Assembly (NCBI RefSeq): GCF_000411555.1
Contig: NZ_KE150486.1
Span: 744,001-808,000 of the forward strand
Length of the DNA stretch: 64,000 bases
Reading direction: 5' to 3'
Source of the DNA: Atopobium sp. oral taxon 199 str. F0494
GTDB taxonomy: Bacteria; Actinomycetota; Coriobacteriia; Coriobacteriales; Atopobiaceae
Under the pieces are notes generated by a model. It was not told where the DNA came from. It did no database searches and saw only the letters and a list, made by a program, of their open reading frames with translations. Of this stretch, positions 1 to 64,000 are shown in pieces (the first letter of the stretch is position 1; the number at the start of each line of letters is the position of its first letter). Position numbers and translations under genes: made by a program.

Positions 1-1267
1 AGCTGATAGCGGGAGCTTCAAGCGGCTGCGGATACACGTCCACGATACCGGGGCAGACCTCGGCGCCACAGCACTCCTCAAAGAGGGCGGCCGCGATATC
101 GGCCACATCGGCGCAGGCATTCGGATCGACTCCGCGCTCAAAACGGATTGAAGCCTCGCTCATGAGATCAAGATTTCTGCTGGTACGGCTAATATGTCCA
201 TGGTCAAAGACGGCGGATTCAAGAAGCACGTCAACCGTAGCCTCGTCAATCTCTGAATCAAGGCCGCCCATAACGCCTGCAAGAGCAACCGGCGTTGCGC
301 CGTCATCGGTAATGAGAGCCATATCGGGGGTCAGAACGCGATCCTGACCGTCAAGGGTGGTAATGTGCTCGCCGTCCGCGGCCGCACGCACCACAATATG
401 GCGTTTACCGTCACGCTCGATAAGTTTACCGAGGTCAAACGCGTGCAGAGGCTGCCCTGTCAGATACATTACATAGTTGGTAACGTCAACCACATTGTTG
501 ATAGGCCGGCCTCCCGCCGCAGTGACGCGGCGCGCAAGCCACTCGGGGCTCGCTCCAATCTTGACGTTGCGCACCACACGAGCAGTATAGCGAGAGCATA
601 ACGAAGCGTCATCTATGGCGACATCTACAAGGTCGGACGCGTCAGAACCTTGCTCCATCTGAATCGTAGGCAGCGCAATATGGGTGTCCTCGTCATACAT
701 CGCGGAAACCTCAACGGCCACACCCGTCATGGACAGGCAGTCAGGACGGTTGGGCGTCATCTCGCAGTCAAGCACGGTATCGGACATGCCCAGGTAATCG
801 GTTATCGGCATGCCGATTGGAGCGTCATCGGGAAGAATCATGATGCCGCCGCAGTCATCGCCAAGAGCGAGCTCGCGAGAGGAGCAGTTCATGCCGCATG
901 AATCAACGCCGCGCAGCTTGGACTTCTTAATCTTGAAATCCCCCGGCAGCACCGCGCCAATCATGGCGGTCACAATGTGATCCCCTTCGTTGAAGTTCTG
1001 AGCGCCGCAAACAATCTGAAGCGGCTCGGGGTTACCTTCAGCGTCAACGTTGTTCTTCCCCACATCCACCAGGGTAACGAACATATGGTCAGAATCGGGA
1101 TGAGGCGTCTTTTTGACAACTTGCGCCGTCACCACATGGTCAAGATTCGCGCCCACGCGCTCGACCGCCTCAACCTCGGTACCGGTACGGACGAACTCTT
1201 TTTCAAGGTCAAGCGGGTCTTCCGGCAGGTCAACCATCGTCTTGAGCCACTCATAAGATATGCGCAT
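1..1267 (-). CDS. pheT: Phenylalanyl-tRNA synthetase beta subunit (5' part only)
   Basis: Beta subunit of the heterotetrameric enzyme that charges tRNA-Phe. About 422 N-terminal residues are visible; the C-terminal half lies beyond the window edge. Reading from ATG at 1267 gives MRISYEWLKTMVDLPEDP, then the tRNA-binding OB-fold region with HPDSDHM and QIVCGAQNF, then the B3/B4 editing region with NRPDCLSM, NNVVDVTNYVM and GQPLHAFD, which are typical of bacterial PheT. It lies about 90 bp downstream of pheS on the same strand, so the two are probably one operon under the T-box upstream of pheS. No frameshift is seen in the visible part. Confidence 0.95.
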   Translation of the reverse strand, partial: MRISYEWLKTMVDLPEDPLDLEKEFVRTGTEVEAVERVGANLDHVVTAQVVKKTPHPDSDHMFVTLVDVGKNNVDAEGNPEPLQIVCGAQNFNEGDHIVTAMIGAVLPGDFKIKKSKLRGVDSCGMNCSSRELALGDDCGGIMILPDDAPIGMPITDYLGMSDTVLDCEMTPNRPDCLSMTGVAVEVSAMYDEDTHIALPTIQMEQGSDASDLVDVAIDDASLCSRYTARVVRNVKIGASPEWLARRVTAAGGRPINNVVDVTNYVMYLTGQPLHAFDLGKLIERDGKRHIVVRAAADGEHITTLDGQDRVLTPDMALITDDGATPVALAGVMGGLDSEIDEATVDVLLESAVFDHGHISRTSRNLDLMSEASIRFERGVDPNACADVADIAAALFEECCGAEVCPGIVDVYPQPLEAPAIS

Positions 1268-1355
1268 GAAAAAACCTTTCTCGCAAGCACTGCTGCAGAT
1301 GTTGTCACTTCAGTCACCGTCAGCGGGCTACCACAGCGCGACGAAGATACAACGA

Positions 1356-2423
1356 TTAGAACTGGCGGAGCACGCGCTCATCACCGGAGATAAGCATGCG
1401 CAGGTCAGGGAGGTCATAGCGAAGCGCGGCTACACGCTCAACGCCGATGCCGAAGGCAAAGCCGGTATACACTTCCGAATCGATGCCGCAGTACTCAAAG
1501 ACGTTGGGGTCCACCATGCCGCAGCCAAGAATCTCAAGCCAACCCGTATACTTGCAGAAACGGCAGCCTTCGCCGTGACACACGCCACAAGACACATCCA
1601 CCTCGCAGCTTGGCTCTGTAAACGGGAAGAAGTGAGGGCGGTACCTGGTCGCGCGGTCTTTACCAAAAATCTCACGGGTAAAGTGGTCAAGCGTCCCTTT
1701 GAGATCGCCGAACGTAATACCCTCGTCAACCACCAGACCTTCCATCTGCGTAAACTGCGGCAGATGGTTAGCGTCTGCCGTATCGGGACGAAAGACGGTA
1801 CCGGGACAAATCATGTAGATGGGAGGCTTTTTTGTTTCCATCGTATGTACCTGAACACCTGAGGTTTGCGTGCGCAGCAGCACATCAGACTCGCCGAGCA
1901 CATGGCTCTTCTTGCCCTCCGGAGCTCTATCTTCCACATAAAAGGTATCTTTGCTTGAACGGCTGGGATGGTCCTCAGGCGCGTTGAGCGCGGTAAAATT
2001 GTAGTACGTTGTTTCAACGTAGGGGCCGCTCTCAACGGTGTACCCCAGGCTGACAAAGATGTCTTCCATCTCTTCTCGCACCTGCTCAATAAGGTGCTGT
2101 GTACCGGGAGAAACACGACGGCCGGGCAAGGTGACATCGGTAGCTTCGGCCCTCATGCGCCGCTCAAGCTCAGCGCGCTTCAGCGCCACCTGACGCTCGC
2201 GAATAGCCGTCTCCACGTTGGCTCGCACCGTATTGGCAAGCTGCCCCATAGCGGGACGCTGGTCCGCAGGAACCGATCCCATCATGCGCATGATAGCTGT
2301 CAGCGATCCTTTTTTGCCCAACGACCTCACGCGCACCTCATCAAGCGCGCTTAAGCTGGCCGCCTCGGCGACGCCCTTCAACACCTGCCCGCGAATCTGC
2401 TGCAGTTCTTCGGACATTCCCAT
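1356..2423 (-). CDS. pheS: Phenylalanyl-tRNA synthetase alpha subunit
   Basis: Catalytic subunit of the class II Phe-tRNA synthetase, 355 residues, the usual length. A helical N-terminal tRNA-binding arm is followed by the catalytic core. Motif 2 appears in TVFRPDTADANHLPQF, and motif 3 near residues 321-336 in FAFGIGVERVAALRY. I chose the ATG at 2423 because AAAGGAG lies 7 bases before it. An upstream in-frame start at 2471 would run through the leader's terminator hairpin and has no ribosome site. The gene is immediately downstream of a Phe T-box and upstream of pheT, so tRNA-Phe charging probably controls it by transcription attenuation. Confidence 0.97.
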   Translation of the reverse strand: MGMSEELQQIRGQVLKGVAEAASLSALDEVRVRSLGKKGSLTAIMRMMGSVPADQRPAMGQLANTVRANVETAIRERQVALKRAELERRMRAEATDVTLPGRRVSPGTQHLIEQVREEMEDIFVSLGYTVESGPYVETTYYNFTALNAPEDHPSRSSKDTFYVEDRAPEGKKSHVLGESDVLLRTQTSGVQVHTMETKKPPIYMICPGTVFRPDTADANHLPQFTQMEGLVVDEGITFGDLKGTLDHFTREIFGKDRATRYRPHFFPFTEPSCEVDVSCGVCHGEGCRFCKYTGWLEILGCGMVDPNVFEYCGIDSEVYTGFAFGIGVERVAALRYDLPDLRMLISGDERVLRQF

Positions 2424-2436
2424 GTACGTACTCCTT

Positions 2437-2745
2437 TTGTAAAAAACCGCCCCGAACACTTCTGTGTCCAAGGACGGATAAGCTCCGCGGTACCACCTCG
2501 GTTGACCAGCGGGTTTTTTCTCCCACCAGCCCTCTTGTGAGCTTCGTTTCGTGAAGCGGCCGACTTCCCTACTGAGCCTCCAAAAGAGGTACTGCTCGCC
2601 CTCGTAAGGTACGTACCTCAGGAGTTTTTCTCCTTCTTGGCGCCGTTCAGGTCATAGCTCGGGAGTGAACTTTGAACGCTACCGCGCAGGAACCTCTCAG
2701 CTGCAGGTTCCCTCTCTGTCCGCGGCGTCTGCGACCAAACCTCTC
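2437..2745 (-). promoter_or_regulatory. T-box leader of pheST (Phe specifier)
   Basis: The leader RNA is read from about 2745 down to 2437. The conserved T-box core GAGGTGGTACCGCGG is the complement of 2485-2499. The specifier codon TTC (Phe) is the complement of 2667-2669, followed by the typical ACTCCCGAGC. A Stem I distal hairpin is visible near 2690-2715, with GGAACC and GGTTCC arms. A terminator hairpin (complement of about 2443-2480, CCGTCC pairing with GGGCGG, plus ACAC/GTGT) is followed by a T6 run just before the pheS ribosome site. In this known RNA family, uncharged tRNA-Phe stabilises the antiterminator and lets pheST be transcribed. Confidence 0.93.
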
Positions 2746-2768
2746 CGTCAACGCGCCTGCCTAGCGTA

Positions 2769-3581
2769 TCACACACGCACGCGTTTGACGGCGAAAATCA
2801 CGCGTTTCACCGCAAATACGACAAGAAGCGTTGCTACGGCGAGAAGAACGATGGTGCCACCGGGCTTCAGCCCCAGCTCGTAGGAGACTACCAGGCCACT
2901 CAAAGACGTCAGCACGCCAATACCTGAAGAAATCAAACAGCATTGCTTCCATGAGCGCGAAAGCTGCAGAGCGCAAGCTACCGGTACCACCATCATGCTT
3001 GAAACAATGAGCGAACCTACCGTGCGTGCCGCCACGGCAACCACCAGCGCAACCGCAATAACAAAGCCAAAGTTGGTAAGGCTTACAGGAACACCAACCG
3101 CGCGAGCGTGTCGCTCGTCAAAGGACATTAGAAAAAGTTCGCGGCGCATACAAAACACATACGCCACCGCCAGCACGCTGATGATTACGATGATATGCGT
3201 TTCTTGCTCGCTTACGGTCAGGATGCTGCCGAACATGAAACTGTTAAAACTTGACGAGTTGGGCACAAACCCTGAAAGCACACCCGCAAGGCCAATGCCC
3301 GCGGCCATGACGACCGCAACGGCCAGCTCGGACTGATCTTTGAAACGGCGGCGCACTCCCTCAACACACAGCGCTCCGGTAAAACACGCTACCACGGCAC
3401 CTATCACGGGATTGACGCCTGCGATAAGACCGCCGGCCACACCGGCAAGCGATGTATGGGAAAGCGCGTCTCCAATCATCGAAAGACGCTTAAGTACCAC
3501 CGTGACGCCCACCAGAGGAATGACTGCTCCCAGCAATACGCCGACCATAACGCCTCGCTGCATGAATACGTACTCAAACAT
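2769..3581 (-). CDS. Zinc/manganese ABC transporter permease
   Basis: Membrane subunit of the ZnuB/MntB family (ABC-3 permeases), about 270 residues and strongly hydrophobic with seven or eight likely membrane spans. It would carry divalent metal delivered by the lipoprotein encoded upstream and be powered by the adjacent ATPase. I chose ATG at 3581 (MFEYVFMQRGVMVG); it overlaps the end of the ATPase gene by 8 bases, as expected for translational coupling. Longer in-frame extensions run entirely inside the ATPase gene and look spurious. The family is clear; the exact metal is inferred from the His-rich partners. Confidence 0.92.
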   Translation of the reverse strand: MFEYVFMQRGVMVGVLLGAVIPLVGVTVVLKRLSMIGDALSHTSLAGVAGGLIAGVNPVIGAVVACFTGALCVEGVRRRFKDQSELAVAVVMAAGIGLAGVLSGFVPNSSSFNSFMFGSILTVSEQETHIIVIISVLAVAYVFCMRRELFLMSFDERHARAVGVPVSLTNFGFVIAVALVVAVAARTVGSLIVSSMMVVPVACALQLSRSWKQCCLISSGIGVLTSLSGLVVSYELGLKPGGTIVLLAVATLLVVFAVKRVIFAVKRVRV

Positions 3582-4401
3582 GCTGTCCGCTCCCCTCGTC
3601 TTCATGGTCTTCCGGAAGCGCGTAGGCCTCATCAAAATCATCAAGTGAACCTCTGTCTTGCGCGTGCCCGCCGCAGCAATGGCTGCCATGTTCGGCGCAG
3701 TGACTCTCGCCGTGACCGCGCCCGGCCATCTCATGCGCGCCATGGTCAGCAACCTCGATTACCCGACAGGCGAGTACATCAAGCGCCGCCATATCATGGG
3801 TGACGAGAAGCACCGCAAGGTCGCGGCTCACATGAGCTTCGCGAACAAGCGAATAGAAATGGTCACGACTCTCTTTATCGAGGCCTGTCGTAGGTTCGTC
3901 CAAAATAAGCAGCTCGGGATTGCTGACTAGCGCGCAGGCAAGGCGCACGCGCTGAAGCTGGCCACCGGAAAGCTCGCGGATAATGCGCGTTGTAAATGTA
4001 CTCATGCCTACAAGCTCTAAGGCTTCAAGGCTCCGGCTCCGGCGCTCTTTGCCACTCAGCCTCTCTTTTTTGGCGCGCGCATACTGGCTGGCGTCGACAA
4101 GCTCCAAAACGCTTGCCGGAAAACGATTTGTCGCCTCGGCTGGAATCTGCGGTACATAACCGACAAGCTCCCAATCCTTAAATTTTGTCGCCGGAGTACC
4201 AAAGAGCTCAGCCGTACCCGAAGACGGTGTGAACTCGCCGATGACAAGGCGGGCAAGCGTTGACTTGCCCGCCCCGTTGTCGCCGATAAGTGCGCAAATC
4301 TCTCCGCGCGGCACTGTGAGCGTAACGTTTTCAAGAACAGGGGCTTCTCGATACGAAAAACTTACGTTCTTAAGTGATATGACGTTTGCGCATTTCTGCA
4401 A
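3574..4401 (-). CDS. Zinc/manganese ABC transporter ATPase with His/Cys-rich tail
   Basis: ATP-binding subunit of the same importer (ZnuC/MntA family), about 275 residues. It has Walker A GDNGAGKST, signature LSGGQ, Walker B LLILDEPT and the switch His in LLVTHDMA. The best start is TTG at 4401, five bases after AAGGAGG; an upstream TTG at 4428 lies within the binding-protein gene. After the normal ATPase fold the last roughly 50 residues are unusual: a stretch with about seven His and three Cys (including SHCCGGH), then an acidic end. This tail may bind metal inside the cell and act as a sensor or brake; that is inference. Confidence 0.92.
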   Translation of the reverse strand: MQKCANVISLKNVSFSYREAPVLENVTLTVPRGEICALIGDNGAGKSTLARLVIGEFTPSSGTAELFGTPATKFKDWELVGYVPQIPAEATNRFPASVLELVDASQYARAKKERLSGKERRSRSLEALELVGMSTFTTRIIRELSGGQLQRVRLACALVSNPELLILDEPTTGLDKESRDHFYSLVREAHVSRDLAVLLVTHDMAALDVLACRVIEVADHGAHEMAGRGHGESHCAEHGSHCCGGHAQDRGSLDDFDEAYALPEDHEDEGSGQHV

Positions 4402-4411
4402 CACGTCCTCC

Positions 4412-5500
4412 TTACGACAAAGCGTCAACCAGCTCTTTCAGGTTGGCATTCATGACGGAGATGTAATCCTCGCCATTTTTGAGTTGCTCATCTGTCAGAC
4501 CCTCAAGCGGATTGAGCTCTCTTACCGTAGCACCTGTCGCGTCAGCAATAGCCTGCGCGACTTTGGGACTTACCAGCTCCTCAGAGAAGATGGTCTTGAC
4601 GTTGTGCTCCTTCACAAAGTCAGCAATCTCTTTCATCTGCTGCGCATTTGGCTCCGCATCAGCCTCAACGCCTTCAATGGGCATCTGCTCAAGGCCATAG
4701 GCATCGCACATATACCCAAAGGCCTCATGCGAAACGACAATGGTCTTGTTGGGAAGGGGGTCGAGCTGCTTGCGATACTTGCCGTCAAGCGTCTCGAAGT
4801 CTGCCTGAGCCTTCTTGAAGTTGTCCTCATACAAATCTTTGTGAGCAGAATCCGCCTTCACAAGAGCGTCACAGATGTTTTTCATCTCGGCTATGGCGTT
4901 GACCGGGCTCAGCCACACATGCGGATCGGTGTCTCCGTGGTCATGACCGTAGCCGTGTTCGTGATCGTCCTCGTGGTCGTGATCGTCCTCGTCCTTATGC
5001 TCGTCCTCGTGGTCGTGCTCATGGTCATGCTCGTCTTCATCCTCATCGAGTTTTCTGAGCTCAATGCCCTGAGAAGCCTCGACCGCGACAAGCGTGGTAT
5101 CCTTACCAAGCCCGTCAAGCACATCCTGAACCCAGTGCTCCATGCCAGCGCCGTTGTACACCAGAAGATCAGCTTCTTGAATGGTTTTCATATCTTTGGT
5201 TGATGGCTCCCAATCATGGGGCTCTGTACCTGCAGGCACCAGGCAGGTGATATCGGCGTAATCTCCCGCGACCTTCTTTGCGAAGTCATACATGGGATAG
5301 AAGCTGGCCACGATATTCAGCTTCTTTGTTTTTGAATCAGTCACACCCTTGGACTTGCATCCGGCGAGAAGGGCTATCGAACCCAAGCCAAGCACGCCAA
5401 GCGCGCTCCGGCGAGAGATAACGCCGTAACCGCCGCAACGAGAGGCGGTACCAAAACGAGAAACGCCTGTATCCACAGTGTAATCAAAACGCTCTGACAT
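4412..5500 (-). CDS. Zinc-binding lipoprotein of an ABC importer (ZnuA/AdcA type)
   Basis: Cluster A-1/ZnuA-family metal-binding protein of 362 residues. The N-terminus has SRRSALGVLG (Arg pair at 30-31) and a lipobox LLAGC with Cys at 48, so it may be exported as a lipoprotein, possibly through Tat. Metal ligands expected for the family are visible in EPHDWEPS, DPHVWLSP and SHEAFGYM. Between the first two sites is a long Asp/Glu/His loop, the hallmark of zinc rather than manganese binders. ATG at 5500 is chosen because AAGGAG lies seven bases before it. It is the first gene of a binding protein-ATPase-permease operon. Zinc is the most likely substrate; manganese is not excluded. Confidence 0.93.
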   Translation of the reverse strand: MSERFDYTVDTGVSRFGTASRCGGYGVISRRSALGVLGLGSIALLAGCKSKGVTDSKTKKLNIVASFYPMYDFAKKVAGDYADITCLVPAGTEPHDWEPSTKDMKTIQEADLLVYNGAGMEHWVQDVLDGLGKDTTLVAVEASQGIELRKLDEDEDEHDHEHDHEDEHKDEDDHDHEDDHEHGYGHDHGDTDPHVWLSPVNAIAEMKNICDALVKADSAHKDLYEDNFKKAQADFETLDGKYRKQLDPLPNKTIVVSHEAFGYMCDAYGLEQMPIEGVEADAEPNAQQMKEIADFVKEHNVKTIFSEELVSPKVAQAIADATGATVRELNPLEGLTDEQLKNGEDYISVMNANLKELVDALS

Positions 5501-5556
5501 ATCCAAACTCCTTCTAACTCAAACGTGAGCATTTCTTCATAGGACCCTAAAATGCA

Positions 5557-5590
5557 CGAAAGCGAGCCACCTCAAGGTGACCCGCTTTCG
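5557..5590 (-). terminator. Strong hairpin downstream of the cell-wall hydrolase gene
   Basis: Arms of 16 bases at 5557-5572 and 5575-5590 pair almost perfectly (two G-U wobbles) around a two-base loop, followed on the minus strand by TGCATTTTAG. It sits between the hydrolase gene and the zinc operon and probably ends transcription of the former. Confidence 0.7.
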
Positions 5591-5666
5591 CAATGTGCTG
5601 TAAGGAGTATACCTCATATAACTTTTATTGCCAGCAAAAAATTACAAGCAAGCGTATGAAGCAAAC

Positions 5667-6926
5667 CTATGAAAGCGCTACGCCGCCAAGCCAGCCCCAG
5701 CGAGGCGTGGAGAGACCGCCGAGGTTGGAAATCCAAGATGACAGGCTTTGCGTGACGACATTGCCCGAGATGTTATGGCGAACCATACCGCCGCCGATGT
5801 AGATTCCGACGTGCCCGTAAATGAGCGCCGCAGCGGAACCTCCAAGAGACGCGACAGCGATAATCATGCCTGTTTGAATGGTGTTTCTGTCAGACGAATG
5901 GCACCACGAGTAGTACATGTCGCAGGCGTTTCCGTAGAAATGACCAATACCGGCATTTGAGAAAACGTTGGAAACCCAAGCGGCGCACATGCCAGCGCCG
6001 GTAGAGCCAGTATAGTTGGCGGCGCTTACGACCGCTGCCGCGGAGCCGGAACCTCCGGAAGAGCTTCCGCCTGAATTGGAGCCTCCATTATATGAGGAGC
6101 CGCCACCGGACGAGCCTCCGCCGGAATACGAACTGCTATTGGAATTTTGCTGCGCCGCGATGGCAGCTGCCTGCTGAGCCTCAAGAAGTTCCGCGTCACG
6201 CTGGGCGATAAGCTGCTTCACCTGATCATCCAAGCTATTTACATATTCAACGGCTTCGTTTTGCTTAGCGGTAATCTTATCGAGCTGCGCGCGCTGGTCA
6301 GCCTGAAGCGTCTGAAGACTTGCCTTCTGATTTTCAAGGTCGGCCTTCTTGTTCTCAAGTGCCTGGCGTTCTTGATCAAGGGCGTCACGCAGGGCCTTAA
6401 CCTCGGCAATCATCTTCTTATCAGATTCGGAAATCTTATCCAGATAATAGATGTTGCTGGTTAGCTCCTCAAAGGAGGCGGAGGAGAGAAGAACCTCAAG
6501 CGCGCCCTGAGGACCGGCCTTGTAATTGCTGGACATGCGAGCACCAAGCTGCTTGCGCTTCTCGGCAATCTCAGCTTCCTTCTGCTTGATCTCGTCCTGC
6601 TTCGCCTCAATATCGCTCTGCGTGCTGTCAATCTGCTTCTGAACGTCTTCGACCTTGTTGTTCGTGTCGTTCATGGCGCTTTGCATGGAAGAAACCTGCT
6701 CTGAGAGTTCCTTGAGCTTTGCTTGCGCCACGTCATACTGGCTCTGCGCGGAATCAATATCACTTTGGGTAATTGCAAGCGCGGCGCGCGGGCGCAAACC
6801 GAAAGACGCCGTTATCGCAGCCGCGGCGACTCCTGCTCCCAAGAATAATTTGCATGCGTCGCGACGGGAAATCGCTTGGTCGTACCTATCATCTTTGCTC
6901 GTATGAGCATTTCGTCTTAACGTCAT
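5667..6926 (-). CDS. Exported coiled-coil peptidoglycan hydrolase (NlpC/CHAP-like, PcsB architecture)
   Basis: Protein of 419 residues with three parts. Residues 1-51 are an export signal with a twin-arginine-like SRRDACKLFLG at 20-30. Residues about 55-250 are a long coiled coil rich in Gln, Lys, Asp and Glu, as in PcsB/CwlO. A Ser/Gly linker occupies about 260-295. The C-terminal domain has a likely catalytic Cys314 (GMCAAWVS) and His372 (YGHVGIYIGGG), fitting a cysteine peptidase/amidase of the CHAP or NlpC/P60 type. By family analogy it would cut peptidoglycan during division and be controlled by FtsEX through the coiled coil; no ftsEX gene is in the window. AAGGAG lies five bases before the ATG. 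Confidence 0.88.
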   Translation of the reverse strand: MTLRRNAHTSKDDRYDQAISRRDACKLFLGAGVAAAAITASFGLRPRAALAITQSDIDSAQSQYDVAQAKLKELSEQVSSMQSAMNDTNNKVEDVQKQIDSTQSDIEAKQDEIKQKEAEIAEKRKQLGARMSSNYKAGPQGALEVLLSSASFEELTSNIYYLDKISESDKKMIAEVKALRDALDQERQALENKKADLENQKASLQTLQADQRAQLDKITAKQNEAVEYVNSLDDQVKQLIAQRDAELLEAQQAAAIAAQQNSNSSSYSGGGSSGGGSSYNGGSNSGGSSSGGSGSAAAVVSAANYTGSTGAGMCAAWVSNVFSNAGIGHFYGNACDMYYSWCHSSDRNTIQTGMIIAVASLGGSAAALIYGHVGIYIGGGMVRHNISGNVVTQSLSSWISNLGGLSTPRWGWLGGVALS

Positions 6927-7077
6927 CGGGTCTCCTTGTGCATATAGGGAACGTGGGACCTATCCCGCTATTCTACCCGCTTTTTATGCTCTGCGCCAAA
7001 TTTTTGGCCACACGATTGTGAATTTTTCGAAGAAAAGCTCTGTCTCTGGCGAGAAGAACCACTGGTAACTAGCGCTT

Positions 7078-8172
7078 TTATCGGTTCTCAATGTGCGCCA
7101 CATTTTTAATAGAGATTGTCATTCTTCCGTCCGATTCGCGGATAAATTCAAGAAGCCCGGGGTGATTGGTCATTTCGGAAGGAAAGGTAATCTCAATACC
7201 GGTGTCCGTGCGAATCTTGTGGTTGCGCGCGATGCGGCCGGCAGGACCTCTCTTGACTGAAATTTCCTCCGGCAAGCGTTTTTCGACAGCCTGCGCCTCA
7301 TAGCGCTCCTGAATCTCCGGTCTGTCCTCAAAAACCCGGCGGCCAACCTTCACGGGATCGACAGTTTCATCCACCTCAACGGCCGCGGCAACCGCAGCCT
7401 TCGCGCGGGAAACTTCCACCGCAGGTTCAAGGCCGTACTCTTCAGCCAAATCCTGAACAATTTCGGTGACTTCACTGATGACCTCGTGGCTGGACGCCTC
7501 AGAGGAACACTGCAAAAAGAGTTCGGGCATAACGAGCTTGCTCTGACCGGCCATCGACCGCTCCCGATCATGAAAGTCAATGGCGCCGGTATCCAAATCA
7601 ATAACCGCGTAGGTATCAACTTTTTGCGTTGGACTTGGCAGCGTCGCGTCCTGCTTCAAAATCTCGTTGGAGCCGCTCAAAACATCGTGAATAAAAGACT
7701 GTCTGCGCGGAAGCACAACAATCGCAAAAAGCCGTCTGCCATTGCCCTCAAAGGCTTCATCAGCGGCACGCGCGCCAGACGCGTTGGAAACACCGCCGTC
7801 CTCGCCCGCTGTATCTGAAGCGTCCGCTAACGATGCCTTGGCATCGGTATCGAGATAGTCCGCCACCAAAAGATCGCACTGTTCGGTTTCATCCGCCTTA
7901 CGCAAATTTTCCCAGAACCACTGAGCAATCTGCACCGAAAACTCCACGAATCCAAAATCGCCTGCGGTGTACTCCTGAAGTCCTCCCGCAAAGTTGCTCT
8001 TCTCGGCAAACGCACCGTGGCGAGATTCCGGATTAGACGTAATCTTGCGAAGGCGCCGCTGCACGTATGAGCGCGTCTGACGGTCTTCCAGATCCAAAGC
8101 GGTGTCGGAAAAGTACTTTGCACCCGTCTCAAAATCAAAGACGTGCAGGATAGCCTTGGAAACGCGAAGCAT
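7078..8172 (-). CDS. Nucleoid-associated protein, NA37/YejK family
   Basis: The 364-residue product resembles the 37-kDa nucleoid-associated (NdpA/YejK) family: an N-terminal region starting MLRVSKAILHVFDF, a middle segment with ELFLQCSS, and a C-terminal domain with DTGIEITFPSE and GRMTISIKNV. Members bind DNA, but their exact role is unsettled. About residues 115-145 form an Ala/Asp/Gly-rich insert that is probably disordered. AGGGG precedes the ATG at 8172. It sits between a cell-wall hydrolase and a PTS EIIA with no obvious functional link. The assignment is by pattern recognition; the family is better known in Gram-negative bacteria but also occurs in Gram-positives. Confidence 0.75.
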   Translation of the reverse strand: MLRVSKAILHVFDFETGAKYFSDTALDLEDRQTRSYVQRRLRKITSNPESRHGAFAEKSNFAGGLQEYTAGDFGFVEFSVQIAQWFWENLRKADETEQCDLLVADYLDTDAKASLADASDTAGEDGGVSNASGARAADEAFEGNGRRLFAIVVLPRRQSFIHDVLSGSNEILKQDATLPSPTQKVDTYAVIDLDTGAIDFHDRERSMAGQSKLVMPELFLQCSSEASSHEVISEVTEIVQDLAEEYGLEPAVEVSRAKAAVAAAVEVDETVDPVKVGRRVFEDRPEIQERYEAQAVEKRLPEEISVKRGPAGRIARNHKIRTDTGIEITFPSEMTNHPGLLEFIRESDGRMTISIKNVAHIENR

Positions 8173-8206
8173 GTAAGAAAACCCCTAACGAAAAAAACGC
8201 CAAACC

Positions 8207-8770
8207 TTAGCGTGAAACGTGCAGAATCGGATCGCCGAGCTTGACCAACGGACGGCCGCCCACCAACGTACCCGACTCTCCCACCAGATCAATACGGCTA
8301 AACTCGTCCGCATTGGTAATCGTAATGACTACCACATTCTCGTATCCGGCGGACTCAATACCAAGCGAATCAAACGCGATGAGTGGCGCGCCCGCTTTAA
8401 CATCGTCATTCACATGCACAAAACGCCTGAAACCCTTGCCGTTCATTTTGACGGTGTCAACGCCGATGTGAATCAGAATTTCAATGCCACCCTCGGTGGT
8501 CAAGCCAATTGAGTGGTTTGTTACGTTAGTAGCCGTCACGCGAGCATCACAGGGAGCGTAAATGCAGTCAAGACCCACAGGTAAAATGCCGTACCCCTCG
8601 CCAAAAAGACCGCTGGAAATTACCTCGTCATGAACCTCTTGCACGCTCATCAGCACGCCAGAACAAGGAGCGTATACGGTATCTTCACGCGTAGCGAACG
8701 TAGCCTTTTGCGGCGTCTCGTCATCATTGACGGACACGAATACGTTTTTGACCTTAGACCAAAGACTCAT
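8207..8770 (-). CDS. PTS glucose-type EIIA domain protein
   Basis: Free-standing EIIA of the glucose superfamily, 187 residues. The phosphorylatable His is expected at residue 101 in ILIHIGVDTV, with its partner His at 86 (TNHSIGL); KMNGKGF follows as in other EIIA-Glc proteins. It takes phosphate from HPr and passes it to an EIIB domain. No matching EIIBC, HPr or EI gene is in the window, so it probably serves a permease encoded elsewhere or has a regulatory role. The final 20 residues continue past the usual end (GGRPLVKLGDPILHV). The ATG at 8770 gives a full-length protein. Confidence 0.92.
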   Translation of the reverse strand: MSLWSKVKNVFVSVNDDETPQKATFATREDTVYAPCSGVLMSVQEVHDEVISSGLFGEGYGILPVGLDCIYAPCDARVTATNVTNHSIGLTTEGGIEILIHIGVDTVKMNGKGFRRFVHVNDDVKAGAPLIAFDSLGIESAGYENVVVITITNADEFSRIDLVGESGTLVGGRPLVKLGDPILHVSR

Positions 8771-8856
8771 GATTCCTCCAGTACCTTCATCGTATGTGGC
8801 GAGAAGAACATCAACACATCAGGCTTATTCTACCTAAGGAGAGGATCAAACGGAAT

Positions 8857-8886
8857 GAGCGGATATTCAAACTCGAATATCCGCTC
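8857..8886 (-). terminator. Perfect 12-bp hairpin after the Bce-type permease gene
   Basis: Arms at 8857-8868 and 8875-8886 are perfectly complementary around a 6-base loop. It lies about 30 bp beyond the stop codon of the permease and is the likely transcription terminator of the ABC operon. The U-tract is weak. Confidence 0.65.
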
Positions 8887-8917
8887 GTGTGCTTATAAGG
8901 CGCTCTTGTCAGTCAGC

Positions 8918-11017
8918 TTAACTGATACGGCGATTGCCTCTGAAAATGATGCTTCTTGCCGTGAAATAAGTGAGCAAAAAGTAGCCACCGTAAATTGCAA
9001 GCACCAGCGCTATGGTCGTAGCTATCGTGGACGCGATATCAATGCCGCCCGCAAGAGATGCAATCTTTGTGACTATCGAAAGCGCTACGAACGCGTGGGA
9101 GCATGCGACGATAAGCGGCAGCAAGAAATAGACGCCAATCTGGATAAAGAGCGCCCGGTTCACCATGCTTCTCTGCGCGCCGAGCTCCGCTAAAACCCGA
9201 TAGGCGCGGACGTTATCCGTTGCCTCTGAGAGTTGCTGAAGCGCGAATACTGAAGCGCAGGCAATGAGCAACACGAAGCCGATATACAGAGCAAGATAGG
9301 TCACGACTGCCGTAGTACCACCGGCTTGGGCGGCTAATTCTTTACTTGAAGAAATCTGAAGCACACCCCAGCTGTCGTTTTCATCGCCAAGAGCGATGCC
9401 ATCCTTAAAAGCGGTATCTCGTATTTCTCGGAAGATCTTCTCACCGGCGTCTCCCGGCTGCGCATAGTTGATGAAGAGCACTGATTGCTCAAGAGACGCT
9501 CCTTTTGGTAAAGCCCCGTCAGCAACGACCAAAGTTCCTACCATGGAAAAATCGGCATTTCCGGACATCTTTAGTTCAGTGTCATAACCGCCTGAAACAG
9601 GACGATAGGTAGTACCGTACAAATCAAGTGACGAGCGTCCCCTTGAGAAGGTTTCCCAGAATTTTTTTATGTCTGAACCGGATGTAGACAAGACGAGATA
9701 GCCGTCAGTACCGAAATCGATGGTCGGAAGGCCCTGCAGCTGTCTCAAGCGATTGTACTGAGAGGCTGAAATGATTGGCATAGGGATGGAACCAGCCGAG
9801 CCGTTGGTATATCCGGCAAAGACGGAATCCGGGTCAACGCCGGCAAGCCCTGCAAACAGGTTGAACATCAACCTGACAGTGCCGTCGGGATTTTTGACGG
9901 TATAGGCATCAATCTGGGTGGAGCTTCCGACCAGATCGTCCCACTTCGCAGAGCGAGATCGCATGATCTTGTTCAGATCCATCGTTGTGATACTCTGGGG
10001 ATCCATATTATAGTTCACCCTCATAGAGAGCTGCGCGTCTACTGAGGTGATAGAGCGATACTGAGCATTCATTGCCTCAACAAGCGAGAAGCCCGAACAA
10101 AAACCGCAGATGGCGATAAAGAGCATGGCGCAGACGAGAGAAATGGACAGCCAGGCCGTGTTAACTCTGCTGTTAAACTGACGCAGCGTAAATGGATTCA
10201 AACCCTGAAAATAGAAGCTCTTTCGTGTCTGAATGAAGCGGAGCAAAAAACCTGACATCGAGAAGAAAAAGAGCAGCGTTCCCACAGAGACCAAAGCAGT
10301 TGCGCTCAGGAATTCCCCATCGAATTGTTTCATGCCGTTATGCTGTAAAAGACGATACGAAACGCCGATGATCACAAGCGAGACAATAAAGAGGACAACA
10401 GATACGGCAAGATTTCTAACCTTTACATGCTCGCTGACCTTATCAGCATTGATAAGGTCGATAAGCTGATAGCGCGAAACCGTTACTACGTTAAAAAGAA
10501 GTGACACGCCGAACATGACGGCAAAGTAGACAACAGTGGATATGAGCGACTGCAACGAAAAGACAAAGGTAAAGCGGTCGATTTTCACGTCAAAGAGACG
10601 CGCGGTTGCGTACGTCATAAGTTGGGAAGCAAAAATTCCTAAGATGAGACCAGCCGCAAGGGCAAATACTCCTACAAACAGAGTTTCTAAAACAATAATT
10701 TTCGAGACGCCCTGTTTGGTCATGCCAAGTATGAAGTAGACGCCAAACTCATGCTTGCGGCGACGGATCAAAAAGCGATTGGCGTAGACCACCAAAAAAC
10801 CCAGCACTACGGCGAGAAATACCGATACGCCAGAGATGACGTTTGAAAGTAGTTCTACGAGGGAGCGATTATCTGAGCTCAAATCTAAAACCACAGCCTG
10901 CTGCGTGAGAGAATTAAACGTGTAGAAGAGCGCGACGCCCACCGTCAGCGTCAGAAAGTACACACCAAAGTCCCGTAGGGACTTGCGCACATTACCAAGA
11001 GCAATCTTAGCGTACAT
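8918..11017 (-). CDS. BceB-like ABC permease (FtsX domains, antimicrobial peptide module)
   Basis: Large permease of 699 residues. Hydrophobic segments occur near the start (after the FGVYFLTL region), several in the first 330 residues, and a final group in the last 130. Between them is a large soluble extracytoplasmic domain (roughly 340-560). This is the BceB/VraG layout: FtsX-like ends plus a ligand-sensing domain. Such permeases remove or sense cell-wall-active peptides and signal to a partner kinase. ATG at 11017 (MYAKIALGNVRKSL) overlaps the ATPase gene by 11 bases and is preceded by GGGAGGGGAGG. The substrate peptide cannot be read from the sequence. Confidence 0.88.
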   Translation of the reverse strand: MYAKIALGNVRKSLRDFGVYFLTLTVGVALFYTFNSLTQQAVVLDLSSDNRSLVELLSNVISGVSVFLAVVLGFLVVYANRFLIRRRKHEFGVYFILGMTKQGVSKIIVLETLFVGVFALAAGLILGIFASQLMTYATARLFDVKIDRFTFVFSLQSLISTVVYFAVMFGVSLLFNVVTVSRYQLIDLINADKVSEHVKVRNLAVSVVLFIVSLVIIGVSYRLLQHNGMKQFDGEFLSATALVSVGTLLFFFSMSGFLLRFIQTRKSFYFQGLNPFTLRQFNSRVNTAWLSISLVCAMLFIAICGFCSGFSLVEAMNAQYRSITSVDAQLSMRVNYNMDPQSITTMDLNKIMRSRSAKWDDLVGSSTQIDAYTVKNPDGTVRLMFNLFAGLAGVDPDSVFAGYTNGSAGSIPMPIISASQYNRLRQLQGLPTIDFGTDGYLVLSTSGSDIKKFWETFSRGRSSLDLYGTTYRPVSGGYDTELKMSGNADFSMVGTLVVADGALPKGASLEQSVLFINYAQPGDAGEKIFREIRDTAFKDGIALGDENDSWGVLQISSSKELAAQAGGTTAVVTYLALYIGFVLLIACASVFALQQLSEATDNVRAYRVLAELGAQRSMVNRALFIQIGVYFLLPLIVACSHAFVALSIVTKIASLAGGIDIASTIATTIALVLAIYGGYFLLTYFTARSIIFRGNRRIS

Positions 11018-11846
11018 CAGCGCCCTCCCCTCCCAGGAAGGAAACGACGTCCATAATCTCATCGAAGAACTGTTTGCGGCTCTTCTCGCCACGGACAATC
11101 TCATTGAAGACGCGACCATCTTTGATAAAGACTACGCGATGAGCATAAGAAGCCGCGAAAGAATCGTGGGTGACCATCGCGATAGTAGCGCCCGCGCGGT
11201 TCATGCCTTCAAAACTCTCAAGCAGGGAGCGGGCGTTCTTTGAGTCAAGAGAACCCGTCGGCTCATCCGCCAGCACCAAAGAAGGATTGGTGACGATAGC
11301 GCGAGCCGCGGCAACGCGCTGACGCTGACCGCCGGACATCTCATGAGGAAACTTGTCCAGAACCCCTGAAATTTCTAAACGCTGGGTAACCTTCTCGACA
11401 CGCTCCAATGTCTCTTTGGCACCCACATGGCCGATAGTCAGCGACAGCGCAATGTTCTCTCGAGCCGTCAGCGTATCCAGCAAGTTGGCGTCTTGAAAGA
11501 TGAAGCCCAGCCGGTCGCGTCGAAACGTCGCGAGGTCACGTCCGTGCAGACTGGTAATCTCCTGATCATCAATGAAGATATGACCCGCAGTTGGTTGATC
11601 GATAGTGGAAATGCAATTCAAAAGCGTCGTCTTGCCGGATCCTGACGGACCCATGATGGCGATAAATTCGCCGTGCTGAACGGATAGATTGATGCCGTCA
11701 AGCGCCTTGGTAATGTTGTTTCTGGTCCCGTAATACTTTTCAAGATTCTGACACACCAGCACAAACTTTGGTAAAACGGAACTGGAGGTTGGTTGAACTG
11801 TCTGCTGCATGTGTGTGCCGGAAGGAGCAATAGGGCCGTTGGACAT
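11007..11846 (-). CDS. BceA-like ABC transporter ATPase
   Basis: ATPase of the MacB/BceA type, 279 residues. Walker A is GPSGSGKTT at 66-74, the signature is MSGGQRQRVAAARA, Walker B is LVLADEPTGSLD, and the switch His is in AMVTHDSFA. An N-terminal extension of about 25 residues rich in Ser, Thr and Gln precedes the fold. It is the first gene of a two-gene operon with the BceB-like permease. The upstream region holds three 19-bp direct repeats that could be binding sites for the partner response regulator. It is expected to power detoxification of, or signalling by, a cell-wall-targeting peptide. Confidence 0.92.
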   Translation of the reverse strand: MSNGPIAPSGTHMQQTVQPTSSSVLPKFVLVCQNLEKYYGTRNNITKALDGINLSVQHGEFIAIMGPSGSGKTTLLNCISTIDQPTAGHIFIDDQEITSLHGRDLATFRRDRLGFIFQDANLLDTLTARENIALSLTIGHVGAKETLERVEKVTQRLEISGVLDKFPHEMSGGQRQRVAAARAIVTNPSLVLADEPTGSLDSKNARSLLESFEGMNRAGATIAMVTHDSFAASYAHRVVFIKDGRVFNEIVRGEKSRKQFFDEIMDVVSFLGGEGADVR

Positions 11847-11916
11847 GGAATTTCTCCTTTGAACGTCTTACGCCACGCATGAAAACGCGGACGCAACCTG
11901 CGCGATACGAATACGA

Positions 11917-11974
11917 GTCGCACGGCTTTTGCCGAGGTACATGGCTTTTGTCGAGATGCACGGCTTTTACCGAA
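11917..11974. repeat. Three 19-bp direct repeats upstream of the BceA-like gene
   Basis: The core YGGCTTTTRYCGA occurs three times with exact 19-bp spacing: the shared GGCTTTT begins at 11924, 11943 and 11962. The repeats lie 70-130 bp before the start of the ATPase gene, inside its promoter region. Regularly spaced repeats at this place suggest a regulator-binding array; the binding protein is not known. Confidence 0.6.
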
Positions 11975-12070
11975 CCGTACCGCGCTTCTCGCCACTGTGC
12001 TTGACTCTATGGTCACGCAAACGCGCCTGTAGAGCCATCGATACACCTTACAAAAACCTTACGGTTTTAT

Positions 12071-12098
12071 CACATTGCCTGAGCCACATTGCTTGAGC
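12071..12098. repeat. Tandem 14-bp duplication before the acetyltransferase gene
   Basis: CACATTGCCTGAGC (12071-12084) is followed directly by CACATTGCTTGAGC (12085-12098), one mismatch. It is part of the 299-bp spacer (11847-12145) between the divergent Bce operon and the acetyltransferase gene. The spacer also holds the three 19-bp repeats, one CTTCTCGCC motif and a small inverted repeat AAAACC/GGTTTT near 12053-12068. Promoter elements for both directions must lie here but are not clear-cut. Confidence 0.5.
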
Positions 12099-12145
12099 AA
12101 TAATAAAGTTGGCACGTCGCGTCCAATGGTGAGAGAGGGATCGTT

Positions 12146-13201
12146 GTGGAGTTAGTAGTCAAACGGTTTTGTGAGCTCAACGCGGAGGAACTCTATGAAA
12201 TCCTTTCGCTGCGTGCGGAAACCTTCATTGCGCAGCAAGGTATTGTCTACAATGACCTGGACGGTCTTGACCGTGTTGCCACGCATCTCTTCTATCTGGA
12301 CACTCCGCGCGATGAAGACGCGCACGGCGAGAAAAACGTGGCCGCATACCTGAGAGTTATTGACTCCGGCGTCACTCATGACGGCGTCGCATACCCCGGC
12401 CCGACCATTGGCCGCGTATGTTCGCGCCGCAAAGGATATGGCATCGGTGGCAAGCTTTTGCGTGACACCATTGCGTATGTGGCGGAAAACTACGACGCTT
12501 CAACCCTCTTTGTCGAAGCTCAGGCTACCTCCGAAGTCGTCTACGCACGCGAGGGCTTTGAAGCTGCCGCTCAGCCCTCTGAAACCATCACGCACTATGG
12601 CATTGAGCATCACCTCATGACGCTCAACCTGGATCAAGCACGCAGAGCCCTCGGCATCGACGACGTTCCCGTCAAAATCGACGCTTCGCGCGTTGTCATC
12701 CGCCCTGTGTACACAGATGAGCTGCCGCTTTTGCGGCGCGTAAGCATCACTACATTTATTGATACGTTTCTTCCGTTCAAAACAGCCGATGATCTGGCCG
12801 ATTATGTTCAGAAGGCTTACGATCTCGACGTGCTTAAAAAGGAATTGGCCGACCCCGAAGGCATCTTTTACTTTATCGAGGTGGACGGAAGGGTTGCGGG
12901 CTATCTGAAGCTCAGCGTTGGCTATGCTCAAACCGAGGCGCAGCGGGCGGATTCTCTGGAAGTTCAGCGCATCTACCTGCTGCCCGCATACAAAAGCCGG
13001 GGCCTGGGATCTCAGCTTATGGCTTTTGTCCTCCAACAGGCGCGCCTGCTGGGCAAGACGCGCGCCTGGCTTGGCGTATGGGGACACAACGAACCCGCGA
13101 AAGCTCTCTACGCCAAGTTCGACTTTAAGCCATTCGGTCACCACACCTTCGTCATAGGATTGGACCCGCAAACAGACGAACTCTGGGAACGAGACGTCTA
13201 G
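12146..13201 (+). CDS. Two-domain GNAT N-acetyltransferase
   Basis: Tandem GNAT protein of 351 residues. Domain 1 (about 1-160) resembles ElaA-type acetyltransferases, with the CoA-binding loop in RKGYGIGGKLL. Domain 2 (about 170-351) has a second acetyl-CoA motif in YKSRGLGSQLM, followed by WLGVWGHNEPAKALY, as in spermidine/amino-acid acetyltransferases. Both loops look intact, so both may be active. The start is GTG at 12146 after GAGAGGGA. It is the only plus-strand gene between the Bce transporter operon (divergent) and the Bce kinase gene (convergent). A role in resistance linked to that module is possible but only by position; the substrate is unknown. Confidence 0.88.
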   Translation: MELVVKRFCELNAEELYEILSLRAETFIAQQGIVYNDLDGLDRVATHLFYLDTPRDEDAHGEKNVAAYLRVIDSGVTHDGVAYPGPTIGRVCSRRKGYGIGGKLLRDTIAYVAENYDASTLFVEAQATSEVVYAREGFEAAAQPSETITHYGIEHHLMTLNLDQARRALGIDDVPVKIDASRVVIRPVYTDELPLLRRVSITTFIDTFLPFKTADDLADYVQKAYDLDVLKKELADPEGIFYFIEVDGRVAGYLKLSVGYAQTEAQRADSLEVQRIYLLPAYKSRGLGSQLMAFVLQQARLLGKTRAWLGVWGHNEPAKALYAKFDFKPFGHHTFVIGLDPQTDELWERDV

Positions 13202-13203
13202 CT

Positions 13204-13223
13204 GGCGAGAAGCCCTTCTCGCC
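13204..13223. terminator. Inverted pair of the 9-mer motif between convergent genes
   Basis: GGCGAGAAG (13204-13212) is followed after two C residues by its exact complement CTTCTCGCC (13215-13223). It starts three bases after the acetyltransferase stop codon and 21 bases before the kinase stop on the other strand. The RNA can fold into the same hairpin from either side, so it is probably a two-way terminator. There is no U-tract. It also forms the only back-to-back pair of the window's over-represented 9-mer. Confidence 0.6.
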
Positions 13224-13243
13224 CACGCGCCGGCACGTCACGC

Positions 13244-14290
13244 TCAAGCGTCAAGCAAGTCGAGCATGCTCTCCCTGAAGGTAATCGTAAACGTGGTACC
13301 TGCTCCCACCTGAGACGTCACAGAAATGGAAAGTCCCATCTTCGTGCAGAGCTGATGCACCAGGTACAAGCCGATACCGGTAGACTTGGCATATCGGCGT
13401 CCATTCTCGCCGGTAAACGCCTTGTCAAAAACTCGGGAAAGATCTTGTTCAGGAATGCCTATGCCGTTATCCGCCACAATCAGTTCGGTCACGCGCGTAC
13501 CGGTAGAAACTTCTTTTTGAACGGCTGACACCGTCACGAATGACGTTCCGAGGGGCAAATCTTCTCGCCTGTATTTTGCTGCGTTGATAAGCAGCTGGCT
13601 TACGATAAATGAAAGCCACTTCGGATCAGTCCTGACAGAACAGGCGAGATGCTCAAGGCGCGGCGTCACATGCGCGTCAATCAAGGCGCGCGCGTTAGTC
13701 CGAAGGGAGACGCGTACTACCTTCTCCAAGCTTACGGGGCGGATAGAAAAGTCGCGGTCAAGCGCGGTTCCACGGGCATAAAAAAGAGCCTGCTCAACAA
13801 GGGATTCAACTTTGGACAACTGAACGTCCATAGCGTCCGTAGCAGCGTCTGGATTATTCTGCGCTATCAGATGCGCCGCGGAGATGGGCGTTTTGATTTC
13901 ATGTACCCACATTTCAATGTATTCGCGGTATTCTCGCGAGGCCGTTTTGCTTTCCGCGAGTCTATCCATCATGGACTTTGACATGGCGACAAGCGCTTCA
14001 TGAAAAAGGCGCTCTTCATAGGTGGCGGGAATAGCCGACATCGAAGGCGCTAGAAACGCGTGCTCGCTCATCGCCGTAAGGTTTTGGGAAAGCTCACGAT
14101 AAAAAGCGCGGCGGTGAATATAATCGGCGATAAGCCCTACCAGCGCTACGATGACAATCAGACAGATGCAGTACCAAATAACAAACGTATCAACACCAGC
14201 CACATACAGCGTAGCGTAGAGCGCCACAGACATAGCGAAAACGGCCAGAACGGCAATCGTTCGATTCTTGATGTATATGAAGAAATTCAT
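13244..14290 (-). CDS. BceS-like intramembrane-sensing histidine kinase
   Basis: Kinase of 348 residues with two close membrane spans (about 12-30 and 37-57) and almost no outer loop, the mark of intramembrane-sensing kinases that take their signal from a BceAB transporter. The phospho-acceptor is His130 in MWVHEIKTPI. The ATPase domain shows the N box (LLINAAKY), G1 (ADNGIGIPEQD) and G2 (STGIGLYL). It is encoded downstream of its response regulator, at the end of the metG-ksgA-tatD run, and about 2.2 kb from the matching transporter. Peptide-antibiotic stress is the likely signal by family. Confidence 0.92.
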   Translation of the reverse strand: MNFFIYIKNRTIAVLAVFAMSVALYATLYVAGVDTFVIWYCICLIVIVALVGLIADYIHRRAFYRELSQNLTAMSEHAFLAPSMSAIPATYEERLFHEALVAMSKSMMDRLAESKTASREYREYIEMWVHEIKTPISAAHLIAQNNPDAATDAMDVQLSKVESLVEQALFYARGTALDRDFSIRPVSLEKVVRVSLRTNARALIDAHVTPRLEHLACSVRTDPKWLSFIVSQLLINAAKYRREDLPLGTSFVTVSAVQKEVSTGTRVTELIVADNGIGIPEQDLSRVFDKAFTGENGRRYAKSTGIGLYLVHQLCTKMGLSISVTSQVGAGTTFTITFRESMLDLLDA

Positions 14291-14329
14291 ACGCCGCGTT
14301 CCATAGACTCTTCAGCTCTTCCTGAGGGC

Positions 14330-15001
14330 TTACATGACTATATAACCAAGGCCGCGGCGCGTCACCACATACTCATGAACGCCAATGCTCGCAAGCGTTT
14401 GACGCAGGTGGCTGATGTTTACCGTCAGGGTGTTGTCATCGACAAACTCATCTGACTGCCACAGCTCTTCCTGGATACGCTGACGTGAAACCACGCTGCC
14501 GGCGTTCCGCATCAAAACCGCAAGTATCCGCAGCTCATTTTTGGTAAGCTCGGCGCTGCATCCTGAAGCGGTGACGCGGCACGCCGCCGTGTCAAGCGTC
14601 ACTCCCCTGTGCGTAAGTTCCGCCGACGCCGCTTTAGCGCCCGTCCGGCGAAGCACGGTTGCGATGTGCATCAGCAAAATCTGGGCGTTATACGGTTTTG
14701 GCACAAAGTCGTCAGCACCAAGTGAAAGCGTCATGAGTTCATCGAGGTCGGAATTTCTGCTGGTAACCACGATGATGGCGATGTTGCTTTTCCGACGCAC
14801 TTCTCGGCACACCTGTTGTCCGTCAACGCCGGGCAAATTAAGGTCTAAAAGCACCAGATCCGCGCTGGATTGCGCAATCTGTTCGGATACGTCTACAAAG
14901 GAGGTGAGCGCCTGCGCTTCGTAGCCGTTACGCTGAAGCAGGGTTACCAGTTCATCTCTGATATGTTGGTCGTCTTCGACTACCAGAAGTTTTTGCATCA
15001 T
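14330..15001 (-). CDS. OmpR-family response regulator (BceR-like)
   Basis: Response regulator of 223 residues. The receiver domain has acidic residues in LLVVEDD, the phospho-acceptor Asp53 in LLDLNLPG, the Thr switch in IVVTSRNSD and Lys in FVPKPYN. The C-terminal winged helix ends DDNTLTVNISHLRQTL and RRGLGYIV. ATG at 15001 overlaps the TGA stop of the TatD gene (ATGA), so translation is probably coupled to the housekeeping genes upstream. A second ATG directly after it could also be used. It likely controls the Bce-type ABC operon at 8.9-11.8 kb; the three 19-bp repeats there are candidate targets. Confidence 0.93.
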   Translation of the reverse strand: MMQKLLVVEDDQHIRDELVTLLQRNGYEAQALTSFVDVSEQIAQSSADLVLLDLNLPGVDGQQVCREVRRKSNIAIIVVTSRNSDLDELMTLSLGADDFVPKPYNAQILLMHIATVLRRTGAKAASAELTHRGVTLDTAACRVTASGCSAELTKNELRILAVLMRNAGSVVSRQRIQEELWQSDEFVDDNTLTVNISHLRQTLASIGVHEYVVTRRGLGYIVM

Positions 15002-16038
15002 TGATCCAGTCCGCACAAACGCACGGCGTTGACCCAGAACGCCTCGTACGTTTCCTGCTTTGAAGCCATGCCGACCTCGGCTCGTATAGTGGCGAGAAGT
15101 TCCGCGGAAAACGCCACCATCGCAGGTTCACACTCGCCTCCGCGCAACGGCTCGGGCGCCATGTACGGCGCGTCCGTTTCCGAAAGGATACGCGAATCCG
15201 GACACGCGAGCGCCGCGGCGCGAATGGCTTCCGAGCGCTTGAAGGTAGCGGCGCCGCCAAACGCCACATAACAGCCGAGGCTCACGAAAGGCTCCATGAC
15301 CGTGAAGTCATCGGTAAAGCAATGCAAGTCACAACCGGCCTCGGGAACGCCCTCCTGCGTAAGCACCGCAAGCGCCACGTCATGAGCGTGCGTATTGCCC
15401 TCGCCGTCACGAAGATGCAGCTCAACCGGAAGTCCATGTGTGTGCGCAATGCGCAGCTGCTCACGGAAGGCATGCACCTGCACGTCTTCAGGAACCTCGC
15501 AATACGGCCCAAAATCAAGGCCTATCTCACCGACACCAACGGCGCGCTTGCTTGCAAGGAGCTGCTCGAGGCGATTCCTTGCAACATCGTCAAACTCACC
15601 GGCGGAATACGGGTGCGCGCCTGCGATAAGATGCACATTCTCCAAAAGCTCCGGAACGTCTTCAAAGGCTCCCGTGTATGTCGGAGGCTCAAGACCGAGC
15701 TCTGCAAAGCGCGCAAGATGACGGCGGGCCGCGTCAATGCTCTTCTCAAACCACGCTTCAAGAGCGACGGGATCGTTCCAAGTATCGGGAAACTCATGCG
15801 CAAACGCGGGGTCAATGGGGCATACCAAAAGCCGCACGCCGGCAAGAGCCGCGCGGGCAAGCGCCATTCCCGGATCATGTTCTTCCAAAGATCCAAGATG
15901 TCCATGGGTATCGGCCAGTGGCGCCAGCGGAGAAGGCGCAGAAAAAGCACGTCCGCGAGCGTCATGAAAAAGCTGGCCGTCCTCAAATGTCAAGGCGTCC
16001 ACTTCAGCCATGGACAGGTGCGGTTTCTTTCTACTCAT
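14998..16038 (-). CDS. TatD-family metal-dependent hydrolase (putative DNase)
   Basis: 346-residue member of the TatD family. Metal ligands are visible: ADTHGHLG (HxH), GVGEIGLDFG (Glu), VELHLRD, DLHCFTD and ILSETDAPY (Asp). The family has 3'-5' exonuclease activity in DNA repair and degradation, but the natural role is unclear. It is longer than the usual 255-270 residues, with a roughly 40-residue N-terminal leader before ADTHGH and an insert around the APDTW region. ATG at 16038 follows AAGGAGG by five bases and overlaps the end of ksgA by 8 bases. It sits in the common bacterial metG/tatD/ksgA neighbourhood. Confidence 0.9.
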   Translation of the reverse strand: MSRKKPHLSMAEVDALTFEDGQLFHDARGRAFSAPSPLAPLADTHGHLGSLEEHDPGMALARAALAGVRLLVCPIDPAFAHEFPDTWNDPVALEAWFEKSIDAARRHLARFAELGLEPPTYTGAFEDVPELLENVHLIAGAHPYSAGEFDDVARNRLEQLLASKRAVGVGEIGLDFGPYCEVPEDVQVHAFREQLRIAHTHGLPVELHLRDGEGNTHAHDVALAVLTQEGVPEAGCDLHCFTDDFTVMEPFVSLGCYVAFGGAATFKRSEAIRAAALACPDSRILSETDAPYMAPEPLRGGECEPAMVAFSAELLATIRAEVGMASKQETYEAFWVNAVRLCGLDQ

Positions 16039-17053
16039 GCGAACCTCCTTCTGCAAGCGCTGCGGCAAGGCGCACAAAATCCTCGGGATAGAGCGTTTCC
16101 GCGCGAACACCAGGGTCTATGCCTGCGGCGAGAAGCCCTTCTTCAAGTGTATCTTTTTTGAAGGCTGAAGCGCTCATAGAATTGCGAATGGTTTTCCTGC
16201 GCTGCGCAAAAGCGACGTCAATGACTTGCGCCGTCTGAGCAAGCCGGCCCGCGTCAAGCGCCTCTCCCGTTTGTGGATCTGTCGCCTGCGTTCGCTCAAG
16301 GCGAACCACGGCGGAGTTCACACGCGGAGGCGGCATAAAGTTGCCCGGACTTACCTCAAAGCGGCTGGTAACACGCGCGCACAACGCAAGCTTCGCCGTA
16401 TACGCGCCATAGGCCTTGGTTCCCGGCTGCGCGGCAATGCGGTCAGCGACCTCAGCCTGCACCATGACCACAGCCCTCTTAAGAGAAGAAAACTCCTGAA
16501 AATACTGAAGAATAAGGGTTGCCGCCACCTGATAGGGTAAATTCGAGACGAACTTGGTAGGACCAATGTAGACATCTTTCGCACGCGCGGACGCAAGCGC
16601 GTCCTTCTCGTCCGCAAAGACCTTCAATGAAGCGCAGGTAGAGCCTACCCTCTCAGGCGTTATCGCAAGAGCATCTCCCATAATCAGAGCAAAGGAATCC
16701 TGATGATCCTTTTTGCACGTTGCGTCCAATACGCGCTCAAGCTCACGATCAGCCTCAACGGAACAGACGGCGCGTGCCCGGTCCAAAAGGGCCACCGTCA
16801 GCGTCCCGAGGCCGGGACCGACTTCCAAAACCACATCATCAGGCGAAAGCTCAGCCAAGTTGATAATCTTGCGAATAACCTGCTCGTTTATGAGAAAGTT
16901 TTGACCAAGGCGATATTTTGTGGCAAGGCCGAAGGCTTCCAGCGTCTCACGCGTCGCACGAACGTCGGCAAGCCATGAGACGGCGCCGGCCCCAGAACAA
17001 GACCCGCTGTGGCACATTTCCTCGCGCGCCACGTTTTTTGGAGCGGATGACAC
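16031..17053 (-). CDS. ksgA: 16S rRNA (A1518/A1519) dimethyltransferase
   Basis: RsmA/KsgA dimethylates two adenosines near the 3' end of 16S rRNA. The 340-residue product shows LGQNFLINEQVI, the SAM-binding motif VLEVGPGLGTLT, the catalytic motif SNLPYQVA and the C-terminal helical domain with PPPRVNSAVVRL. The start is GTG at 17053, ten bases after the metG stop and preceded by AAGGGA. That gives an N-terminal extension of about 35 residues compared with E. coli; an internal start near residue 13 is possible. Loss of this enzyme gives kasugamycin resistance in other bacteria. Confidence 0.95.
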   Translation of the reverse strand: MSSAPKNVAREEMCHSGSCSGAGAVSWLADVRATRETLEAFGLATKYRLGQNFLINEQVIRKIINLAELSPDDVVLEVGPGLGTLTVALLDRARAVCSVEADRELERVLDATCKKDHQDSFALIMGDALAITPERVGSTCASLKVFADEKDALASARAKDVYIGPTKFVSNLPYQVAATLILQYFQEFSSLKRAVVMVQAEVADRIAAQPGTKAYGAYTAKLALCARVTSRFEVSPGNFMPPPRVNSAVVRLERTQATDPQTGEALDAGRLAQTAQVIDVAFAQRRKTIRNSMSASAFKKDTLEEGLLAAGIDPGVRAETLYPEDFVRLAAALAEGGSHE

Positions 17054-17063
17054 GTCTTGTCCC

Positions 17064-18677
17064 TTATTTTTTGGACGTCAGGCGAGGAAAGAGTGCGTCT
17101 CCCTTGCTCACCGGCAAGCCGCCGGCAAGCCCGCCCCACGCGCAATCTCTTGCAAGGTTGTCGGAAGCGATTTCATCATCGCCAAGACTCATCCGATGAA
17201 GCACCTCGGCAGAGGTTTGCGGCATGAACGGCATGAGCAGATGGGCACTGATACGGATGGCCTCAAGCAACGCGTAGATGATTTCTTTGAGTTCGCCTGC
17301 ACGCGCGGGATCCTTTGCCACGACCCATGGTGCGGAATCTTCGATATAGTGATTGGCTGCGTGAACGAGCTCCATGACCACGTCCTTGGCGCCCACGTAA
17401 TCCATACGGTCCATGCAAGCGAAGTAACGCTCATAGATACCTTCGGCACGGGCGCGCAGAGGGTTGTCGAGAGGAACGTCCGCTCCATTGACGTCAGGCG
17501 TCGCTCCCTCAAAATACTTGTCGCTCATGTTAAGCGAACGGGAAACCAGATTGCCCCAGCTGTTTGCGAGGTCAGCGTTATAGACCTGCTCCATGCGGTC
17601 AAAGGAAATGCCGGAGTCCTCGCCGGGCGTAACGTCAGTCATGAAGTAGTAGCGATAGCCTTCAACGCCTAAAAGCTCAATGACATCCTCAGGCGCGATG
17701 GCATTCCCACGCGATTTGGACATCTTTTCCAAGGTGCCGGTTTCGGAATTGCGCACGTTCAAAAAGCCGTGGGCAAACACGCGCTCAGGCACGCTCTCGC
17801 CCAGAGCCATGAGCATGGCGGGCCAGATAACGCAATGGAAACGGATGATATCTTTACCCACCACGTGCATCTGCGCCGGCCAGAAACGCTTGCGTAAAGC
17901 CGCCGCTTCAGGAGAGCTGTCGCCATATCCTATAGCCGTATAGTAGTTGAGCAGCGCGTCAAACCAGACATAGGTAACGTGCCCCTCATCAAAGGGAACC
18001 GGAATACCCCAGTCAAAGCTCGTACGGGACACAGACACGTCCTGAAGACCCGAGGCTACAAAAGAGCGGACCTCGTTGAGACGAAAATCAGGCTCAACAA
18101 ATTCGGGGTGCTCTTCATACAGCGCAAGCAGACGGTCTTGAAATGCGGAGAGCTTAAAGAACCACGACTCCTCCGTCACACGCTCAAGCGGACGATGGCA
18201 GTCAGGACACAGGTGCTGACCGGGCGTTTCGTGCTCTTCATCAGCCTTGTCCACCTGCGTCTCGGTAAAGTAGGTTTCCTCATGCACGCAATACCAGCCG
18301 TCATAGGAACCCTTGTAGATAAAGCCGGTCTCGCGCATACGCTCCCAAAGGTACTGCACGGCACGGCGCTGACGGGGCTCGGTAGTGCGGATAAAGTCGT
18401 CGTAGGAGACGCCAAGTTCGCGCCACAAATCCTTAAAATACGGAACTTGCGAATCACACCATTCCTGCGGTTCCATACCATGGTCGGCCGCGGCCTGCGC
18501 GACCTTCTCGCCATGCTCGTCCATGCCGGTAAGAAAGAAAACATCGTAGCCAGCCGCACGGCGAAAGCGCGCCTGCACGTCGCAAAGAAGCGAGCAGTAC
18601 GCGGTGCCAAGATGCGGTTTTGCGTTGACATAGTAAATGGGCGTGGTGATGAAATACGGCCGCTTATCTTCGGACAT
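17064..18677 (-). CDS. metG: Methionyl-tRNA synthetase
   Basis: Class I synthetase, 537 residues. The HIGH-like motif is in NAKPHLGTAY and the KMSKS motif in EKMSKSRGNA. A zinc-knuckle part is seen in HLCPDCHRPL. It lacks the C-terminal EMAP-type tRNA-binding domain, so it is the short form. ATG at 18677 is preceded by GGGAGAG. It follows rsmI by about 75 bp, and the spacer may hold a promoter with a TACAAT-type -10 near 18709-18714. No T-box or SAM-type leader is seen before it. Confidence 0.96.
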   Translation of the reverse strand: MSEDKRPYFITTPIYYVNAKPHLGTAYCSLLCDVQARFRRAAGYDVFFLTGMDEHGEKVAQAAADHGMEPQEWCDSQVPYFKDLWRELGVSYDDFIRTTEPRQRRAVQYLWERMRETGFIYKGSYDGWYCVHEETYFTETQVDKADEEHETPGQHLCPDCHRPLERVTEESWFFKLSAFQDRLLALYEEHPEFVEPDFRLNEVRSFVASGLQDVSVSRTSFDWGIPVPFDEGHVTYVWFDALLNYYTAIGYGDSSPEAAALRKRFWPAQMHVVGKDIIRFHCVIWPAMLMALGESVPERVFAHGFLNVRNSETGTLEKMSKSRGNAIAPEDVIELLGVEGYRYYFMTDVTPGEDSGISFDRMEQVYNADLANSWGNLVSRSLNMSDKYFEGATPDVNGADVPLDNPLRARAEGIYERYFACMDRMDYVGAKDVVMELVHAANHYIEDSAPWVVAKDPARAGELKEIIYALLEAIRISAHLLMPFMPQTSAEVLHRMSLGDDEIASDNLARDCAWGGLAGGLPVSKGDALFPRLTSKK

Positions 18678-18753
18678 GACTCTCCCTCAACAAACTTCAA
18701 TAACTTTGTAATTGTACCGCAGGAAAACAGCATCGAAGCCGACAGTCACAACC

Positions 18754-19659
18754 TCATTGATTTTGCGCTGCTGTAAGAATAGCGGCATACACAACTTCAC
18801 GATCAAGCGAGAAGACCTTGGAAAGTTTACGCGCGAGCGTGGATTTGCGCTCATGCGCCAAAAGTCCTTCTCGTATGGCGTCTTCCAGCGTAGTGCCGGT
18901 CAGCTGAGCGCCGTCTGAAGGCGAGGCGACCGAAGCACGCTTTCTGTCGATTGCGGCGCGCTCCTCATCGGTGGGAGGCGCGATTATGAGTACACACTCG
19001 CCCTTGAGGCTCTCGCGCGCAGCGATAATCGCAGCCAATGCCACGGCCGTATCGCGTACCACTTCTTCATGCAGTTTGGTCAGCTCCCGTACAAGCGCCA
19101 CCCGACGCGAAGGCATGACCTCGGCAATGCGGGCAAGCGTCGCGGCAACTCGGCGCGGAGACTCGTATATGACCAGCGCGCCCGGGATTGCCGCAAGCCA
19201 AGTAAGGCGCTCCGTCTGGGCTCCATGCTTGCGCGGCAAAAATCCTTCAAAAAAGAAATGGTCACAGGCGAGGCCCGATGCCACAAGCGCGCAGGTCACC
19301 GCCGAAGGCCCCGGGATCACTTCTGTGGTAAAGCCGGCGTCAAGCGCAGCGTCAACCAAACGCTGGCCCGGGTCGGAAATTCCCGGCATACCAGCGTCAG
19401 AAACAAAGGCAACGCGCTGCCCCTGCGCAAGGCGTTCAAGCACGGAACCGACCTGAAACGCGATAACATGTTCGTCACAGCGCTGCAAAGACGCGCGCAC
19501 GCCAAACGCCGAAAGAAGCTTTGCGGTCACACGTGTATCTTCACACAGCACAACGTCTGCCGCGGTAAGCGTATCAATGACGCGCGGCGAAGCGTCTGCA
19601 AGGTTACCAATGGGAGTACCTACAACAGAAAGTATGCCCGGTGATGCCTGTATTCCCAT
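18754..19659 (-). CDS. rsmI: 16S rRNA (cytidine-1402 2'-O)-methyltransferase
   Basis: RsmI methylates the ribose of C1402 in the decoding centre of 16S rRNA. The 301-residue tetrapyrrole-methylase-fold protein shows VVGTPIGNLADASPR, VVLCEDTRVT, AFVSDAGMPGISDPG and GLACDHFFFEGFLPRK, all typical of the family. The ATG at 19659 overlaps the stop codon of the upstream GH5-like gene (TGATG), so the pair is probably translationally coupled. Length is usual. Confidence 0.95.
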   Translation of the reverse strand: MGIQASPGILSVVGTPIGNLADASPRVIDTLTAADVVLCEDTRVTAKLLSAFGVRASLQRCDEHVIAFQVGSVLERLAQGQRVAFVSDAGMPGISDPGQRLVDAALDAGFTTEVIPGPSAVTCALVASGLACDHFFFEGFLPRKHGAQTERLTWLAAIPGALVIYESPRRVAATLARIAEVMPSRRVALVRELTKLHEEVVRDTAVALAAIIAARESLKGECVLIIAPPTDEERAAIDRKRASVASPSDGAQLTGTTLEDAIREGLLAHERKSTLARKLSKVFSLDREVVYAAILTAAQNQ

Positions 19660-20705
19660 CAGTCAAGCATTCCTCTCTCAAAGGAGGCAAGCGCCACACG
19701 CGCGTCCCATCCCGCCAGAAGCGCGCTTGTTTTCCATGTCTGGAAAAACCATGCCGGACATGCACGATACGCCGCAAGCTGTCCTGCGGTATAAATCCGC
19801 TCAAGAGCGATGCGACCTTCGGCGGTCATCGCGCCTTCAATCGCAGGCAACGATGAGGACCACTTTCCTACCATGACGGGAAGATCTCCCGCCGATGCCT
19901 GCTCGATATATGCGGATTTTGCGTCAATCAGCCGCTGGACGCCGTAGGGACCCGAACAATCCGCCGCATTAGGCATCTTGTCCAGATGACAATCAAGCCA
20001 TACCCCTTGGTATGCTTGTTGACTCATAAAACGCCGCCACCCGGATGGCCAACCGCCGTCAGGAAGTACGACCACAGGATCCTCACCGGCAGCGGCACGC
20101 ACTTCTTCATATGCCTGCCGGTAATAGTTGCGCAGTGAATGACTGGGTATGCCTTCAATAACCCGCAGGCCTCTGCGAACGCGTGGCCGCACCTCATCGG
20201 CGACTTCAATTCCAAAGAACCCCGCGCGATGCGCGTAGCGCCTTGCAAGCTCCCCCAGCACCTCCAGCGATTTCGCGCGTGAAATACGCGTGCGCGGAGA
20301 GCCTCCGGGAGCCGCGTCCTCACCGTCAGGAAGCCCCGGATTGATAGCCAGCACAAACAGTACGTTAATTCCGATTTCTTCAGCCCACTCAAGCGCTTTG
20401 TCAACAGAGTCGATACAGGGCACATACGGCACATCAGCCGACAAGCCTTCTCCAAAGACATACCACGGAACAGGCAGGCGAACCGCGTTAAAGCCACGCG
20501 CGGCAATCTTGGTGAAATCATCCGGCTTCATAAAGGTATCGCGATGAGCGCGTACCAACTCTGCGTACTTCTCGCCGCCCAGAACTTGAGCCAAAGACGC
20601 CTCATCGACAGATGACGTGCGGGCAAAGGGCTCGGGAGTCACCCACGGTTCAAGGGTGAGCCAACCGGTAAGGTTTACCCCTTTGAGAGATGTGACGACA
20701 GGCAT
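19659..20705 (-). CDS. GH5-like (exo-1,3-beta-glucanase fold) protein with lost catalytic residues
   Basis: 348-residue protein resembling fungal-type exo-beta-1,3-glucanases of GH5: GVNLTGWLTLEPWVTP, the segment MKPDDFTKIAARGFNAVRLP, WLDCHLDK and WFFQTWKTS all match family blocks. No signal peptide is seen. The catalytic centre looks broken. Where the family has GEWS with the nucleophile Glu, this protein has GKWS (codon AAG). The usual Asn-Glu-Pro acid/base motif reads Asp-Glu-Val (VADEVRP), and the His in the usual LHGAPG block is replaced (VLAINPGLPD). It may be a carbohydrate-binding pseudoenzyme. ATG at 20705 follows AAGGGAG. It lies inside the housekeeping run between queD and rsmI. 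Confidence 0.8.
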   Translation of the reverse strand: MPVVTSLKGVNLTGWLTLEPWVTPEPFARTSSVDEASLAQVLGGEKYAELVRAHRDTFMKPDDFTKIAARGFNAVRLPVPWYVFGEGLSADVPYVPCIDSVDKALEWAEEIGINVLFVLAINPGLPDGEDAAPGGSPRTRISRAKSLEVLGELARRYAHRAGFFGIEVADEVRPRVRRGLRVIEGIPSHSLRNYYRQAYEEVRAAAGEDPVVVLPDGGWPSGWRRFMSQQAYQGVWLDCHLDKMPNAADCSGPYGVQRLIDAKSAYIEQASAGDLPVMVGKWSSSLPAIEGAMTAEGRIALERIYTAGQLAAYRACPAWFFQTWKTSALLAGWDARVALASFERGMLD

Positions 20706-20816
20706 CTCTGCTCCCTTCTGTACCACGCGACATTTGTTTCTTACCGCAAGTATACCCGCCGCGCGCATGCCTTGTCGGCGCGGCGAAGCCAAACCGGCGA
20801 ACAGTCAAACTGACGT

Positions 20817-21236
20817 TTATGCAGCGTAAATAGCACAGTTGAGCGGTGTTTCGTATACTTCCACGCGCGAAACGGACATTCCCTGGGAGGCAAGCCGGTC
20901 AAAGAAGTACTTCGCGAGGTTTTCCGCTGTCGTACGAAACGGAAGCATAGACAGGGAAAATCCCTCTTCTCGGAGGCACTCAACGGTCTTCTCCATCAGC
21001 GAGCCCTCCTCCACCAAAAAGGTATGATCAAGCTCAGCGGTAAGCTCTCGCAAACCCTTTTTGAAGACGCCAAAGTCTACAACCATGTCTTTGTTTGTGC
21101 CTTCATGCTGAAGCTCGTCTTGCGAAAGATATGCCACCACGCGCCAGCGGTGGCCGTGCAGGTTCTCGCATTTGCCGTAGTAGTCGGTAAGAAAATGCGC
21201 GGCGTCAAAGGAACTCTCGATCTTCAGACTATACAT
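20817..21236 (-). CDS. queD: 6-carboxytetrahydropterin synthase (QueD/PTPS family)
   Basis: QueD makes 6-carboxy-5,6,7,8-tetrahydropterin for queuosine. The 139-residue product carries the zinc His residues in DAAHFL and ENLHGHRW, the catalytic Cys in GKCENLHGH, and VVDFGVFKKGL, LDHTFL and VEVYETP. ATG at 21236 gives the standard length and overlaps the end of the ricT-like gene by 8 bases; upstream in-frame starts lie inside that gene. No queC, queE or queF is nearby, so they must be elsewhere or the pathway is partial. Confidence 0.9.
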   Translation of the reverse strand: MYSLKIESSFDAAHFLTDYYGKCENLHGHRWRVVAYLSQDELQHEGTNKDMVVDFGVFKKGLRELTAELDHTFLVEEGSLMEKTVECLREEGFSLSMLPFRTTAENLAKYFFDRLASQGMSVSRVEVYETPLNCAIYAA

Positions 21237-22713
21237 TGCTGTCGTTCTCACCTTCCGCTTTACGAAGATTGCGGTCACCGCGGTGATGGCGGCGGCGAGA
21301 AGTACCGTTTTGCTGCTCTTCTGATGGCGAGCTCTCTTGCGCTACATGTTGACGGCGCGGACGGCGGACGCGCTTCTCCTGGCTCTCGCTTTGTATAGAC
21401 TGCTGCCGTATACCGCCACGGTCTCCCGGACGGCGTGTCCGCTTGACGCGACGGGTACCTTCCTCTTGAGGCACTTCTTCAACAACAGCCTCCTTTTTGA
21501 AGCGCTTTCCCGCAGGCCGCTGTTTTTCTCGCCTGTCTGCCTTGGGTTTTTGAGTGTCAGTCGGGTGGGGGGTACGCGAAAAATCATCCTGGAGCGTCTC
21601 ATTGTCTTCTGCCTGATGACGGCGACGGCGGCGCGACGTTGTCGTTGCTGAAGGTGTCTCTGCCGCATCGTCTTGAGCGCGCTCAGAAACGCGGGAAGCA
21701 CGTATGCGGCGCGTGCGCGGCGTTTTGACAAAGAGATCCGGGTTTATCTCCGGCTCGTCGTTCTCAATAAGACCATTCTCACGGTCAAGCTCGGCAAGCG
21801 CCATCTGGACATCAGGAGAGTCAAGCCTCTCGAGTACTTCTCGCGTTACGGAATCCGGACGGCAGGCGCAGTTAAACTCCTCCGACTTTTTCCGCGCGGC
21901 GTCGGACGCGGTCATATCACACAGAGGAATGCGGACGATTTTGCCGTTTTCCAGACGAATGGAGACCTCTTCTTTTGGCGTATTGTACTCGACGATTTTG
22001 CCGGTGCCCAAAGGCGTCTCAATAACGGCGTTACGCTTAGGAGCGCGGCCCTTGAAGTCCTTGTAGGCCTCAAATTCATAGCGAAGGCAGCACATCAGAC
22101 GTCCGCACGCGCCCGATATCTTGGTGGAGTTGAGCGGCAAGTCTTGCTCTTTTGCCATACGGATGGACACGGGCTCAAACGAAAGGCCAAACCGCCTGCA
22201 GCACAGCTCCTGTCCGCAGTGACCGTAGCCGCCGATAACAGCGGCAACCTCACGCACGCCAATCTGTCGCATATCAATACGTTGATGAAGCTCATGAGAA
22301 AGATCTCTGACCAGCTGGCGAAAGTCAACACGCTCGTCAGCCGAGAAGTAACACACGACCTTCTCGCCATCAAAGAGGTACTCAACGCCGACAGGCTTCA
22401 TCTCAAGATTTTCCTCGGCGGCAAAGCGGCGAAAAACAGGAAGAGCGTCGTCGCTCAGCTGCGCGAGCCTTTCGGCGCGGTCGAGGTCTTCCGGCGTTGC
22501 TACGCGAAGTACGCATTTAAGCTCCGCTTCGCCAATCCTGTCGGTCAGCTCATCTGCCGTAACTTTACGAGCATCGGCTATGGCAAGGCCAATCTCCTGC
22601 CCGCGCTCAGTCTGGCAGATAACGTGATCTCCCTCCTGCGCGCCTGAGCCTGACCAGTCGAACCAAAGTTCGCGGGCGGCATATGAAAATTTCACCGGGA
22701 CAACGGTGGGCAT
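21229..22713 (-). CDS. PSP1-domain protein (RicT/YaaT-like) with long basic tail
   Basis: 494 residues. The first roughly 270 are the PSP1 domain with its Cys set: GGYGHCGQELCCRRF and GACGRLMCCLRYEF. In Bacillus, RicT (YaaT) joins RicA and RicF to form an Fe-S complex needed for RNase Y-dependent mRNA maturation, sporulation and competence. The last 170 residues are a low-complexity, Arg/Lys- and Glu-rich tail (TSRRRRRHQ, RRVKRTRRPG, TSRRRHHRGD) that is probably disordered and RNA-binding. It follows holB with a 22-base overlap, the same order (tmk-holB-yaaT) as in Firmicutes. Confidence 0.9.
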   Translation of the reverse strand: MPTVVPVKFSYAARELWFDWSGSGAQEGDHVICQTERGQEIGLAIADARKVTADELTDRIGEAELKCVLRVATPEDLDRAERLAQLSDDALPVFRRFAAEENLEMKPVGVEYLFDGEKVVCYFSADERVDFRQLVRDLSHELHQRIDMRQIGVREVAAVIGGYGHCGQELCCRRFGLSFEPVSIRMAKEQDLPLNSTKISGACGRLMCCLRYEFEAYKDFKGRAPKRNAVIETPLGTGKIVEYNTPKEEVSIRLENGKIVRIPLCDMTASDAARKKSEEFNCACRPDSVTREVLERLDSPDVQMALAELDRENGLIENDEPEINPDLFVKTPRTRRIRASRVSERAQDDAAETPSATTTSRRRRRHQAEDNETLQDDFSRTPHPTDTQKPKADRREKQRPAGKRFKKEAVVEEVPQEEGTRRVKRTRRPGDRGGIRQQSIQSESQEKRVRRPRRQHVAQESSPSEEQQNGTSRRRHHRGDRNLRKAEGENDSNV

Positions 22714-23846
22714 GTAAGTGCCTCCTTGATAGCAAGCAGCATCGTCTCCATAACGAGCTGAGGAGTTACGTTATGCTCGAGGTTATCGGAAGCCGCCTGC
22801 ACTGCCGCAAGCGACCTGAGTACCCCGCGCGTAGTTGTTCGTGAGGCGAGTCGGTCGACCACATCGGCGACATCCTCGTTCACGATTGGTTCAGCTATAT
22901 TCTCGCAGCGGACAAGAACGTCTCGCAAAAGCGATTCCGCCGCCGCAAGAGCTTCCATCATACCTGAACGCTCGCGAGTAGTAAGCTCTCGCTTATTAGC
23001 CTTCTCAACTTCTTTAAGAGTTTTGTTCTCCAGAAAGTCCTTATGAGCCTCAAGCGCCTCTTCCTGAACGCGCTGAAGAACGCCTAACGGGATTTTTACC
23101 GCCGCGACAATTTCTTTGGCGTTTCCAAGGACGTCCCACGAATCGTTGCGAACGGTATCACCTACAGCTTCCACTACAAGACGGCGCACGTCTTCGCGCG
23201 ACGGTGAGGCGAGAAAATCGAGGGCTCGTGAGGGAGCATGCGTCACGGACAGCGCTATGCGAGCCTCAGTGCGGCTCGCCGCCGTAGCGCGCAGCACCGC
23301 CGCAAGCGCATCCTTATCGGAAACAACACGGAAGGGCACTATCTGGCAACGCGAAACAATGGTGGGCAGCACTGTTGAGGTACTGCGGGCGCAGAGAATA
23401 AACACGGCGTCACGCGGCGGTTCTTCGATGGTTTTGAGAAGCGCGTTGGCCGCCTCCGTGCGAAGAAGATCAGCGCGATCCAGGATGTAAACTTTGCTTT
23501 GAGCCTTAACGGGTGCGAGGTTGGCGTCAGCGATAAGCTCTCTGACCTGCCCTATGAGATATCCCGTGACGCTTTCCGGCTTATACCAGTGCACGTCAGG
23601 ATGGGTATGGCGAGAAACGCGAATGCAGTCTTCGCAGGTATTGTCTCCCCCATGCGGGCATACGATACCCTTCGCGACAGCCTCAGCGGCAGCAATCTTG
23701 CCGGATCCCGGCGCCCCAACGAAGAGATAGGCATGAGAAAGGCGCTTTTGCGCAAAGGCGCGCTGCAAAAACTCTCGCACGCGCGGCTGTTCCTGAAGGG
23801 TTGCCAGCGCGGGCATGGCCTCGGCCGTTGCAGCCTCAAAGGACAT
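22692..23846 (-). CDS. holB: DNA polymerase III delta' subunit
   Basis: Clamp-loader subunit of 384 residues. The AAA+ fold shows AYLFVGAPGSGK (P-loop ending in Ile-Ala rather than Thr, as is common in delta'), a zinc module with Cys residues around CPHGG, CEDC and HTHPD, the SRC motif in IVSRCQIVPF, and NALLKTIEEPP. It probably assembles with DnaX and delta to load the sliding clamp. It overlaps tmk by 11 bases upstream and ricT by 22 bases downstream, so the three genes are tightly coupled. Confidence 0.93.
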   Translation of the reverse strand: MSFEAATAEAMPALATLQEQPRVREFLQRAFAQKRLSHAYLFVGAPGSGKIAAAEAVAKGIVCPHGGDNTCEDCIRVSRHTHPDVHWYKPESVTGYLIGQVRELIADANLAPVKAQSKVYILDRADLLRTEAANALLKTIEEPPRDAVFILCARSTSTVLPTIVSRCQIVPFRVVSDKDALAAVLRATAASRTEARIALSVTHAPSRALDFLASPSREDVRRLVVEAVGDTVRNDSWDVLGNAKEIVAAVKIPLGVLQRVQEEALEAHKDFLENKTLKEVEKANKRELTTRERSGMMEALAAAESLLRDVLVRCENIAEPIVNEDVADVVDRLASRTTTRGVLRSLAAVQAASDNLEHNVTPQLVMETMLLAIKEALTCPPLSR

Positions 23847-24492
23847 GAGCAGCCTCCTGAGACAGTTCGGGAATCAAATCGCTGAGCGCGGCAATAACGC
23901 GCGCATGAACCGTTGCGATGTCGGCGGCGGCGTCAATCAGCCGCACGCGATGAGGTTCCTCATTGGCAAGTCTGAGATACGCCTCTCGAACGCGCGTCTG
24001 TAAGGACACCCCTTCCGCTTCAAGGCGATCGGCTCCACCTTTGGTAGCGCGCTTGAGCGCCGAGGCGGGATCCAAATCAAAAACGAGCGTCCGACTTGGC
24101 GTTACACCGCAGCTTCCAAGCGTGTTGGCAAGATGCACGCTCTTCTCGTCAAGGCCACGCCCGCCCGCCTGATACGCGTAGGTGGAATCGAAGAACCTAT
24201 CGCAAAGGACAATGGCTCCCCTGGCAAGGGCCGGCTCAATAACTTGGCGCACAAGTTGCGCACGGGATGCCTCGTAGAGGAAGAGCTCGCACTCATCGGC
24301 CATCTCGGCATTGGACGGATCAAGCAGAAGCGAACGAATCTTTTCTGAAATCCTCGTGCCGCCGGGTTCGCGGAGGCGCACGAGCTCATACCCCGTCGCG
24401 GCAAGCGCGTTGGCGAGAAGGTCGGCCTGAGTCGACTTGCCGGAGCCGTCCGCGCCCTCAAGCGTTATGAAAAGACCGTTTTGCAATCGCAC
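23836..24492 (-). CDS. tmk: Thymidylate kinase
   Basis: dTMP kinase of 218 residues. The P-loop is EGADGSGKST, the DR motif is in LCDRFFDSTYAYQ, and the lid is seen around SLQTRVREAY. I chose GTG at 24492 because AAAGGGG lies seven bases before it; a start at 24531 would add 13 residues lacking family similarity. The gene heads the tmk-holB-ricT block that follows topA by about 160 bp. Confidence 0.95.
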   Translation of the reverse strand: MRLQNGLFITLEGADGSGKSTQADLLANALAATGYELVRLREPGGTRISEKIRSLLLDPSNAEMADECELFLYEASRAQLVRQVIEPALARGAIVLCDRFFDSTYAYQAGGRGLDEKSVHLANTLGSCGVTPSRTLVFDLDPASALKRATKGGADRLEAEGVSLQTRVREAYLRLANEEPHRVRLIDAAADIATVHARVIAALSDLIPELSQEAAHVL

Positions 24493-24620
24493 GCCGCTTC
24501 CCCTTTCTGCATTTCGTGCCTGCGGCCGCACTTCTCACAATTGTGCTAAAACCGTGATGATGAGAAGATTTTGAGCTTTTCTATCATACCTGCTTCATTT
24601 GGGGTATCAATGGAGAAGAG

Positions 24621-24643
24621 CGGACGTTGGAGAGGGACGTCCG
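24621..24643 (-). terminator. Hairpin downstream of topA
   Basis: CGGACGT (24621-24627) and ACGTCCG (24637-24643) pair around a nine-base loop just past the topA stop codon. The sequence after the stem on the minus strand is pyrimidine-rich (CTCTTCTCC) without a clean T run, so termination may be partial. Confidence 0.5.
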
Positions 24644-24653
24644 TTCAACGTTT

Positions 24654-27191
24654 CTAACCCGTCTTTCCGCCGCGAGCAGACTTGCCGCCGGTTTTTTTGC
24701 GAGAAGTACGTTTTGCTCCGGACTTGCGTCCGCGTGCGGAAGCTTTTTTCTCCTTGCCGGGGCAATCATAGTTGGGACAGAGTTTCCAAGGTCCTCTCTG
24801 CGTATTGACAATAACCATAGGCGCGCCGCAATCAGGACACGTCTCATCCGTACGCTCAAGCTTGCCACGCGCCGGCAGCGGATAGCTGGTGCCGCACTCC
24901 TCATAGTTGGTACAGCGGATAAAACGCTTACCCGTGCGCTCGGACTTATGCGCCACCAAATCCCCCTGTTTGCCCAATGCCTTACAGACGGGACATTCTC
25001 CTACCAGAAGATCGGGTTCCGCGTTTGTGGGACATGCCGGATTAACGCACATTTCGTACGCGCGCTGACGGAATGGTTGTACCTTAATGCGCGGAGCGCC
25101 ACACTCAGGACACACCCCCGCGTCTCCCTCAAGAGGCTCAATGCGCCCTTGCGGCAGCGGATAGGTAACCTCGCATTCAGGCCAACCCATGCAGCCGACA
25201 AAACTGCCCCGGGTCTTGACTGAAGTTTTAACCACCAGGTCCTTTCCACACTGAGGACATACGCCAATTTTCGCGTCCGCCGTCACAGCGTCCGCGATGG
25301 CTTCGGAAAGGTCATCCTTATGGTCAATCAGCGCGTCGATCATATCAGCTAAAAGCGCTCGGGAGTGAGTTACTACGCCGTCGCGCGTATCCTTGCCTTC
25401 GGAGACCTTTGTCATGTCTTCTTCCAGCTCAGCTGTCATATCTGGCGTGGTGATACGCGGCGCGAACCGCATAAGAGCGTCAATGATCGCTATGCCAAGC
25501 TGACTTGGCTCAACGGGATCGTTTTTGAGATATTTACGCTGGTACAGCGTATCAATAATTGAAGCGCGCGTCGCCTTGGTGCCGAGGCCGCGCCTTTCCA
25601 TCTCTTGAATGAGCCTGCCTTGGCTGTAGCGAGCGGGCGGTTCAGTCTGCTTCGCGTCAAGAGCAAGATTTGTTACCTCAACAGTCTCACCTTGAGCCAA
25701 TTCAGGAAGCTGATCGTCCTTTTTAAGTCCAAAGGGATATATCGCGCGAAAGCCCTTCTCGGCAAGGACCGTTCCATTTGCCACAAACGGCTGACCGGCA
25801 ATATCAAGCGTGACCTTAGTGCCCGCAATGGTAGCAGGTCCCATCAGCGTCGCCAGAAAGCGGCGGGCAATGAGGTTGTATAGTTTCCACGCGGCAGGCT
25901 GCAGTTTGTTTGGATCGGCCGCGGCCGTCGGATAGATGGGCGGATGGTCCGTGGATTCCTGCTTGCCACGGGTGGCATGAAGCGTTCCTTGAGCGAGAAG
26001 TGTTTTGCACACCCCGGCATACTGAGGCACCGCCGAAAGCGCGCGGACACAGCCTCGCAAATCGAGCGAGGCCGGATAGACCGTGTTATCAACACGCGGA
26101 TACGAAATCAGGCCGTCCATATACAGTGATTCCGCAAGGCGCATAGTCCGCGCGGGTGAAAGACCTTCGGACGCCGCCGCGGCCTGCAAGGACGTTGTAT
26201 TGAACGGCGCCGGAGGCTGCTGCTTGCGAGACTTTGACTCAACGCGCACCACAGTGGCCGAACGCTGTCCATCCACTGCGTCAAAAGCAGCCGCTGCCTC
26301 TTTTTTGTTCCAAAAGCGTAACGTGGCGTGAGTAATTTTGAAGCTCTCGTCCTTGTCGCCATCGGAAGGGTGCGCCTCGCCAGAAATGACCCAGTAGTCT
26401 TCCGGCTTAAAAGCAAGACGCTCACGCTCGCGCTCAACAACCAACGCTAATGTTGGTGTCTGCACGCGACCAGCAGAGCGCGTATTGCCCAGACCTCCGA
26501 AACGAGCGCATGTCAGATAACGCGTCAGTACAGCGCCCCAGATAAGATCGATAAACTGACGGGATTCACCTGCGGCGGCAAGGTCGTAGTCAAGGTCAAC
26601 GAGGTTGTCGAAGGCGGTATCAATTTCATATTTGGTAAACGCTGAGTACCTCGCGCGAGATATGGGCACATCCGGATTGACGGAAAGCACCTGCGCGAGG
26701 GCGTCGGAGCCAATAAGCTCTCCCTCGCGGTCAAAGTCCGTAGCGATAATAACGGCGTCTGATTTTTTCGCCAGATTTTTCAGGGCGCGGATAATCTCTT
26801 TTTCCGCCGGCTGCTTTTCCACCGGAGCCCAAATAAGATATGGAAGGCTTGGAATCTTCCAGCCTTTGAGGTCGATGCCGTTCTTAAGATAGGGCTTGCG
26901 CTTTTCCGTATACGGAGGGCGAGCCAGGCCGTCAGGCACGTCAACAGGAATGTGCGCGCCCTTATCGGTTGCGCCATACCAACCCTCGTCTTTGTCAAAA
27001 AGGAGCTGCGCGGGAAAATCGGGTTGCAAAATGTGGCCGCGCAAACCGATGGCTACATACTCCTCTCCACCTTTTCTGAAACGGTAAACGGGAGTGTTGT
27101 AGATCTTATCAGCCTCGGGTTTGCCAGATTCAGACAGAAGACGGGCGATTTGCTGGGCCGCGTCGTTTTTCTCGGTAACTATTACAATCAA
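24654..27191 (-). CDS. topA: DNA topoisomerase I, archaeal-type core with four zinc fingers
   Basis: Type IA topoisomerase of 845 residues. TOPRIM motifs are VTEKNDAAQQIA at the start and ATDFDREGELIG at 150-161. The catalytic Tyr is 364 in LISYPRVDNTVYP. Several blocks (VAIGLRGHIL, ARYSAFTKYEI, FIDLIWGAVLTRYL, GRVQTPTLALVVERE) read like archaeal TopA rather than the usual bacterial TopA. The C-terminus has four Cys4-type zinc modules (CPQCGKDL, CPECGAP, CPVCKALG, CPDCGAP) and a final Lys/Arg/Gly-rich tail. It should relax negative supercoils. It is the first gene of the long housekeeping run 27.2 to 13.2 kb. Confidence 0.92.
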   Translation of the reverse strand: MIVIVTEKNDAAQQIARLLSESGKPEADKIYNTPVYRFRKGGEEYVAIGLRGHILQPDFPAQLLFDKDEGWYGATDKGAHIPVDVPDGLARPPYTEKRKPYLKNGIDLKGWKIPSLPYLIWAPVEKQPAEKEIIRALKNLAKKSDAVIIATDFDREGELIGSDALAQVLSVNPDVPISRARYSAFTKYEIDTAFDNLVDLDYDLAAAGESRQFIDLIWGAVLTRYLTCARFGGLGNTRSAGRVQTPTLALVVERERERLAFKPEDYWVISGEAHPSDGDKDESFKITHATLRFWNKKEAAAAFDAVDGQRSATVVRVESKSRKQQPPAPFNTTSLQAAAASEGLSPARTMRLAESLYMDGLISYPRVDNTVYPASLDLRGCVRALSAVPQYAGVCKTLLAQGTLHATRGKQESTDHPPIYPTAAADPNKLQPAAWKLYNLIARRFLATLMGPATIAGTKVTLDIAGQPFVANGTVLAEKGFRAIYPFGLKKDDQLPELAQGETVEVTNLALDAKQTEPPARYSQGRLIQEMERRGLGTKATRASIIDTLYQRKYLKNDPVEPSQLGIAIIDALMRFAPRITTPDMTAELEEDMTKVSEGKDTRDGVVTHSRALLADMIDALIDHKDDLSEAIADAVTADAKIGVCPQCGKDLVVKTSVKTRGSFVGCMGWPECEVTYPLPQGRIEPLEGDAGVCPECGAPRIKVQPFRQRAYEMCVNPACPTNAEPDLLVGECPVCKALGKQGDLVAHKSERTGKRFIRCTNYEECGTSYPLPARGKLERTDETCPDCGAPMVIVNTQRGPWKLCPNYDCPGKEKKASARGRKSGAKRTSRKKTGGKSARGGKTG

Positions 27192-27265
27192 GGAAATGCC
27201 TTTCTCAACGCCTTGTCATACATCTTGGCAGATTGGCTCCATCAAAGCAGCCCATAGGCGTCTGA

Positions 27266-28042
27266 TTAGTCACGATTCGCATATTCTTCACGCGTCCACT
27301 TTAAGGCCGCTTTGCCGTCTCGCGCAATGATGACAGAACGCGCCACACCAAGCGCTACCTCATACAGCAAAATGAGAGCCGCAAACATAAGCGCCATGGT
27401 AACAGGCGAGGCGTCAGGCGTCACAACCGCCGACAGGACAAGAAGTCCCACATATACATAGCGCCACTGTTCGCGAAGTGTTTTGTACGGCACAAGGTGA
27501 AGGATAGCGAGGTAGAAAATGACCAGCGGCAGCTGAAACGCAATGCCAAATCCAATCTCAAACATGATGATAATGCTGAGATAGTCCTCCGCCTCGTTGA
27601 GCGTAGAGGCAAATTCGGTGGATTGCTGAATGAGCCAGCCAAAAGCGGTGTTGAGGATAATGAAATAGCAGAAAATCATGCCGAAGAAGAACAAAAATAC
27701 CATGGCAGCAACGGTAGGAACCACCCAGCGCCTTTCCTTCTCGTTAAGAGCCGGAAGGAAAAACGCCATAACTTCCCAGATAATAATGGGCGTACAGATA
27801 ATAAACGCGAAGAAAAACGCTACTTTGAAACGAATCGAGAAGCCACCCAAGACCGAAAGGACAGTCAGCGTTCCGCCCGTTAAAAATTCGCGGATAGGAT
27901 TGGTGAGAACCTCAATCAACGCGGGCGTCGCGAAATACACCACAATAGCGGTCACAAATACAGACACCACCACAATAGTCAAGCGACGGCGGAGTTCGCC
28001 AAGGTGGTCCATCAAAGGCATGCGAGCCGGAGTAATAGGCAT
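27266..28042 (-). CDS. tatC: Twin-arginine translocase subunit TatC
   Basis: 258-residue integral membrane protein with six predicted spans. The conserved N-terminal MDHLGELRRRL and the later FEIGFGIAFQLPLVIF block (Glu in the fourth span) identify TatC, the signal-peptide receptor of the Tat export system. It follows a TatB/TatA-like gene by 17 bp, forming the core of the system. The assigned ATG at 28042 has only a distant GGAG; the MPLMDHL start seven codons later has none. Two proteins encoded nearby carry twin-arginine-like signals. Confidence 0.94.
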   Translation of the reverse strand: MPITPARMPLMDHLGELRRRLTIVVVSVFVTAIVVYFATPALIEVLTNPIREFLTGGTLTVLSVLGGFSIRFKVAFFFAFIICTPIIIWEVMAFFLPALNEKERRWVVPTVAAMVFLFFFGMIFCYFIILNTAFGWLIQQSTEFASTLNEAEDYLSIIIMFEIGFGIAFQLPLVIFYLAILHLVPYKTLREQWRYVYVGLLVLSAVVTPDASPVTMALMFAALILLYEVALGVARSVIIARDGKAALKWTREEYANRD

Positions 28043-28059
28043 ACTGATCGAAGACAGGA

Positions 28060-28722
28060 TTACTCCTGATCTTCACCCTCCTCCCCAGATGTAGCGGATT
28101 TGGCGGAAGCGTTTGCGTCCGCGGGCGCCTCTGACGTGTCTTCTGAGGCGGGACGGGCTTTCTTTTTGGCGTCGTTTTGCGCACGAGAAGAACGTCTATC
28201 TCCCAAATTGTAGAGATCGCGCGCGGTGTTTTCCTTTTTTGCAGGCTCAGACGAGGCTTCAGAAGCCGCTTTAGGTTTCGCTTCAGGTGCCACTTCGGGC
28301 ACCGCTTCAGAGCGCGATTCGGTATCCGGCTCCGCGGCGGGGACATTGTCGGGTGCAACGTCCGCTGCGGGAGCTTGCGTCGCTTCTGCTTCCTGGTTCT
28401 TCTCGGCAGCTTCACGCTCCGCCTTAAGGCGGGCACGACGCTCAGCAAACGTTTCTTGCTTTGGCGCGTCTGAATCAAGATCAGAATCATCGGACGCGGC
28501 GGAACGGAGTTTTTCGGAACGCTTTGGTTTTTCGTTCAAAGCGTCAGCCGCCGGATCCAAAAGATCGGATTGGACTACTTTATTGAACCCTTCCTGGGCA
28601 TTTCTGAACTGGCGCAGCGCTCGTCCAAGCGTGCGACCCATGCCAGGCAGTTTGTCAGGCCCGAAAACTAAAAACGAAAAGAGCAAGATTAAAACGAGCT
28701 CTGTCTCACCAATACCAAACAC
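28060..28722 (-). CDS. Sec-independent translocase TatB/TatA-like protein with long tail
   Basis: 220 residues. The first 60 are the TatA/B unit: MFGIGETELVLILLFSFLVFGPDKLPGMG contains one membrane span, a Phe-Gly-Pro hinge and an amphipathic helix. Glu near residue 8 favours TatB over TatA. The remaining 150 residues are low-complexity, rich in Ala, Glu, Pro, Ser and Lys, and probably disordered, longer than most TatB tails. The start is GTG at 28722 after AAAGGG. It is coupled with tatC downstream. Confidence 0.88.
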   Translation of the reverse strand: MFGIGETELVLILLFSFLVFGPDKLPGMGRTLGRALRQFRNAQEGFNKVVQSDLLDPAADALNEKPKRSEKLRSAASDDSDLDSDAPKQETFAERRARLKAEREAAEKNQEAEATQAPAADVAPDNVPAAEPDTESRSEAVPEVAPEAKPKAASEASSEPAKKENTARDLYNLGDRRSSRAQNDAKKKARPASEDTSEAPADANASAKSATSGEEGEDQE

Positions 28723-28740
28723 GTCTTTAACCCTTTCGGA

Positions 28741-29067
28741 TCATCGTCTTTCATCGTCAGCGCAAACATGCAAATCTTCCGAAACCCCAAGAAGATCAAA
28801 CACACGCGCCACATTTTTTTGAGGATGAGCAACTGTAAAGGTTGCCCCAGTCTCGTGGGCACGATGCGCGGCTCCCACTAAAACACCAATACCCGTTGAG
28901 TCAATATACGAAACATCCGTAAAGTCTATCTCAACTTTCGCGGATCTGTCGGCCAGCGCGCTTTCAAGCGCCGTGCGGAGTTCAGCGGCATTTGAGACGT
29001 CAACTTCTCCCGCAACCTGAATGAGCATATGTTCCGCTTCCTGCGTAGTTGTAATATCGAGAGCCAT
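28741..29067 (-). CDS. STAS-domain anti-sigma factor antagonist
   Basis: 108-residue SpoIIAA/RsbV-like protein. The phosphorylatable Ser is in VSYIDSTGIGVLVG. In such switches the unphosphorylated form binds an anti-sigma kinase and frees a sigma factor. No RsbW-type kinase, PP2C phosphatase or alternative sigma gene is in the window, so its partners are elsewhere. It lies 19 bp upstream of the tatB-like gene on the same strand and probably shares its transcript. Confidence 0.92.
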   Translation of the reverse strand: MALDITTTQEAEHMLIQVAGEVDVSNAAELRTALESALADRSAKVEIDFTDVSYIDSTGIGVLVGAAHRAHETGATFTVAHPQKNVARVFDLLGVSEDLHVCADDERR

Positions 29068-29161
29068 TGTTCCCCCTTCTGTGGCGATATCCTCAAAGAT
29101 TCTTCGAGAACATATTTTTCGAGAACGTATAAGAGTTGTAGTGTACCCCTTAGTGTCATCC

Positions 29162-29929
29162 TTACTTGGCGTCGAGCAGCTTTTGCGCTATGGGTCGGAC
29201 GTTTTGCGATCCGTCAGCATCGGCCTCAACCGCCTTTTGAAGCGCAGCGTCAGCATCGTCCGCATTTCCCATCTTCAGATAAATCATGCCAAGGTTAAGC
29301 CATGCCAGCGCGCAGTCGGGAGACTTCCCGGTCAGCGCCTTAAGAGCTTCAACGGCGCCGTTCTCATCGCCAGACTGAAATTGTGCGATGGCGCGATCTG
29401 CACGGACTTCATCTGAATCGCTTTTTGCAAGATAGGTATCATACTCGCTGAGCGACTTGGTAATATACTCATCAGCCTGCTGCTTTACGGTATCGTCTGA
29501 GGCAATCTTGCGGAGCTCAACTCCCCAATTCAAATGCGTTTGCGCAAGCTTCAGCACTGCCGCAAGATTGTCGGGGTTATCGGTAATCTCATCGCTGAGC
29601 TCCTGAACCTGAGCGGAATACTTCGCATTGACCGCGTCCGGCGTAGACGCCTCTTGTCCAGATTTAGACGAGCTTGTCTTGGTCACGGTTGTCTGAGAAT
29701 TGCTCCTGCCAAAAATCATCGCCAGTGAGGGAATCATCATTGAAAGGGCGATAAAGAGCGAGAATATACCGACCGCAATCTTTTTTCCCATCGACATGCG
29801 GCGCGAACCACCGCCGTCGCGTTTTGCCTTTTCGTTCGCGCTATCTTTCGCAGCTTGAATTTCATCGGCCTCCGTACGGGCTTTGGAGCTGCGCGTATTT
29901 CTCGTATGTCCTGATGCCTTTTTTGGCAT
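29162..29929 (-). CDS. Membrane-anchored TPR-repeat protein
   Basis: 255 residues. The N-terminal 50 are basic and polar, followed by one membrane span at about 50-70 (VGIFSLFIALSMMIPSLAMIF), then a helical region with tetratricopeptide-like repeats (AWLNLGMIYLKMGNADDADAALQKA and similar segments earlier). Such proteins scaffold complexes at the membrane; no specific role can be assigned. I chose ATG at 29929 (MPKKASGH) because GAGAGG lies eight bases before it. It is upstream of the STAS gene with about 95 bp between. Confidence 0.78.
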   Translation of the reverse strand: MPKKASGHTRNTRSSKARTEADEIQAAKDSANEKAKRDGGGSRRMSMGKKIAVGIFSLFIALSMMIPSLAMIFGRSNSQTTVTKTSSSKSGQEASTPDAVNAKYSAQVQELSDEITDNPDNLAAVLKLAQTHLNWGVELRKIASDDTVKQQADEYITKSLSEYDTYLAKSDSDEVRADRAIAQFQSGDENGAVEALKALTGKSPDCALAWLNLGMIYLKMGNADDADAALQKAVEADADGSQNVRPIAQKLLDAK

Positions 29930-30035
29930 GAATAACACCTCTCATGGTTTCAAAACACCTCGGGCGAATGACGCCGGCTGTACACTGACTGTTCAGAGTA
30001 CGACAGATTGCGCATTCGCGAAAGCCCGCAAAACC

Positions 30036-30055
30036 TCTGTAGAAAATTCTACAGA
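30036..30055 (-). terminator. Perfect 9-bp inverted repeat after the aminotransferase gene
   Basis: TCTGTAGAA and TTCTACAGA pair perfectly around two bases, two bases past the stop codon at 30058, followed on the minus strand by GGTTTTGC. It probably terminates the aminotransferase transcript. Confidence 0.6.
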
Positions 30056-30057
30056 AC

Positions 30058-31452
30058 TCAACGGTCTCCAAAAGCGTACTGCCCCCTGTCAACTTTCGCC
30101 AATCGCGCGGCCACCTGCTTGACCGCGATGACAAATACGTCAAGCGCTTGGGAAAGCTCTTTCAGGCTGGGATAACTTGGGGCAATACGAATATTGGAGT
30201 CAAAAGGATCGTTGCCTGACGGCCAGGTAGCTCCTGCAGACGTCAGCTTCACGCCCATCTCACGCGTCCGGGACACAATAGCGCGAGCAGAGCCGACAGG
30301 CCCGTTAAACGATACAAAATAGCCACCCTTTGGATGCGACCATGCAGCCACGGCGAGCTTACCCAAACCGTCCGTCAGCTTACGTTCTACCAGCTCAAAG
30401 CGAGGGCGTAAAAGTTCCGCATGACGCTCCATATGCGCCTCAAGGCCCGCCCTGTCCTTGAGAAAGCGCACATGCGCAAGCTGCAACAGCTTTTCCGGCG
30501 ACACGCGCCGCACCGAGAAGGACGCGCGTATCTCCTGAATGTCCTTCTCGGAAGCACACATCCAAGCCATACCCGACGATGGGAACGTCACTTTAGCGGT
30601 GGAGGCGAACTCAATGATAAGATCATCTCTGCCCGCCTGAGCAAGGGCGTCAAAGATATTCATCAAGGGCGCGCAGGTCTCACCGGGCCGCGCAAATGTA
30701 TGATACGCGTACGCGTTGTCCCACATAACGCGAAAGTCCGGCGCCGCAGGGCGAAGCGAGGCAAAGGCGCGCACAACCTCATCGGAGTAACTGACGCCCG
30801 AAGGGTTCGCAAAGCGCGGCACGCACCACACGCCTTTAACGGTAGAATCGCCCTCCACAAGCATGCGCACGTACTTCATATCGGGGCCGTGCTCAGTCAT
30901 GGGCACCGGAACGTTTTCGAAGCCATAATACTCGGTAATACGAAAATGACGGTCATATCCCGGAACCGGACAAAGGAACTTGAGCTTCTCGCCGGGATGC
31001 GCAGCTGCAAGCTCAGACGCCTGCTGCGCCCATGGCTTTTGGCCGGCAATACCGTGCGTATATGCCATATCAAGCACGTCATGCATAAGATTCAGGCTTG
31101 AAGAACCGGCGACAATGACCTGCGCAGGATCAACGCCCAACAGCTCAGCCGCGAGCGCGCGGGCAGACGGCAGGCCATCGGGGTCTCCGTAATTGTCCGC
31201 AAACGAAGCTCCATCCGTAAGGTCAGACGCAGAAGTTAGCAAATCGAGCAAGGGACGTGACAGCGCCGTCTGCTCAGGACTCGGCTTGCCGCGCGCCATA
31301 TCAAGCGCCAGATGCTTCTCTGAAACCTCCTGTGCTTCTTTTCCGATTGCTTCAAGCGCCGCGTTGAGTTCGGCATCACTCATCAGCTGATAGGCGTTCG
31401 CTTGCTGCGGAAGCATGTGCTGAAAAAGTTCTTGATCTAGCTTGACTGGCAT
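30058..31452 (-). CDS. PLP-dependent aminotransferase, actinobacterial class I-like type
   Basis: 464-residue aminotransferase matching the family often annotated as aspartate aminotransferase-like in actinobacteria (Aminotran_MocR type without a DNA-binding domain). The PLP Lys is in FASTAKVTFPSSGMAW; the cofactor-contacting Asp and Tyr are in VMWDNAYAYH, and Asn in PRFANPSGVSY. The amino donor and acceptor cannot be read from the sequence; an aspartate/alanine role is a guess. ATG at 31452 follows AAAGGGGG. The gene stands alone between a TPR protein and a divergent small gene. Confidence 0.85.
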   Translation of the reverse strand: MPVKLDQELFQHMLPQQANAYQLMSDAELNAALEAIGKEAQEVSEKHLALDMARGKPSPEQTALSRPLLDLLTSASDLTDGASFADNYGDPDGLPSARALAAELLGVDPAQVIVAGSSSLNLMHDVLDMAYTHGIAGQKPWAQQASELAAAHPGEKLKFLCPVPGYDRHFRITEYYGFENVPVPMTEHGPDMKYVRMLVEGDSTVKGVWCVPRFANPSGVSYSDEVVRAFASLRPAAPDFRVMWDNAYAYHTFARPGETCAPLMNIFDALAQAGRDDLIIEFASTAKVTFPSSGMAWMCASEKDIQEIRASFSVRRVSPEKLLQLAHVRFLKDRAGLEAHMERHAELLRPRFELVERKLTDGLGKLAVAAWSHPKGGYFVSFNGPVGSARAIVSRTREMGVKLTSAGATWPSGNDPFDSNIRIAPSYPSLKELSQALDVFVIAVKQVAARLAKVDRGQYAFGDR

Positions 31453-31563
31453 AGTATCCCCCTTTGAACCATATACAGAAGTATAGAGGGGAGATAGGAC
31501 AACAATCAGCTCAGTCTCAAAAAGCTGGTAGACTGTCACGCAAGGATTGTGATTGGAGGAGCT

Positions 31564-31824
31564 ATGGCTAAACCGGGTGTTCGCGCGGACGCGTATGGCG
31601 ATCTGCAGCGATTGGTCGATAACGTATACAAACGCTCTCCTTCAGGCTTCGTTTCAAACATCGATGTCTTAGTTCGGGCGGAAATTGACGACCTTAACGC
31701 TGACCTTCTCGAAGTCATTAACCTTATCCCATCAGGCAGATACAAGCGCGCTACGCTCTGCGACCAGATAAACTCCATTGTGACCGCTCACGGCTGGGGC
31801 TACACATACGGCACCGTAGAATAA
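31564..31824 (+). CDS. Small conserved-looking protein of unknown function
   Basis: 86 residues starting MAKPGVRADAYGDLQRL, with GGAGG four bases before the ATG, so it is very likely translated. It has no signal peptide or membrane span; the sequence suggests a compact helical protein with a C-terminal HGWGYTYGTVE. I do not recognise the family. It is divergent from the aminotransferase gene and ends three bases before the end of nhaA on the other strand. Confidence 0.7.
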   Translation: MAKPGVRADAYGDLQRLVDNVYKRSPSGFVSNIDVLVRAEIDDLNADLLEVINLIPSGRYKRATLCDQINSIVTAHGWGYTYGTVE

Positions 31825-31826
31825 GC

Positions 31827-33203
31827 TTACTTTTTTGACGACTTGCTTTTCTCGCCTAAAGTCTTATGTACATGAACGGCGTCAACAATGCGAATAAAGA
31901 CAATTCCCAACAGGCCAGCAACGAACGATCCGGCGAGAATGGCGCATTTGGCGGCGAGGATATCCTGAGGATTGTTGAATGCAAGACCGGAGATAAGAAT
32001 CGACATGGTAAAGCCAAGGCCACCCATAAGACCAACGGCTATGACCTGCGTCCAGCTCACGCGCTTCGGAAGCTTGCAGACGCCAAGCTTAACTAGAACC
32101 AGCGTGGTAAGAATGATGCCTGCGGGCTTGCCAAAGATAGCGCCGAAAAACGTACCATAGGCTACGGGATTAGCGATGATGGCGCCGAAATCAGAACCCA
32201 TAAGCGTCACCTGAGCATTTGCGAAGGCAAACAATGGCAGGATAAGAAAGTTGACCGGCACAGAAATATAGCGCTCAACTCGCTGCAGAGGCGGCGTCAC
32301 ATGATGCATGACCTGCTCGACACGAAGAGCCCCGCGCGTAAAGTCATGCTGACCCAAAATGTGATGCTCATCGTCATAGTTGGCGTTAAGGTCGCGGGCA
32401 CGGCTTTCAAGCCAGCCGCCCAGATTATTCAGCCGAACGTCAGAGCGGCTTGGCAGGAAAAACGCCAGAATAACGCCAGCAAGTGTCGCGTGGATACCTG
32501 AGTGATACATACAGACCCAAAGAACCAGTCCGGCAACGAGATACGGCGCCGATGTGTACAGCTTCATGCGGCTCATGCCCCATAGAATCAATATGACTCC
32601 AAGCGCCGCCGCGCACCACGCGATACTGGGTGTCTGACCGTAAAACAAAGCGATAACCACAATAGCAAGGATGTCGTCGGCAATGGCCAAGGTCTGAAAA
32701 AATACCTTAGTTTGAGAAGAAATGCGATTTCCAAGCAAACTCATAACGCCAAGGGCAAAGGCGATGTCGGTAGCAATGGGCGTAGCCCATCCGTGCATGG
32801 CGCCGCCATAGTTGCAAAGCAGGTACACGCAGGCGGGAACTACCACGCCGCCGGCGGCCGCCAGCATCGGAAGCATCGCCTGACGAGGGCGGCGAAGTTG
32901 TCCTACCGTAACTTCATACTTGAGCTCGATACCAACAAGCAGGAAAAAGATGGCCATCAAGAAATCATTGACAAACGTTTCAAACGACATATGAGCCGCA
33001 AATACGCCTACCTGAACAGAGAGCTCCCACTCAAAGAACTTCTCAACAGCCTCATGAGCGGGTGAGTTGGCTACCACAAGCGCAACGAGCGCAGCCATAA
33101 CCATGACAGCCGCGGCAATCGTTCCATTTGACGTGAATTTACGCACCTCCGTGCGGTATTCGATTCTTTTAACAACAGCCGGCTCGCCGTAAATACTTGA
33201 CAT
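31827..33203 (-). CDS. nhaA: Na+/H+ antiporter NhaA
   Basis: Inner-membrane antiporter that exports sodium in exchange for protons. The product has 458 residues and about twelve spans. The key Asp pair is in LAIADDILAIVVIA and the earlier conserved Asp in TPIATDIAFALGV. A hydrophilic segment of about 40 residues between spans (NANYDDEHHILGQHDF) is an addition typical of longer actinobacterial NhaA. I chose ATG at 33203 (MSSIYGEPAV) because it has a nearby AGG and the earlier ATG at 33245 has no ribosome site. Confidence 0.95.
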   Translation of the reverse strand: MSSIYGEPAVVKRIEYRTEVRKFTSNGTIAAAVMVMAALVALVVANSPAHEAVEKFFEWELSVQVGVFAAHMSFETFVNDFLMAIFFLLVGIELKYEVTVGQLRRPRQAMLPMLAAAGGVVVPACVYLLCNYGGAMHGWATPIATDIAFALGVMSLLGNRISSQTKVFFQTLAIADDILAIVVIALFYGQTPSIAWCAAALGVILILWGMSRMKLYTSAPYLVAGLVLWVCMYHSGIHATLAGVILAFFLPSRSDVRLNNLGGWLESRARDLNANYDDEHHILGQHDFTRGALRVEQVMHHVTPPLQRVERYISVPVNFLILPLFAFANAQVTLMGSDFGAIIANPVAYGTFFGAIFGKPAGIILTTLVLVKLGVCKLPKRVSWTQVIAVGLMGGLGFTMSILISGLAFNNPQDILAAKCAILAGSFVAGLLGIVFIRIVDAVHVHKTLGEKSKSSKK

Positions 33204-33370
33204 GTCCAACCTATCTGGCCTGGGAAATGTAAAAACGCTCGGCATTCAGTTTACCATGCGTTTACGGATACCCGCCGTTTTCCTCTTTTTGTACCGGGAC
33301 ATATTGGGTAGAGTTGTCATAAGATATATCGGTGTTTTACCGTTATATTGAGTTGCATCAACATCTTACG

Positions 33371-33389
33371 GTTTCATTTTTTATGAAAC
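33371..33389. repeat. Inverted repeat in the degV upstream region
   Basis: GTTTCAT (33371-33377) and ATGAAAC (33383-33389) form a perfect inverted repeat around a T-rich centre, about 30 bp before the degV start. It could be an operator or a promoter-linked hairpin. The rest of the 214-bp spacer to nhaA shows no clear feature. Confidence 0.4.
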
Positions 33390-33417
33390 TTTCATAGTTG
33401 ACGGGTTGGAGCGATCT

Positions 33418-34278
33418 ATGGCCGAGAAAAGAATTGCCATTCTTACCGATTCGGGCACCAATACGCCGGCGGAGTTTATAGCCGCGCACGACATCCGCGT
33501 AGCTCCCCTCCGTATCAATTATTCTGACGGCAGCTCCTATGAGTCAATGGTCGACATTACCCCAGAACAGCTGGCCGCCCGCTTTGATGAAGAAATCCCC
33601 AGCACTTCCCTGCCCTCGCCGGAAACGATTCGCTCACTTTTTGAAGATGCCAAGGCCGCAGGCTACGACGCCGCGATTTTCGTGTGCATCTCTTCAGGAC
33701 TCTCGGCAACATGCGATACTGTCCGCATGATTGCTGATGACATCTCAGACTTTCCTATTACGGTCGTTGATACTAAAAACATCGGCGTCGCGGCCGGATT
33801 GATTGTCATTGAAGCGGTTCGACTGATAGAGGCGGGCGTCCCTTACGAGCAAATCGGCGAAAAACTTGAAGAAGCTTCCCGAAAGACGCATGTATTCTTT
33901 TCTGTTCCGGCCCTAGACTTCCTGCGCAAAGGAGGACGCATCAGCGAAGCGGTCTATCGCATCGGATCCGTACTTAACATTAAGCCCGTTCTTACATGCG
34001 AGCCAAATGGCAAATACGGCATTGCCAAACGCACCCGCGGCTGGGAAAAATCCCTCAAGGGCGAAGTTGCGCTCGTAGCAGATGAGGCCAAAAAGCACGC
34101 GCAGGTACACCTGGCCATTTCATGTTCAGCGCCCAGCCTCATGTACGCTGAAATGAAAGAACGCTTGCGGCAAGAAATTCCCAATATCATCGACTTCATA
34201 ACCGCCGACATAGGACCGGATCTCTTGGTTCACACCGGCCCCGGCCTCGTGGGCATTGGCGTACAAGGCGTTGACTAG
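33418..34278 (+). CDS. DegV-family fatty-acid-binding protein
   Basis: 286-residue DegV protein. The N-terminal domain has ILTDSGTNTPAEF and SSGLSATCDTVRM, and the second has FLRKGGRISEAVYRIGSVLNIKPVL, a family hallmark. DegV/FakB proteins bind fatty acids; in several Gram-positive bacteria they present exogenous fatty acid to the kinase FakA. No fakA is nearby. ATG at 33418 follows GGAG by six bases. Confidence 0.93.
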   Translation: MAEKRIAILTDSGTNTPAEFIAAHDIRVAPLRINYSDGSSYESMVDITPEQLAARFDEEIPSTSLPSPETIRSLFEDAKAAGYDAAIFVCISSGLSATCDTVRMIADDISDFPITVVDTKNIGVAAGLIVIEAVRLIEAGVPYEQIGEKLEEASRKTHVFFSVPALDFLRKGGRISEAVYRIGSVLNIKPVLTCEPNGKYGIAKRTRGWEKSLKGEVALVADEAKKHAQVHLAISCSAPSLMYAEMKERLRQEIPNIIDFITADIGPDLLVHTGPGLVGIGVQGVD

Positions 34279-34348
34279 CAGATCATTTGGCTGGCAGGCG
34301 CTTGTACACCCACGGGTAAAACGTCGCTCCATAGAACGTTATCTATAG

Positions 34349-34978
34349 CTAGTACTTTGTGATGTCGAGCTTTCCGTCATTGTACTCAGCTAAATACACT
34401 TCGGCAGGCGACAGAATACCTTGACGCTTGAGTTCGTTTTCAAGCCAGTCCTCCGCTAAATCCAACGCGTCAAGAATATTCTCCTGTACCTGTCCGTCAG
34501 TAATAAGCGGAAAACGTGGGCTTTGCTCACCATGCTGCACAATAATAAGCTGACCGTTCTGCTCAAGAATAGCGCGCTTGACATCGGAGGTGTAGTTTAC
34601 TCCAGCTTGACGCAGTTTAAGCGAGATGTCATAGGCGGTCAGACCCGCCTTGCGGCAATTTTCTACCAACAGATTGCCTCTGTCGATAACAATGATGGGC
34701 TTACCGTCAATAACATGCTTCACCAGCATGTTATTGGTGCGCAGCCAGCGAAGCGTCATCACAAGGATAAGCCAGATGAGAAGTACCAGCGTATACTGCA
34801 AAATAGTAATAGAGCTGTTATAAATCATGCCGCCAACAATACCGCCGAGAACAAAGTTCTGAACCTGATCAATGGCGGCTGTAGGGGCAAGATTTCCCTT
34901 GCCACTTACATTGATGGCAAGGACGAGTGAAAATAAGCCGATGATGAGCTTAATGGCAACTTCCAGATAAAAGTTCAT
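34349..34978 (-). CDS. DUF421 membrane protein (YetF-like)
   Basis: 209-residue protein with three predicted N-terminal spans and a C-terminal cytoplasmic DUF421 domain containing GKPIIVIDRGNL, AYDISLKLRQAGV and VKRAILEQNGQL. The function of this widespread family is unknown. ATG at 34978 follows AGGAG. It is paired with a DUF3290 gene immediately upstream on the same strand, a combination known in lactic acid bacteria and related Gram-positives. Confidence 0.85.
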   Translation of the reverse strand: MNFYLEVAIKLIIGLFSLVLAINVSGKGNLAPTAAIDQVQNFVLGGIVGGMIYNSSITILQYTLVLLIWLILVMTLRWLRTNNMLVKHVIDGKPIIVIDRGNLLVENCRKAGLTAYDISLKLRQAGVNYTSDVKRAILEQNGQLIIVQHGEQSPRFPLITDGQVQENILDALDLAEDWLENELKRQGILSPAEVYLAEYNDGKLDITKY

Positions 34979-34982
34979 GCAA

Positions 34983-35426
34983 CTACTCCTCAACGTGGCG
35001 AATATCGGTGCCTACTAAATCAACGCGTTCAAGCACATAGCCCCTCTCGCCATTCTTCAAGATGCGATAATATTTGCCGTCTACCTCTATATATGACTGA
35101 TTGCCCTTCTCATCAAGAGCCACATAAACCTTGCCGGTATCAACGTTCATAGTACGGGCGATACTCTCCTGCGACGATACAACCGCTGAATAGTGTTTGT
35201 TCACCCGATCAACTTCCATAACGCGATCGAGTTGCAGTAGACCCAGAAAAATCAGCGAAAAGAGGGCGATAAGGGCGAGCTCTCGATACTTTGAATTTTG
35301 ACGGTCCCGAAAATAATGTACGAGCGCAAACACCAGCAGAAGCGCAACAAGCGCAAAAAGAATCGCCTGAGTCCAATCAAGCGTACTTGCTCGATGAACC
35401 AGATAATCATGGGAGTAGAACTCCAT
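34983..35426 (-). CDS. DUF3290 membrane protein
   Basis: 147 residues with two N-terminal membrane spans (about 20-40 and 48-65), then a soluble part with ARTMNVDTGKVYVAL and NQSYIEVDGKYYRIL that matches DUF3290. It ends four bases before the DUF421 start, so the two are co-translated and probably work together at the membrane. Function unknown. The 139-bp region between it and nagA is AT-rich and probably holds its promoter. Confidence 0.8.
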   Translation of the reverse strand: MEFYSHDYLVHRASTLDWTQAILFALVALLLVFALVHYFRDRQNSKYRELALIALFSLIFLGLLQLDRVMEVDRVNKHYSAVVSSQESIARTMNVDTGKVYVALDEKGNQSYIEVDGKYYRILKNGERGYVLERVDLVGTDIRHVEE

Positions 35427-35565
35427 ATTCCCCGCTTTCTTACAACGCTCTCCTCAGCACAAGAATTCAACATGATGATAGGTTGTCGGAAAGCCGGAAC
35501 GCAAAAAGGCGAGTGGCTATACGACCACCATCAACAACAATAACAACACGACAGACAATTAAACG

Positions 35566-36738
35566 CTAAAACGCTACCCGATAAACGCTCTTGCCTCCCA
35601 GGAAAGTTTCCTCAAGGGTGAGATCCTTACCTAAAATAATAAAGTCCGCATCATATCCCGGACGGATATATCCGCAAACGTCATCAATACCACAAGAGCA
35701 AGCGGGCTGTTCGGAAGCCATGCGAATGGCTTCTTCCGCCGTTACGATGCCCCAGTCATATACATTTTTAAGCCCTTGGAAAAGCCGGAGAATAGAGCCG
35801 GCAAGACTATGCGAGGCGTCTGTCAGACGAGCCGTGCCATCTTTTACGATAACAGGAAAATCACCCAAGGTATAATCGCCGTCAGGCATGCCTCCCGCAC
35901 GCATACAGTCGGTAATGAGCACAGTGTGATCAGCGCCCTTGGCATTGATCAAAGCTCGAACCGCCACAGGAGTGACATGATGACCATCGCATATGACCTC
36001 AGCATACGTACCGTGCGTCGTCATAGCGGCACCGACCATGCCGGGTTCGCGATGGTGCAGGCCTCTCATGCCGTTATAAGTATGAACGAAAATGTCAGCA
36101 CCCGCGTTCATACAAGCAAGCGCCTGATCATAGGTCGCGTCAGAATGGCCCAGCGCCACATGAATACCGCGGTCAGCCATCTCTTCACAGAACTCCGGCG
36201 CGCCCTCACGCTCGGGAGCAATAGCAATCTTTGAAATCCACCCGCGAGCACGCTCTTGCCATTCATCAAAAATATCGGCATCGGGATCAAGGAAATACGC
36301 GGGGTTTTGAGCGCCCTTGTACTTCTCGGTAAAAAACGGCCCCTCCAAAAAGATACCTTGGATGCGAGCGGCGTCAATGCCATTGGCGTCGATACCGTCT
36401 ACAGCATCGGCAACGGATTCGCAAGCGTTTCCGGTCTGCTCGATGGACGCGGTAAGCGTCGTAGGCAGCCATGAAGTAACGCCGTTGGAAAGCAGTCCCT
36501 TGGCAATCTCAATAACGCCATCAGGATCACAATCCATCACGTCGTGGTCAAGGTAGCCGTGAATATGCGTGTCAACCAGTCCGGGAGCCACCCAGCTGCC
36601 GGTGTAGTCCAAAATTTCGCAGCCGGGTTCCTCGACAGTAAATTGGCCAAAAACGCCATCTTCAACCATAAGATATCCGGGACCGATCGGAGCGCCGGGA
36701 AGGAAAAACATATCCGCCTTAAGAGCATACGTACTCAT
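35566..36738 (-). CDS. nagA: N-acetylhexosamine-6-phosphate deacetylase
   Basis: Amidohydrolase of 390 residues that removes acetate from GlcNAc-6-P or GalNAc-6-P. Visible residues: GLVDTHIHGYLDHDV (metal His pair), FLEGPFF (Glu), VALGHSDATYDQA, HTYNGMRGLHHREPG and the catalytic Asp in LITDCMRAGG. ATG at 36738 follows AAAGGAG. It is directly downstream of the AgaS-like gene and a GntR/UTRA regulator. The full set of neighbours points to N-acetylgalactosamine as a likely substrate, in which case agaA would be the better name. Confidence 0.93.
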   Translation of the reverse strand: MSTYALKADMFFLPGAPIGPGYLMVEDGVFGQFTVEEPGCEILDYTGSWVAPGLVDTHIHGYLDHDVMDCDPDGVIEIAKGLLSNGVTSWLPTTLTASIEQTGNACESVADAVDGIDANGIDAARIQGIFLEGPFFTEKYKGAQNPAYFLDPDADIFDEWQERARGWISKIAIAPEREGAPEFCEEMADRGIHVALGHSDATYDQALACMNAGADIFVHTYNGMRGLHHREPGMVGAAMTTHGTYAEVICDGHHVTPVAVRALINAKGADHTVLITDCMRAGGMPDGDYTLGDFPVIVKDGTARLTDASHSLAGSILRLFQGLKNVYDWGIVTAEEAIRMASEQPACSCGIDDVCGYIRPGYDADFIILGKDLTLEETFLGGKSVYRVAF

Positions 36739-36769
36739 AATCGTCTCCTTTGGACGTTCAGAGGTAGGC

Positions 36770-37942
36770 TTACACCTCAAACGGATGAATCGTAACCCCT
36801 TTGACCACACGATTCACAGTGCCGGACGGCGAAGGGGTATCAGGAGTATTCCCTACACGAACGGAATTCAACAGGGCAATCGTCTGGGCGACAAGGACAA
36901 ACGGCAACGCCAGATAGGCCGCGGGCAGACCCTCTGCTCCCATCGGAAGCGTGAAGGACGCGCCAGTAAACGAGCCTGCCCCCTCTTGCTGAATGCCCAC
37001 GGTAAGCGCGGCAATCCCATCGCCGGAGATCTCATTCAAAATGTCAACGTCATACTGACGCGTATAGGGATCGTTTGCCACAAAAACAAACACGAGCGTT
37101 CGGGCGTCTACAAAGGACTTCGGCCCGTGACGGTATCCCATCGAAGAATCAAATGATGTGGCGTCTTTTCCCGCGGCCAGCTCCAGCACCTTGAGCTGCG
37201 CTTCGCGTGCAAGACCCATGAAGGGGCCGGACCCCAGATATGTAATACGGTCAAAATCCGTCTTGAGCCAGGCGGCTATCTCATCTTCGCGCGCGATGAC
37301 GTTACGTCCAAGCGCCGACGCATCAGCCACCCACACCGCCTTCCTCGCAACGTCTGATTGGTCGAATATAAGCGTAGCGAGAAGCGCCATGCAGCTGAAA
37401 GATCCTGTCATGGCAAAGCCCTGATCGTTTGCATCCGGAATCAAAAGCGTCAGCGCGTTGGAGTCTCTCTCAGCCTCAACGGCGAGCTTACCCTCAGGCG
37501 CGCACGTGATGTTAATGAGTAGCAGCTTCTTTACGAGAGTTTTTGCTATGTTCACAGCCGCAAGGCTCTCTGGGCTGTTGCCGGAACGAGCAAACGACAC
37601 CAGCACCGTAGGGTCGTCCGCGTCAAGCGAACCGTACGGATCAGAAACGATATCGGTCGTTGCTACCGATGCAAACTCAAACGCGTCAGTATCGCCAAAG
37701 CGCCGCAGGTACGGCGTAATGGTATCGCCAACATACTGAGATGTGCCGGCGCCCGTAAAGACAACTCGGGTACGGCGCGCGCCTCCGAGGTCACGGGCAG
37801 ACGCGAGAAACTCATCGATTTTCTCGCGATTGTTCAAGTAGATATCAAGCGTGCCTTCCCAGAGGTCAGGCTGCTGCTTAATCTCGCTCGTGGTAATTTC
37901 CGCACCAAGAGCCTCAAGCTCGGCGGTTGTTGTGTCAAACAT
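36770..37942 (-). CDS. agaS: AgaS-like SIS-domain amino-sugar-phosphate isomerase/deaminase
   Basis: 390 residues with two SIS domains, the first carrying FTGAGTSQYVGD and SFARSGNSPES, the second YLGSGPFMGLAREAQLK and the RHGPKSF motif. AgaS converts galactosamine-6-phosphate to tagatose-6-phosphate plus ammonia. This fits a kinase and class II aldolase encoded at 42.5-44.3 kb. ATG at 37942 follows AAAGGGG. It lies 15 bp after gntR and 31 bp before nagA, in one operon. Confidence 0.9.
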   Translation of the reverse strand: MFDTTTAELEALGAEITTSEIKQQPDLWEGTLDIYLNNREKIDEFLASARDLGGARRTRVVFTGAGTSQYVGDTITPYLRRFGDTDAFEFASVATTDIVSDPYGSLDADDPTVLVSFARSGNSPESLAAVNIAKTLVKKLLLINITCAPEGKLAVEAERDSNALTLLIPDANDQGFAMTGSFSCMALLATLIFDQSDVARKAVWVADASALGRNVIAREDEIAAWLKTDFDRITYLGSGPFMGLAREAQLKVLELAAGKDATSFDSSMGYRHGPKSFVDARTLVFVFVANDPYTRQYDVDILNEISGDGIAALTVGIQQEGAGSFTGASFTLPMGAEGLPAAYLALPFVLVAQTIALLNSVRVGNTPDTPSPSGTVNRVVKGVTIHPFEV

Positions 37943-37957
37943 CAATATCCCCTTTGT

Positions 37958-38686
37958 TTAACTGCGGACATGCACCACTTTGTAGTGGAACTGGTCTGCC
38001 CGCGCCACGGAGAGCGTAAACTCAACGATTGTATTGTGGTCATTATAGGTAGTGCGCTCCAAGTTAAGCACCGGCGCGCCCTCAGGTATATCCAGCTGCT
38101 CCGCATCGCTCTGTTTTGCGATAGAGGCCTTAAACTCCTCCTCCGCATAGCGGATAGCAACGTCATATTCGGTTTCCATAATGTGATAGAGCGAGTTATG
38201 CTCCAGATTTTTTCTCGTAAGCGATAAGAACTGCGAAACGGGAACGTAGGTAGTCTCAAGCATCATAGGCACATCATCAGCCAAACGAAGGCGTTTAATG
38301 CGGTAGGCCTTATCGCCAAGAGACAAACGCATATGCTGCGCGAGATACTTGTTCGCCTCAACAATCTCAAATTCCAAAATAACCGTTTTCGGGACACGTC
38401 CAAGCTCGCGCTGCTGGTCCGTGAAACTGTAGCCGGCGGCAAGGTCAGTCACGCGGCCGGACTGATCCGCCACAAAGGTACCGCGACCGTGCTGCCGATA
38501 AATAAGACCAATGCGCTCAAGCTCTCGCAGGGCTAAGCGCACGGTAGTACGGGAAAGGCCATAACGCTCGGAGAGATCGCGCTCTGAGGGAATCATATCA
38601 TCGGGACCAAGATCATTTTCGATATGTTCGCGCAGCGTGTTAGCCAGCTGGCTGTAAAGGGGTTGTTTTCCTGTAAGTAGGGTCAT
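37958..38686 (-). CDS. GntR/UTRA transcription regulator of the amino-sugar locus
   Basis: 242-residue HutC-subfamily regulator. The N-terminal winged helix contains PLYSQLANTLREHI, PSERDLSERYGLSRTTVRLAL and RQHGRGTFVA; the C-terminal UTRA effector domain begins near residue 75. Such proteins repress amino-sugar genes and release DNA on binding a sugar phosphate. ATG at 38686 follows AAGGA by four bases; an upstream TTG is less likely. It is first in the gntR-agaS-nagA operon, downstream of the PTS terminator. Candidate binding sites lie at 42.2-42.47 kb. Confidence 0.93.
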   Translation of the reverse strand: MTLLTGKQPLYSQLANTLREHIENDLGPDDMIPSERDLSERYGLSRTTVRLALRELERIGLIYRQHGRGTFVADQSGRVTDLAAGYSFTDQQRELGRVPKTVILEFEIVEANKYLAQHMRLSLGDKAYRIKRLRLADDVPMMLETTYVPVSQFLSLTRKNLEHNSLYHIMETEYDVAIRYAEEEFKASIAKQSDAEQLDIPEGAPVLNLERTTYNDHNTIVEFTLSVARADQFHYKVVHVRS

Positions 38687-38740
38687 GAAATCCTTCAATC
38701 AGCAACATATGTCCGTAGCTCATACCTCATAGCGGCCACC

Positions 38741-38776
38741 AAACGGCTGCCCGAGCGCTTCGGACAGCCGTTTGAT
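38741..38776 (-). terminator. Long hairpin between the EIID gene and gntR
   Basis: CAAACGGCTG and CAGCCGTTTG arms (within 38740-38774), extended by CCGA/TCGG pairs, form a stem of about 15 bp directly after the EIID stop codon. It separates the PTS operon from the gntR-agaS-nagA operon, though read-through is possible because the U-tract is weak. Confidence 0.65.
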
Positions 38777-38786
38777 TGACTTTAGT

Positions 38787-39860
38787 TTAACCCCAAATGT
38801 AGGGCCAGATACCAAAGCCTGAACCGAGAAGAGCGATAACCAAAAGCAGTACAATGCACTTGATGGGAGTCCAGTTTCGCTTAGCCATCAGGAAGTACAG
38901 AAGCATGGTCAGCGCCAGCGGAATAAGCTTCGGGCAAACGCCGTCAAGAATCTTCTGCAGATCAATGGTAACGGGACTGGTAACATCTTGAGCAACGGTC
39001 ACAACATTGGCGCCGTTGCCAATCGGATTGATGCCGGTCATACCATCGTTACCGTCAGCCGTCTTGCCGCCGATGAAGGTCACCTTTGTCGGGTCTTCCT
39101 TATACGCCGCATACGAACCCTCGGCAAAAATCTGCTCATCGTACTTACCTGTTGCCAGCTGTTCGTCGGTAAGCGTCGCCTGAGACAGCGCGGTGCTGTG
39201 CGTCTCACCGTTAGGAATCTTGTAGCCGAGCTTAGTGCCGCCGTAGCAGACAACCAGGCAGCCGACAACAAAGACGCCCAGGATAGACGCGGCGCGGGTA
39301 AACTCTTTGGCGTTCTCCGTCAAGAGCGTGATGGCGTCGGTGCCCATCTTATACGACAGGTTCATCAGCCAGTAGCGAATAGCAAACTGCGCAAGATTGA
39401 AGATGATAAGGAACAGGAAGGGCGCGAACACATTGCCGGTAATGGCCATGTTTGAAGTGATGCCAGCTGTAATGGGCACAAGCGTAAACCAGAACAGAGC
39501 GTCACCGATGCCGCCGAGCGGTCCCATGGCAGAAACGCGGACGGCGCGGATGGTGGGAATGTCCACCTTGTTCTGCTCAAGGGAGAGCACGATGCCCATG
39601 ACAAACGTCACGAGGAAGGGGTGGGTGTTGAAGAACTCAAGGTTGTGGCTCATAGACGCGGCCAGGTCGTCCTTGTTGTCTCCGTGGATCTTCTCGAGGC
39701 CCGGAAGAATACCGTACAGCCAGCCGGCAGCCTGCATTCTCTCGTAGTTAAATGATGCCTGGAGGAAAAGAGAGCGCCACACCATCTTGTTGAGGGTCTT
39801 TTGATCAAGCTGATCAGCAGGCGCGGTATTTTGATAGGTATCAGGAATATTAAATGCCAT
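38787..39860 (-). CDS. agaD: PTS mannose-family EIID (amino-sugar system)
   Basis: Membrane subunit of a mannose-family (Man/Aga) permease, 357 residues. Family blocks are SLFLQASFNYERMQAAGW, MSHNLEFFNTHPF, MGPLGGIGDALFW and a final hydrophobic stretch. It is longer than the usual 270-300 residues because about 75 polar residues are inserted after the VFVVGCLVVCYGGTKLGY region, rich in Thr, Asp and Gly. ATG at 39860 follows GGAGGTGA and overlaps the EIIC end. The gene symbol is by pathway context only. Confidence 0.88.
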   Translation of the reverse strand: MAFNIPDTYQNTAPADQLDQKTLNKMVWRSLFLQASFNYERMQAAGWLYGILPGLEKIHGDNKDDLAASMSHNLEFFNTHPFLVTFVMGIVLSLEQNKVDIPTIRAVRVSAMGPLGGIGDALFWFTLVPITAGITSNMAITGNVFAPFLFLIIFNLAQFAIRYWLMNLSYKMGTDAITLLTENAKEFTRAASILGVFVVGCLVVCYGGTKLGYKIPNGETHSTALSQATLTDEQLATGKYDEQIFAEGSYAAYKEDPTKVTFIGGKTADGNDGMTGINPIGNGANVVTVAQDVTSPVTIDLQKILDGVCPKLIPLALTMLLYFLMAKRNWTPIKCIVLLLVIALLGSGFGIWPYIWG

Positions 39861-40653
39861 CTTCAACGTCACCTCCCATAACAGCAGGAGCTGCATGCTT
39901 TACCTTGGTCTGAACCTGATAATCCCAGAACGCGATGCCAAAGCCGATAAGGGCCAGCAGCAAGAGCGCGGGACCGGAAAGCTCGGGAATGCTGACGAAT
40001 ACGATTGCGGCCGCAAATCCCATAAGGAAGAATCCCCACAGCTCGCGAGAGGCCATAACTTTCAAAAGGATGGCAAAGCCGACAAAGCGCATCATACCGC
40101 CGGCAACGGAGAGTCCGTTCATGAGCCACTTTGGAATGGCTTCGGTCAACTGCTTGCCAAAGGCCGCTCCGCCGAGGAAGAACAGCGTCACGATAACGCC
40201 GAAGAAAAGGCCGAGAGCTGCCATGGCGCCGTAGTTGATGCGGGTGATGCCTTTGGGATCCGCTTCCGCCGCGTAACCGTCAGCCTTTGCCATGACAGGA
40301 GACATCACGGTAAAGATAATGGTGACGGCATACTGGCCAAGAAGCGAAAACGGGATAGCCGCAGCGACAGCAGCCATCGGTTCAAGCTTGGTGGTAATGG
40401 CAAAGACAGCCGCCATGATACCGCCGATAACGGGGTTGGGCGGCTGAGCGCCACCGACAGGCATGTTACCGATGGTCATGAGCTGGTAGGTACCGCCAAC
40501 GATAAGACCGGTCTGAACATCGCCGAGAATCAATCCAACCAGAAAGCCGGTAACGATTGGCTGGTAAAGAGACTCGAGGAAGCTGAACTGATCAATGCCG
40601 GCGATAAATGCGACAATGAAGATAAGAAGCACCTGAAGCGGGCTTACATCCAT
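39850..40653 (-). CDS. agaC: PTS mannose-family EIIC (amino-sugar system)
   Basis: 267-residue membrane subunit with about eight hydrophobic segments. IAGIDQFSFLESLYQPIVTG, LVGLILGDVQTGLIVGGTYQL and IGNMPVGGAQPPNPVIGG are typical of sorbose/mannose-family EIIC. With EIID it forms the sugar channel. ATG at 40653 follows AAAGGAGGAG. The order IIA-yajC-IIB-IIC-IID is that of Gram-positive amino-sugar PTS operons. Confidence 0.9.
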   Translation of the reverse strand: MDVSPLQVLLIFIVAFIAGIDQFSFLESLYQPIVTGFLVGLILGDVQTGLIVGGTYQLMTIGNMPVGGAQPPNPVIGGIMAAVFAITTKLEPMAAVAAAIPFSLLGQYAVTIIFTVMSPVMAKADGYAAEADPKGITRINYGAMAALGLFFGVIVTLFFLGGAAFGKQLTEAIPKWLMNGLSVAGGMMRFVGFAILLKVMASRELWGFFLMGFAAAIVFVSIPELSGPALLLLALIGFGIAFWDYQVQTKVKHAAPAVMGGDVEDGI

Positions 40654-40731
40654 CTTAACTCCTCCTTTCAAACCTGCTGACAATGCCGGAGACAACGGCC
40701 GGCAAACATGTTTGAGCGTTACAACCAAAAC

Positions 40732-41214
40732 TTACTCAAACAGCTTGTTGATATCCTCGACCGGAGTCGTAGGAACACGCCTGATCTCTAGCGTCACCCC
40801 CAAATCCTGAAGCTCGCGGAAAGCGGCGACATCACGGTCGTCTACCGCCACTGATGTGGCGACCTGCCGCTTGCCTTCGGCCATATGCATGTTGCCGATA
40901 TTGACTTTCTGTATGGGAACACCGCCCTTGACCAGGGTAAGGATGTCCTCGGGATTTTCGGCGATCAAGAAGATATGCTGGGACGCGGACGCCTTATGGA
41001 TGATGTCAATGGTCTTCTGCAGGGTGAAATAGCGGGTAGCGACTCCTGAGGGAGCGGCCATGTCCATAAGACCCTGACGCATCTTATTGCCTGCAACCTC
41101 ATCATTTGCCACCAGAATGAGATTGGTGCCCAACGAGCCGTTCCACTGCGTAGCCACCTGGCCATGAATCAAACGGTTGTCGATTCGTGCGAGTTTAATG
41201 TCTGGCTCACCCAT
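40732..41214 (-). CDS. agaB: PTS mannose-family EIIB (amino-sugar system)
   Basis: 160-residue cytoplasmic phosphocarrier. The phosphorylated His is in RIDNRLIHGQVATQW; LVANDEVAGN and KVNIGNMHM also match the family. It receives phosphate from EIIA and passes it to the incoming sugar. ATG at 41214 follows AAAGGAAG. Confidence 0.93.
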   Translation of the reverse strand: MGEPDIKLARIDNRLIHGQVATQWNGSLGTNLILVANDEVAGNKMRQGLMDMAAPSGVATRYFTLQKTIDIIHKASASQHIFLIAENPEDILTLVKGGVPIQKVNIGNMHMAEGKRQVATSVAVDDRDVAAFRELQDLGVTLEIRRVPTTPVEDINKLFE

Positions 41215-41311
41215 TTTTCTTCCTTTCGTTTCTTTGCGCTTGTCGCCGTGATTGGCACGGTTTTCTCGCAAACTACTACAGATATTGTTGCCGCCTTTTT
41301 CCTTTATGCGA

Positions 41312-41593
41312 CTATGCGACGACGCGAGCTATGGCGTAACGCGCGACTTCCGCCGTACCGCTTTTAAGCTCAAGATCAACGGTTTCTTTGCCTACGCGAA
41401 CAACGTTGCCATAGATGCCATCGGCAAGCACCACGCGCTGGCCGACAGCGAGATTCTTCTGAATATCTTCAGCCCCGCCCACTTTTTTCTTATTGGCTCG
41501 AACGGCAAAAAGGTATGCCATAAGACCGATAATCATTAAAAAGACGAGAAGAACAATGGATGACGCCAGGATGTATTCTGCCAAATGTTCCAT
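41312..41593 (-). CDS. YajC-like membrane protein in the PTS operon
   Basis: 93 residues: one N-terminal membrane span (about 8-30), then a basic patch (RANKKK) and a small domain with LAVGQRVVLADGIYGNVVRVG and TVDLELKSGTAEVARYAI, as in YajC, the accessory subunit of SecDF. YajC-like genes inside mannose-family PTS operons are known in streptococci and related bacteria. No secD or secF is nearby, so this copy may assist insertion of the EIIC/EIID proteins rather than general secretion; that is inference. Confidence 0.85.
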   Translation of the reverse strand: MEHLAEYILASSIVLLVFLMIIGLMAYLFAVRANKKKVGGAEDIQKNLAVGQRVVLADGIYGNVVRVGKETVDLELKSGTAEVARYAIARVVA

Positions 41594-41602
41594 ATCAGAC
41601 TC

Positions 41603-42127
41603 CTAAATTCCCTCGCCGTCAAAAGGATCTTCATCACAGGAGTGAGCATCAAAGAGATTTTTCGCCGACGCGCCCTCAGCCGCGCCATCAGCCGCGCTCT
41701 CAGCCTCAGCCGCGCCCTCATCTTTGGTTTCAATCTTCAACGTTTTATGCGCGACGCCCGCGGCTCCCGACTCCACCGCGGTCTGCACAAGATCTCGAAG
41801 CGTTGTCGTATCCAGACACAGCGACAATGTCTCAAGCAGCATAGGGAGATTAGCGCCTGTAACTACCTCAACATTTGCGTCATTTTGAGAAATAATCATC
41901 GCCTGATTAAAAGGTGTGCCGCCGAGAAGATCGCAGAACACGAGAACGCCATCGGTATGATCAAGCAAATCCGAGATAACAGAAGCAAGCGTCTCAGGAT
42001 ATGATGCGGCGCCGGCTTCGATAAAGGGAACAGGAACAAAGTATTTTTGCTCTCCGGCAATCATAGAAAGGGCATCTGCAAGGCCGTTTGCAAAGGTGCC
42101 GTGTCCGGTAAGAACGCAACCAATCAT
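41603..42127 (-). CDS. agaF: PTS mannose-family EIIA (amino-sugar system)
   Basis: 174 residues. The active His is His9 in LTGHGTFANGLADA; LVFCDLLGGTPFNQA confirms the family. After the EIIA fold (about 140 residues) there is an acidic, Ala/Glu-rich tail of some 30 residues ending DEDPFDGEGI that is unusual for free-standing EIIA. AAAGGGAG precedes the ATG. It is the first gene of the PTS operon, facing the divergent kinase-aldolase genes. Confidence 0.92.
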   Translation of the reverse strand: MIGCVLTGHGTFANGLADALSMIAGEQKYFVPVPFIEAGAASYPETLASVISDLLDHTDGVLVFCDLLGGTPFNQAMIISQNDANVEVVTGANLPMLLETLSLCLDTTTLRDLVQTAVESGAAGVAHKTLKIETKDEGAAEAESAADGAAEGASAKNLFDAHSCDEDPFDGEGI

Positions 42128-42476
42128 TGGTTTCTCCCTTTCATGCCCAGCCGCGCGCTAAAACGCCTGACTCATCGCTTGAAATCGATAGTTCGGCTCT
42201 CACGCTCAACTGGTTGATACCACCTATCCACTTATGCAGTATATCCCTCTTTACCTTCACGGTCTGGGTACGTTAACACTCTTTACGCTTGGCGATAAAA
42301 CTCGACCGTTTACCGATACTATGCCTATAAAATACCTGCTAACAGAGATGCTTAAACCATTATTTTCTCTCGACATTTTCAGCAACCGGTAGCACAATCT
42401 ATGGAGACCTCAACTACCCTGTCAGCTCTACTGGTATTACAGAAGGCTCATACCGGTAGTACAGAAAGGATCAAAC
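42128..42476. promoter_or_regulatory. Divergent promoter region with operator-like repeats (amino-sugar locus)
   Basis: 349-bp spacer between the PTS operon and the kinase-aldolase genes. At 42208-42224 is AACTGGTTGATACCACC, whose TGGT-N4-ACCA core fits GntR/UTRA (NagR/DasR-type) sites. On the kinase side are three related sites: near 42384-42397 (AACCGGTAGCACAA), 42429-42444 (TACTGGTATTACAGAA) and 42451-42466 (TACCGGTAGTACAGAA), the last two spaced exactly 22 bp. They immediately precede the kinase start. Most likely they are operators for the GntR/UTRA regulator at 38 kb, linking both halves of the pathway. Confidence 0.65.
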
Positions 42477-43412
42477 GTGATTCTGACCGTTACGGCAAAC
42501 GCCTCTATCGACAAAGCCTATCGTCTTGCAGGTCCCTTGACAGACGGCACCGTTCACCGCGTTGTCACCTGCGATGACAGTGCGGGCGGTAAGGGGCTGA
42601 ACGCGTCTCGCGCAATCGTTACCTGCGGAGAAGACCTTCTCGCCACCGGATTTGTCGGCGGAAATAACGGCAGGTATCTCTGCGAGCTCGCCGCAAAAGA
42701 CGGTCTCCGCGAGGATTTTGTACGCGTATCCCAAGAAACGCGCTGCTGCGTCAATGTACTTGAGGCAAACAGGCGCTCAACGGAGTTTTTAGAGCCGGGA
42801 CGTCCTGTAACGGATGCAGATGTTGAGGCGCTGCATCAAAAAATCCGCGCGCACACCCCTCAGGCAGACGTCGTTACTATCAACGGAAGCGTTCCCGCGG
42901 GCATGACCCCCGACGCATACGCTGACCTCATAGAGCTGGTGCAGTCGTACGGAACGCCCTGCATTCTTGACACCTCTGGAGAACTTCTTAAGCGCGGAGT
43001 GAGCGCTCGCCCCGCTATGATCAAGCCCAATGCGGACGAAATCGGGCAGCTGCTGGGACGCACGATTACAGACGACACAGACGTACTCAGCGCAGCGCTT
43101 GAGTTGCATGAAGCGGGCATAGAAAACGTAGTAGTTTCGCTTGGTGCAAAAGGGGCGTGCATGGCGTGCTCCGAGGGCGTCTTCCGCGGGTATGCTCCAA
43201 AAATCGATGCTTTGAACCCTGTCGGAGCAGGAGATACGCTGGTCGGCGCCTTTGCAGTAGGACTTTCTCGAGGATATGACGCGCCGGAGCGGCTTCGCTT
43301 CGCTCTGTCATGTGCAAGCGCCAGCTGCCTTATGGAGGGCACCGGCCGTTTTAATCCTGAAATCGCTTCAAAACTCGCAGCACAAACAGAGGTCAAACGT
43401 ATTACTCTATAG
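42477..43412 (+). CDS. PfkB-family sugar-phosphate kinase (tagatose-6-P kinase/1-phosphofructokinase type)
   Basis: 311-residue ribokinase-family enzyme of the LacC/FruK branch. The substrate-end motif is in DSAGGKGLNASRAI and the catalytic motif NPVGAGDTLVGAF (Asp as base). It starts with GTG at 42477 after AAAGGA. Sequence alone cannot separate tagatose-6-phosphate from fructose-1-phosphate kinases. The neighbours (AgaS, class II aldolase) favour phosphorylation of tagatose-6-phosphate to tagatose-1,6-bisphosphate. It is divergent from the PTS genes across an operator-rich spacer. Confidence 0.9.
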   Translation: MILTVTANASIDKAYRLAGPLTDGTVHRVVTCDDSAGGKGLNASRAIVTCGEDLLATGFVGGNNGRYLCELAAKDGLREDFVRVSQETRCCVNVLEANRRSTEFLEPGRPVTDADVEALHQKIRAHTPQADVVTINGSVPAGMTPDAYADLIELVQSYGTPCILDTSGELLKRGVSARPAMIKPNADEIGQLLGRTITDDTDVLSAALELHEAGIENVVVSLGAKGACMACSEGVFRGYAPKIDALNPVGAGDTLVGAFAVGLSRGYDAPERLRFALSCASASCLMEGTGRFNPEIASKLAAQTEVKRITL

Positions 43413-43481
43413 CTGGTTATACACTCATCCCGCAAAAGGGAAAGGGTACTTACTCGCCTCGCAAGAGGGAAAGGAGACACT

Positions 43482-44333
43482 ATGTTTGTTTCTACTAAAC
43501 AGATGCTGTTGGACGCACAAGCAGGACACTATGCCGTCGGCGCCTTCAACATCGAAAACCTTGAGTTTGTGATGGCCGTCATTAAAGCGGCCGAAGAGCG
43601 CCGCTCCCCTGTCATTTTGCAGACTACGCCAGGCACCGTAAAGTATGCCAATCTTGGTCTGTTTACCGCGATGGTTCGCGAAGCCGCTGAGCAAGCCACA
43701 GTGCCTGTAGCTTTGCACCTCGATCATGGCGATGGCTTTGACCGCTGCATTCAAGCGGCGCGCGCGGGCTACACTTCCGTCATGATTGACGGCTCTCATG
43801 TGCCTTTTGAGGACAATATCGCTCTTACCGCATCTGTCACTCAGTTCGCCGGTCCTATCGATCTTCCCGTTGAGGCTGAGCTTGGTAAGGTTGGCGGCAA
43901 AGAGGATGACGGCCCTGCGGTTGAGGGTGAAAACCCCTATACCGACCCTGATGAAGCGGTCGAATTTGTCGAGCGCACCCGGTGCACCTCGCTGGCTGTC
44001 GGCGTCGGTACGGCGCACGGCGTCTATAAAGGCATTCCCCATATCGAGCAGGGCGTCCTGAAGGAGATTCGTTCGCGTTTGGACATTCCTTTGGTACTGC
44101 ACGGCACCTCCGGCGTTCCCGACGACCAAGTTGCCGAAGCAATCCAAAACGGCATCTGCAAGGTCAACTACGCCACCGAACTCCGCCAGGCGTTTACCGG
44201 CGCCTTCATGCACTACATGGCCGAGCATCCCGACAACTTTGATCCAAAGAAGCCGTCCATCCCCGGCATGCAGGCCATTACCGATGTTGTCGCCAGCCAC
44301 ATGGACAACCTTGGTTCTTCTCGCAAAGCCTAG
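43482..44333 (+). CDS. Class II ketose-bisphosphate aldolase (tagatose/fructose-bisphosphate type)
   Basis: 283-residue zinc aldolase. Key residues are in ALHLDHGDGFD (catalytic Asp and zinc His), EAELGKVGG (Glu), GVGTAHGVYKG and VLHGTSGV (zinc His), and CKVNYATELR. The length and blocks fit GatY/KbaY as well as FbaA. It cleaves tagatose- or fructose-1,6-bisphosphate to DHAP and glyceraldehyde-3-phosphate. It follows the kinase by 69 bp; that spacer contains two copies of a GGGAAAGG-type ribosome-site-like sequence. As the only aldolase in the window it might also serve glycolysis. Confidence 0.9.
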   Translation: MFVSTKQMLLDAQAGHYAVGAFNIENLEFVMAVIKAAEERRSPVILQTTPGTVKYANLGLFTAMVREAAEQATVPVALHLDHGDGFDRCIQAARAGYTSVMIDGSHVPFEDNIALTASVTQFAGPIDLPVEAELGKVGGKEDDGPAVEGENPYTDPDEAVEFVERTRCTSLAVGVGTAHGVYKGIPHIEQGVLKEIRSRLDIPLVLHGTSGVPDDQVAEAIQNGICKVNYATELRQAFTGAFMHYMAEHPDNFDPKKPSIPGMQAITDVVASHMDNLGSSRKA

Positions 44334-44429
44334 GCGGCGAGAAGAACCTGGCTTCCGGTTACCTGGCTCTTTTCGATTTACCCACGTTTTGGGTCTCAGC
44401 AAATCTGAGAGTCCGGCCTTAGTCCGGCT

Positions 44430-45497
44430 TTAGCAAATCTTAAAGAGCCAACCTTCGGGAGCCTCAATCTCGCCGGATTGGATGGCTGTGAGCGTGCTGC
44501 GGAGGTTGGTCATCACAGGGCCAACCTCGCTCATGCCAGAACCAAAGATAATTTCTTTCTCGCCATCGACAACCTTGCCGACAGGTGAAATAACAGCAGC
44601 CGTGCCGCACATGCCGCACTCAACAAACCGGTCGATTTCGTCAAAGCGCACCGGCCGCTCTTCAACTTCCATGTGCAGATACTCCTTGGCAACATGGACC
44701 AGCGAGCGGCGCGTAATAGACGGCAGAATCGAATCAGTAAAGGACTGAGGAACTACAAGCGTGCCGGCCTCATCCACAAACAGGAAGTTTGCGCCGGACG
44801 ACTCTTCAACGTAGGTGCGCGACTGCGAATCCAAATACATGCTGTCCGCGAAACCCGCTTGATGCGCCTCGGTTGTCGGCAAAAGCGACATGGCATAGTT
44901 CAAGCCGGCTTTGATGTTGCCTGTGCCATGGGGAGCGGCGCGGTCATAGTGGGAAACGGTCAGCGCGACGGGCTTCACACCGCTGGAATAATAAGCGCCC
45001 ACGGGAGTAACCATAATGCGGAACTCATAGGTAGACGAAGGCTGAACGCCAATAGTATCGCCTGTGCCGACCATAAACGGGCGAACATAGAGCGTAGATC
45101 CGGTTCCAAACGGCGGAACCCATGCGGCGTTTGCCATCACGACCTGCTTAACGGCATCGAGGAATCGCTCCTCAGGAAAAGCCGGCATGACAATGCGCTT
45201 TGCCGACGTAGCCATACGAGCGGCGTTGAGGTCGGGCCGAAAGCACACGATGTCGCCATCTTTAGTGGTATACGCCTTCAGGCCTTCAAAAACCTCTTGG
45301 CAATAGTGAAGGATATTGGCGCACTCGGAAAGCCGCAGCGTGTGGTCACGCGTCAGACCACCCTTGTCCCATGCGCCGTCAGCATAGTGCGACACATAGC
45401 TGTAGTCAGTCTTGCGATACTTAAACCCAATGTTTGACCAGTCAAGATCAACCTTATCAACCGTATTGGTAAACTGGTCGTTATCAAAGTCCGTCAT
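44430..45497 (-). CDS. ilvE: Branched-chain amino acid aminotransferase
   Basis: 355-residue fold-type IV PLP enzyme. The cofactor Lys is in GTGNIKAGLNYAMSL, Glu in YVEESSGANFLFV, and GMCGTAAVISPVG and ILPSITRRSL are typical of IlvE family II. It interconverts Leu, Ile and Val with their keto acids. It is single, convergent with the aldolase gene; a 96-bp spacer (44334-44429) holds one GGCGAGAAG motif and repeated AGTCCGGC words but no clear terminator. Confidence 0.95.
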   Translation of the reverse strand: MTDFDNDQFTNTVDKVDLDWSNIGFKYRKTDYSYVSHYADGAWDKGGLTRDHTLRLSECANILHYCQEVFEGLKAYTTKDGDIVCFRPDLNAARMATSAKRIVMPAFPEERFLDAVKQVVMANAAWVPPFGTGSTLYVRPFMVGTGDTIGVQPSSTYEFRIMVTPVGAYYSSGVKPVALTVSHYDRAAPHGTGNIKAGLNYAMSLLPTTEAHQAGFADSMYLDSQSRTYVEESSGANFLFVDEAGTLVVPQSFTDSILPSITRRSLVHVAKEYLHMEVEERPVRFDEIDRFVECGMCGTAAVISPVGKVVDGEKEIIFGSGMSEVGPVMTNLRSTLTAIQSGEIEAPEGWLFKIC

Positions 45498-45751
45498 GCT
45501 GTCCCTTCCTCATGAAACCATCCACTGAAACCACCCGCGCCAAGCCGGAGCCAGAATGCCTTTAGCTCAATGCCGGTCTGTGTACCGCTTCCTATACAAA
45601 CATGATTTGATTGCGCATGTGGCGAGAAGCGCATCTGTTAACGTGATATTTATTTTTGTCTCCATCTTTTCGTCATATGAAACGATGGATATACGCCAAA
45701 CGATGGGTATAAGCCATTTGACACCTATCGATTTTGTCAAAAGAAGGCAGC

Positions 45752-46111
45752 ATGGATATTCAAATTAAGCGGACGTATGAGGCTCCTGAAGCAACGGATG
45801 GCTATCGCGTATTGGTGGATCGTCTCTGGCCGCGCGGCATCAAGAAAGAAAACCTTTATATGGACCTGTGGGCAAAGACGATTGCCCCCTCAACCGAATG
45901 CCGCAAGGCGTTCAATCATGATCCGGCGCGTTTTGATTCTTTTGTCAAGCAGTACACCGATGAGCTTGACAACAATCCCGATGCGGCGACGTTTATAGAA
46001 AACCTCAAGAAAACGGGGGCTTCTCGCGTAACGCTTCTCTATTCCGACAAGGATACGCGCTACAACAACGCCGTTGTGCTCAAGAGCTGGCTCACAAAGA
46101 ATCTGGATTAG
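45752..46111 (+). CDS. DUF488-family protein (YeaO-like)
   Basis: 119 residues with VLVDRLWPRGIKKE near the start and RVTLLYSDKDTRYNNAVVL near the end, the hallmarks of the YeaO branch of DUF488. The function is unknown. ATG at 45752 follows AAGAAGG by four bases. The upstream 254-bp spacer contains one GGCGAGAAG motif and a TTGACA-like hexamer near 45718 without a convincing -10. Confidence 0.88.
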   Translation: MDIQIKRTYEAPEATDGYRVLVDRLWPRGIKKENLYMDLWAKTIAPSTECRKAFNHDPARFDSFVKQYTDELDNNPDAATFIENLKKTGASRVTLLYSDKDTRYNNAVVLKSWLTKNLD

Positions 46112-46126
46112 CTGGTTTCGACCTGA

Positions 46127-46972
46127 CTAGCAAGTTTCAATCGGTGTCGAGAAGAGCCTCTGGTAGAGCTTGAGCTCCTCTGCACCGGGAATGCTGGAGC
46201 GAAACTCAACATGAGTCGAGGCATTGTCGGCGATGGGATGGGCTGCGCTGGCATTGCCGACAGAATCGGCTACAGCGCTTGCGGCGACGGGCGCTCTGGC
46301 AAGCAGACCACCACGTTTCAGCAGACGGTGCAGCTGATGCGCCGCTCCGGCGCCTCCGTCATAAAAGTCGACATCGCCGAGGACGACTCGAATCTGCCGC
46401 GTGATGAAGGGGTAATGTGTGCAGCCAAGCACCACCGCGTCAGTTGACCCTGCATATCGGCCAATTAGGTTCTCAAGCAAGTCGTACATCTCGGGAGAGT
46501 CGGCCTTATCGGCTTCAATAAGCTCCACGATGCCCGCGCCTGCAATAGGAATGACTTCGGAAGTTGCTCCCCATGTGACTTCGAGCGTGTGAAACTTTGG
46601 GAGCGACAGGGTTCCCGCCGTCGCCATCACAATAATCCGACCGTGCGGATGCGCAAGCGCCGCTGGTTTGAGCGCAGGTTCAACACCAACGATTGGCAGT
46701 TTGGGATAGGTCTTTCGCAACGTCTGAGCCGCCGCGGCCGTCGCTGTGTTGCAGGCGATAACTAGAGCCTTTGCGCCTTCCTGAATGAGACCATGCGCGA
46801 TCTCATGCGAGCGCTGATTGATTTGCTCGGGAGTCTTAGTGCCATAGGGAGCATGTGCGGAATCGCCGTAAAAGACGAAATTCTCATAAGGAAGCTCAGC
46901 CGTCAGATGTTTGAGGACGCTGATGCCGCCAAGGCCCGAGTCAAAAACACCAATAAAGCTGCTGCTTGTCAT
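46127..46972 (-). CDS. murI: Glutamate racemase
   Basis: Makes D-glutamate for peptidoglycan; 281 residues. The two catalytic Cys are in LVIACNTATAA and VVLGCTHYPF; FDSGLGGISVL and YGDSAHAPYG are family blocks. ATG at 46972 follows AAAGGAGG by four bases. A C-terminal extension of about 35 residues rich in Ala and Ser follows the core. It is convergent with the DUF488 gene, only 15 bp apart. Confidence 0.95.
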   Translation of the reverse strand: MTSSSFIGVFDSGLGGISVLKHLTAELPYENFVFYGDSAHAPYGTKTPEQINQRSHEIAHGLIQEGAKALVIACNTATAAAAQTLRKTYPKLPIVGVEPALKPAALAHPHGRIIVMATAGTLSLPKFHTLEVTWGATSEVIPIAGAGIVELIEADKADSPEMYDLLENLIGRYAGSTDAVVLGCTHYPFITRQIRVVLGDVDFYDGGAGAAHQLHRLLKRGGLLARAPVAASAVADSVGNASAAHPIADNASTHVEFRSSIPGAEELKLYQRLFSTPIETC

Positions 46973-47172
46973 GCGCCCTCCTTTCTGCTGACCGTCCAAG
47001 CACACCGTTGCTATTTTACCCGTTCTTGATTATCGCGTTGCCGCGCGGATGTGATGGGTAGACTAGCAGCGTTGTGCGTTTTTGATGATTGACTGTGGGA
47101 TTGACTGAGGCTTTCATCGGCCGCGCCCCAAACAAGTTCTTTCTGTCGAGGGTTCTCTCTGTAAGGAGTTTT

Positions 47173-47601
47173 ATGAGCAACGCTGGTAAAAAGGTTAAAG
47201 TCCACTACGTTGGCACGCTGGACGATGGTACAAAGTTTGATTCTTCACGCGACCGCAACGAACCGCTCGCGTTCACCTGCATGGCCGGACAGATGATTGC
47301 GGGTTTTGATAATGCCGTCAAAGACATGAACGTAGGTGACGTTATCGACGTTCATATTCCTGCAGTCGAAGCTTACGGCGAGCGTCGTGAAGAAGCAATC
47401 CAGAGCATTCCGGTAGCACAGCTTCCCGGGTCAGAAAAGCTCGTCTCCGGCCAACAGGTAACACTTGGTACGCCCAACGGCTACCCCATCAGAGCAACGG
47501 TCGTTGAAAATGACGGAACCACTATTACCCTTGACACCAACCACCCCATGGCAGGTAAAGATTTGAACTTCAATATTGAACTTCTTGAGGTTGAAGACTA
47601 G
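47173..47601 (+). CDS. FKBP-type peptidyl-prolyl isomerase (SlyD-like)
   Basis: 142-residue foldase. KVHYVGTLDDGTKFDSSR, FTCMAGQMIAGFDNAVKDM and VIDVHIPAVEAYGER are FKBP blocks; the inserted flap (SIPVAQLPGSEKLVSGQQV) and NHPMAGKDLNFNIELLEV give the SlyD layout. The His-rich SlyD tail is absent. AAGGAG precedes the ATG by four bases. A strong hairpin terminator follows. Confidence 0.93.
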   Translation: MSNAGKKVKVHYVGTLDDGTKFDSSRDRNEPLAFTCMAGQMIAGFDNAVKDMNVGDVIDVHIPAVEAYGERREEAIQSIPVAQLPGSEKLVSGQQVTLGTPNGYPIRATVVENDGTTITLDTNHPMAGKDLNFNIELLEVED

Positions 47602-47608
47602 CTAACGA

Positions 47609-47636
47609 GAAGCTCTTCTCATCTGAGAAGAGCTTC
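47609..47636 (+). terminator. Terminator after the FKBP gene
   Basis: GAAGCTCTTCTC (47609-47620) and GAGAAGAGCTTC (47625-47636) pair perfectly around a 4-base loop, eight bases after the stop codon. The following TTACTT is a weak U-tract. It marks the edge between normal-composition DNA and the AT-rich sugar block. Confidence 0.75.
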
Positions 47637-47653
47637 TTACTTAAAACAACGGT

Positions 47654-48376
47654 TTAGAGACTCAGTTCGTATCTGCCTCCTACAAAGTAATCCCGACTAA
47701 GGCATATTGGTTTTTCTTCTTTATCTACAAAGAATGACTGACTTAAAATAAGCGGTGAAGCTGTTGCTACTTCTAAAAGTCTTGCCTGTTCGGTTGTTGC
47801 TTTTACCGCATTAATGGTCCAAGTTTTACTACTCACGGGCTTTCTTCCCGTAAGTATTTCTATTGCTTCAAAAATTGAGGAATTCTTCAAGGGATACGTG
47901 AGTAATTCACTCGCCCAATCATATGGAATGACGACTCTTTCGTCTGCAATAGGCAGCTCATCAGCAGTCCTTATCCTTCTAATAAATACCATAAGGCTAT
48001 TCTTGGACAAGCTAAAGAACTCCGCTTCATCCTTCTTTGCAGGAACGATTTGTTTATCAACGACACGTGCACCAGGAACTGCTCCGCTCGCTGTACACAT
48101 GTCAGTAAAACTTCGTGATGCAAGGGACTGTTCAAGTCTTCTCTGAATATGACGAGAGCCAACAAATGTACCGCGCCCCTGCATTTTGGTTAAATAACCG
48201 TCGGAGCACAAATCCTCGATTGCTCTTCTAACAGTAATTCTACTTACTGAATATTGCTGACTCAATTCTGTCTCTGAAGGAATCTTTTGATTAACCTTAT
48301 ATTCCCCATCTTTAATGGATTGTTTAAGATCATCATAAATTTGCTGGTAAAGAGGATGAACTGTAGTTACTGACAC
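47654..48376 (-). CDS. GntR/UTRA transcription regulator of the deglycase-PTS locus
   Basis: 240-residue HutC-type regulator. The DNA-binding half has PLYQQIYDDLKQSI, SETELSQQYSVSRITVRRAI and KMQGRGTFVG; the UTRA domain follows from about residue 80. GTG at 48376 is preceded by GGAG. It is at the 3' end of the deglycase-PTS block and separated from it by a strong terminator, so it probably has its own promoter. Its gene is AT-rich like the rest of the block. Likely ligand: the phosphorylated sugar handled by the neighbouring enzymes. Confidence 0.92.
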   Translation of the reverse strand: MSVTTVHPLYQQIYDDLKQSIKDGEYKVNQKIPSETELSQQYSVSRITVRRAIEDLCSDGYLTKMQGRGTFVGSRHIQRRLEQSLASRSFTDMCTASGAVPGARVVDKQIVPAKKDEAEFFSLSKNSLMVFIRRIRTADELPIADERVVIPYDWASELLTYPLKNSSIFEAIEILTGRKPVSSKTWTINAVKATTEQARLLEVATASPLILSQSFFVDKEEKPICLSRDYFVGGRYELSL

Positions 48377-48478
48377 GTATTACTCCAAGTCAACATCATA
48401 GATATCATACAAAATACAGACAGTATAACATCTTAGACATTTCTTCCTGCCAAATTGACAGAATAAAGCAACCTCACA

Positions 48479-48516
48479 AAAAAGCTGCATCAGGATTACT
48501 CCCAATGCAGCTTTTC
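48479..48516. terminator. Two-way terminator at the end of the deglycase-PTS operon
   Basis: AAAAGCTGCAT and ATGCAGCTTTT are perfect 11-base arms around a 14-base loop, with a T6 run on the minus strand. A second perfect 10-bp hairpin (48556-48579) overlaps the stop codon of the upstream deglycase gene. Together they should stop read-through from the operon into the regulator gene. Confidence 0.85.
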
Positions 48517-48577
48517 AAATATCGTATAAAGCACAGAAGCTAGAAGCTCAAACATAACAAGCAAGCGGACTTGCTTG

Positions 48578-49561
48578 TTAATAAGTTAGCTTCCACATAT
48601 AACGACGCATTGTAAGCGGATGCTCGCGTGCTTCAGCGAGTTTCTCGGCATAAACCCTCATGACAGCCGTGTGGATGAATGGATTGAAATAACTCACAAC
48701 ACTCTTTGGAACTGCTCCGGACAATCCGTAGTCTTTGGTATCAATAACAGCTATTTTTGCATCAAATCTCTGCATAAACGTAAGAGCACGAGCATCCATC
48801 TCACGGGTATTTCCTTCTGACATAAACAATAGGTAAGGCTTATCTCTCTCTGTCAGCTCAAACGGACCATGAAAATATTCGCCTGTGTTATAAGCAGCTG
48901 AATCAATCCATTGCATTTCTGAAAAAAGGAACATGGAGGTTGAATAGGCTACCTTCGCAGATGACCCAGAGCCCATAAGATAAATCAGCTGATCGTCTTT
49001 GAAATCATCAGCAAACTTCTGAGCAGACTTTTTCGCACTCTCAGCAGATTTTTCTGCCAATTCATATATGTTGGTAAGACCTGCAACAACATCTTCGTAG
49101 AGATCTGTTTTTTCAACTTGCTGAAGGATCTCTACTGCAAAGTCTAGGGCATAGCCCATTTTTTCAACCTTTGCGGCATAGTTGGCTTCAAAGCCGTGTA
49201 CCACCACATAGTCGGCATCACGAGTAAGGGCTGAATCTCCGGAATGAGTAATGGCCACTACTGGTGCTCCTGCGGCTTTTGCAACTTCATTTGCATGGAT
49301 AGTTTCAGGCGTTCCTCCACCTAAAGAGCAGGTTATCACAAAGGTATGCTCACCAAGCCAAGCAGGTGTGTCGTAATTGAATTCATTTGCCGTAAATATT
49401 TGTACATTAAGCGTTTTCGTATTATTGGCAAGAAAGTACTTTGCAGGATAGAGCTCCGACATCGACGCACCACAGCCCACAAAAGCAACATGAGTAATTT
49501 GATGCGTCTTTAGCACCTCGGAAACAATACGCTTTGGCTGATCCAGATCAATTTCAAACAT
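48578..49561 (-). CDS. SIS-domain sugar-amine deglycase (FrlB/GfrF-like), copy 1
   Basis: 327 residues with two SIS domains: VAFVGCGASMSELYPAKY in the first and YLMGSGSSAKVAYSTSMF in the second. The C-terminal block EYFHGPFELTERDKPYLLF and the ending RRYMWKLTY match the fructoselysine-6-phosphate deglycase FrlB and the Gfr deglycases, which split phosphorylated Amadori products into sugar phosphate and amine. ATG at 49561 follows AAGGAG. It is the last gene of an operon with a mannose-family PTS and a second such enzyme. The exact substrate is inferred. Confidence 0.8.
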   Translation of the reverse strand: MFEIDLDQPKRIVSEVLKTHQITHVAFVGCGASMSELYPAKYFLANNTKTLNVQIFTANEFNYDTPAWLGEHTFVITCSLGGGTPETIHANEVAKAAGAPVVAITHSGDSALTRDADYVVVHGFEANYAAKVEKMGYALDFAVEILQQVEKTDLYEDVVAGLTNIYELAEKSAESAKKSAQKFADDFKDDQLIYLMGSGSSAKVAYSTSMFLFSEMQWIDSAAYNTGEYFHGPFELTERDKPYLLFMSEGNTREMDARALTFMQRFDAKIAVIDTKDYGLSGAVPKSVVSYFNPFIHTAVMRVYAEKLAEAREHPLTMRRYMWKLTY

Positions 49562-49604
49562 GACACGCTCCTTCAAATACCATGTGTGTATAAAACGCCA
49601 AACT

Positions 49605-50432
49605 TTATGCCAGAATTCCCAGCGCAGACAAGACGATTCCACCAACAATTGCTACAACCAAAAGCCATTCTGTTTTGATACCCCGCTTAATGAGCGTGTA
49701 CATGCAGCCGGTTAAGATGAGTGGGATCATCTTTGGCATAACGCTGTCAAGCACCGTCTGCAAAACCAATGTTCCGTCTGCAAAGACCAAAGGCGTCGTT
49801 GTTCCTATAAGAGAAGCAATCATGCTTCCTACTGCCATTAATCCCACAACACCGCAGATGTACATCACTCGTTCCATGGTCTTGCCATCTTGTAGCTTTT
49901 TTAAGTATTGATGACCACCTTGATAGCCAAGCTTTGCTCCAAACCACGTCACAAAGACAGAAGGAATAATGGAGATAAGCATTGCAACAATGGGACCTAA
50001 GATAGAACCTTGCTGTGCTAAAGCAACACCAAGCCCAAAAGCAATAACGCGAATCGTCCCCTGGAAAAACGAATCTCCAATTCCAGAAAGAGGGCCCATA
50101 AGCGACGTCTTCATAGCGTTGATTGCATCCGGATTTACGCTTGTCTGATCTTTTGCATACTCTTCTTCCATAGAGGCGGCAAGACCTAAGACAAAGGCGC
50201 TTGTTTGAGGTGTGCAGTTATAGAACGCCATGTGACGCTTATATGCTTCCTTTTTCAGCTCAAGCTGTTTTGGATCTGACTCATCCGGATAACAGCGATC
50301 GATCGTCGGAGCAATACCATACAAAAAGCCCATGTTCATCTGTCGTTCGTAATTCCAAGAATCCTGAATAGCCCATGAGCGCCAAAAGAATTGGCTGATT
50401 TTCTTGGTAAGAGATACTTCCTTAACTGACAT
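49605..50432 (-). CDS. PTS mannose-family EIID (deglycase system)
   Basis: 275-residue membrane subunit of usual length. Blocks: FWRSWAIQDSWNYERQMNMG, MAFYNCTPQTSAFVLGL, SLMGPLSGIGDSFFQGT and a hydrophobic C-terminus. It pairs with the EIIC encoded just upstream (8-bp gap) to import and phosphorylate the substrate. It lacks the long insert of the EIID at 38.8 kb. Confidence 0.92.
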   Translation of the reverse strand: MSVKEVSLTKKISQFFWRSWAIQDSWNYERQMNMGFLYGIAPTIDRCYPDESDPKQLELKKEAYKRHMAFYNCTPQTSAFVLGLAASMEEEYAKDQTSVNPDAINAMKTSLMGPLSGIGDSFFQGTIRVIAFGLGVALAQQGSILGPIVAMLISIIPSVFVTWFGAKLGYQGGHQYLKKLQDGKTMERVMYICGVVGLMAVGSMIASLIGTTTPLVFADGTLVLQTVLDSVMPKMIPLILTGCMYTLIKRGIKTEWLLVVAIVGGIVLSALGILA

Positions 50433-50440
50433 TTTTCCAC

Positions 50441-51238
50441 CTACTCATCTTCCTCGAGCGGATCATAATCCGACGCTGCATTTCCGGAAATTGCAAGAGA
50501 ACTCTTTCCAAATCGAAGTCCAGAAAGAATAAAGGCAAAAACAACGGCAAACAGAGAAACAGAGGTAATTGACAAGCCTAAGTAAGCTGATAGTAAAAAT
50601 CCCAAGAACAGAAAGGCCGCCATTCCCTTTGAAAGCATCATCGATAGCAGCAAAGCCAAGCCATATGCCGTTAGAATCTGTGCGGAAACATTTAAGCCTG
50701 TGCTCAACCATGCAGGAATTAAATCCACAACAGCTTGAACGGCATCGGTTCCAAGATATACTGCAAAGAATATTGGAATAAAGTACATCAACGAGTACAG
50801 TACGGTACCCACGATAATATGCATGTGAGTTGCACGCTTAAAGTTTCCGTTTTCGATTGCTGCGTCTGCGCTATGTGTCAAGACAGCAATAAGCGAACGA
50901 AACACAATACCAAAAAGCTGTCCAAGAACTGCGATAGGGATAGCAATGGTCATAGCGGTTTCAACACTTGCGCCGGTCAGGCAGGCAAAAGCAGATGCCA
51001 CAATACTACCAAGAACCATATCAGGAGGAACGGCAGCACCGACGGAAACGAGACCCATGCTTACAAGTTCGGTTGCCGCACCAACCGCAAGACCCATGGG
51101 CACATTGCCAAGGACAACTCCTACAAGCGTAGCTCCTACAAGTGGCTGCTCAAAATTCAAACGTCCCAAAAGGCGTGAATCGAGCATACAAAAAACACCA
51201 ACAAGTCCTACTAAAAATGCACTTATGAGGGAATTCAT
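50441..51238 (-). CDS. PTS mannose-family EIIC (deglycase system)
   Basis: 265-residue membrane protein with repeated hydrophobic spans. FEQPLVGATLVGVVLGNVP and VSMGLVSVGAAVPPDMVLG are typical EIIC-Man/Sor blocks. A short acidic cytoplasmic tail ends DYDPLEEDE. It lies between the fused EIIAB and EIID genes. Confidence 0.92.
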   Translation of the reverse strand: MNSLISAFLVGLVGVFCMLDSRLLGRLNFEQPLVGATLVGVVLGNVPMGLAVGAATELVSMGLVSVGAAVPPDMVLGSIVASAFACLTGASVETAMTIAIPIAVLGQLFGIVFRSLIAVLTHSADAAIENGNFKRATHMHIIVGTVLYSLMYFIPIFFAVYLGTDAVQAVVDLIPAWLSTGLNVSAQILTAYGLALLLSMMLSKGMAAFLFLGFLLSAYLGLSITSVSLFAVVFAFILSGLRFGKSSLAISGNAASDYDPLEEDE

Positions 51239-51265
51239 ACACGTCTCCTTTCACATTATAGTTTT

Positions 51266-52198
51266 CTAAATAGAATTCAATTCAACCCGCTGATGAGAAG
51301 GGGTCTGCTGGATATAAATCTTTGAGCCAAGCGCAAGTAATTCCTTAGTGTCCTGTTTCTCAAACTCATTGAGAAACACAGAACTGCCTGATCCGCCGAC
51401 CTGCTCGGCACCGTCCTTATTCGCCGTTGCTCCATAATTTATTTCTTTAAATTGATGGCTCTTGGAAAATTCAAGTAATTCTTTTGTGTTACCAAACACA
51501 AACATGACCGTATCACCTAATGTTGAAAGTTTTTCAAGTTTTGACAGAGCTTTTTCTACCGTAAAGACATTAAGATAGACTCCCGCCGGCTTTGCAAGCT
51601 TCAAAGCTCCCTTTTTAACCTCATCGGTTGCAGCCTCATTATCAACAACAATGATTCTGTTAGCTCCAACGGTATTAACCCAGGAAAATACGATTTGTCC
51701 ATGAAGAAGCCGGTAATCAAGACGCACTAAAGCGGTTTTTGTCTTTTCGCCAATAACTCCCTTGTGAATTTTAGGTGCTATTGCCGCAGGAACATCATTA
51801 ACGGAGTCCTCAGGATTTGAGCAGTCTAAAATACCCCGTCGCCCTTCCATGATTACGTTCTTTATTACTTTATCTGAATCCTCTTTTTCATCCTCCAGAA
51901 CCAAGGTCAAAATCAAAGGTAAATTCATTCCTGAAATAACAGATATATGGGGATGATCGGAAAGAAACTCTACCGCAGAATTATTAACGCTACTTCCCAG
52001 TACATCGGTAAGAATAAATACAGCATCTGCCGGATCAAACGTAGCAATCAAATCATTTAACTTGGTTTTTATCGAATCCGTATCATCACGCTGCAAAGTA
52101 ACCGCATGGATATTGCTCACGTCTCCGACAATCATCCTGACAGTATCAACTGCACCTTCAGCTAAGTTGCCGTGCGATGCCAAAATGATTTGCTTCAT
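51266..52198 (-). CDS. PTS mannose-family EIIAB fusion (deglycase system)
   Basis: 310-residue two-domain phosphocarrier. The EIIA part (about 1-125) has its active His in ILASHGNLAEGAV; the EIIB part (about 155-310) has its active His in LVRLDYRLLHGQIVFSW. A linker with charged residues joins them. In Salmonella the related Gfr system has separate A and B proteins; fusion is common in ManX-type systems. ATG at 52198 follows AAAGGAG by eight bases; an in-frame GTG 18 bases earlier overlaps that site and is less likely. Confidence 0.92.
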   Translation of the reverse strand: MKQIILASHGNLAEGAVDTVRMIVGDVSNIHAVTLQRDDTDSIKTKLNDLIATFDPADAVFILTDVLGSSVNNSAVEFLSDHPHISVISGMNLPLILTLVLEDEKEDSDKVIKNVIMEGRRGILDCSNPEDSVNDVPAAIAPKIHKGVIGEKTKTALVRLDYRLLHGQIVFSWVNTVGANRIIVVDNEAATDEVKKGALKLAKPAGVYLNVFTVEKALSKLEKLSTLGDTVMFVFGNTKELLEFSKSHQFKEINYGATANKDGAEQVGGSGSSVFLNEFEKQDTKELLALGSKIYIQQTPSHQRVELNSI

Positions 52199-52322
52199 AT
52201 TTGACACTCCTTTCACGCTATAACATATCAGACATCATATACGTCCTATACAGATAAATACTCATCTTGTTTTGATGGTGCTCTATACTTCGGTCAACGG
52301 TCATTTACAAGGGGCAAACGGA

Positions 52323-53303
52323 CTAATACGCAACTTTCCACATATATCTTCTCGTCATATAATCCTTTGGAATAGCCTGCGACAAGGCACGCATATAGAC
52401 ATTGTTAAGAATGGGTGAGAACAGAATGTGATTGAAGTATTCTGATACCTCATCTGGAATAGCATCTAAACCAATCTCTTTCCCGTCCAAAAGATAAATC
52501 TTTTCTCCCCCATGCCACTTGAGAAATGTAACTGCCCTCTCATCAGCCGGCCTGCAGCGCCCAACAGACACCAACATAAAAAATGGCTTATTCATATCAA
52601 GCACCTCAAATGGTCCATGAAAAAACTCACATGAATTGACCGTAGGAGAATCAATCTGGAGCATCTCTTCTATATTGCAGATTGAAAAAATATAGGCTGA
52701 TCCAAATGCCGGACCTGAACCCATTACGTATATCGTTGGCTCTTTCGCAACAGTATCTGCCCACTTTTTTGCCAATGGTGTTGTATGCTCTACGGCTTTT
52801 CTATAGAGCGCATCAACCTTACCAAACACATCCATAGCTGTTTGGTAATAATCGTAACCTTCAACTTCATAAACCAGGGTCATCGCGATGCAGAGTCCTA
52901 TACTGGAATTGACTCTCTCTGTTTTGCTTGAATCTAAGGCAATGGATTCATACTTAATCTTTGCATCGCAGTTTTTCGTAAGATCAGATTCATCTACATA
53001 AAGGGCAAGAACATAAGCTCCTCGTTCACGCGCCACTTGAGCCGCGTCGCACGTCTCTTTCGTTCCTCTCATTGAACATACCACACAAAGAGCATCCTCG
53101 CCCACCTTGGCAGGAGTTGCTAGAGCAAACTCTTTGCTGGTAATCATATATGTTGAAATTGTCTTCGATTCGCATTGCATAAAATAATTAGCTGGATAGA
53201 AGCCACCATAGGAGCCTCCTGCTGCAATCCAATATACCTGATGGATTGCCCGTTCTAAAACAATGTGTCTGACGAGATCTGAGATTTCTTTTTGAACGTC
53301 CAT
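52323..53303 (-). CDS. SIS-domain sugar-amine deglycase (FrlB/GfrF-like), copy 2
   Basis: 326 residues, two SIS domains (YWIAAGGSYGGFYPANYF and YVMGSGPAFGSAYIF), then CEFFHGPFEVLDMNKPFF and a C-terminal RRYMWKVAY. It is a diverged paralogue of the enzyme at 48.6 kb; two different deglycases beside one mannose-family PTS is the arrangement of the glucoselysine/fructoselysine (gfr) operon. It is the first gene of the operon; AAGGGA precedes the ATG, and a 41-bp palindrome lies just upstream. Confidence 0.8.
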   Translation of the reverse strand: MDVQKEISDLVRHIVLERAIHQVYWIAAGGSYGGFYPANYFMQCESKTISTYMITSKEFALATPAKVGEDALCVVCSMRGTKETCDAAQVARERGAYVLALYVDESDLTKNCDAKIKYESIALDSSKTERVNSSIGLCIAMTLVYEVEGYDYYQTAMDVFGKVDALYRKAVEHTTPLAKKWADTVAKEPTIYVMGSGPAFGSAYIFSICNIEEMLQIDSPTVNSCEFFHGPFEVLDMNKPFFMLVSVGRCRPADERAVTFLKWHGGEKIYLLDGKEIGLDAIPDEVSEYFNHILFSPILNNVYMRALSQAIPKDYMTRRYMWKVAY

Positions 53304-53622
53304 TTCAGTCCCTTCATAATATATACTAGATGTATATAACGTATAGTATATATTATAAAAACACTATAGCAAGAGTGAATCTCCTTCTCTTTCAATATTA
53401 TTCTTCAAAAAGATGCGAAAGATACAAAACTGCTCGTTAGAGAGAAATTTACATTTTGGTAGCTGTATATCTTGACTCTCCAAAAGCATTACAAATACTT
53501 CTTATAGCGAACTAAGGTTACAAATTTCATCAGTTATAACTTATAAAATAATGATTTAATCATAAACTTTAAGATATAAGTGATATATACTACTCTCAGC
53601 CAAGAGGAAGGCTGCGAAACTT
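53304..53622. promoter_or_regulatory. AT-rich divergent promoter region with 41-bp palindrome
   Basis: 319-bp spacer between the deglycase-PTS operon and the DUF4143 ATPase gene. ATAATATATACTA (53316-53328) and TAGTATATATTAT (53344-53356) form a perfect 13-bp inverted repeat around a 15-base centre, 13 bases before the deglycase start codon; this is a good place for the local GntR/UTRA regulator to bind. The rest is very AT-rich, with a smaller ATGATT/AATCAT repeat near 53552-53564 and no open reading frame that I can support. Confidence 0.6.
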
Positions 53623-54837
53623 ATGATTAAACGTGAACTATATATGGGTCGCATACGCCCGTTTATCGGGTCAGATCTTATAAAGGTCATGACCGGTATT
53701 CGTCGCTGTGGAAAGTCAGTCATGTTAGAACTGATTAAGCAAGAGCTCATAGAGTCAGGCGTCGATCCAGCACAGTTAATTTCCATCAATTTTGAAGATA
53801 TGAACTACTCCCATCTACAAACCGCTCAGGCTCTGCACGATGAGATTACCAAGAGATCCGCAGAGATTGAAGGCAAGGCCTATTTATTCTTTGATGAAAT
53901 ACAGGAGGTCACCGACTGGGAAAAGTGCATCAACTCTTTTCGTGTTTCCCTAGATTGTGACATCTATATCACCGGATCGAATGCAAAACTGTTGTCCGGC
54001 GAACTTGCAACCTACTTGGGTGGACGTTATGTGGAGTTTATAATTTATCCATTTTCATTCAGAGAGTTCATAGAGCTATATCGCCCTGATGCTCCCAATG
54101 CATCAATCCAGAAGTGCTTCCAGAAGTATTTGCTTCTCGGAGGTATGCCTTACCTTGCAAACCTCCGCTACACCGATGCTCCATCCAAGCAATACCTTCA
54201 AGATTTATTCAACTCTGTCCAGCTGAAGGATATCGTCAAGCGAAATAAAATCAGAGATGTTGACCTGCTTGAGCGAATCATCTCTTATGTGATGGCCAAT
54301 ATGGGCACGACCTTCTCAGCAAACTCTCTTGCAAAGTTCCTTAAAAACGAGCATCGCACCACTGCTCCAGAAACAATCCTCAACTACATTAAATACTGTT
54401 GTGAGGCTTACCTGTTCTATCAGGTAAAACGAGAAGACATACAAGGTAAACAGGTCCTTGCTTCCAACGAGAAGTACTACATTGCTGATCACGGTATCCG
54501 TGAAGCTGTTTTCGGCGGCAACACGCGTGATATCAATCTCGTTTTAGAAAATATCGTCTACTTAGAATTGCTGCGCCGAGGTTATGAAATAACTGTTGGC
54601 AGAGCGGGCGATAAGGAAATTGATTTTGTATGCAATAGACATGGCGAAAAGCTGTATGTTCAAGTTGCGTATCTTCTTGCATCGGAAGAAACAATCAGCC
54701 GTGAGTTCGACGTATATGATTCCATCCGTGACAATTTCCCAAAGTATGTTGTTTCTCTCGACGAATTCGACATGAGCAGAAATGGTATTAAGCACCAAAA
54801 TATCTGTGATTTCCTCTTAGCCGAAGAGTGGAACTAA
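53623..54837 (+). CDS. AAA ATPase with DUF4143 domain
   Basis: 404 residues. The N-terminal AAA_14 ATPase has Walker A TGIRRCGKSVML, Walker B YLFFDEIQEV and the sensor-like YITGSNAKLLSG, followed by LGGRYVEFIIYPFSFREF. The C-terminal DUF4143 domain contains ENIVYLELLRRGYEITVG and KEIDFVCNRHGEKLYVQV, which resembles a nuclease-like core (Glu-Asp, Gln-Val). This family is common, often in variable genome regions, and its function is unknown. GAGGAAGG precedes the ATG by 11 bases. It lies beside the AT-rich sugar block and has similar composition. Confidence 0.88.
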   Translation: MIKRELYMGRIRPFIGSDLIKVMTGIRRCGKSVMLELIKQELIESGVDPAQLISINFEDMNYSHLQTAQALHDEITKRSAEIEGKAYLFFDEIQEVTDWEKCINSFRVSLDCDIYITGSNAKLLSGELATYLGGRYVEFIIYPFSFREFIELYRPDAPNASIQKCFQKYLLLGGMPYLANLRYTDAPSKQYLQDLFNSVQLKDIVKRNKIRDVDLLERIISYVMANMGTTFSANSLAKFLKNEHRTTAPETILNYIKYCCEAYLFYQVKREDIQGKQVLASNEKYYIADHGIREAVFGGNTRDINLVLENIVYLELLRRGYEITVGRAGDKEIDFVCNRHGEKLYVQVAYLLASEETISREFDVYDSIRDNFPKYVVSLDEFDMSRNGIKHQNICDFLLAEEWN

Positions 54838-54847
54838 AAACACAATG

Positions 54848-54876
54848 CCCGTCACAGTTTTGAAAGCTGTAACGGG
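54848..54876. terminator. Hairpin between the convergent ATPase and metY genes
   Basis: CCCGT and ACGGG arms, extended by ACAG/CTGT with one mismatched pair between, form a stem with a 9-base loop. It lies 11 bp after the ATPase stop and 30 bp before the metY stop, and probably serves both directions. Confidence 0.6.
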
Positions 54877-54906
54877 AATGGTACTTACTTTCGGTAATTC
54901 TTACAT

Positions 54907-56187
54907 TTACAGCGCTGCTAAGGCCTGTTCCACATCAGCAATCAAATCTTGAGTTCCCTCAATTCCACAGGAAATACGTACCGTATTAGGAGTAATCCCG
55001 GCGCCGATTAATTCTTCATCGGAGAGCTGACGATGCGTTGAGCTTGCCGGATGCAGTACACAGGAACGAGCGTCTGCCACATGGGTTTCTATTCTGAAAA
55101 TCTTCAAATTACCCAAGAACTTCTCGGCAGCTTCACGGCCGCCCGCAATGCCAACCGAAACAACACCGCATGAGCCCTGAGGCAGATATTTCTTCCCCAA
55201 CTCAAAATACGGATCGGTGGGAAGACCCGGATAGCGCACCCATTCAACACGCTCGTTCGCCGCAAGAGCCTCGGCAACTGCTTGACCATTTTTACAATGT
55301 TGCGCCATACGAACATGCAACGACTCCAAGCCCAAGTTGAGATAGAATGCGTTTTGCGGCGACTGAATTGCGCCAAGATCGCGCATAAGCTGCACAGTTG
55401 CTTTTGTGATGTAAGCTCCACCTTGACCAAACGCCTGAGCATATACAAGCCCATGATACGAAGGATCGGGCTCCGTCAGGCCAGGGAACTTGTCCTTATG
55501 TGCCATCCAATCAAACGTTCCGCCATCAACAATGGCACCGCCAACAGCCGCTCCATGACCGTCCATATACTTTGTGGTGGAGTGAATGACAATATCGGCT
55601 CCCCACTCAATCGGACGACAATTTACAGGTGTCGCAAACGTATTATCAACAATCAGGGGTACACCGTGCGCATGTGCAGCCTTTGCCCAACGCTCAATGT
55701 CAAGTACCACCAGTGCCGGATTAGCAATAGTTTCACCAAAGACGCACTTAGTCGTGGGCCTAAATGCCGCAGCAATTTCTTCATCGGAGGCATCGGGCGA
55801 GACAAACGTGCACTCCGCACCCATCTTAGGAAGCGTTGTGGAGAGCAGGTTAAACGTACCACCATAAATAGTAGAAACAGCCACGACATGGCTTCCTGCC
55901 TCAGCGATGTTAAAGATCGAGAAGAACGCTGCAGCCATGCCGGATGCCGTAAGCATTGCAGCACTTCCACCCTCAAGCTCACAAATCTTTGCCGCAACAC
56001 TATCAAGCGTTGGATTTTGCAAACGAGAATAGAAATAACCTGATGCTTTCAGGTCAAACAAATCTCCCATCTGCGAAGAGCGATCATAGGCAAAGGTAGT
56101 TGATTGAACAATGGGTACTTCTCGCGGCTCACCGTTCTTAGGTTGATAACCCCCCTGCACACAGCAAGTCTCAATATGCTCAGACAT
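54907..56187 (-). CDS. metY: O-acetylhomoserine sulfhydrylase / aminocarboxypropyltransferase
   Basis: 426-residue Cys/Met metabolism PLP enzyme. The cofactor Lys is in VIHSTTKYMDGHGAAVGG; YFYSRLQNPTLDSVAAKI and VDNTFATPVNC are typical of MetY, and the length favours MetY over the shorter MetB/MetC. It makes homocysteine from O-acetylhomoserine and sulfide. ATG at 56187 (MSEHIETCCVQGG) follows AAGAAGG; longer in-frame extensions run into asnS and look spurious. It is 13 bp downstream of asnS and may be co-transcribed. Confidence 0.93.
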   Translation of the reverse strand: MSEHIETCCVQGGYQPKNGEPREVPIVQSTTFAYDRSSQMGDLFDLKASGYFYSRLQNPTLDSVAAKICELEGGSAAMLTASGMAAAFFSIFNIAEAGSHVVAVSTIYGGTFNLLSTTLPKMGAECTFVSPDASDEEIAAAFRPTTKCVFGETIANPALVVLDIERWAKAAHAHGVPLIVDNTFATPVNCRPIEWGADIVIHSTTKYMDGHGAAVGGAIVDGGTFDWMAHKDKFPGLTEPDPSYHGLVYAQAFGQGGAYITKATVQLMRDLGAIQSPQNAFYLNLGLESLHVRMAQHCKNGQAVAEALAANERVEWVRYPGLPTDPYFELGKKYLPQGSCGVVSVGIAGGREAAEKFLGNLKIFRIETHVADARSCVLHPASSTHRQLSDEELIGAGITPNTVRISCGIEGTQDLIADVEQALAAL

Positions 56188-56200
56188 ACGTTCCTTCTTC

Positions 56201-57604
56201 CTAAAACTCCGCATTACCAACAGTGCGCGGATGCGGAATAACATCTCGGATATTGTCGACACCCGTAAGATACATGACCAAGCGCTCAAAGCCCAAGCCA
56301 AAACCGGCATGCGTGCAGGAACCGTAACGGCGCAAATCAAGATAGTACTTGTACTGTTCAGGATCCATACCCAAGTCCTTGATGCGCTGCTCAAGCACGT
56401 CTAAACGCTCTTCACGCTGAGAGCCACCGATAATCTCGCCGATGCCGGGAACCAAACAATCGGCAGCGGCGACCGTCTTACCGTCATCGTTTGTGCGCAT
56501 ATAAAACGCTTTAATCTCAGCCGGATAATCCGTTACAAAGATTGGCTTTTTGAAATGCTTTTCCGTCAGATAGCGTTCATGCTCAGTTTGCAGGTCAATG
56601 CCCCACTTGACGGGATAGTCGAACTTCTCGCCCTGCGAAAGTGCGTCTTCAAGAATGGAAATAGCGTTGGTATACGACACACGAGCAAACTCTGAGGTAG
56701 CCACATGGCGCAGGCGCTCAAGCAGCCCCTTGTCCACGAACTTGTTGAGCATATCAAGCTCATCGGCGCAGTGCTCAAGCACATACGAGATTACGTATTG
56801 AAGCATGGCCTCCGCCACATCCATATCCTGCGCCAAATCGCAGAAGGCCATCTCGGGCTCAATCATCCAAAACTCCGCCGCGTGACGACGCGTGTTGGAA
56901 TTCTCAGCGCGAAACGTAGGACCAAAAGTATAAACATCACCAAAGGCCATAGCGAAGTTTTCAGCCTGCAACTGGCCGGAAACCGTCAGGTGGGCTGAGG
57001 TGTTAAAGAAATCCTGTCCGTAGTCGACCTGCCCGGCGTCGGTATGCGGGACATTCGCGAGGTCAAGCGTAGTCACCTGAAACATCTCGCCCGCACCCTC
57101 AGCATCGGAGGTCGTAATGATGGGCGTATTAACGTAGACAAAACCGCGGTCCTGAAAGAACTTGTGAATGGCATACGCCGCCACCGAACGCACGCGAAAT
57201 ACCGCGCGGAAAAGGTTAGTGCGCGGACGAAGATGCTGCTGGGTACGCAGATACTCAAGCGACTGGCGCTTTTTCTGCATAGGATACTCAGGACTTGATG
57301 CTCCCTCAATCTCTATGGTGTGAGCTTGCAGCTCAATAGGCTGAGGACGCTCGGGGGTCAATTCTAAGACGCCATCAATGATTAACGCCGCGCCAACACC
57401 GCATGACGCTACATCATCATAATTGGCGCACGTCTCGCGATTCATAACAACCTGCAAGTCTTTGAAGCAGCTTCCATCATTAAGCGTAACAAAGCCGAAG
57501 TTCTTCATATCCCGTACCGAGCGGACCCAGCCGGCGACAGTAACGTGCGAGCCGCCAAGCTGCTGCGCGTCGGCATACAGCGTTGCAATTTTGGTGCGTT
57601 CCAC
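56201..57604 (-). CDS. asnS: Asparaginyl-tRNA synthetase
   Basis: Class IIb synthetase of 467 residues. The N-terminal OB fold has [19 protein letters not shown]; the catalytic core has [21 protein letters not shown] (motif 2 region) and [15 protein letters not shown] (motif 3). The binding pattern with N in the specificity region and the length fit AsnRS rather than AspRS. The start is GTG at 57604 after GGAGG. No T-box is seen in front of it, unlike pheS. Confidence 0.95.
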
Positions 57605-57799
57605 AAAAACCTCCTCTTGAACCTTGCATGCTCTCTGGCAAGCAGGTCAGGTAACTTTATTAGAGTAGCTCATTTGCAAAGCTTATTGCACCGCAATTGA
57701 CGCTGTCGGGTTAAAATTAAACATCGTGCGCGAGAACCCCCTGAAACAGAGGTTCTTCTCGCCACAAACGCAACGACTCACGCACGGCTACAATTGGCG

Positions 57800-57837
57800 C
57801 ACGCGATTCGTTCGCAAGGGAAATGCACGCGATTCGT
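57800..57837 (+). repeat. 26-bp direct duplication before pyrE
   Basis: CACGCGATTCGT occurs at 57800-57811 and 57826-57837, and each copy is followed by a CAAGGGA ribosome-site-like sequence (period 26 bp). The second lies in front of the pyrE ATG. It looks like a small tandem duplication of the leader. Confidence 0.6.
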
Positions 57838-57853
57838 CTACAAGGGAGACGCC

Positions 57854-58534
57854 ATGGAAGACTACAAGCAAGAGTTCATTGAGTTCATGGTTAAGAGCGA
57901 CGTACTTAAGTTTGGTGAGTTTACGCTTAAGAGCGGACGTACGTCTCCCTTTTTCATGAATGCAGGCGCTTATGTTACGGGCAATCAGCTCCACAAGCTG
58001 GGGCTTTATTACGCTCGCGCCATCCACGACAACTTCGGCCTAGATTTTGACGTCGTTTTCGGACCGGCCTACAAGGGCATTCCTTTAGCCGTCATCACCG
58101 CCATGGGTCTGCAGGAACTCTACGGCAAAGAGGTTCGCTACTGCTCAAACCGCAAGGAGCTCAAAGACCACGGCGCCGATGCGGGCATGCTTTTGGGCGC
58201 CGAACTTCACGATGGCGATAAGGTCGTCATGGTGGAAGACGTCACCACTTCCGGCAAGTCTATCGAAGAGACCTATCCGCTGATTACATCCATTGCAAAC
58301 GTCGAGGTCATAGGACTGATGGTGTCACTTGACCGCATGGAAGTCGGCAAGAGCGGTACTGTTGCCGCGCTCCGAGAGGTTTCCGAGCGCTACGGATTTC
58401 CCACCGCCGCTATCGTGAATATGGCTGAGGTGACCGAAGCGCTCTATCTTCATACCGTTGATGGTCGCGTCGTGATTGACGACACGCTGAAAGCTGCTCT
58501 TGACGCCTACTACGCGCAGTACGGCGTGAAGTAG
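57854..58534 (+). CDS. pyrE: Orotate phosphoribosyltransferase
   Basis: Adds phosphoribosyl to orotate to form OMP in pyrimidine synthesis; 226 residues. FGPAYKGIPLAV and VVMVEDVTTSGKSIEE (PRPP-binding loop) are diagnostic. ATG at 57854 follows AAGGGAG by five bases. No other pyr gene adjoins; it is divergent from asnS across a 249-bp spacer that contains one CTTCTCGCC motif and the 26-bp repeat. Confidence 0.95.
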   Translation: MEDYKQEFIEFMVKSDVLKFGEFTLKSGRTSPFFMNAGAYVTGNQLHKLGLYYARAIHDNFGLDFDVVFGPAYKGIPLAVITAMGLQELYGKEVRYCSNRKELKDHGADAGMLLGAELHDGDKVVMVEDVTTSGKSIEETYPLITSIANVEVIGLMVSLDRMEVGKSGTVAALREVSERYGFPTAAIVNMAEVTEALYLHTVDGRVVIDDTLKAALDAYYAQYGVK

Positions 58535-58584
58535 TACGGCGTAAAGTAACTTTTGTTGATAAGATTGAGTAACACGGAGGATAC

Positions 58585-59169
58585 ATGGCTCTCATCTACG
58601 AAACTGCCCGATATGAAGCCTCTTACGGCACAATCGACCAGCTTCCCAAGCCGACGGCCCCCGAAGTCTCCTTTGTCGGCCGCTCCAACGTCGGTAAGTC
58701 GTCGCTCTTGAACCGCCTTTTGGGTCGCAAGCAGCTCGCGCGCGTTTCAAGCGTCCCCGGCAAAACGGCCACTATCAACTTCTTTGATGTTGACGGTGTA
58801 AAGTTTGTTGACCTTCCGGGATACGGCTACGCCAAGGTGTCGCGTGCCGAAAAGCAGCGCTGGGCAGATCTTATCGGCGGCTATTTTGAGCAGGAACGCA
58901 GCTTTAACCTGGTTATTTCTCTAGTTGACATCCGCCATGAGGCACAAAAGTTTGACCTGCAGATGATTGATTTTTTGCAAGAGGCTGAGCTTCCCTTTGT
59001 GGTCGCTCTCACCAAAGCGGATAAAATCACTCGAAACAAGCAACATCAATCCGCGGCCGCATTGCGCTCATCCTTTGGTCTTGCCCAGGAACAGCTTGTT
59101 GTTACCTCGTCAGAAACCGGTCTTGGCATCGACGAACTGCGGCGGCGCATTGAAGACGCGACTTTGTAA
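58585..59169 (+). CDS. engB: Ribosome-biogenesis GTPase EngB/YsxC
   Basis: 194-residue TrmE-Era-like GTPase for 50S assembly. G1 is GRSNVGKSSLLN, G2 the region KTATINFF, G3 DLPGYGYAKV, and G4 LTKADKI. AAGCAGC-free start: ATG at 58585 with GGAGG six bases before it. It lies 50 bp downstream of pyrE on the same strand. Confidence 0.95.
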   Translation: MALIYETARYEASYGTIDQLPKPTAPEVSFVGRSNVGKSSLLNRLLGRKQLARVSSVPGKTATINFFDVDGVKFVDLPGYGYAKVSRAEKQRWADLIGGYFEQERSFNLVISLVDIRHEAQKFDLQMIDFLQEAELPFVVALTKADKITRNKQHQSAAALRSSFGLAQEQLVVTSSETGLGIDELRRRIEDATL

Positions 59170-59279
59170 TAAGGCACGCCAACACACCGCACGCAACACG
59201 GCCCTGCGACAAAGCGCACCTTTGGCATGAACCACACGACCCTGCAACGCTATACACGACACACTATGTAAGGCACCCT

Positions 59280-61559
59280 ATGGATGAAATTCACCAGCAA
59301 GAACAGGCGCATCTTTCCAAAATCTACGCCACGCTGCTTGAGATACGCACGAACCTTGAGGCCACCCTCAACACCACACAAAAAGACGCGGCACGCGACT
59401 TGCGTCAAATGAGCGAGGAGATCCGTCCTGACTTTGGCGGCGCCGATGAGACCATCGAAACCCTTGCCGCTATTGAAACGCTTAACAGTGTTATCGACAC
59501 CTATAACCAGTACCACGATTTCACTGTCGAGAAACTCGGCCGTGTTGAATTGCTGCTCAGGCAGCCTTACTTTGCAAAAGTCCGTCTTAAGATGCGGAGC
59601 GGTCGTCCTTCTCGCGACGTATATATCGGCGCCGCAGGCATGACCGATGAAGAGCGAAATCCCTTAATCGTGGACTGGCGAAGCCCTGTAGCCGAAACGT
59701 ATTACAGCCAGGAAACCGGTCAGACTTCCTACGAAGTCAACGGCAAAAAGCGCACCGTTGAGCTGGAGCTACGTCGCCAGTTTGATATTACGCGCGATAA
59801 GCTCAACATGTATTTTGATACCACCGTAGCTATCGAGGACTCGCTGCTTCTGTCCGCGCTCCGCCGTCATCATACGGAGAAGTTGCAGGCTATCACGGCA
59901 ACTATCCAGCGCGAACAAAACACGGTGGTCCGCCACGCCGATGTGCCGGTACTGCTTGTCAACGGCATCGCGGGCTCCGGAAAAACATCAGTCCTTCTGC
60001 AGCGTATTGCCTACCTTCTATACCGGGAACGAAAAACTCTTCGCGCCGACCAGGTACGTCTTTTTACTCCCAATGACGTCTTCGGCCGCTACATAGACAC
60101 GGTGCTGCCAAGCATGGGAGAGTCGAACCCACAGGTTACTACCTGGGATGAATTTCTCAGCAGCCTTGGCCTTGCAGATCACGCGTCGGGCGCACATGAC
60201 GACCCTGCTCTACTTACACAGCTTGAGAAAGGCGTCAAGGATCTTACGCTTGAGGAGAGTGATTTTCGAGGCATATCCGTCAATGAGCAGCAACTCATTA
60301 AAGCGGCACAGGTAGCAAGCGCTGTAAGAAAGTTTTCAAAATTCCCTGTCGGCCCGCGCCTCATTGCCCTTGTCAAAGATGAACTTCACACGCGCCTTGA
60401 GCGCCGCCTGGGACAGATGGCTCGCAATGACAGCCTGCAGGAAGAAATGCTTGAACTTGACATCGAGGATCAGGTACGCATATTCGGACACTCCGTCAAT
60501 CCCTCAAGTGAAGACGAGGTCCTTGCCGCTACGCGCGCGTATCTTGATTACCGTTTTGCCGGCGCTCACGATAAGATTGAATCCGCGACATGGCTGCGGA
60601 TTGACCGCATCGGCATGCGCATCTTAGACACCCAAGCTTTGAGCGGCGCCGAATGGGTCTATCTGCGTCTTCTGATAGCAGGACCAAGTACCTCCGATAC
60701 GCGCTTTGTCATGATTGACGAAGTGCAGGATTATTCCACCACACAACTGACGGTGCTGACGCGGTACTTCTCGCGCGCGCATTTTTTGCTCCTCGGCGAC
60801 GCGCATCAGGCCATCCATAAGGGCTCGGTGACCTTCGATCAGATCCGCGATATCTTTGCTGCAACTCACGGCAACGTCGAAGAGTGTCTGCTTATGACCA
60901 GCTACCGCTCCTCGCCTGAAATCACCGAACTCTTTACCTCATTGCTCCCAAAACACGAGCGCAGGCAAACCACTTCCGTTCATCGGGAAGGAACGCTCCC
61001 TGTTTTCTATGAAGTGGTTGCCAACGGCACGAAAGACGCTGCCGGCGGTGCGGAGGCTGTTTTCGACGGCAACGCAGGAACCGCCACGAACGGCGCGGAA
61101 GATGTGCGTGAACGCTATCTTGAGACGCTGCGCTCAGCGCTTGTTCAAGCCTTCGGCACAGACGGCCTGACAGCCGTTATTGTCCAGGACAAACAACGTG
61201 TCAGCTGGCTTGCCAAGCAGCTTAACGGCGCGCAGCTCTCCAGCGAGAACAACGGTGAACCCGCACGCAAGGGCGGCATGCAATCTGACGATACGGCGCT
61301 CGCACACGTCATAACATCGCAAGACGCGCTGCCTGCAAAAGGAGTCATTCTTCTTGATCTTGCCCTCGCGAAAGGCCTTGAGTTTGACCAGGTTATTATC
61401 GCTGACGCGCAGGCGGAAGTATATGGAGACGACGAGCTTTCCAGGCGCAGACTTTACACGGCGATTTCGCGCGCTATGCACCGCGTGACTATAATCTCGC
61501 AAGGTCCCATGACGCCCCTTTTGACCTCCTATCTGAGAGAGCATCACGTTGACATGTAG
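59280..61559 (+). CDS. HelD-like superfamily 1 helicase (RNA polymerase recycling type)
   Basis: 759 residues. An N-terminal coiled coil (about 1-70) precedes LIVDWRSPVAETYY, the hallmark of HelD. Motif I is NGIAGSGKTSVLL, motif II FVMIDEVQDYS, then LLLGDAHQAIHKG, MTSYRSSPEIT, and a late LAKGLEFDQVII and YTAISRAMHRV. HelD binds RNA polymerase, frees stalled complexes from DNA, and in some actinobacteria gives rifampicin tolerance. It is about 110 bp downstream of engB; a weak AAGG precedes the ATG. Confidence 0.9.
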   Translation: MDEIHQQEQAHLSKIYATLLEIRTNLEATLNTTQKDAARDLRQMSEEIRPDFGGADETIETLAAIETLNSVIDTYNQYHDFTVEKLGRVELLLRQPYFAKVRLKMRSGRPSRDVYIGAAGMTDEERNPLIVDWRSPVAETYYSQETGQTSYEVNGKKRTVELELRRQFDITRDKLNMYFDTTVAIEDSLLLSALRRHHTEKLQAITATIQREQNTVVRHADVPVLLVNGIAGSGKTSVLLQRIAYLLYRERKTLRADQVRLFTPNDVFGRYIDTVLPSMGESNPQVTTWDEFLSSLGLADHASGAHDDPALLTQLEKGVKDLTLEESDFRGISVNEQQLIKAAQVASAVRKFSKFPVGPRLIALVKDELHTRLERRLGQMARNDSLQEEMLELDIEDQVRIFGHSVNPSSEDEVLAATRAYLDYRFAGAHDKIESATWLRIDRIGMRILDTQALSGAEWVYLRLLIAGPSTSDTRFVMIDEVQDYSTTQLTVLTRYFSRAHFLLLGDAHQAIHKGSVTFDQIRDIFAATHGNVEECLLMTSYRSSPEITELFTSLLPKHERRQTTSVHREGTLPVFYEVVANGTKDAAGGAEAVFDGNAGTATNGAEDVRERYLETLRSALVQAFGTDGLTAVIVQDKQRVSWLAKQLNGAQLSSENNGEPARKGGMQSDDTALAHVITSQDALPAKGVILLDLALAKGLEFDQVIIADAQAEVYGDDELSRRRLYTAISRAMHRVTIISQGPMTPLLTSYLREHHVDM

Positions 61560-61766
61560 TTGGCGTGCAAGACGGAAATCTTACCGCCGGTCTCAGGGAT
61601 AGTCACTGACTTTTAGGGTATCCGGTAACCATAGAGCGGATTTCAACCGGCTCTCGCTCATGTACTTGTTATATCGGCGAGAAGAGGCATCTGTCGCGGG
61701 TTTTCTCAAGGGCGACTCACGTTGTTGCGCCGTACTTCTCGCCTCATTCGCATGGAGGAGGAAACC

Positions 61767-62141
61767 ATGTCAGAACTATCAGAACACACGCAGCCCGGCG
61801 TTATGAAAAATATTAACGCTAAGGAAGTGATGGTACTAAAAGATCAGGTAGCATGCCTGAACGGTCAGGTCATCAGTAAGACGCTTGCGCAGAACGATCA
61901 TGTCAGCGTCACGCTGTTTGCCATGAGCACCGGAGAAGAAATCGCGAGCCACCGCGCCGGCGGCGACGCTTTTGTCACAACGCTTGAAGGCAAGGTTGAA
62001 ATCACTATTGACAGCGATACCTTTATCCTCGAAGCAGGCAATTCCATTGTCATGCCGCTTGGCCACCCGCATGCCTTAAAGGCTCTTGAAGACTTCAAAA
62101 TGCTGCTCGTTATTGTGTATCCGGAAGATCCTAAAAAATAA
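61767..62141 (+). CDS. Small cupin-domain protein
   Basis: 124-residue single cupin barrel. Motif 1 reads EEIASHRAGGDAFVTTLEG and motif 2 NSIVMPLGHPHALKALE; the metal-ligand His positions are partly kept. The substrate or ligand cannot be inferred. ATG at 61767 follows GGAGGAGG. The 207-bp upstream spacer contains two copies of the 9-mer motif in opposite orientation, 61676-61684 and 61735-61743. Confidence 0.88.
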   Translation: MSELSEHTQPGVMKNINAKEVMVLKDQVACLNGQVISKTLAQNDHVSVTLFAMSTGEEIASHRAGGDAFVTTLEGKVEITIDSDTFILEAGNSIVMPLGHPHALKALEDFKMLLVIVYPEDPKK

Positions 62142-62186
62142 TAAGGATATATAACAGTTATTTTGTTACGAAATTACTTTCAACAT

Positions 62187-62216
62187 CGTTATCTCGTAAG
62201 GCATAACGGGTATAAT
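62187..62216 (+). promoter_or_regulatory. Probable enolase promoter
   Basis: A consensus -10 TATAAT is at 62211-62216, 50 bp before the eno start. The matching -35 is poor (TTATCT around 62189). Inverted hexamers CGTTAT (62187-62192) and ATAACG (62203-62208) lie inside the promoter and could be an operator. Confidence 0.45.
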
Positions 62217-62262
62217 TATATTGTCTGTGAAGGCAGAAAAGCTGTTACCAATAGAAAGGTGA

Positions 62263-63555
<1,293 letters not shown>

Positions 63556-63598
63556 GCTATTGCGTAACCCTAAAGCAAGTTGCGTAGTATGTACAACA

Positions 63599-63630
63599 AA
63601 GCCGCACCTCAACGGGTGCGGCTTTTTATT
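63599..63630 (+). terminator. Intrinsic terminator of eno
   Basis: AAGCCGCACC and GGGTGCGGCTT form a GC-rich 10-bp stem with a 5-base loop, followed by TTTTTATT. This is the clearest rho-independent terminator in the window. Confidence 0.95.
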
Positions 63631-63686
63631 ACAACCGATTACTGCAGCTGAACTTTTATTTATCAACCTCATTTGTAGGAGGATGC

Positions 63687-64000
63687 GTGGAGCTCACAAT
63701 AAAAGAGATCTCCGACAAAAAAGAAAAAGAGGCCATCTCAAGGGAAATCCTCAATGATCTTCCGGAGTGGTTTGGGATGCCGGAAAGCACGGAAGAATAT
63801 GTTGTAGATTCCCAGGACAAGCCTCTTCTCGCCTGTTTCATTCATGACGAAGTGGCGGGTTTTATCGTGTTGAACGCCACAAGCAAAGACTGTGCGGATA
63901 TTTTTGTAATGGGCATTAAGAAAAAATATCATCGTATGGGGATAGGAACAAAACTGAATGCAGTCTATGAGGCGATGGCAAGAAAGCTCGGGTATACCTA
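63687..64000 (+). CDS. GNAT N-acetyltransferase (cut by the window edge)
   Basis: About 104 N-terminal residues are visible, starting with GTG at 63687 after AGGAGG. The sequence FIVLNATSKDCADIFVMGI followed by YHRMGIGTKL gives the beta-strand and acetyl-CoA pyrophosphate loop of GNAT enzymes. The substrate is unknown. An overlapping ATG four bases earlier reads in another frame that stops after 24 codons and is rejected as the start. The 3' end is outside the window. Confidence 0.8.
   Translation, partial: MELTIKEISDKKEKEAISREILNDLPEWFGMPESTEEYVVDSQDKPLLACFIHDEVAGFIVLNATSKDCADIFVMGIKKKYHRMGIGTKLNAVYEAMARKLGYT

Follow-up and report, generated by a model that had tools for sequence, protein, structure and literature searches.

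A minus-strand gene cluster at positions 47654-53303 of the window (the whole 64,000-nucleotide stretch of DNA analyzed) was originally predicted to be a transferred locus with the gene content of the Salmonella operon for glucoselysine and fructoselysine (Gfr). The questions it raises are whether its enzymes are those of Gfr, what the operon may do and where it came from. We propose, with a probability of about 0.68, that it is an acquired, GntR-repressed PTS operon that would import, phosphorylate and split Amadori-type compounds by means of two FraB-type deglycases, and that it is probably a cousin, not a copy, of the Salmonella operon for glucoselysine and fructoselysine. The observations behind this reading are the gene content, the clade of the enzymes, the insertion, the conservation of a putative operator and the exchange of PTS and kinase near related genes.

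Six genes were distinguished on the minus strand, in the predicted content and order: a GntR/UTRA regulator, SIS2, EIID, EIIC, a fused EIIAB and SIS1. By our naming, SIS2 is the SIS gene adjoining the regulator (48578-49561) and SIS1 the promoter-proximal one (52323-53303). The regulator (47654-48376) is a predicted GntR/HutC-type repressor, composed of a GntR helix-turn-helix (Pfam GntR, 1e-21) and a UTRA effector domain (1.6e-23). The mannose-family PTS comprises EIID (49605-50432; Pfam EIID-AGA, 3e-86), EIIC (50441-51238; Pfam EII-Sor, 6e-68) and a fused EIIA-EIIB protein (51266-52216; Pfam EIIA-man and PTSIIB_sorb) carrying the phosphohistidine motifs SHG and RLLHGQ. SIS2 most likely starts at ATG 49561 rather than at TTG 49648, and EIIAB is likely to start at ATG 52198, downstream of AAAGGAG. 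A putative terminator (48480-48515, minus strand), consisting of an inverted repeat with 16-nt arms (88%) and a T-run, lies 3' of SIS2, so that gntR is probably a separate transcription unit. Elsewhere in the window, a further SIS-domain ORF (391 aa; 36770-37945) lies about 5 kb away from two ORFs resembling a PfkB kinase (42477-43412) and a class II aldolase (43482-44333).

The presence of two diverged FrlB/FraB-type SIS enzymes next to one mannose-family PTS was confirmed: the PTS assignment holds in Pfam, and SIS1 and SIS2 share 34% identity. In a PDB sequence search, both were closest to FraB (9otj and mutants), STM0572 (3fkj) and B. subtilis FrlB (3eua), with E-values of 1e-49 to 1e-76, while the matches to Salmonella GfrF/FrlB (2a3n and 8glr) were far weaker (1e-16 to 1e-22); GlmS was also matched far less well than the three closest proteins. 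Foldseek gave the same ranking (1e-22 to 1e-27 for FraB-type entries vs. 1e-16 to 1e-17) with AlphaFold models that are of low confidence near the active site (residues 204-235). According to the PDB titles, 9otj is the Salmonella FraB deglycase, 9otu is FraB E214A, 8glr is a 6-phosphofructose lysine deglycase and 2a3n is STM4540.s; since STM4535-40 correspond to gfrABCDEF (PMC4987338), 2a3n is GfrF. This entry and a Klebsiella operon (GfrF 83% identical), which also gave GfrE, were used as the gfr reference. The window SIS proteins are 19-27% identical to GfrE/GfrF, and 42% (SIS2) and 39% (SIS1) identical to FraB. Specifically, SIS2 shares 19-25% identity with GfrE, with which SIS1 gave no match, and both share 24-27% with GfrF, which falls in a separate clade.

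In a tree of 65 proteins, with which an earlier, larger tree is concordant, the SIS1 and SIS2 groups are each supported at 100/100, and the GfrE and GfrF groups (each 100/99) stand apart from the window proteins. Judged by sequence, both window proteins are members of a deglycase clade with FraB, STM0572 and B. subtilis FrlB (node support 97/88): SIS2 is a predicted fructosamine-6-phosphate deglycase of the FraB/B. subtilis FrlB clade, and SIS1 a predicted deglycase on its FraB/STM0572 side. AU tests rejected a grouping of either SIS protein with GfrE (p = 0.0006 and 0.001); the rejection of a grouping with GfrF was weaker (p = 0.015 and 0.036). No grouping with glucosamine enzymes was found, GlmS being a distant outgroup with a profile score well under the cut-off. 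A single duplication giving rise to SIS1 and SIS2 as sister copies was weakly rejected (AU test, p = 0.02).

Because SIS1 and SIS2 lie outside the GfrE and GfrF clades, assignment to a Gfr locus fails on the enzymes. A Gfr gene content is likewise not supported: the locus has no GfrE or GfrF orthologue, and no LevR-type sigma-54 activator was found beside the operon, where the GntR/UTRA gene is the only regulator. The mannose-family EIIA, EIIB, EIIC and EIID expected of a Gfr system are all present (Pfam), with A and B fused, and the statement that the operon works like Gfr, i.e., by a PTS and phospho-fructosamine deglycases, stands.

Several known systems resemble the operon in part. The Salmonella gfrABCDEF operon and its Klebsiella orthologue also combine one mannose-family PTS with two SIS-type enzymes, but have separate A and B, the LevR-type sigma-54 activator GfrR, and GfrE and GfrF from other clades. 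Salmonella FraB, a 6-phosphofructose-aspartate deglycase associated with fructose-asparagine, has the same fold and catalytic Glu/His as SIS1 and SIS2; the fra system, however, has the kinase FraD instead of a PTS (PMC4941530) and a single deglycase. A kinase also occurs in the neighborhood of fraB in Klebsiella. The putative PTS operon STM0577-72 of Salmonella encodes STM0572, 36-39% identical to the window SIS proteins, but is under a sigma-54 activator (STM0571), and the likeness rests on the SIS protein and the putative PTS. A strain-variable, suspected mobile fructoselysine PTS operon of the gut bacterium Faecalibacterium prausnitzii contains a deglycase, but was mapped by its authors to gfrABCDF, without gfrE (PMC12136445).

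The operon might still be a functional Gfr system, in which one SIS protein cleaves fructoselysine-6-phosphate and the other glucoselysine-6-phosphate by specificity that arose convergently in another clade. The layout of one mannose-family PTS and two SIS enzymes is identical, specificity can shift within a clade, and the two operon types occur together in C. aerofaciens and in Enterococcus. We nevertheless consider this unlikely, as SIS1 and SIS2 group with neither GfrE nor GfrF, and as a second fructoselysine system would be redundant in both C. aerofaciens and the host, where GfrF-type genes are already accompanied by a PTS of their own (in the host at about 158 kb of contig C2). The separate GfrF-type PTS operon of the host (contig C2, approximately 154.4-160.8 kb; L185 4443-10781) comprises two GntR genes, a GfrF-clade SIS gene, an FrlC-like epimerase gene and separate genes for EIIA, EIIB, EIIC and EIID. 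Its GfrF-type gene is probably shared with G025, a genome of the same species, and with G024, which is from a sister species, since each encodes an SIS protein of the same length and with the same weak match to SIS1. In C. aerofaciens, locus L232 has the order GntR-GntR-SIS-SIS-EIIA-EIIB-EIIC-EIID-MFS, with a further GfrF-like SIS gene and an epimerase gene. It is a GfrE/GfrF-type operon, distinct from the SIS1/SIS2-type operon that many strains of this species also carry. The window operon, as a second, different system beside the GfrF-type one, would thus be expected to have a different substrate range.

Operons of the same kind are widespread and apparently uncharacterized: a literature search of papers open without subscription found neither a biochemically characterized member of this exact operon family nor a paper describing the family. 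Fructoselysine use by Collinsella has reportedly been studied. Of 140 genomes in the family Atopobiaceae, 27 besides the host encode SIS1 (at least 50% identity), and the gene order there is nearly always SIS1-EIIA(B)-EIIC-EIID-SIS2 plus a GntR gene. SIS1 was also found in Collinsella, Enorma, Enterococcus cecorum, E. avium, E. raffinosus, Pediococcus, Lactobacillus and others. The two SIS proteins are unlikely to be an obligate pair, since each occurs without the other. The EIIAB fusion, originally pointed to as a difference from Salmonella, is present but not peculiar to this locus. It is found in most Olsenella, Parafannyhessea and Collinsella loci, whereas EIIA and EIIB are separate in rumen Atopobiaceae and in Firmicutes; because this pattern follows lineage, the fusion is a lineage variant, common in Coriobacteriia. 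In most relatives, SIS2 and gntR are separated by a beta-phosphoglucomutase-like HAD gene; the window locus lacks this gene, and a HAD homologue encoded elsewhere in the host genome shares only 25% identity. On conjugative plasmids of Pediococcus pentosaceus (from food; L175) and Enterococcus gilvus (from milk; L177), a SIS1/SIS2 PTS operon was observed, in both cases with a LevR-type activator in addition to GntR. An E. faecium megaplasmid (L180/L240) carries a PTS operon in which a SIS2 relative (59% identical) occurs without SIS1, together with genes for a LevR-type activator and a HAD protein; a possible link to the E. faecium colonization gene ptsD was dropped, as ptsD lies elsewhere, on a different record.

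Control by GntR in place of a sigma-54 activator is probable for the window locus; Firmicutes members of the operon family carry the LevR-type activator, so that the type of regulator is no oddity of this locus. At the same place in the Atopobiaceae and Collinsella operons, regulators 44-65% identical to the window GntR protein are encoded. Support for GntR control comes from a conserved putative operator before the operon, with the consensus YGTATATAACG. An exact match occurs within 250 bp upstream of SIS1 in 7 of 10 sequences (the window and nine relatives), most of them of 63-67% G+C, compared with 0.00 per shuffle set, a test that is partly circular because the motif was derived from the same ten sequences. 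Independent support is provided by Collinsella, in which the motif is also located 35-49 bp upstream of gntR, and by two Atopobiaceae, in which it lies upstream of EIIAB and is missing before SIS1. The core in the window, TGTATATAACG (53331-53341, plus strand), is placed in a predicted operator region (53313-53359), where it forms part of an imperfect inverted repeat of 21 nt that overlaps with a promoter-like -10 element (53357-53352, minus strand); a promoter scan gave fewer matches than shuffles and carries little weight. The natural reading is that the local GntR protein would repress the operon and that the substrate or its 6-phosphate would relieve this repression.

The predicted drop in base composition was found, as the G+C content of the operon is 42.5%, compared with 52.0 ± 3.6% across 118 stretches of 5.65 kb sampled from the window and five other stretches of the same genome (1.67 Mb, 99.6% complete); the drop is marked, yet not unique, the lowest sampled stretch having 40.9%. 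The transfer deduced from it is borne out by empty sites: the DNA containing the whole operon (47656-53520) is missing from G025 and G024, in which both operon flanks are directly joined. Identity to these genomes extends on the left up to about 47655, resumes from about 53521 to 53585, and resumes again from 54883. About 65 bp of native DNA (about 53521-53585) thus separate two insertions, one of approximately 5.9 kb with the operon and one of approximately 1.3 kb with an ATPase gene. The second insertion (53586-54882), likewise missing from G025 and G024, contains a single AAA_14/DUF4143 ATPase gene (53623-54837; Pfam), across which the A+T-rich stretch extends beyond the operon. At the insertion joints no integrase, transposase or target duplication was seen.

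Alternatively, the locus could be ancestral, with loss in the sister strains. In the tree, SIS1 and SIS2 are each placed beside proteins of Olsenella and Parafannyhessea, named relatives of the host in the same family, in which 27 other genomes carry SIS1. This origin is quite improbable, however, given the low G+C content of the operon and the four other genomes of the genus, none of which contains SIS2 or a close SIS1 and two of which share one empty site to within a few bases. The operon is a clear insertion; loss would require two deletions with identical ends, a far less simple explanation than a gain.

The surroundings of SIS1 relatives bear on the form of the substrate. Among the best 80 SIS1 loci, 55 have EIIC without a PfkB kinase and 18 a kinase without EIIC; none has both, and the seven with neither are mostly on short contigs. 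As a PTS makes a kinase unnecessary, this exchange fits an enzyme needing a 6-phosphorylated fructosamine. Fisher's test gives p = 1e-12, but the loci are related, so that the count and not the p-value is the evidence. The count itself is inflated by relatedness, PTS loci being mostly from Coriobacteriia and Lactobacillales and kinase loci mostly from Clostridia, with three PTS forms (L153, L171 and L173) as partial exceptions. The kinase form in Lachnospiraceae (GntR-PfkB-binding protein-two permeases-FrlC-like-SIS1) is close in content to B. subtilis frlBONMD and has the same layout of kinase and ABC importer; in that operon, whose FrlB is in the same clade as SIS1 and SIS2, ABC uptake and the FrlD kinase replace the PTS of the window operon. 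Import of an amino sugar or of its acid by the PTS, with the SIS proteins as deaminases or isomerases (GlmS/NagB-II/AgaS-like), is very improbable: the PTS profile matches are of the mannose/GalNAc type and NCBIfam glmS is the top SIS2 profile (89.9 vs. 89.4 bits for FrlB, far below the cut-off), but pairwise, structural and tree evidence places SIS1 and SIS2 with deglycases, away from GlmS, SIS1 relatives occur in a kinase/ABC/FrlC context, and D-glucosaminate systems are not known to use SIS enzymes.

In the operon for Amadori-type compounds that we favor, EIIAB, EIIC and EIID would import the compound and phosphorylate its C-6 during transport, and SIS1 and SIS2 would cleave the resulting 6-phospho-fructosamines to hexose 6-phosphate and a free amino acid. 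The deglycase chemistry, the phosphorylation site, repression and induction are what we infer. Both proteins retain the Glu and His that correspond in the alignment to FraB E214 and H230 (E215 and H231 in SIS2), with the His located in FFHGPFE; the substitution E214A makes FraB catalytically inactive (PMC10100877). GlmS has the same Glu/His pair, which is therefore no proof of deglycation. SIS1 has EEMLQID in place of the EMQWI shared by FraB, SIS2 and B. subtilis FrlB, and this altered active-site loop suggests a different substrate for SIS1. Points against the favored reading are this loop, the HAD gene that relatives carry and the window locus lacks, the support of only 97/88 for the FraB-clade node and the p-value of 0.036 in one of the tests with GfrF. 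In a Lactobacillus relative of SIS1 (L122, 8001-8990), Asn replaces the conserved catalytic His, and the enzyme is possibly inactive or altered. Two enzymes per transporter would suggest two kinds of substrate, which may differ in their amino acid or be of the Amadori type in one case and the Heyns type in the other. The most speculative element is that the substrate may be an alpha-glycated amino acid rather than epsilon-glycated lysine; alpha-glycated amino acids are the preferred substrates of B. subtilis FrlB (PMC12632257).

Any operon of this sort tends to be labeled gfr or frlB, by annotation pipelines and readers alike. Here, two operon families with different enzymes were told apart within one genome, and a candidate regulator-operator pair was obtained, together with evidence that a gut-type actinobacterium gained the operon at the level of strains and that lactic acid bacteria carry such operons on conjugative plasmids; these make the substrate range directly testable. 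Heated food delivers large amounts of Amadori compounds to the gut, and their microbial consumers are under active study (Salmonella Gfr, Faecalibacterium, infant formula studies). We tentatively suggest, at somewhat less than even odds, that the operon represents a distinct, unnamed mobile pathway of Coriobacteriia (including many C. aerofaciens strains) and Lactobacillales, in which PTS-coupled use of alpha-glycated amino acids by the SIS1 and SIS2 deglycases may exist beside Gfr, not replacing it.
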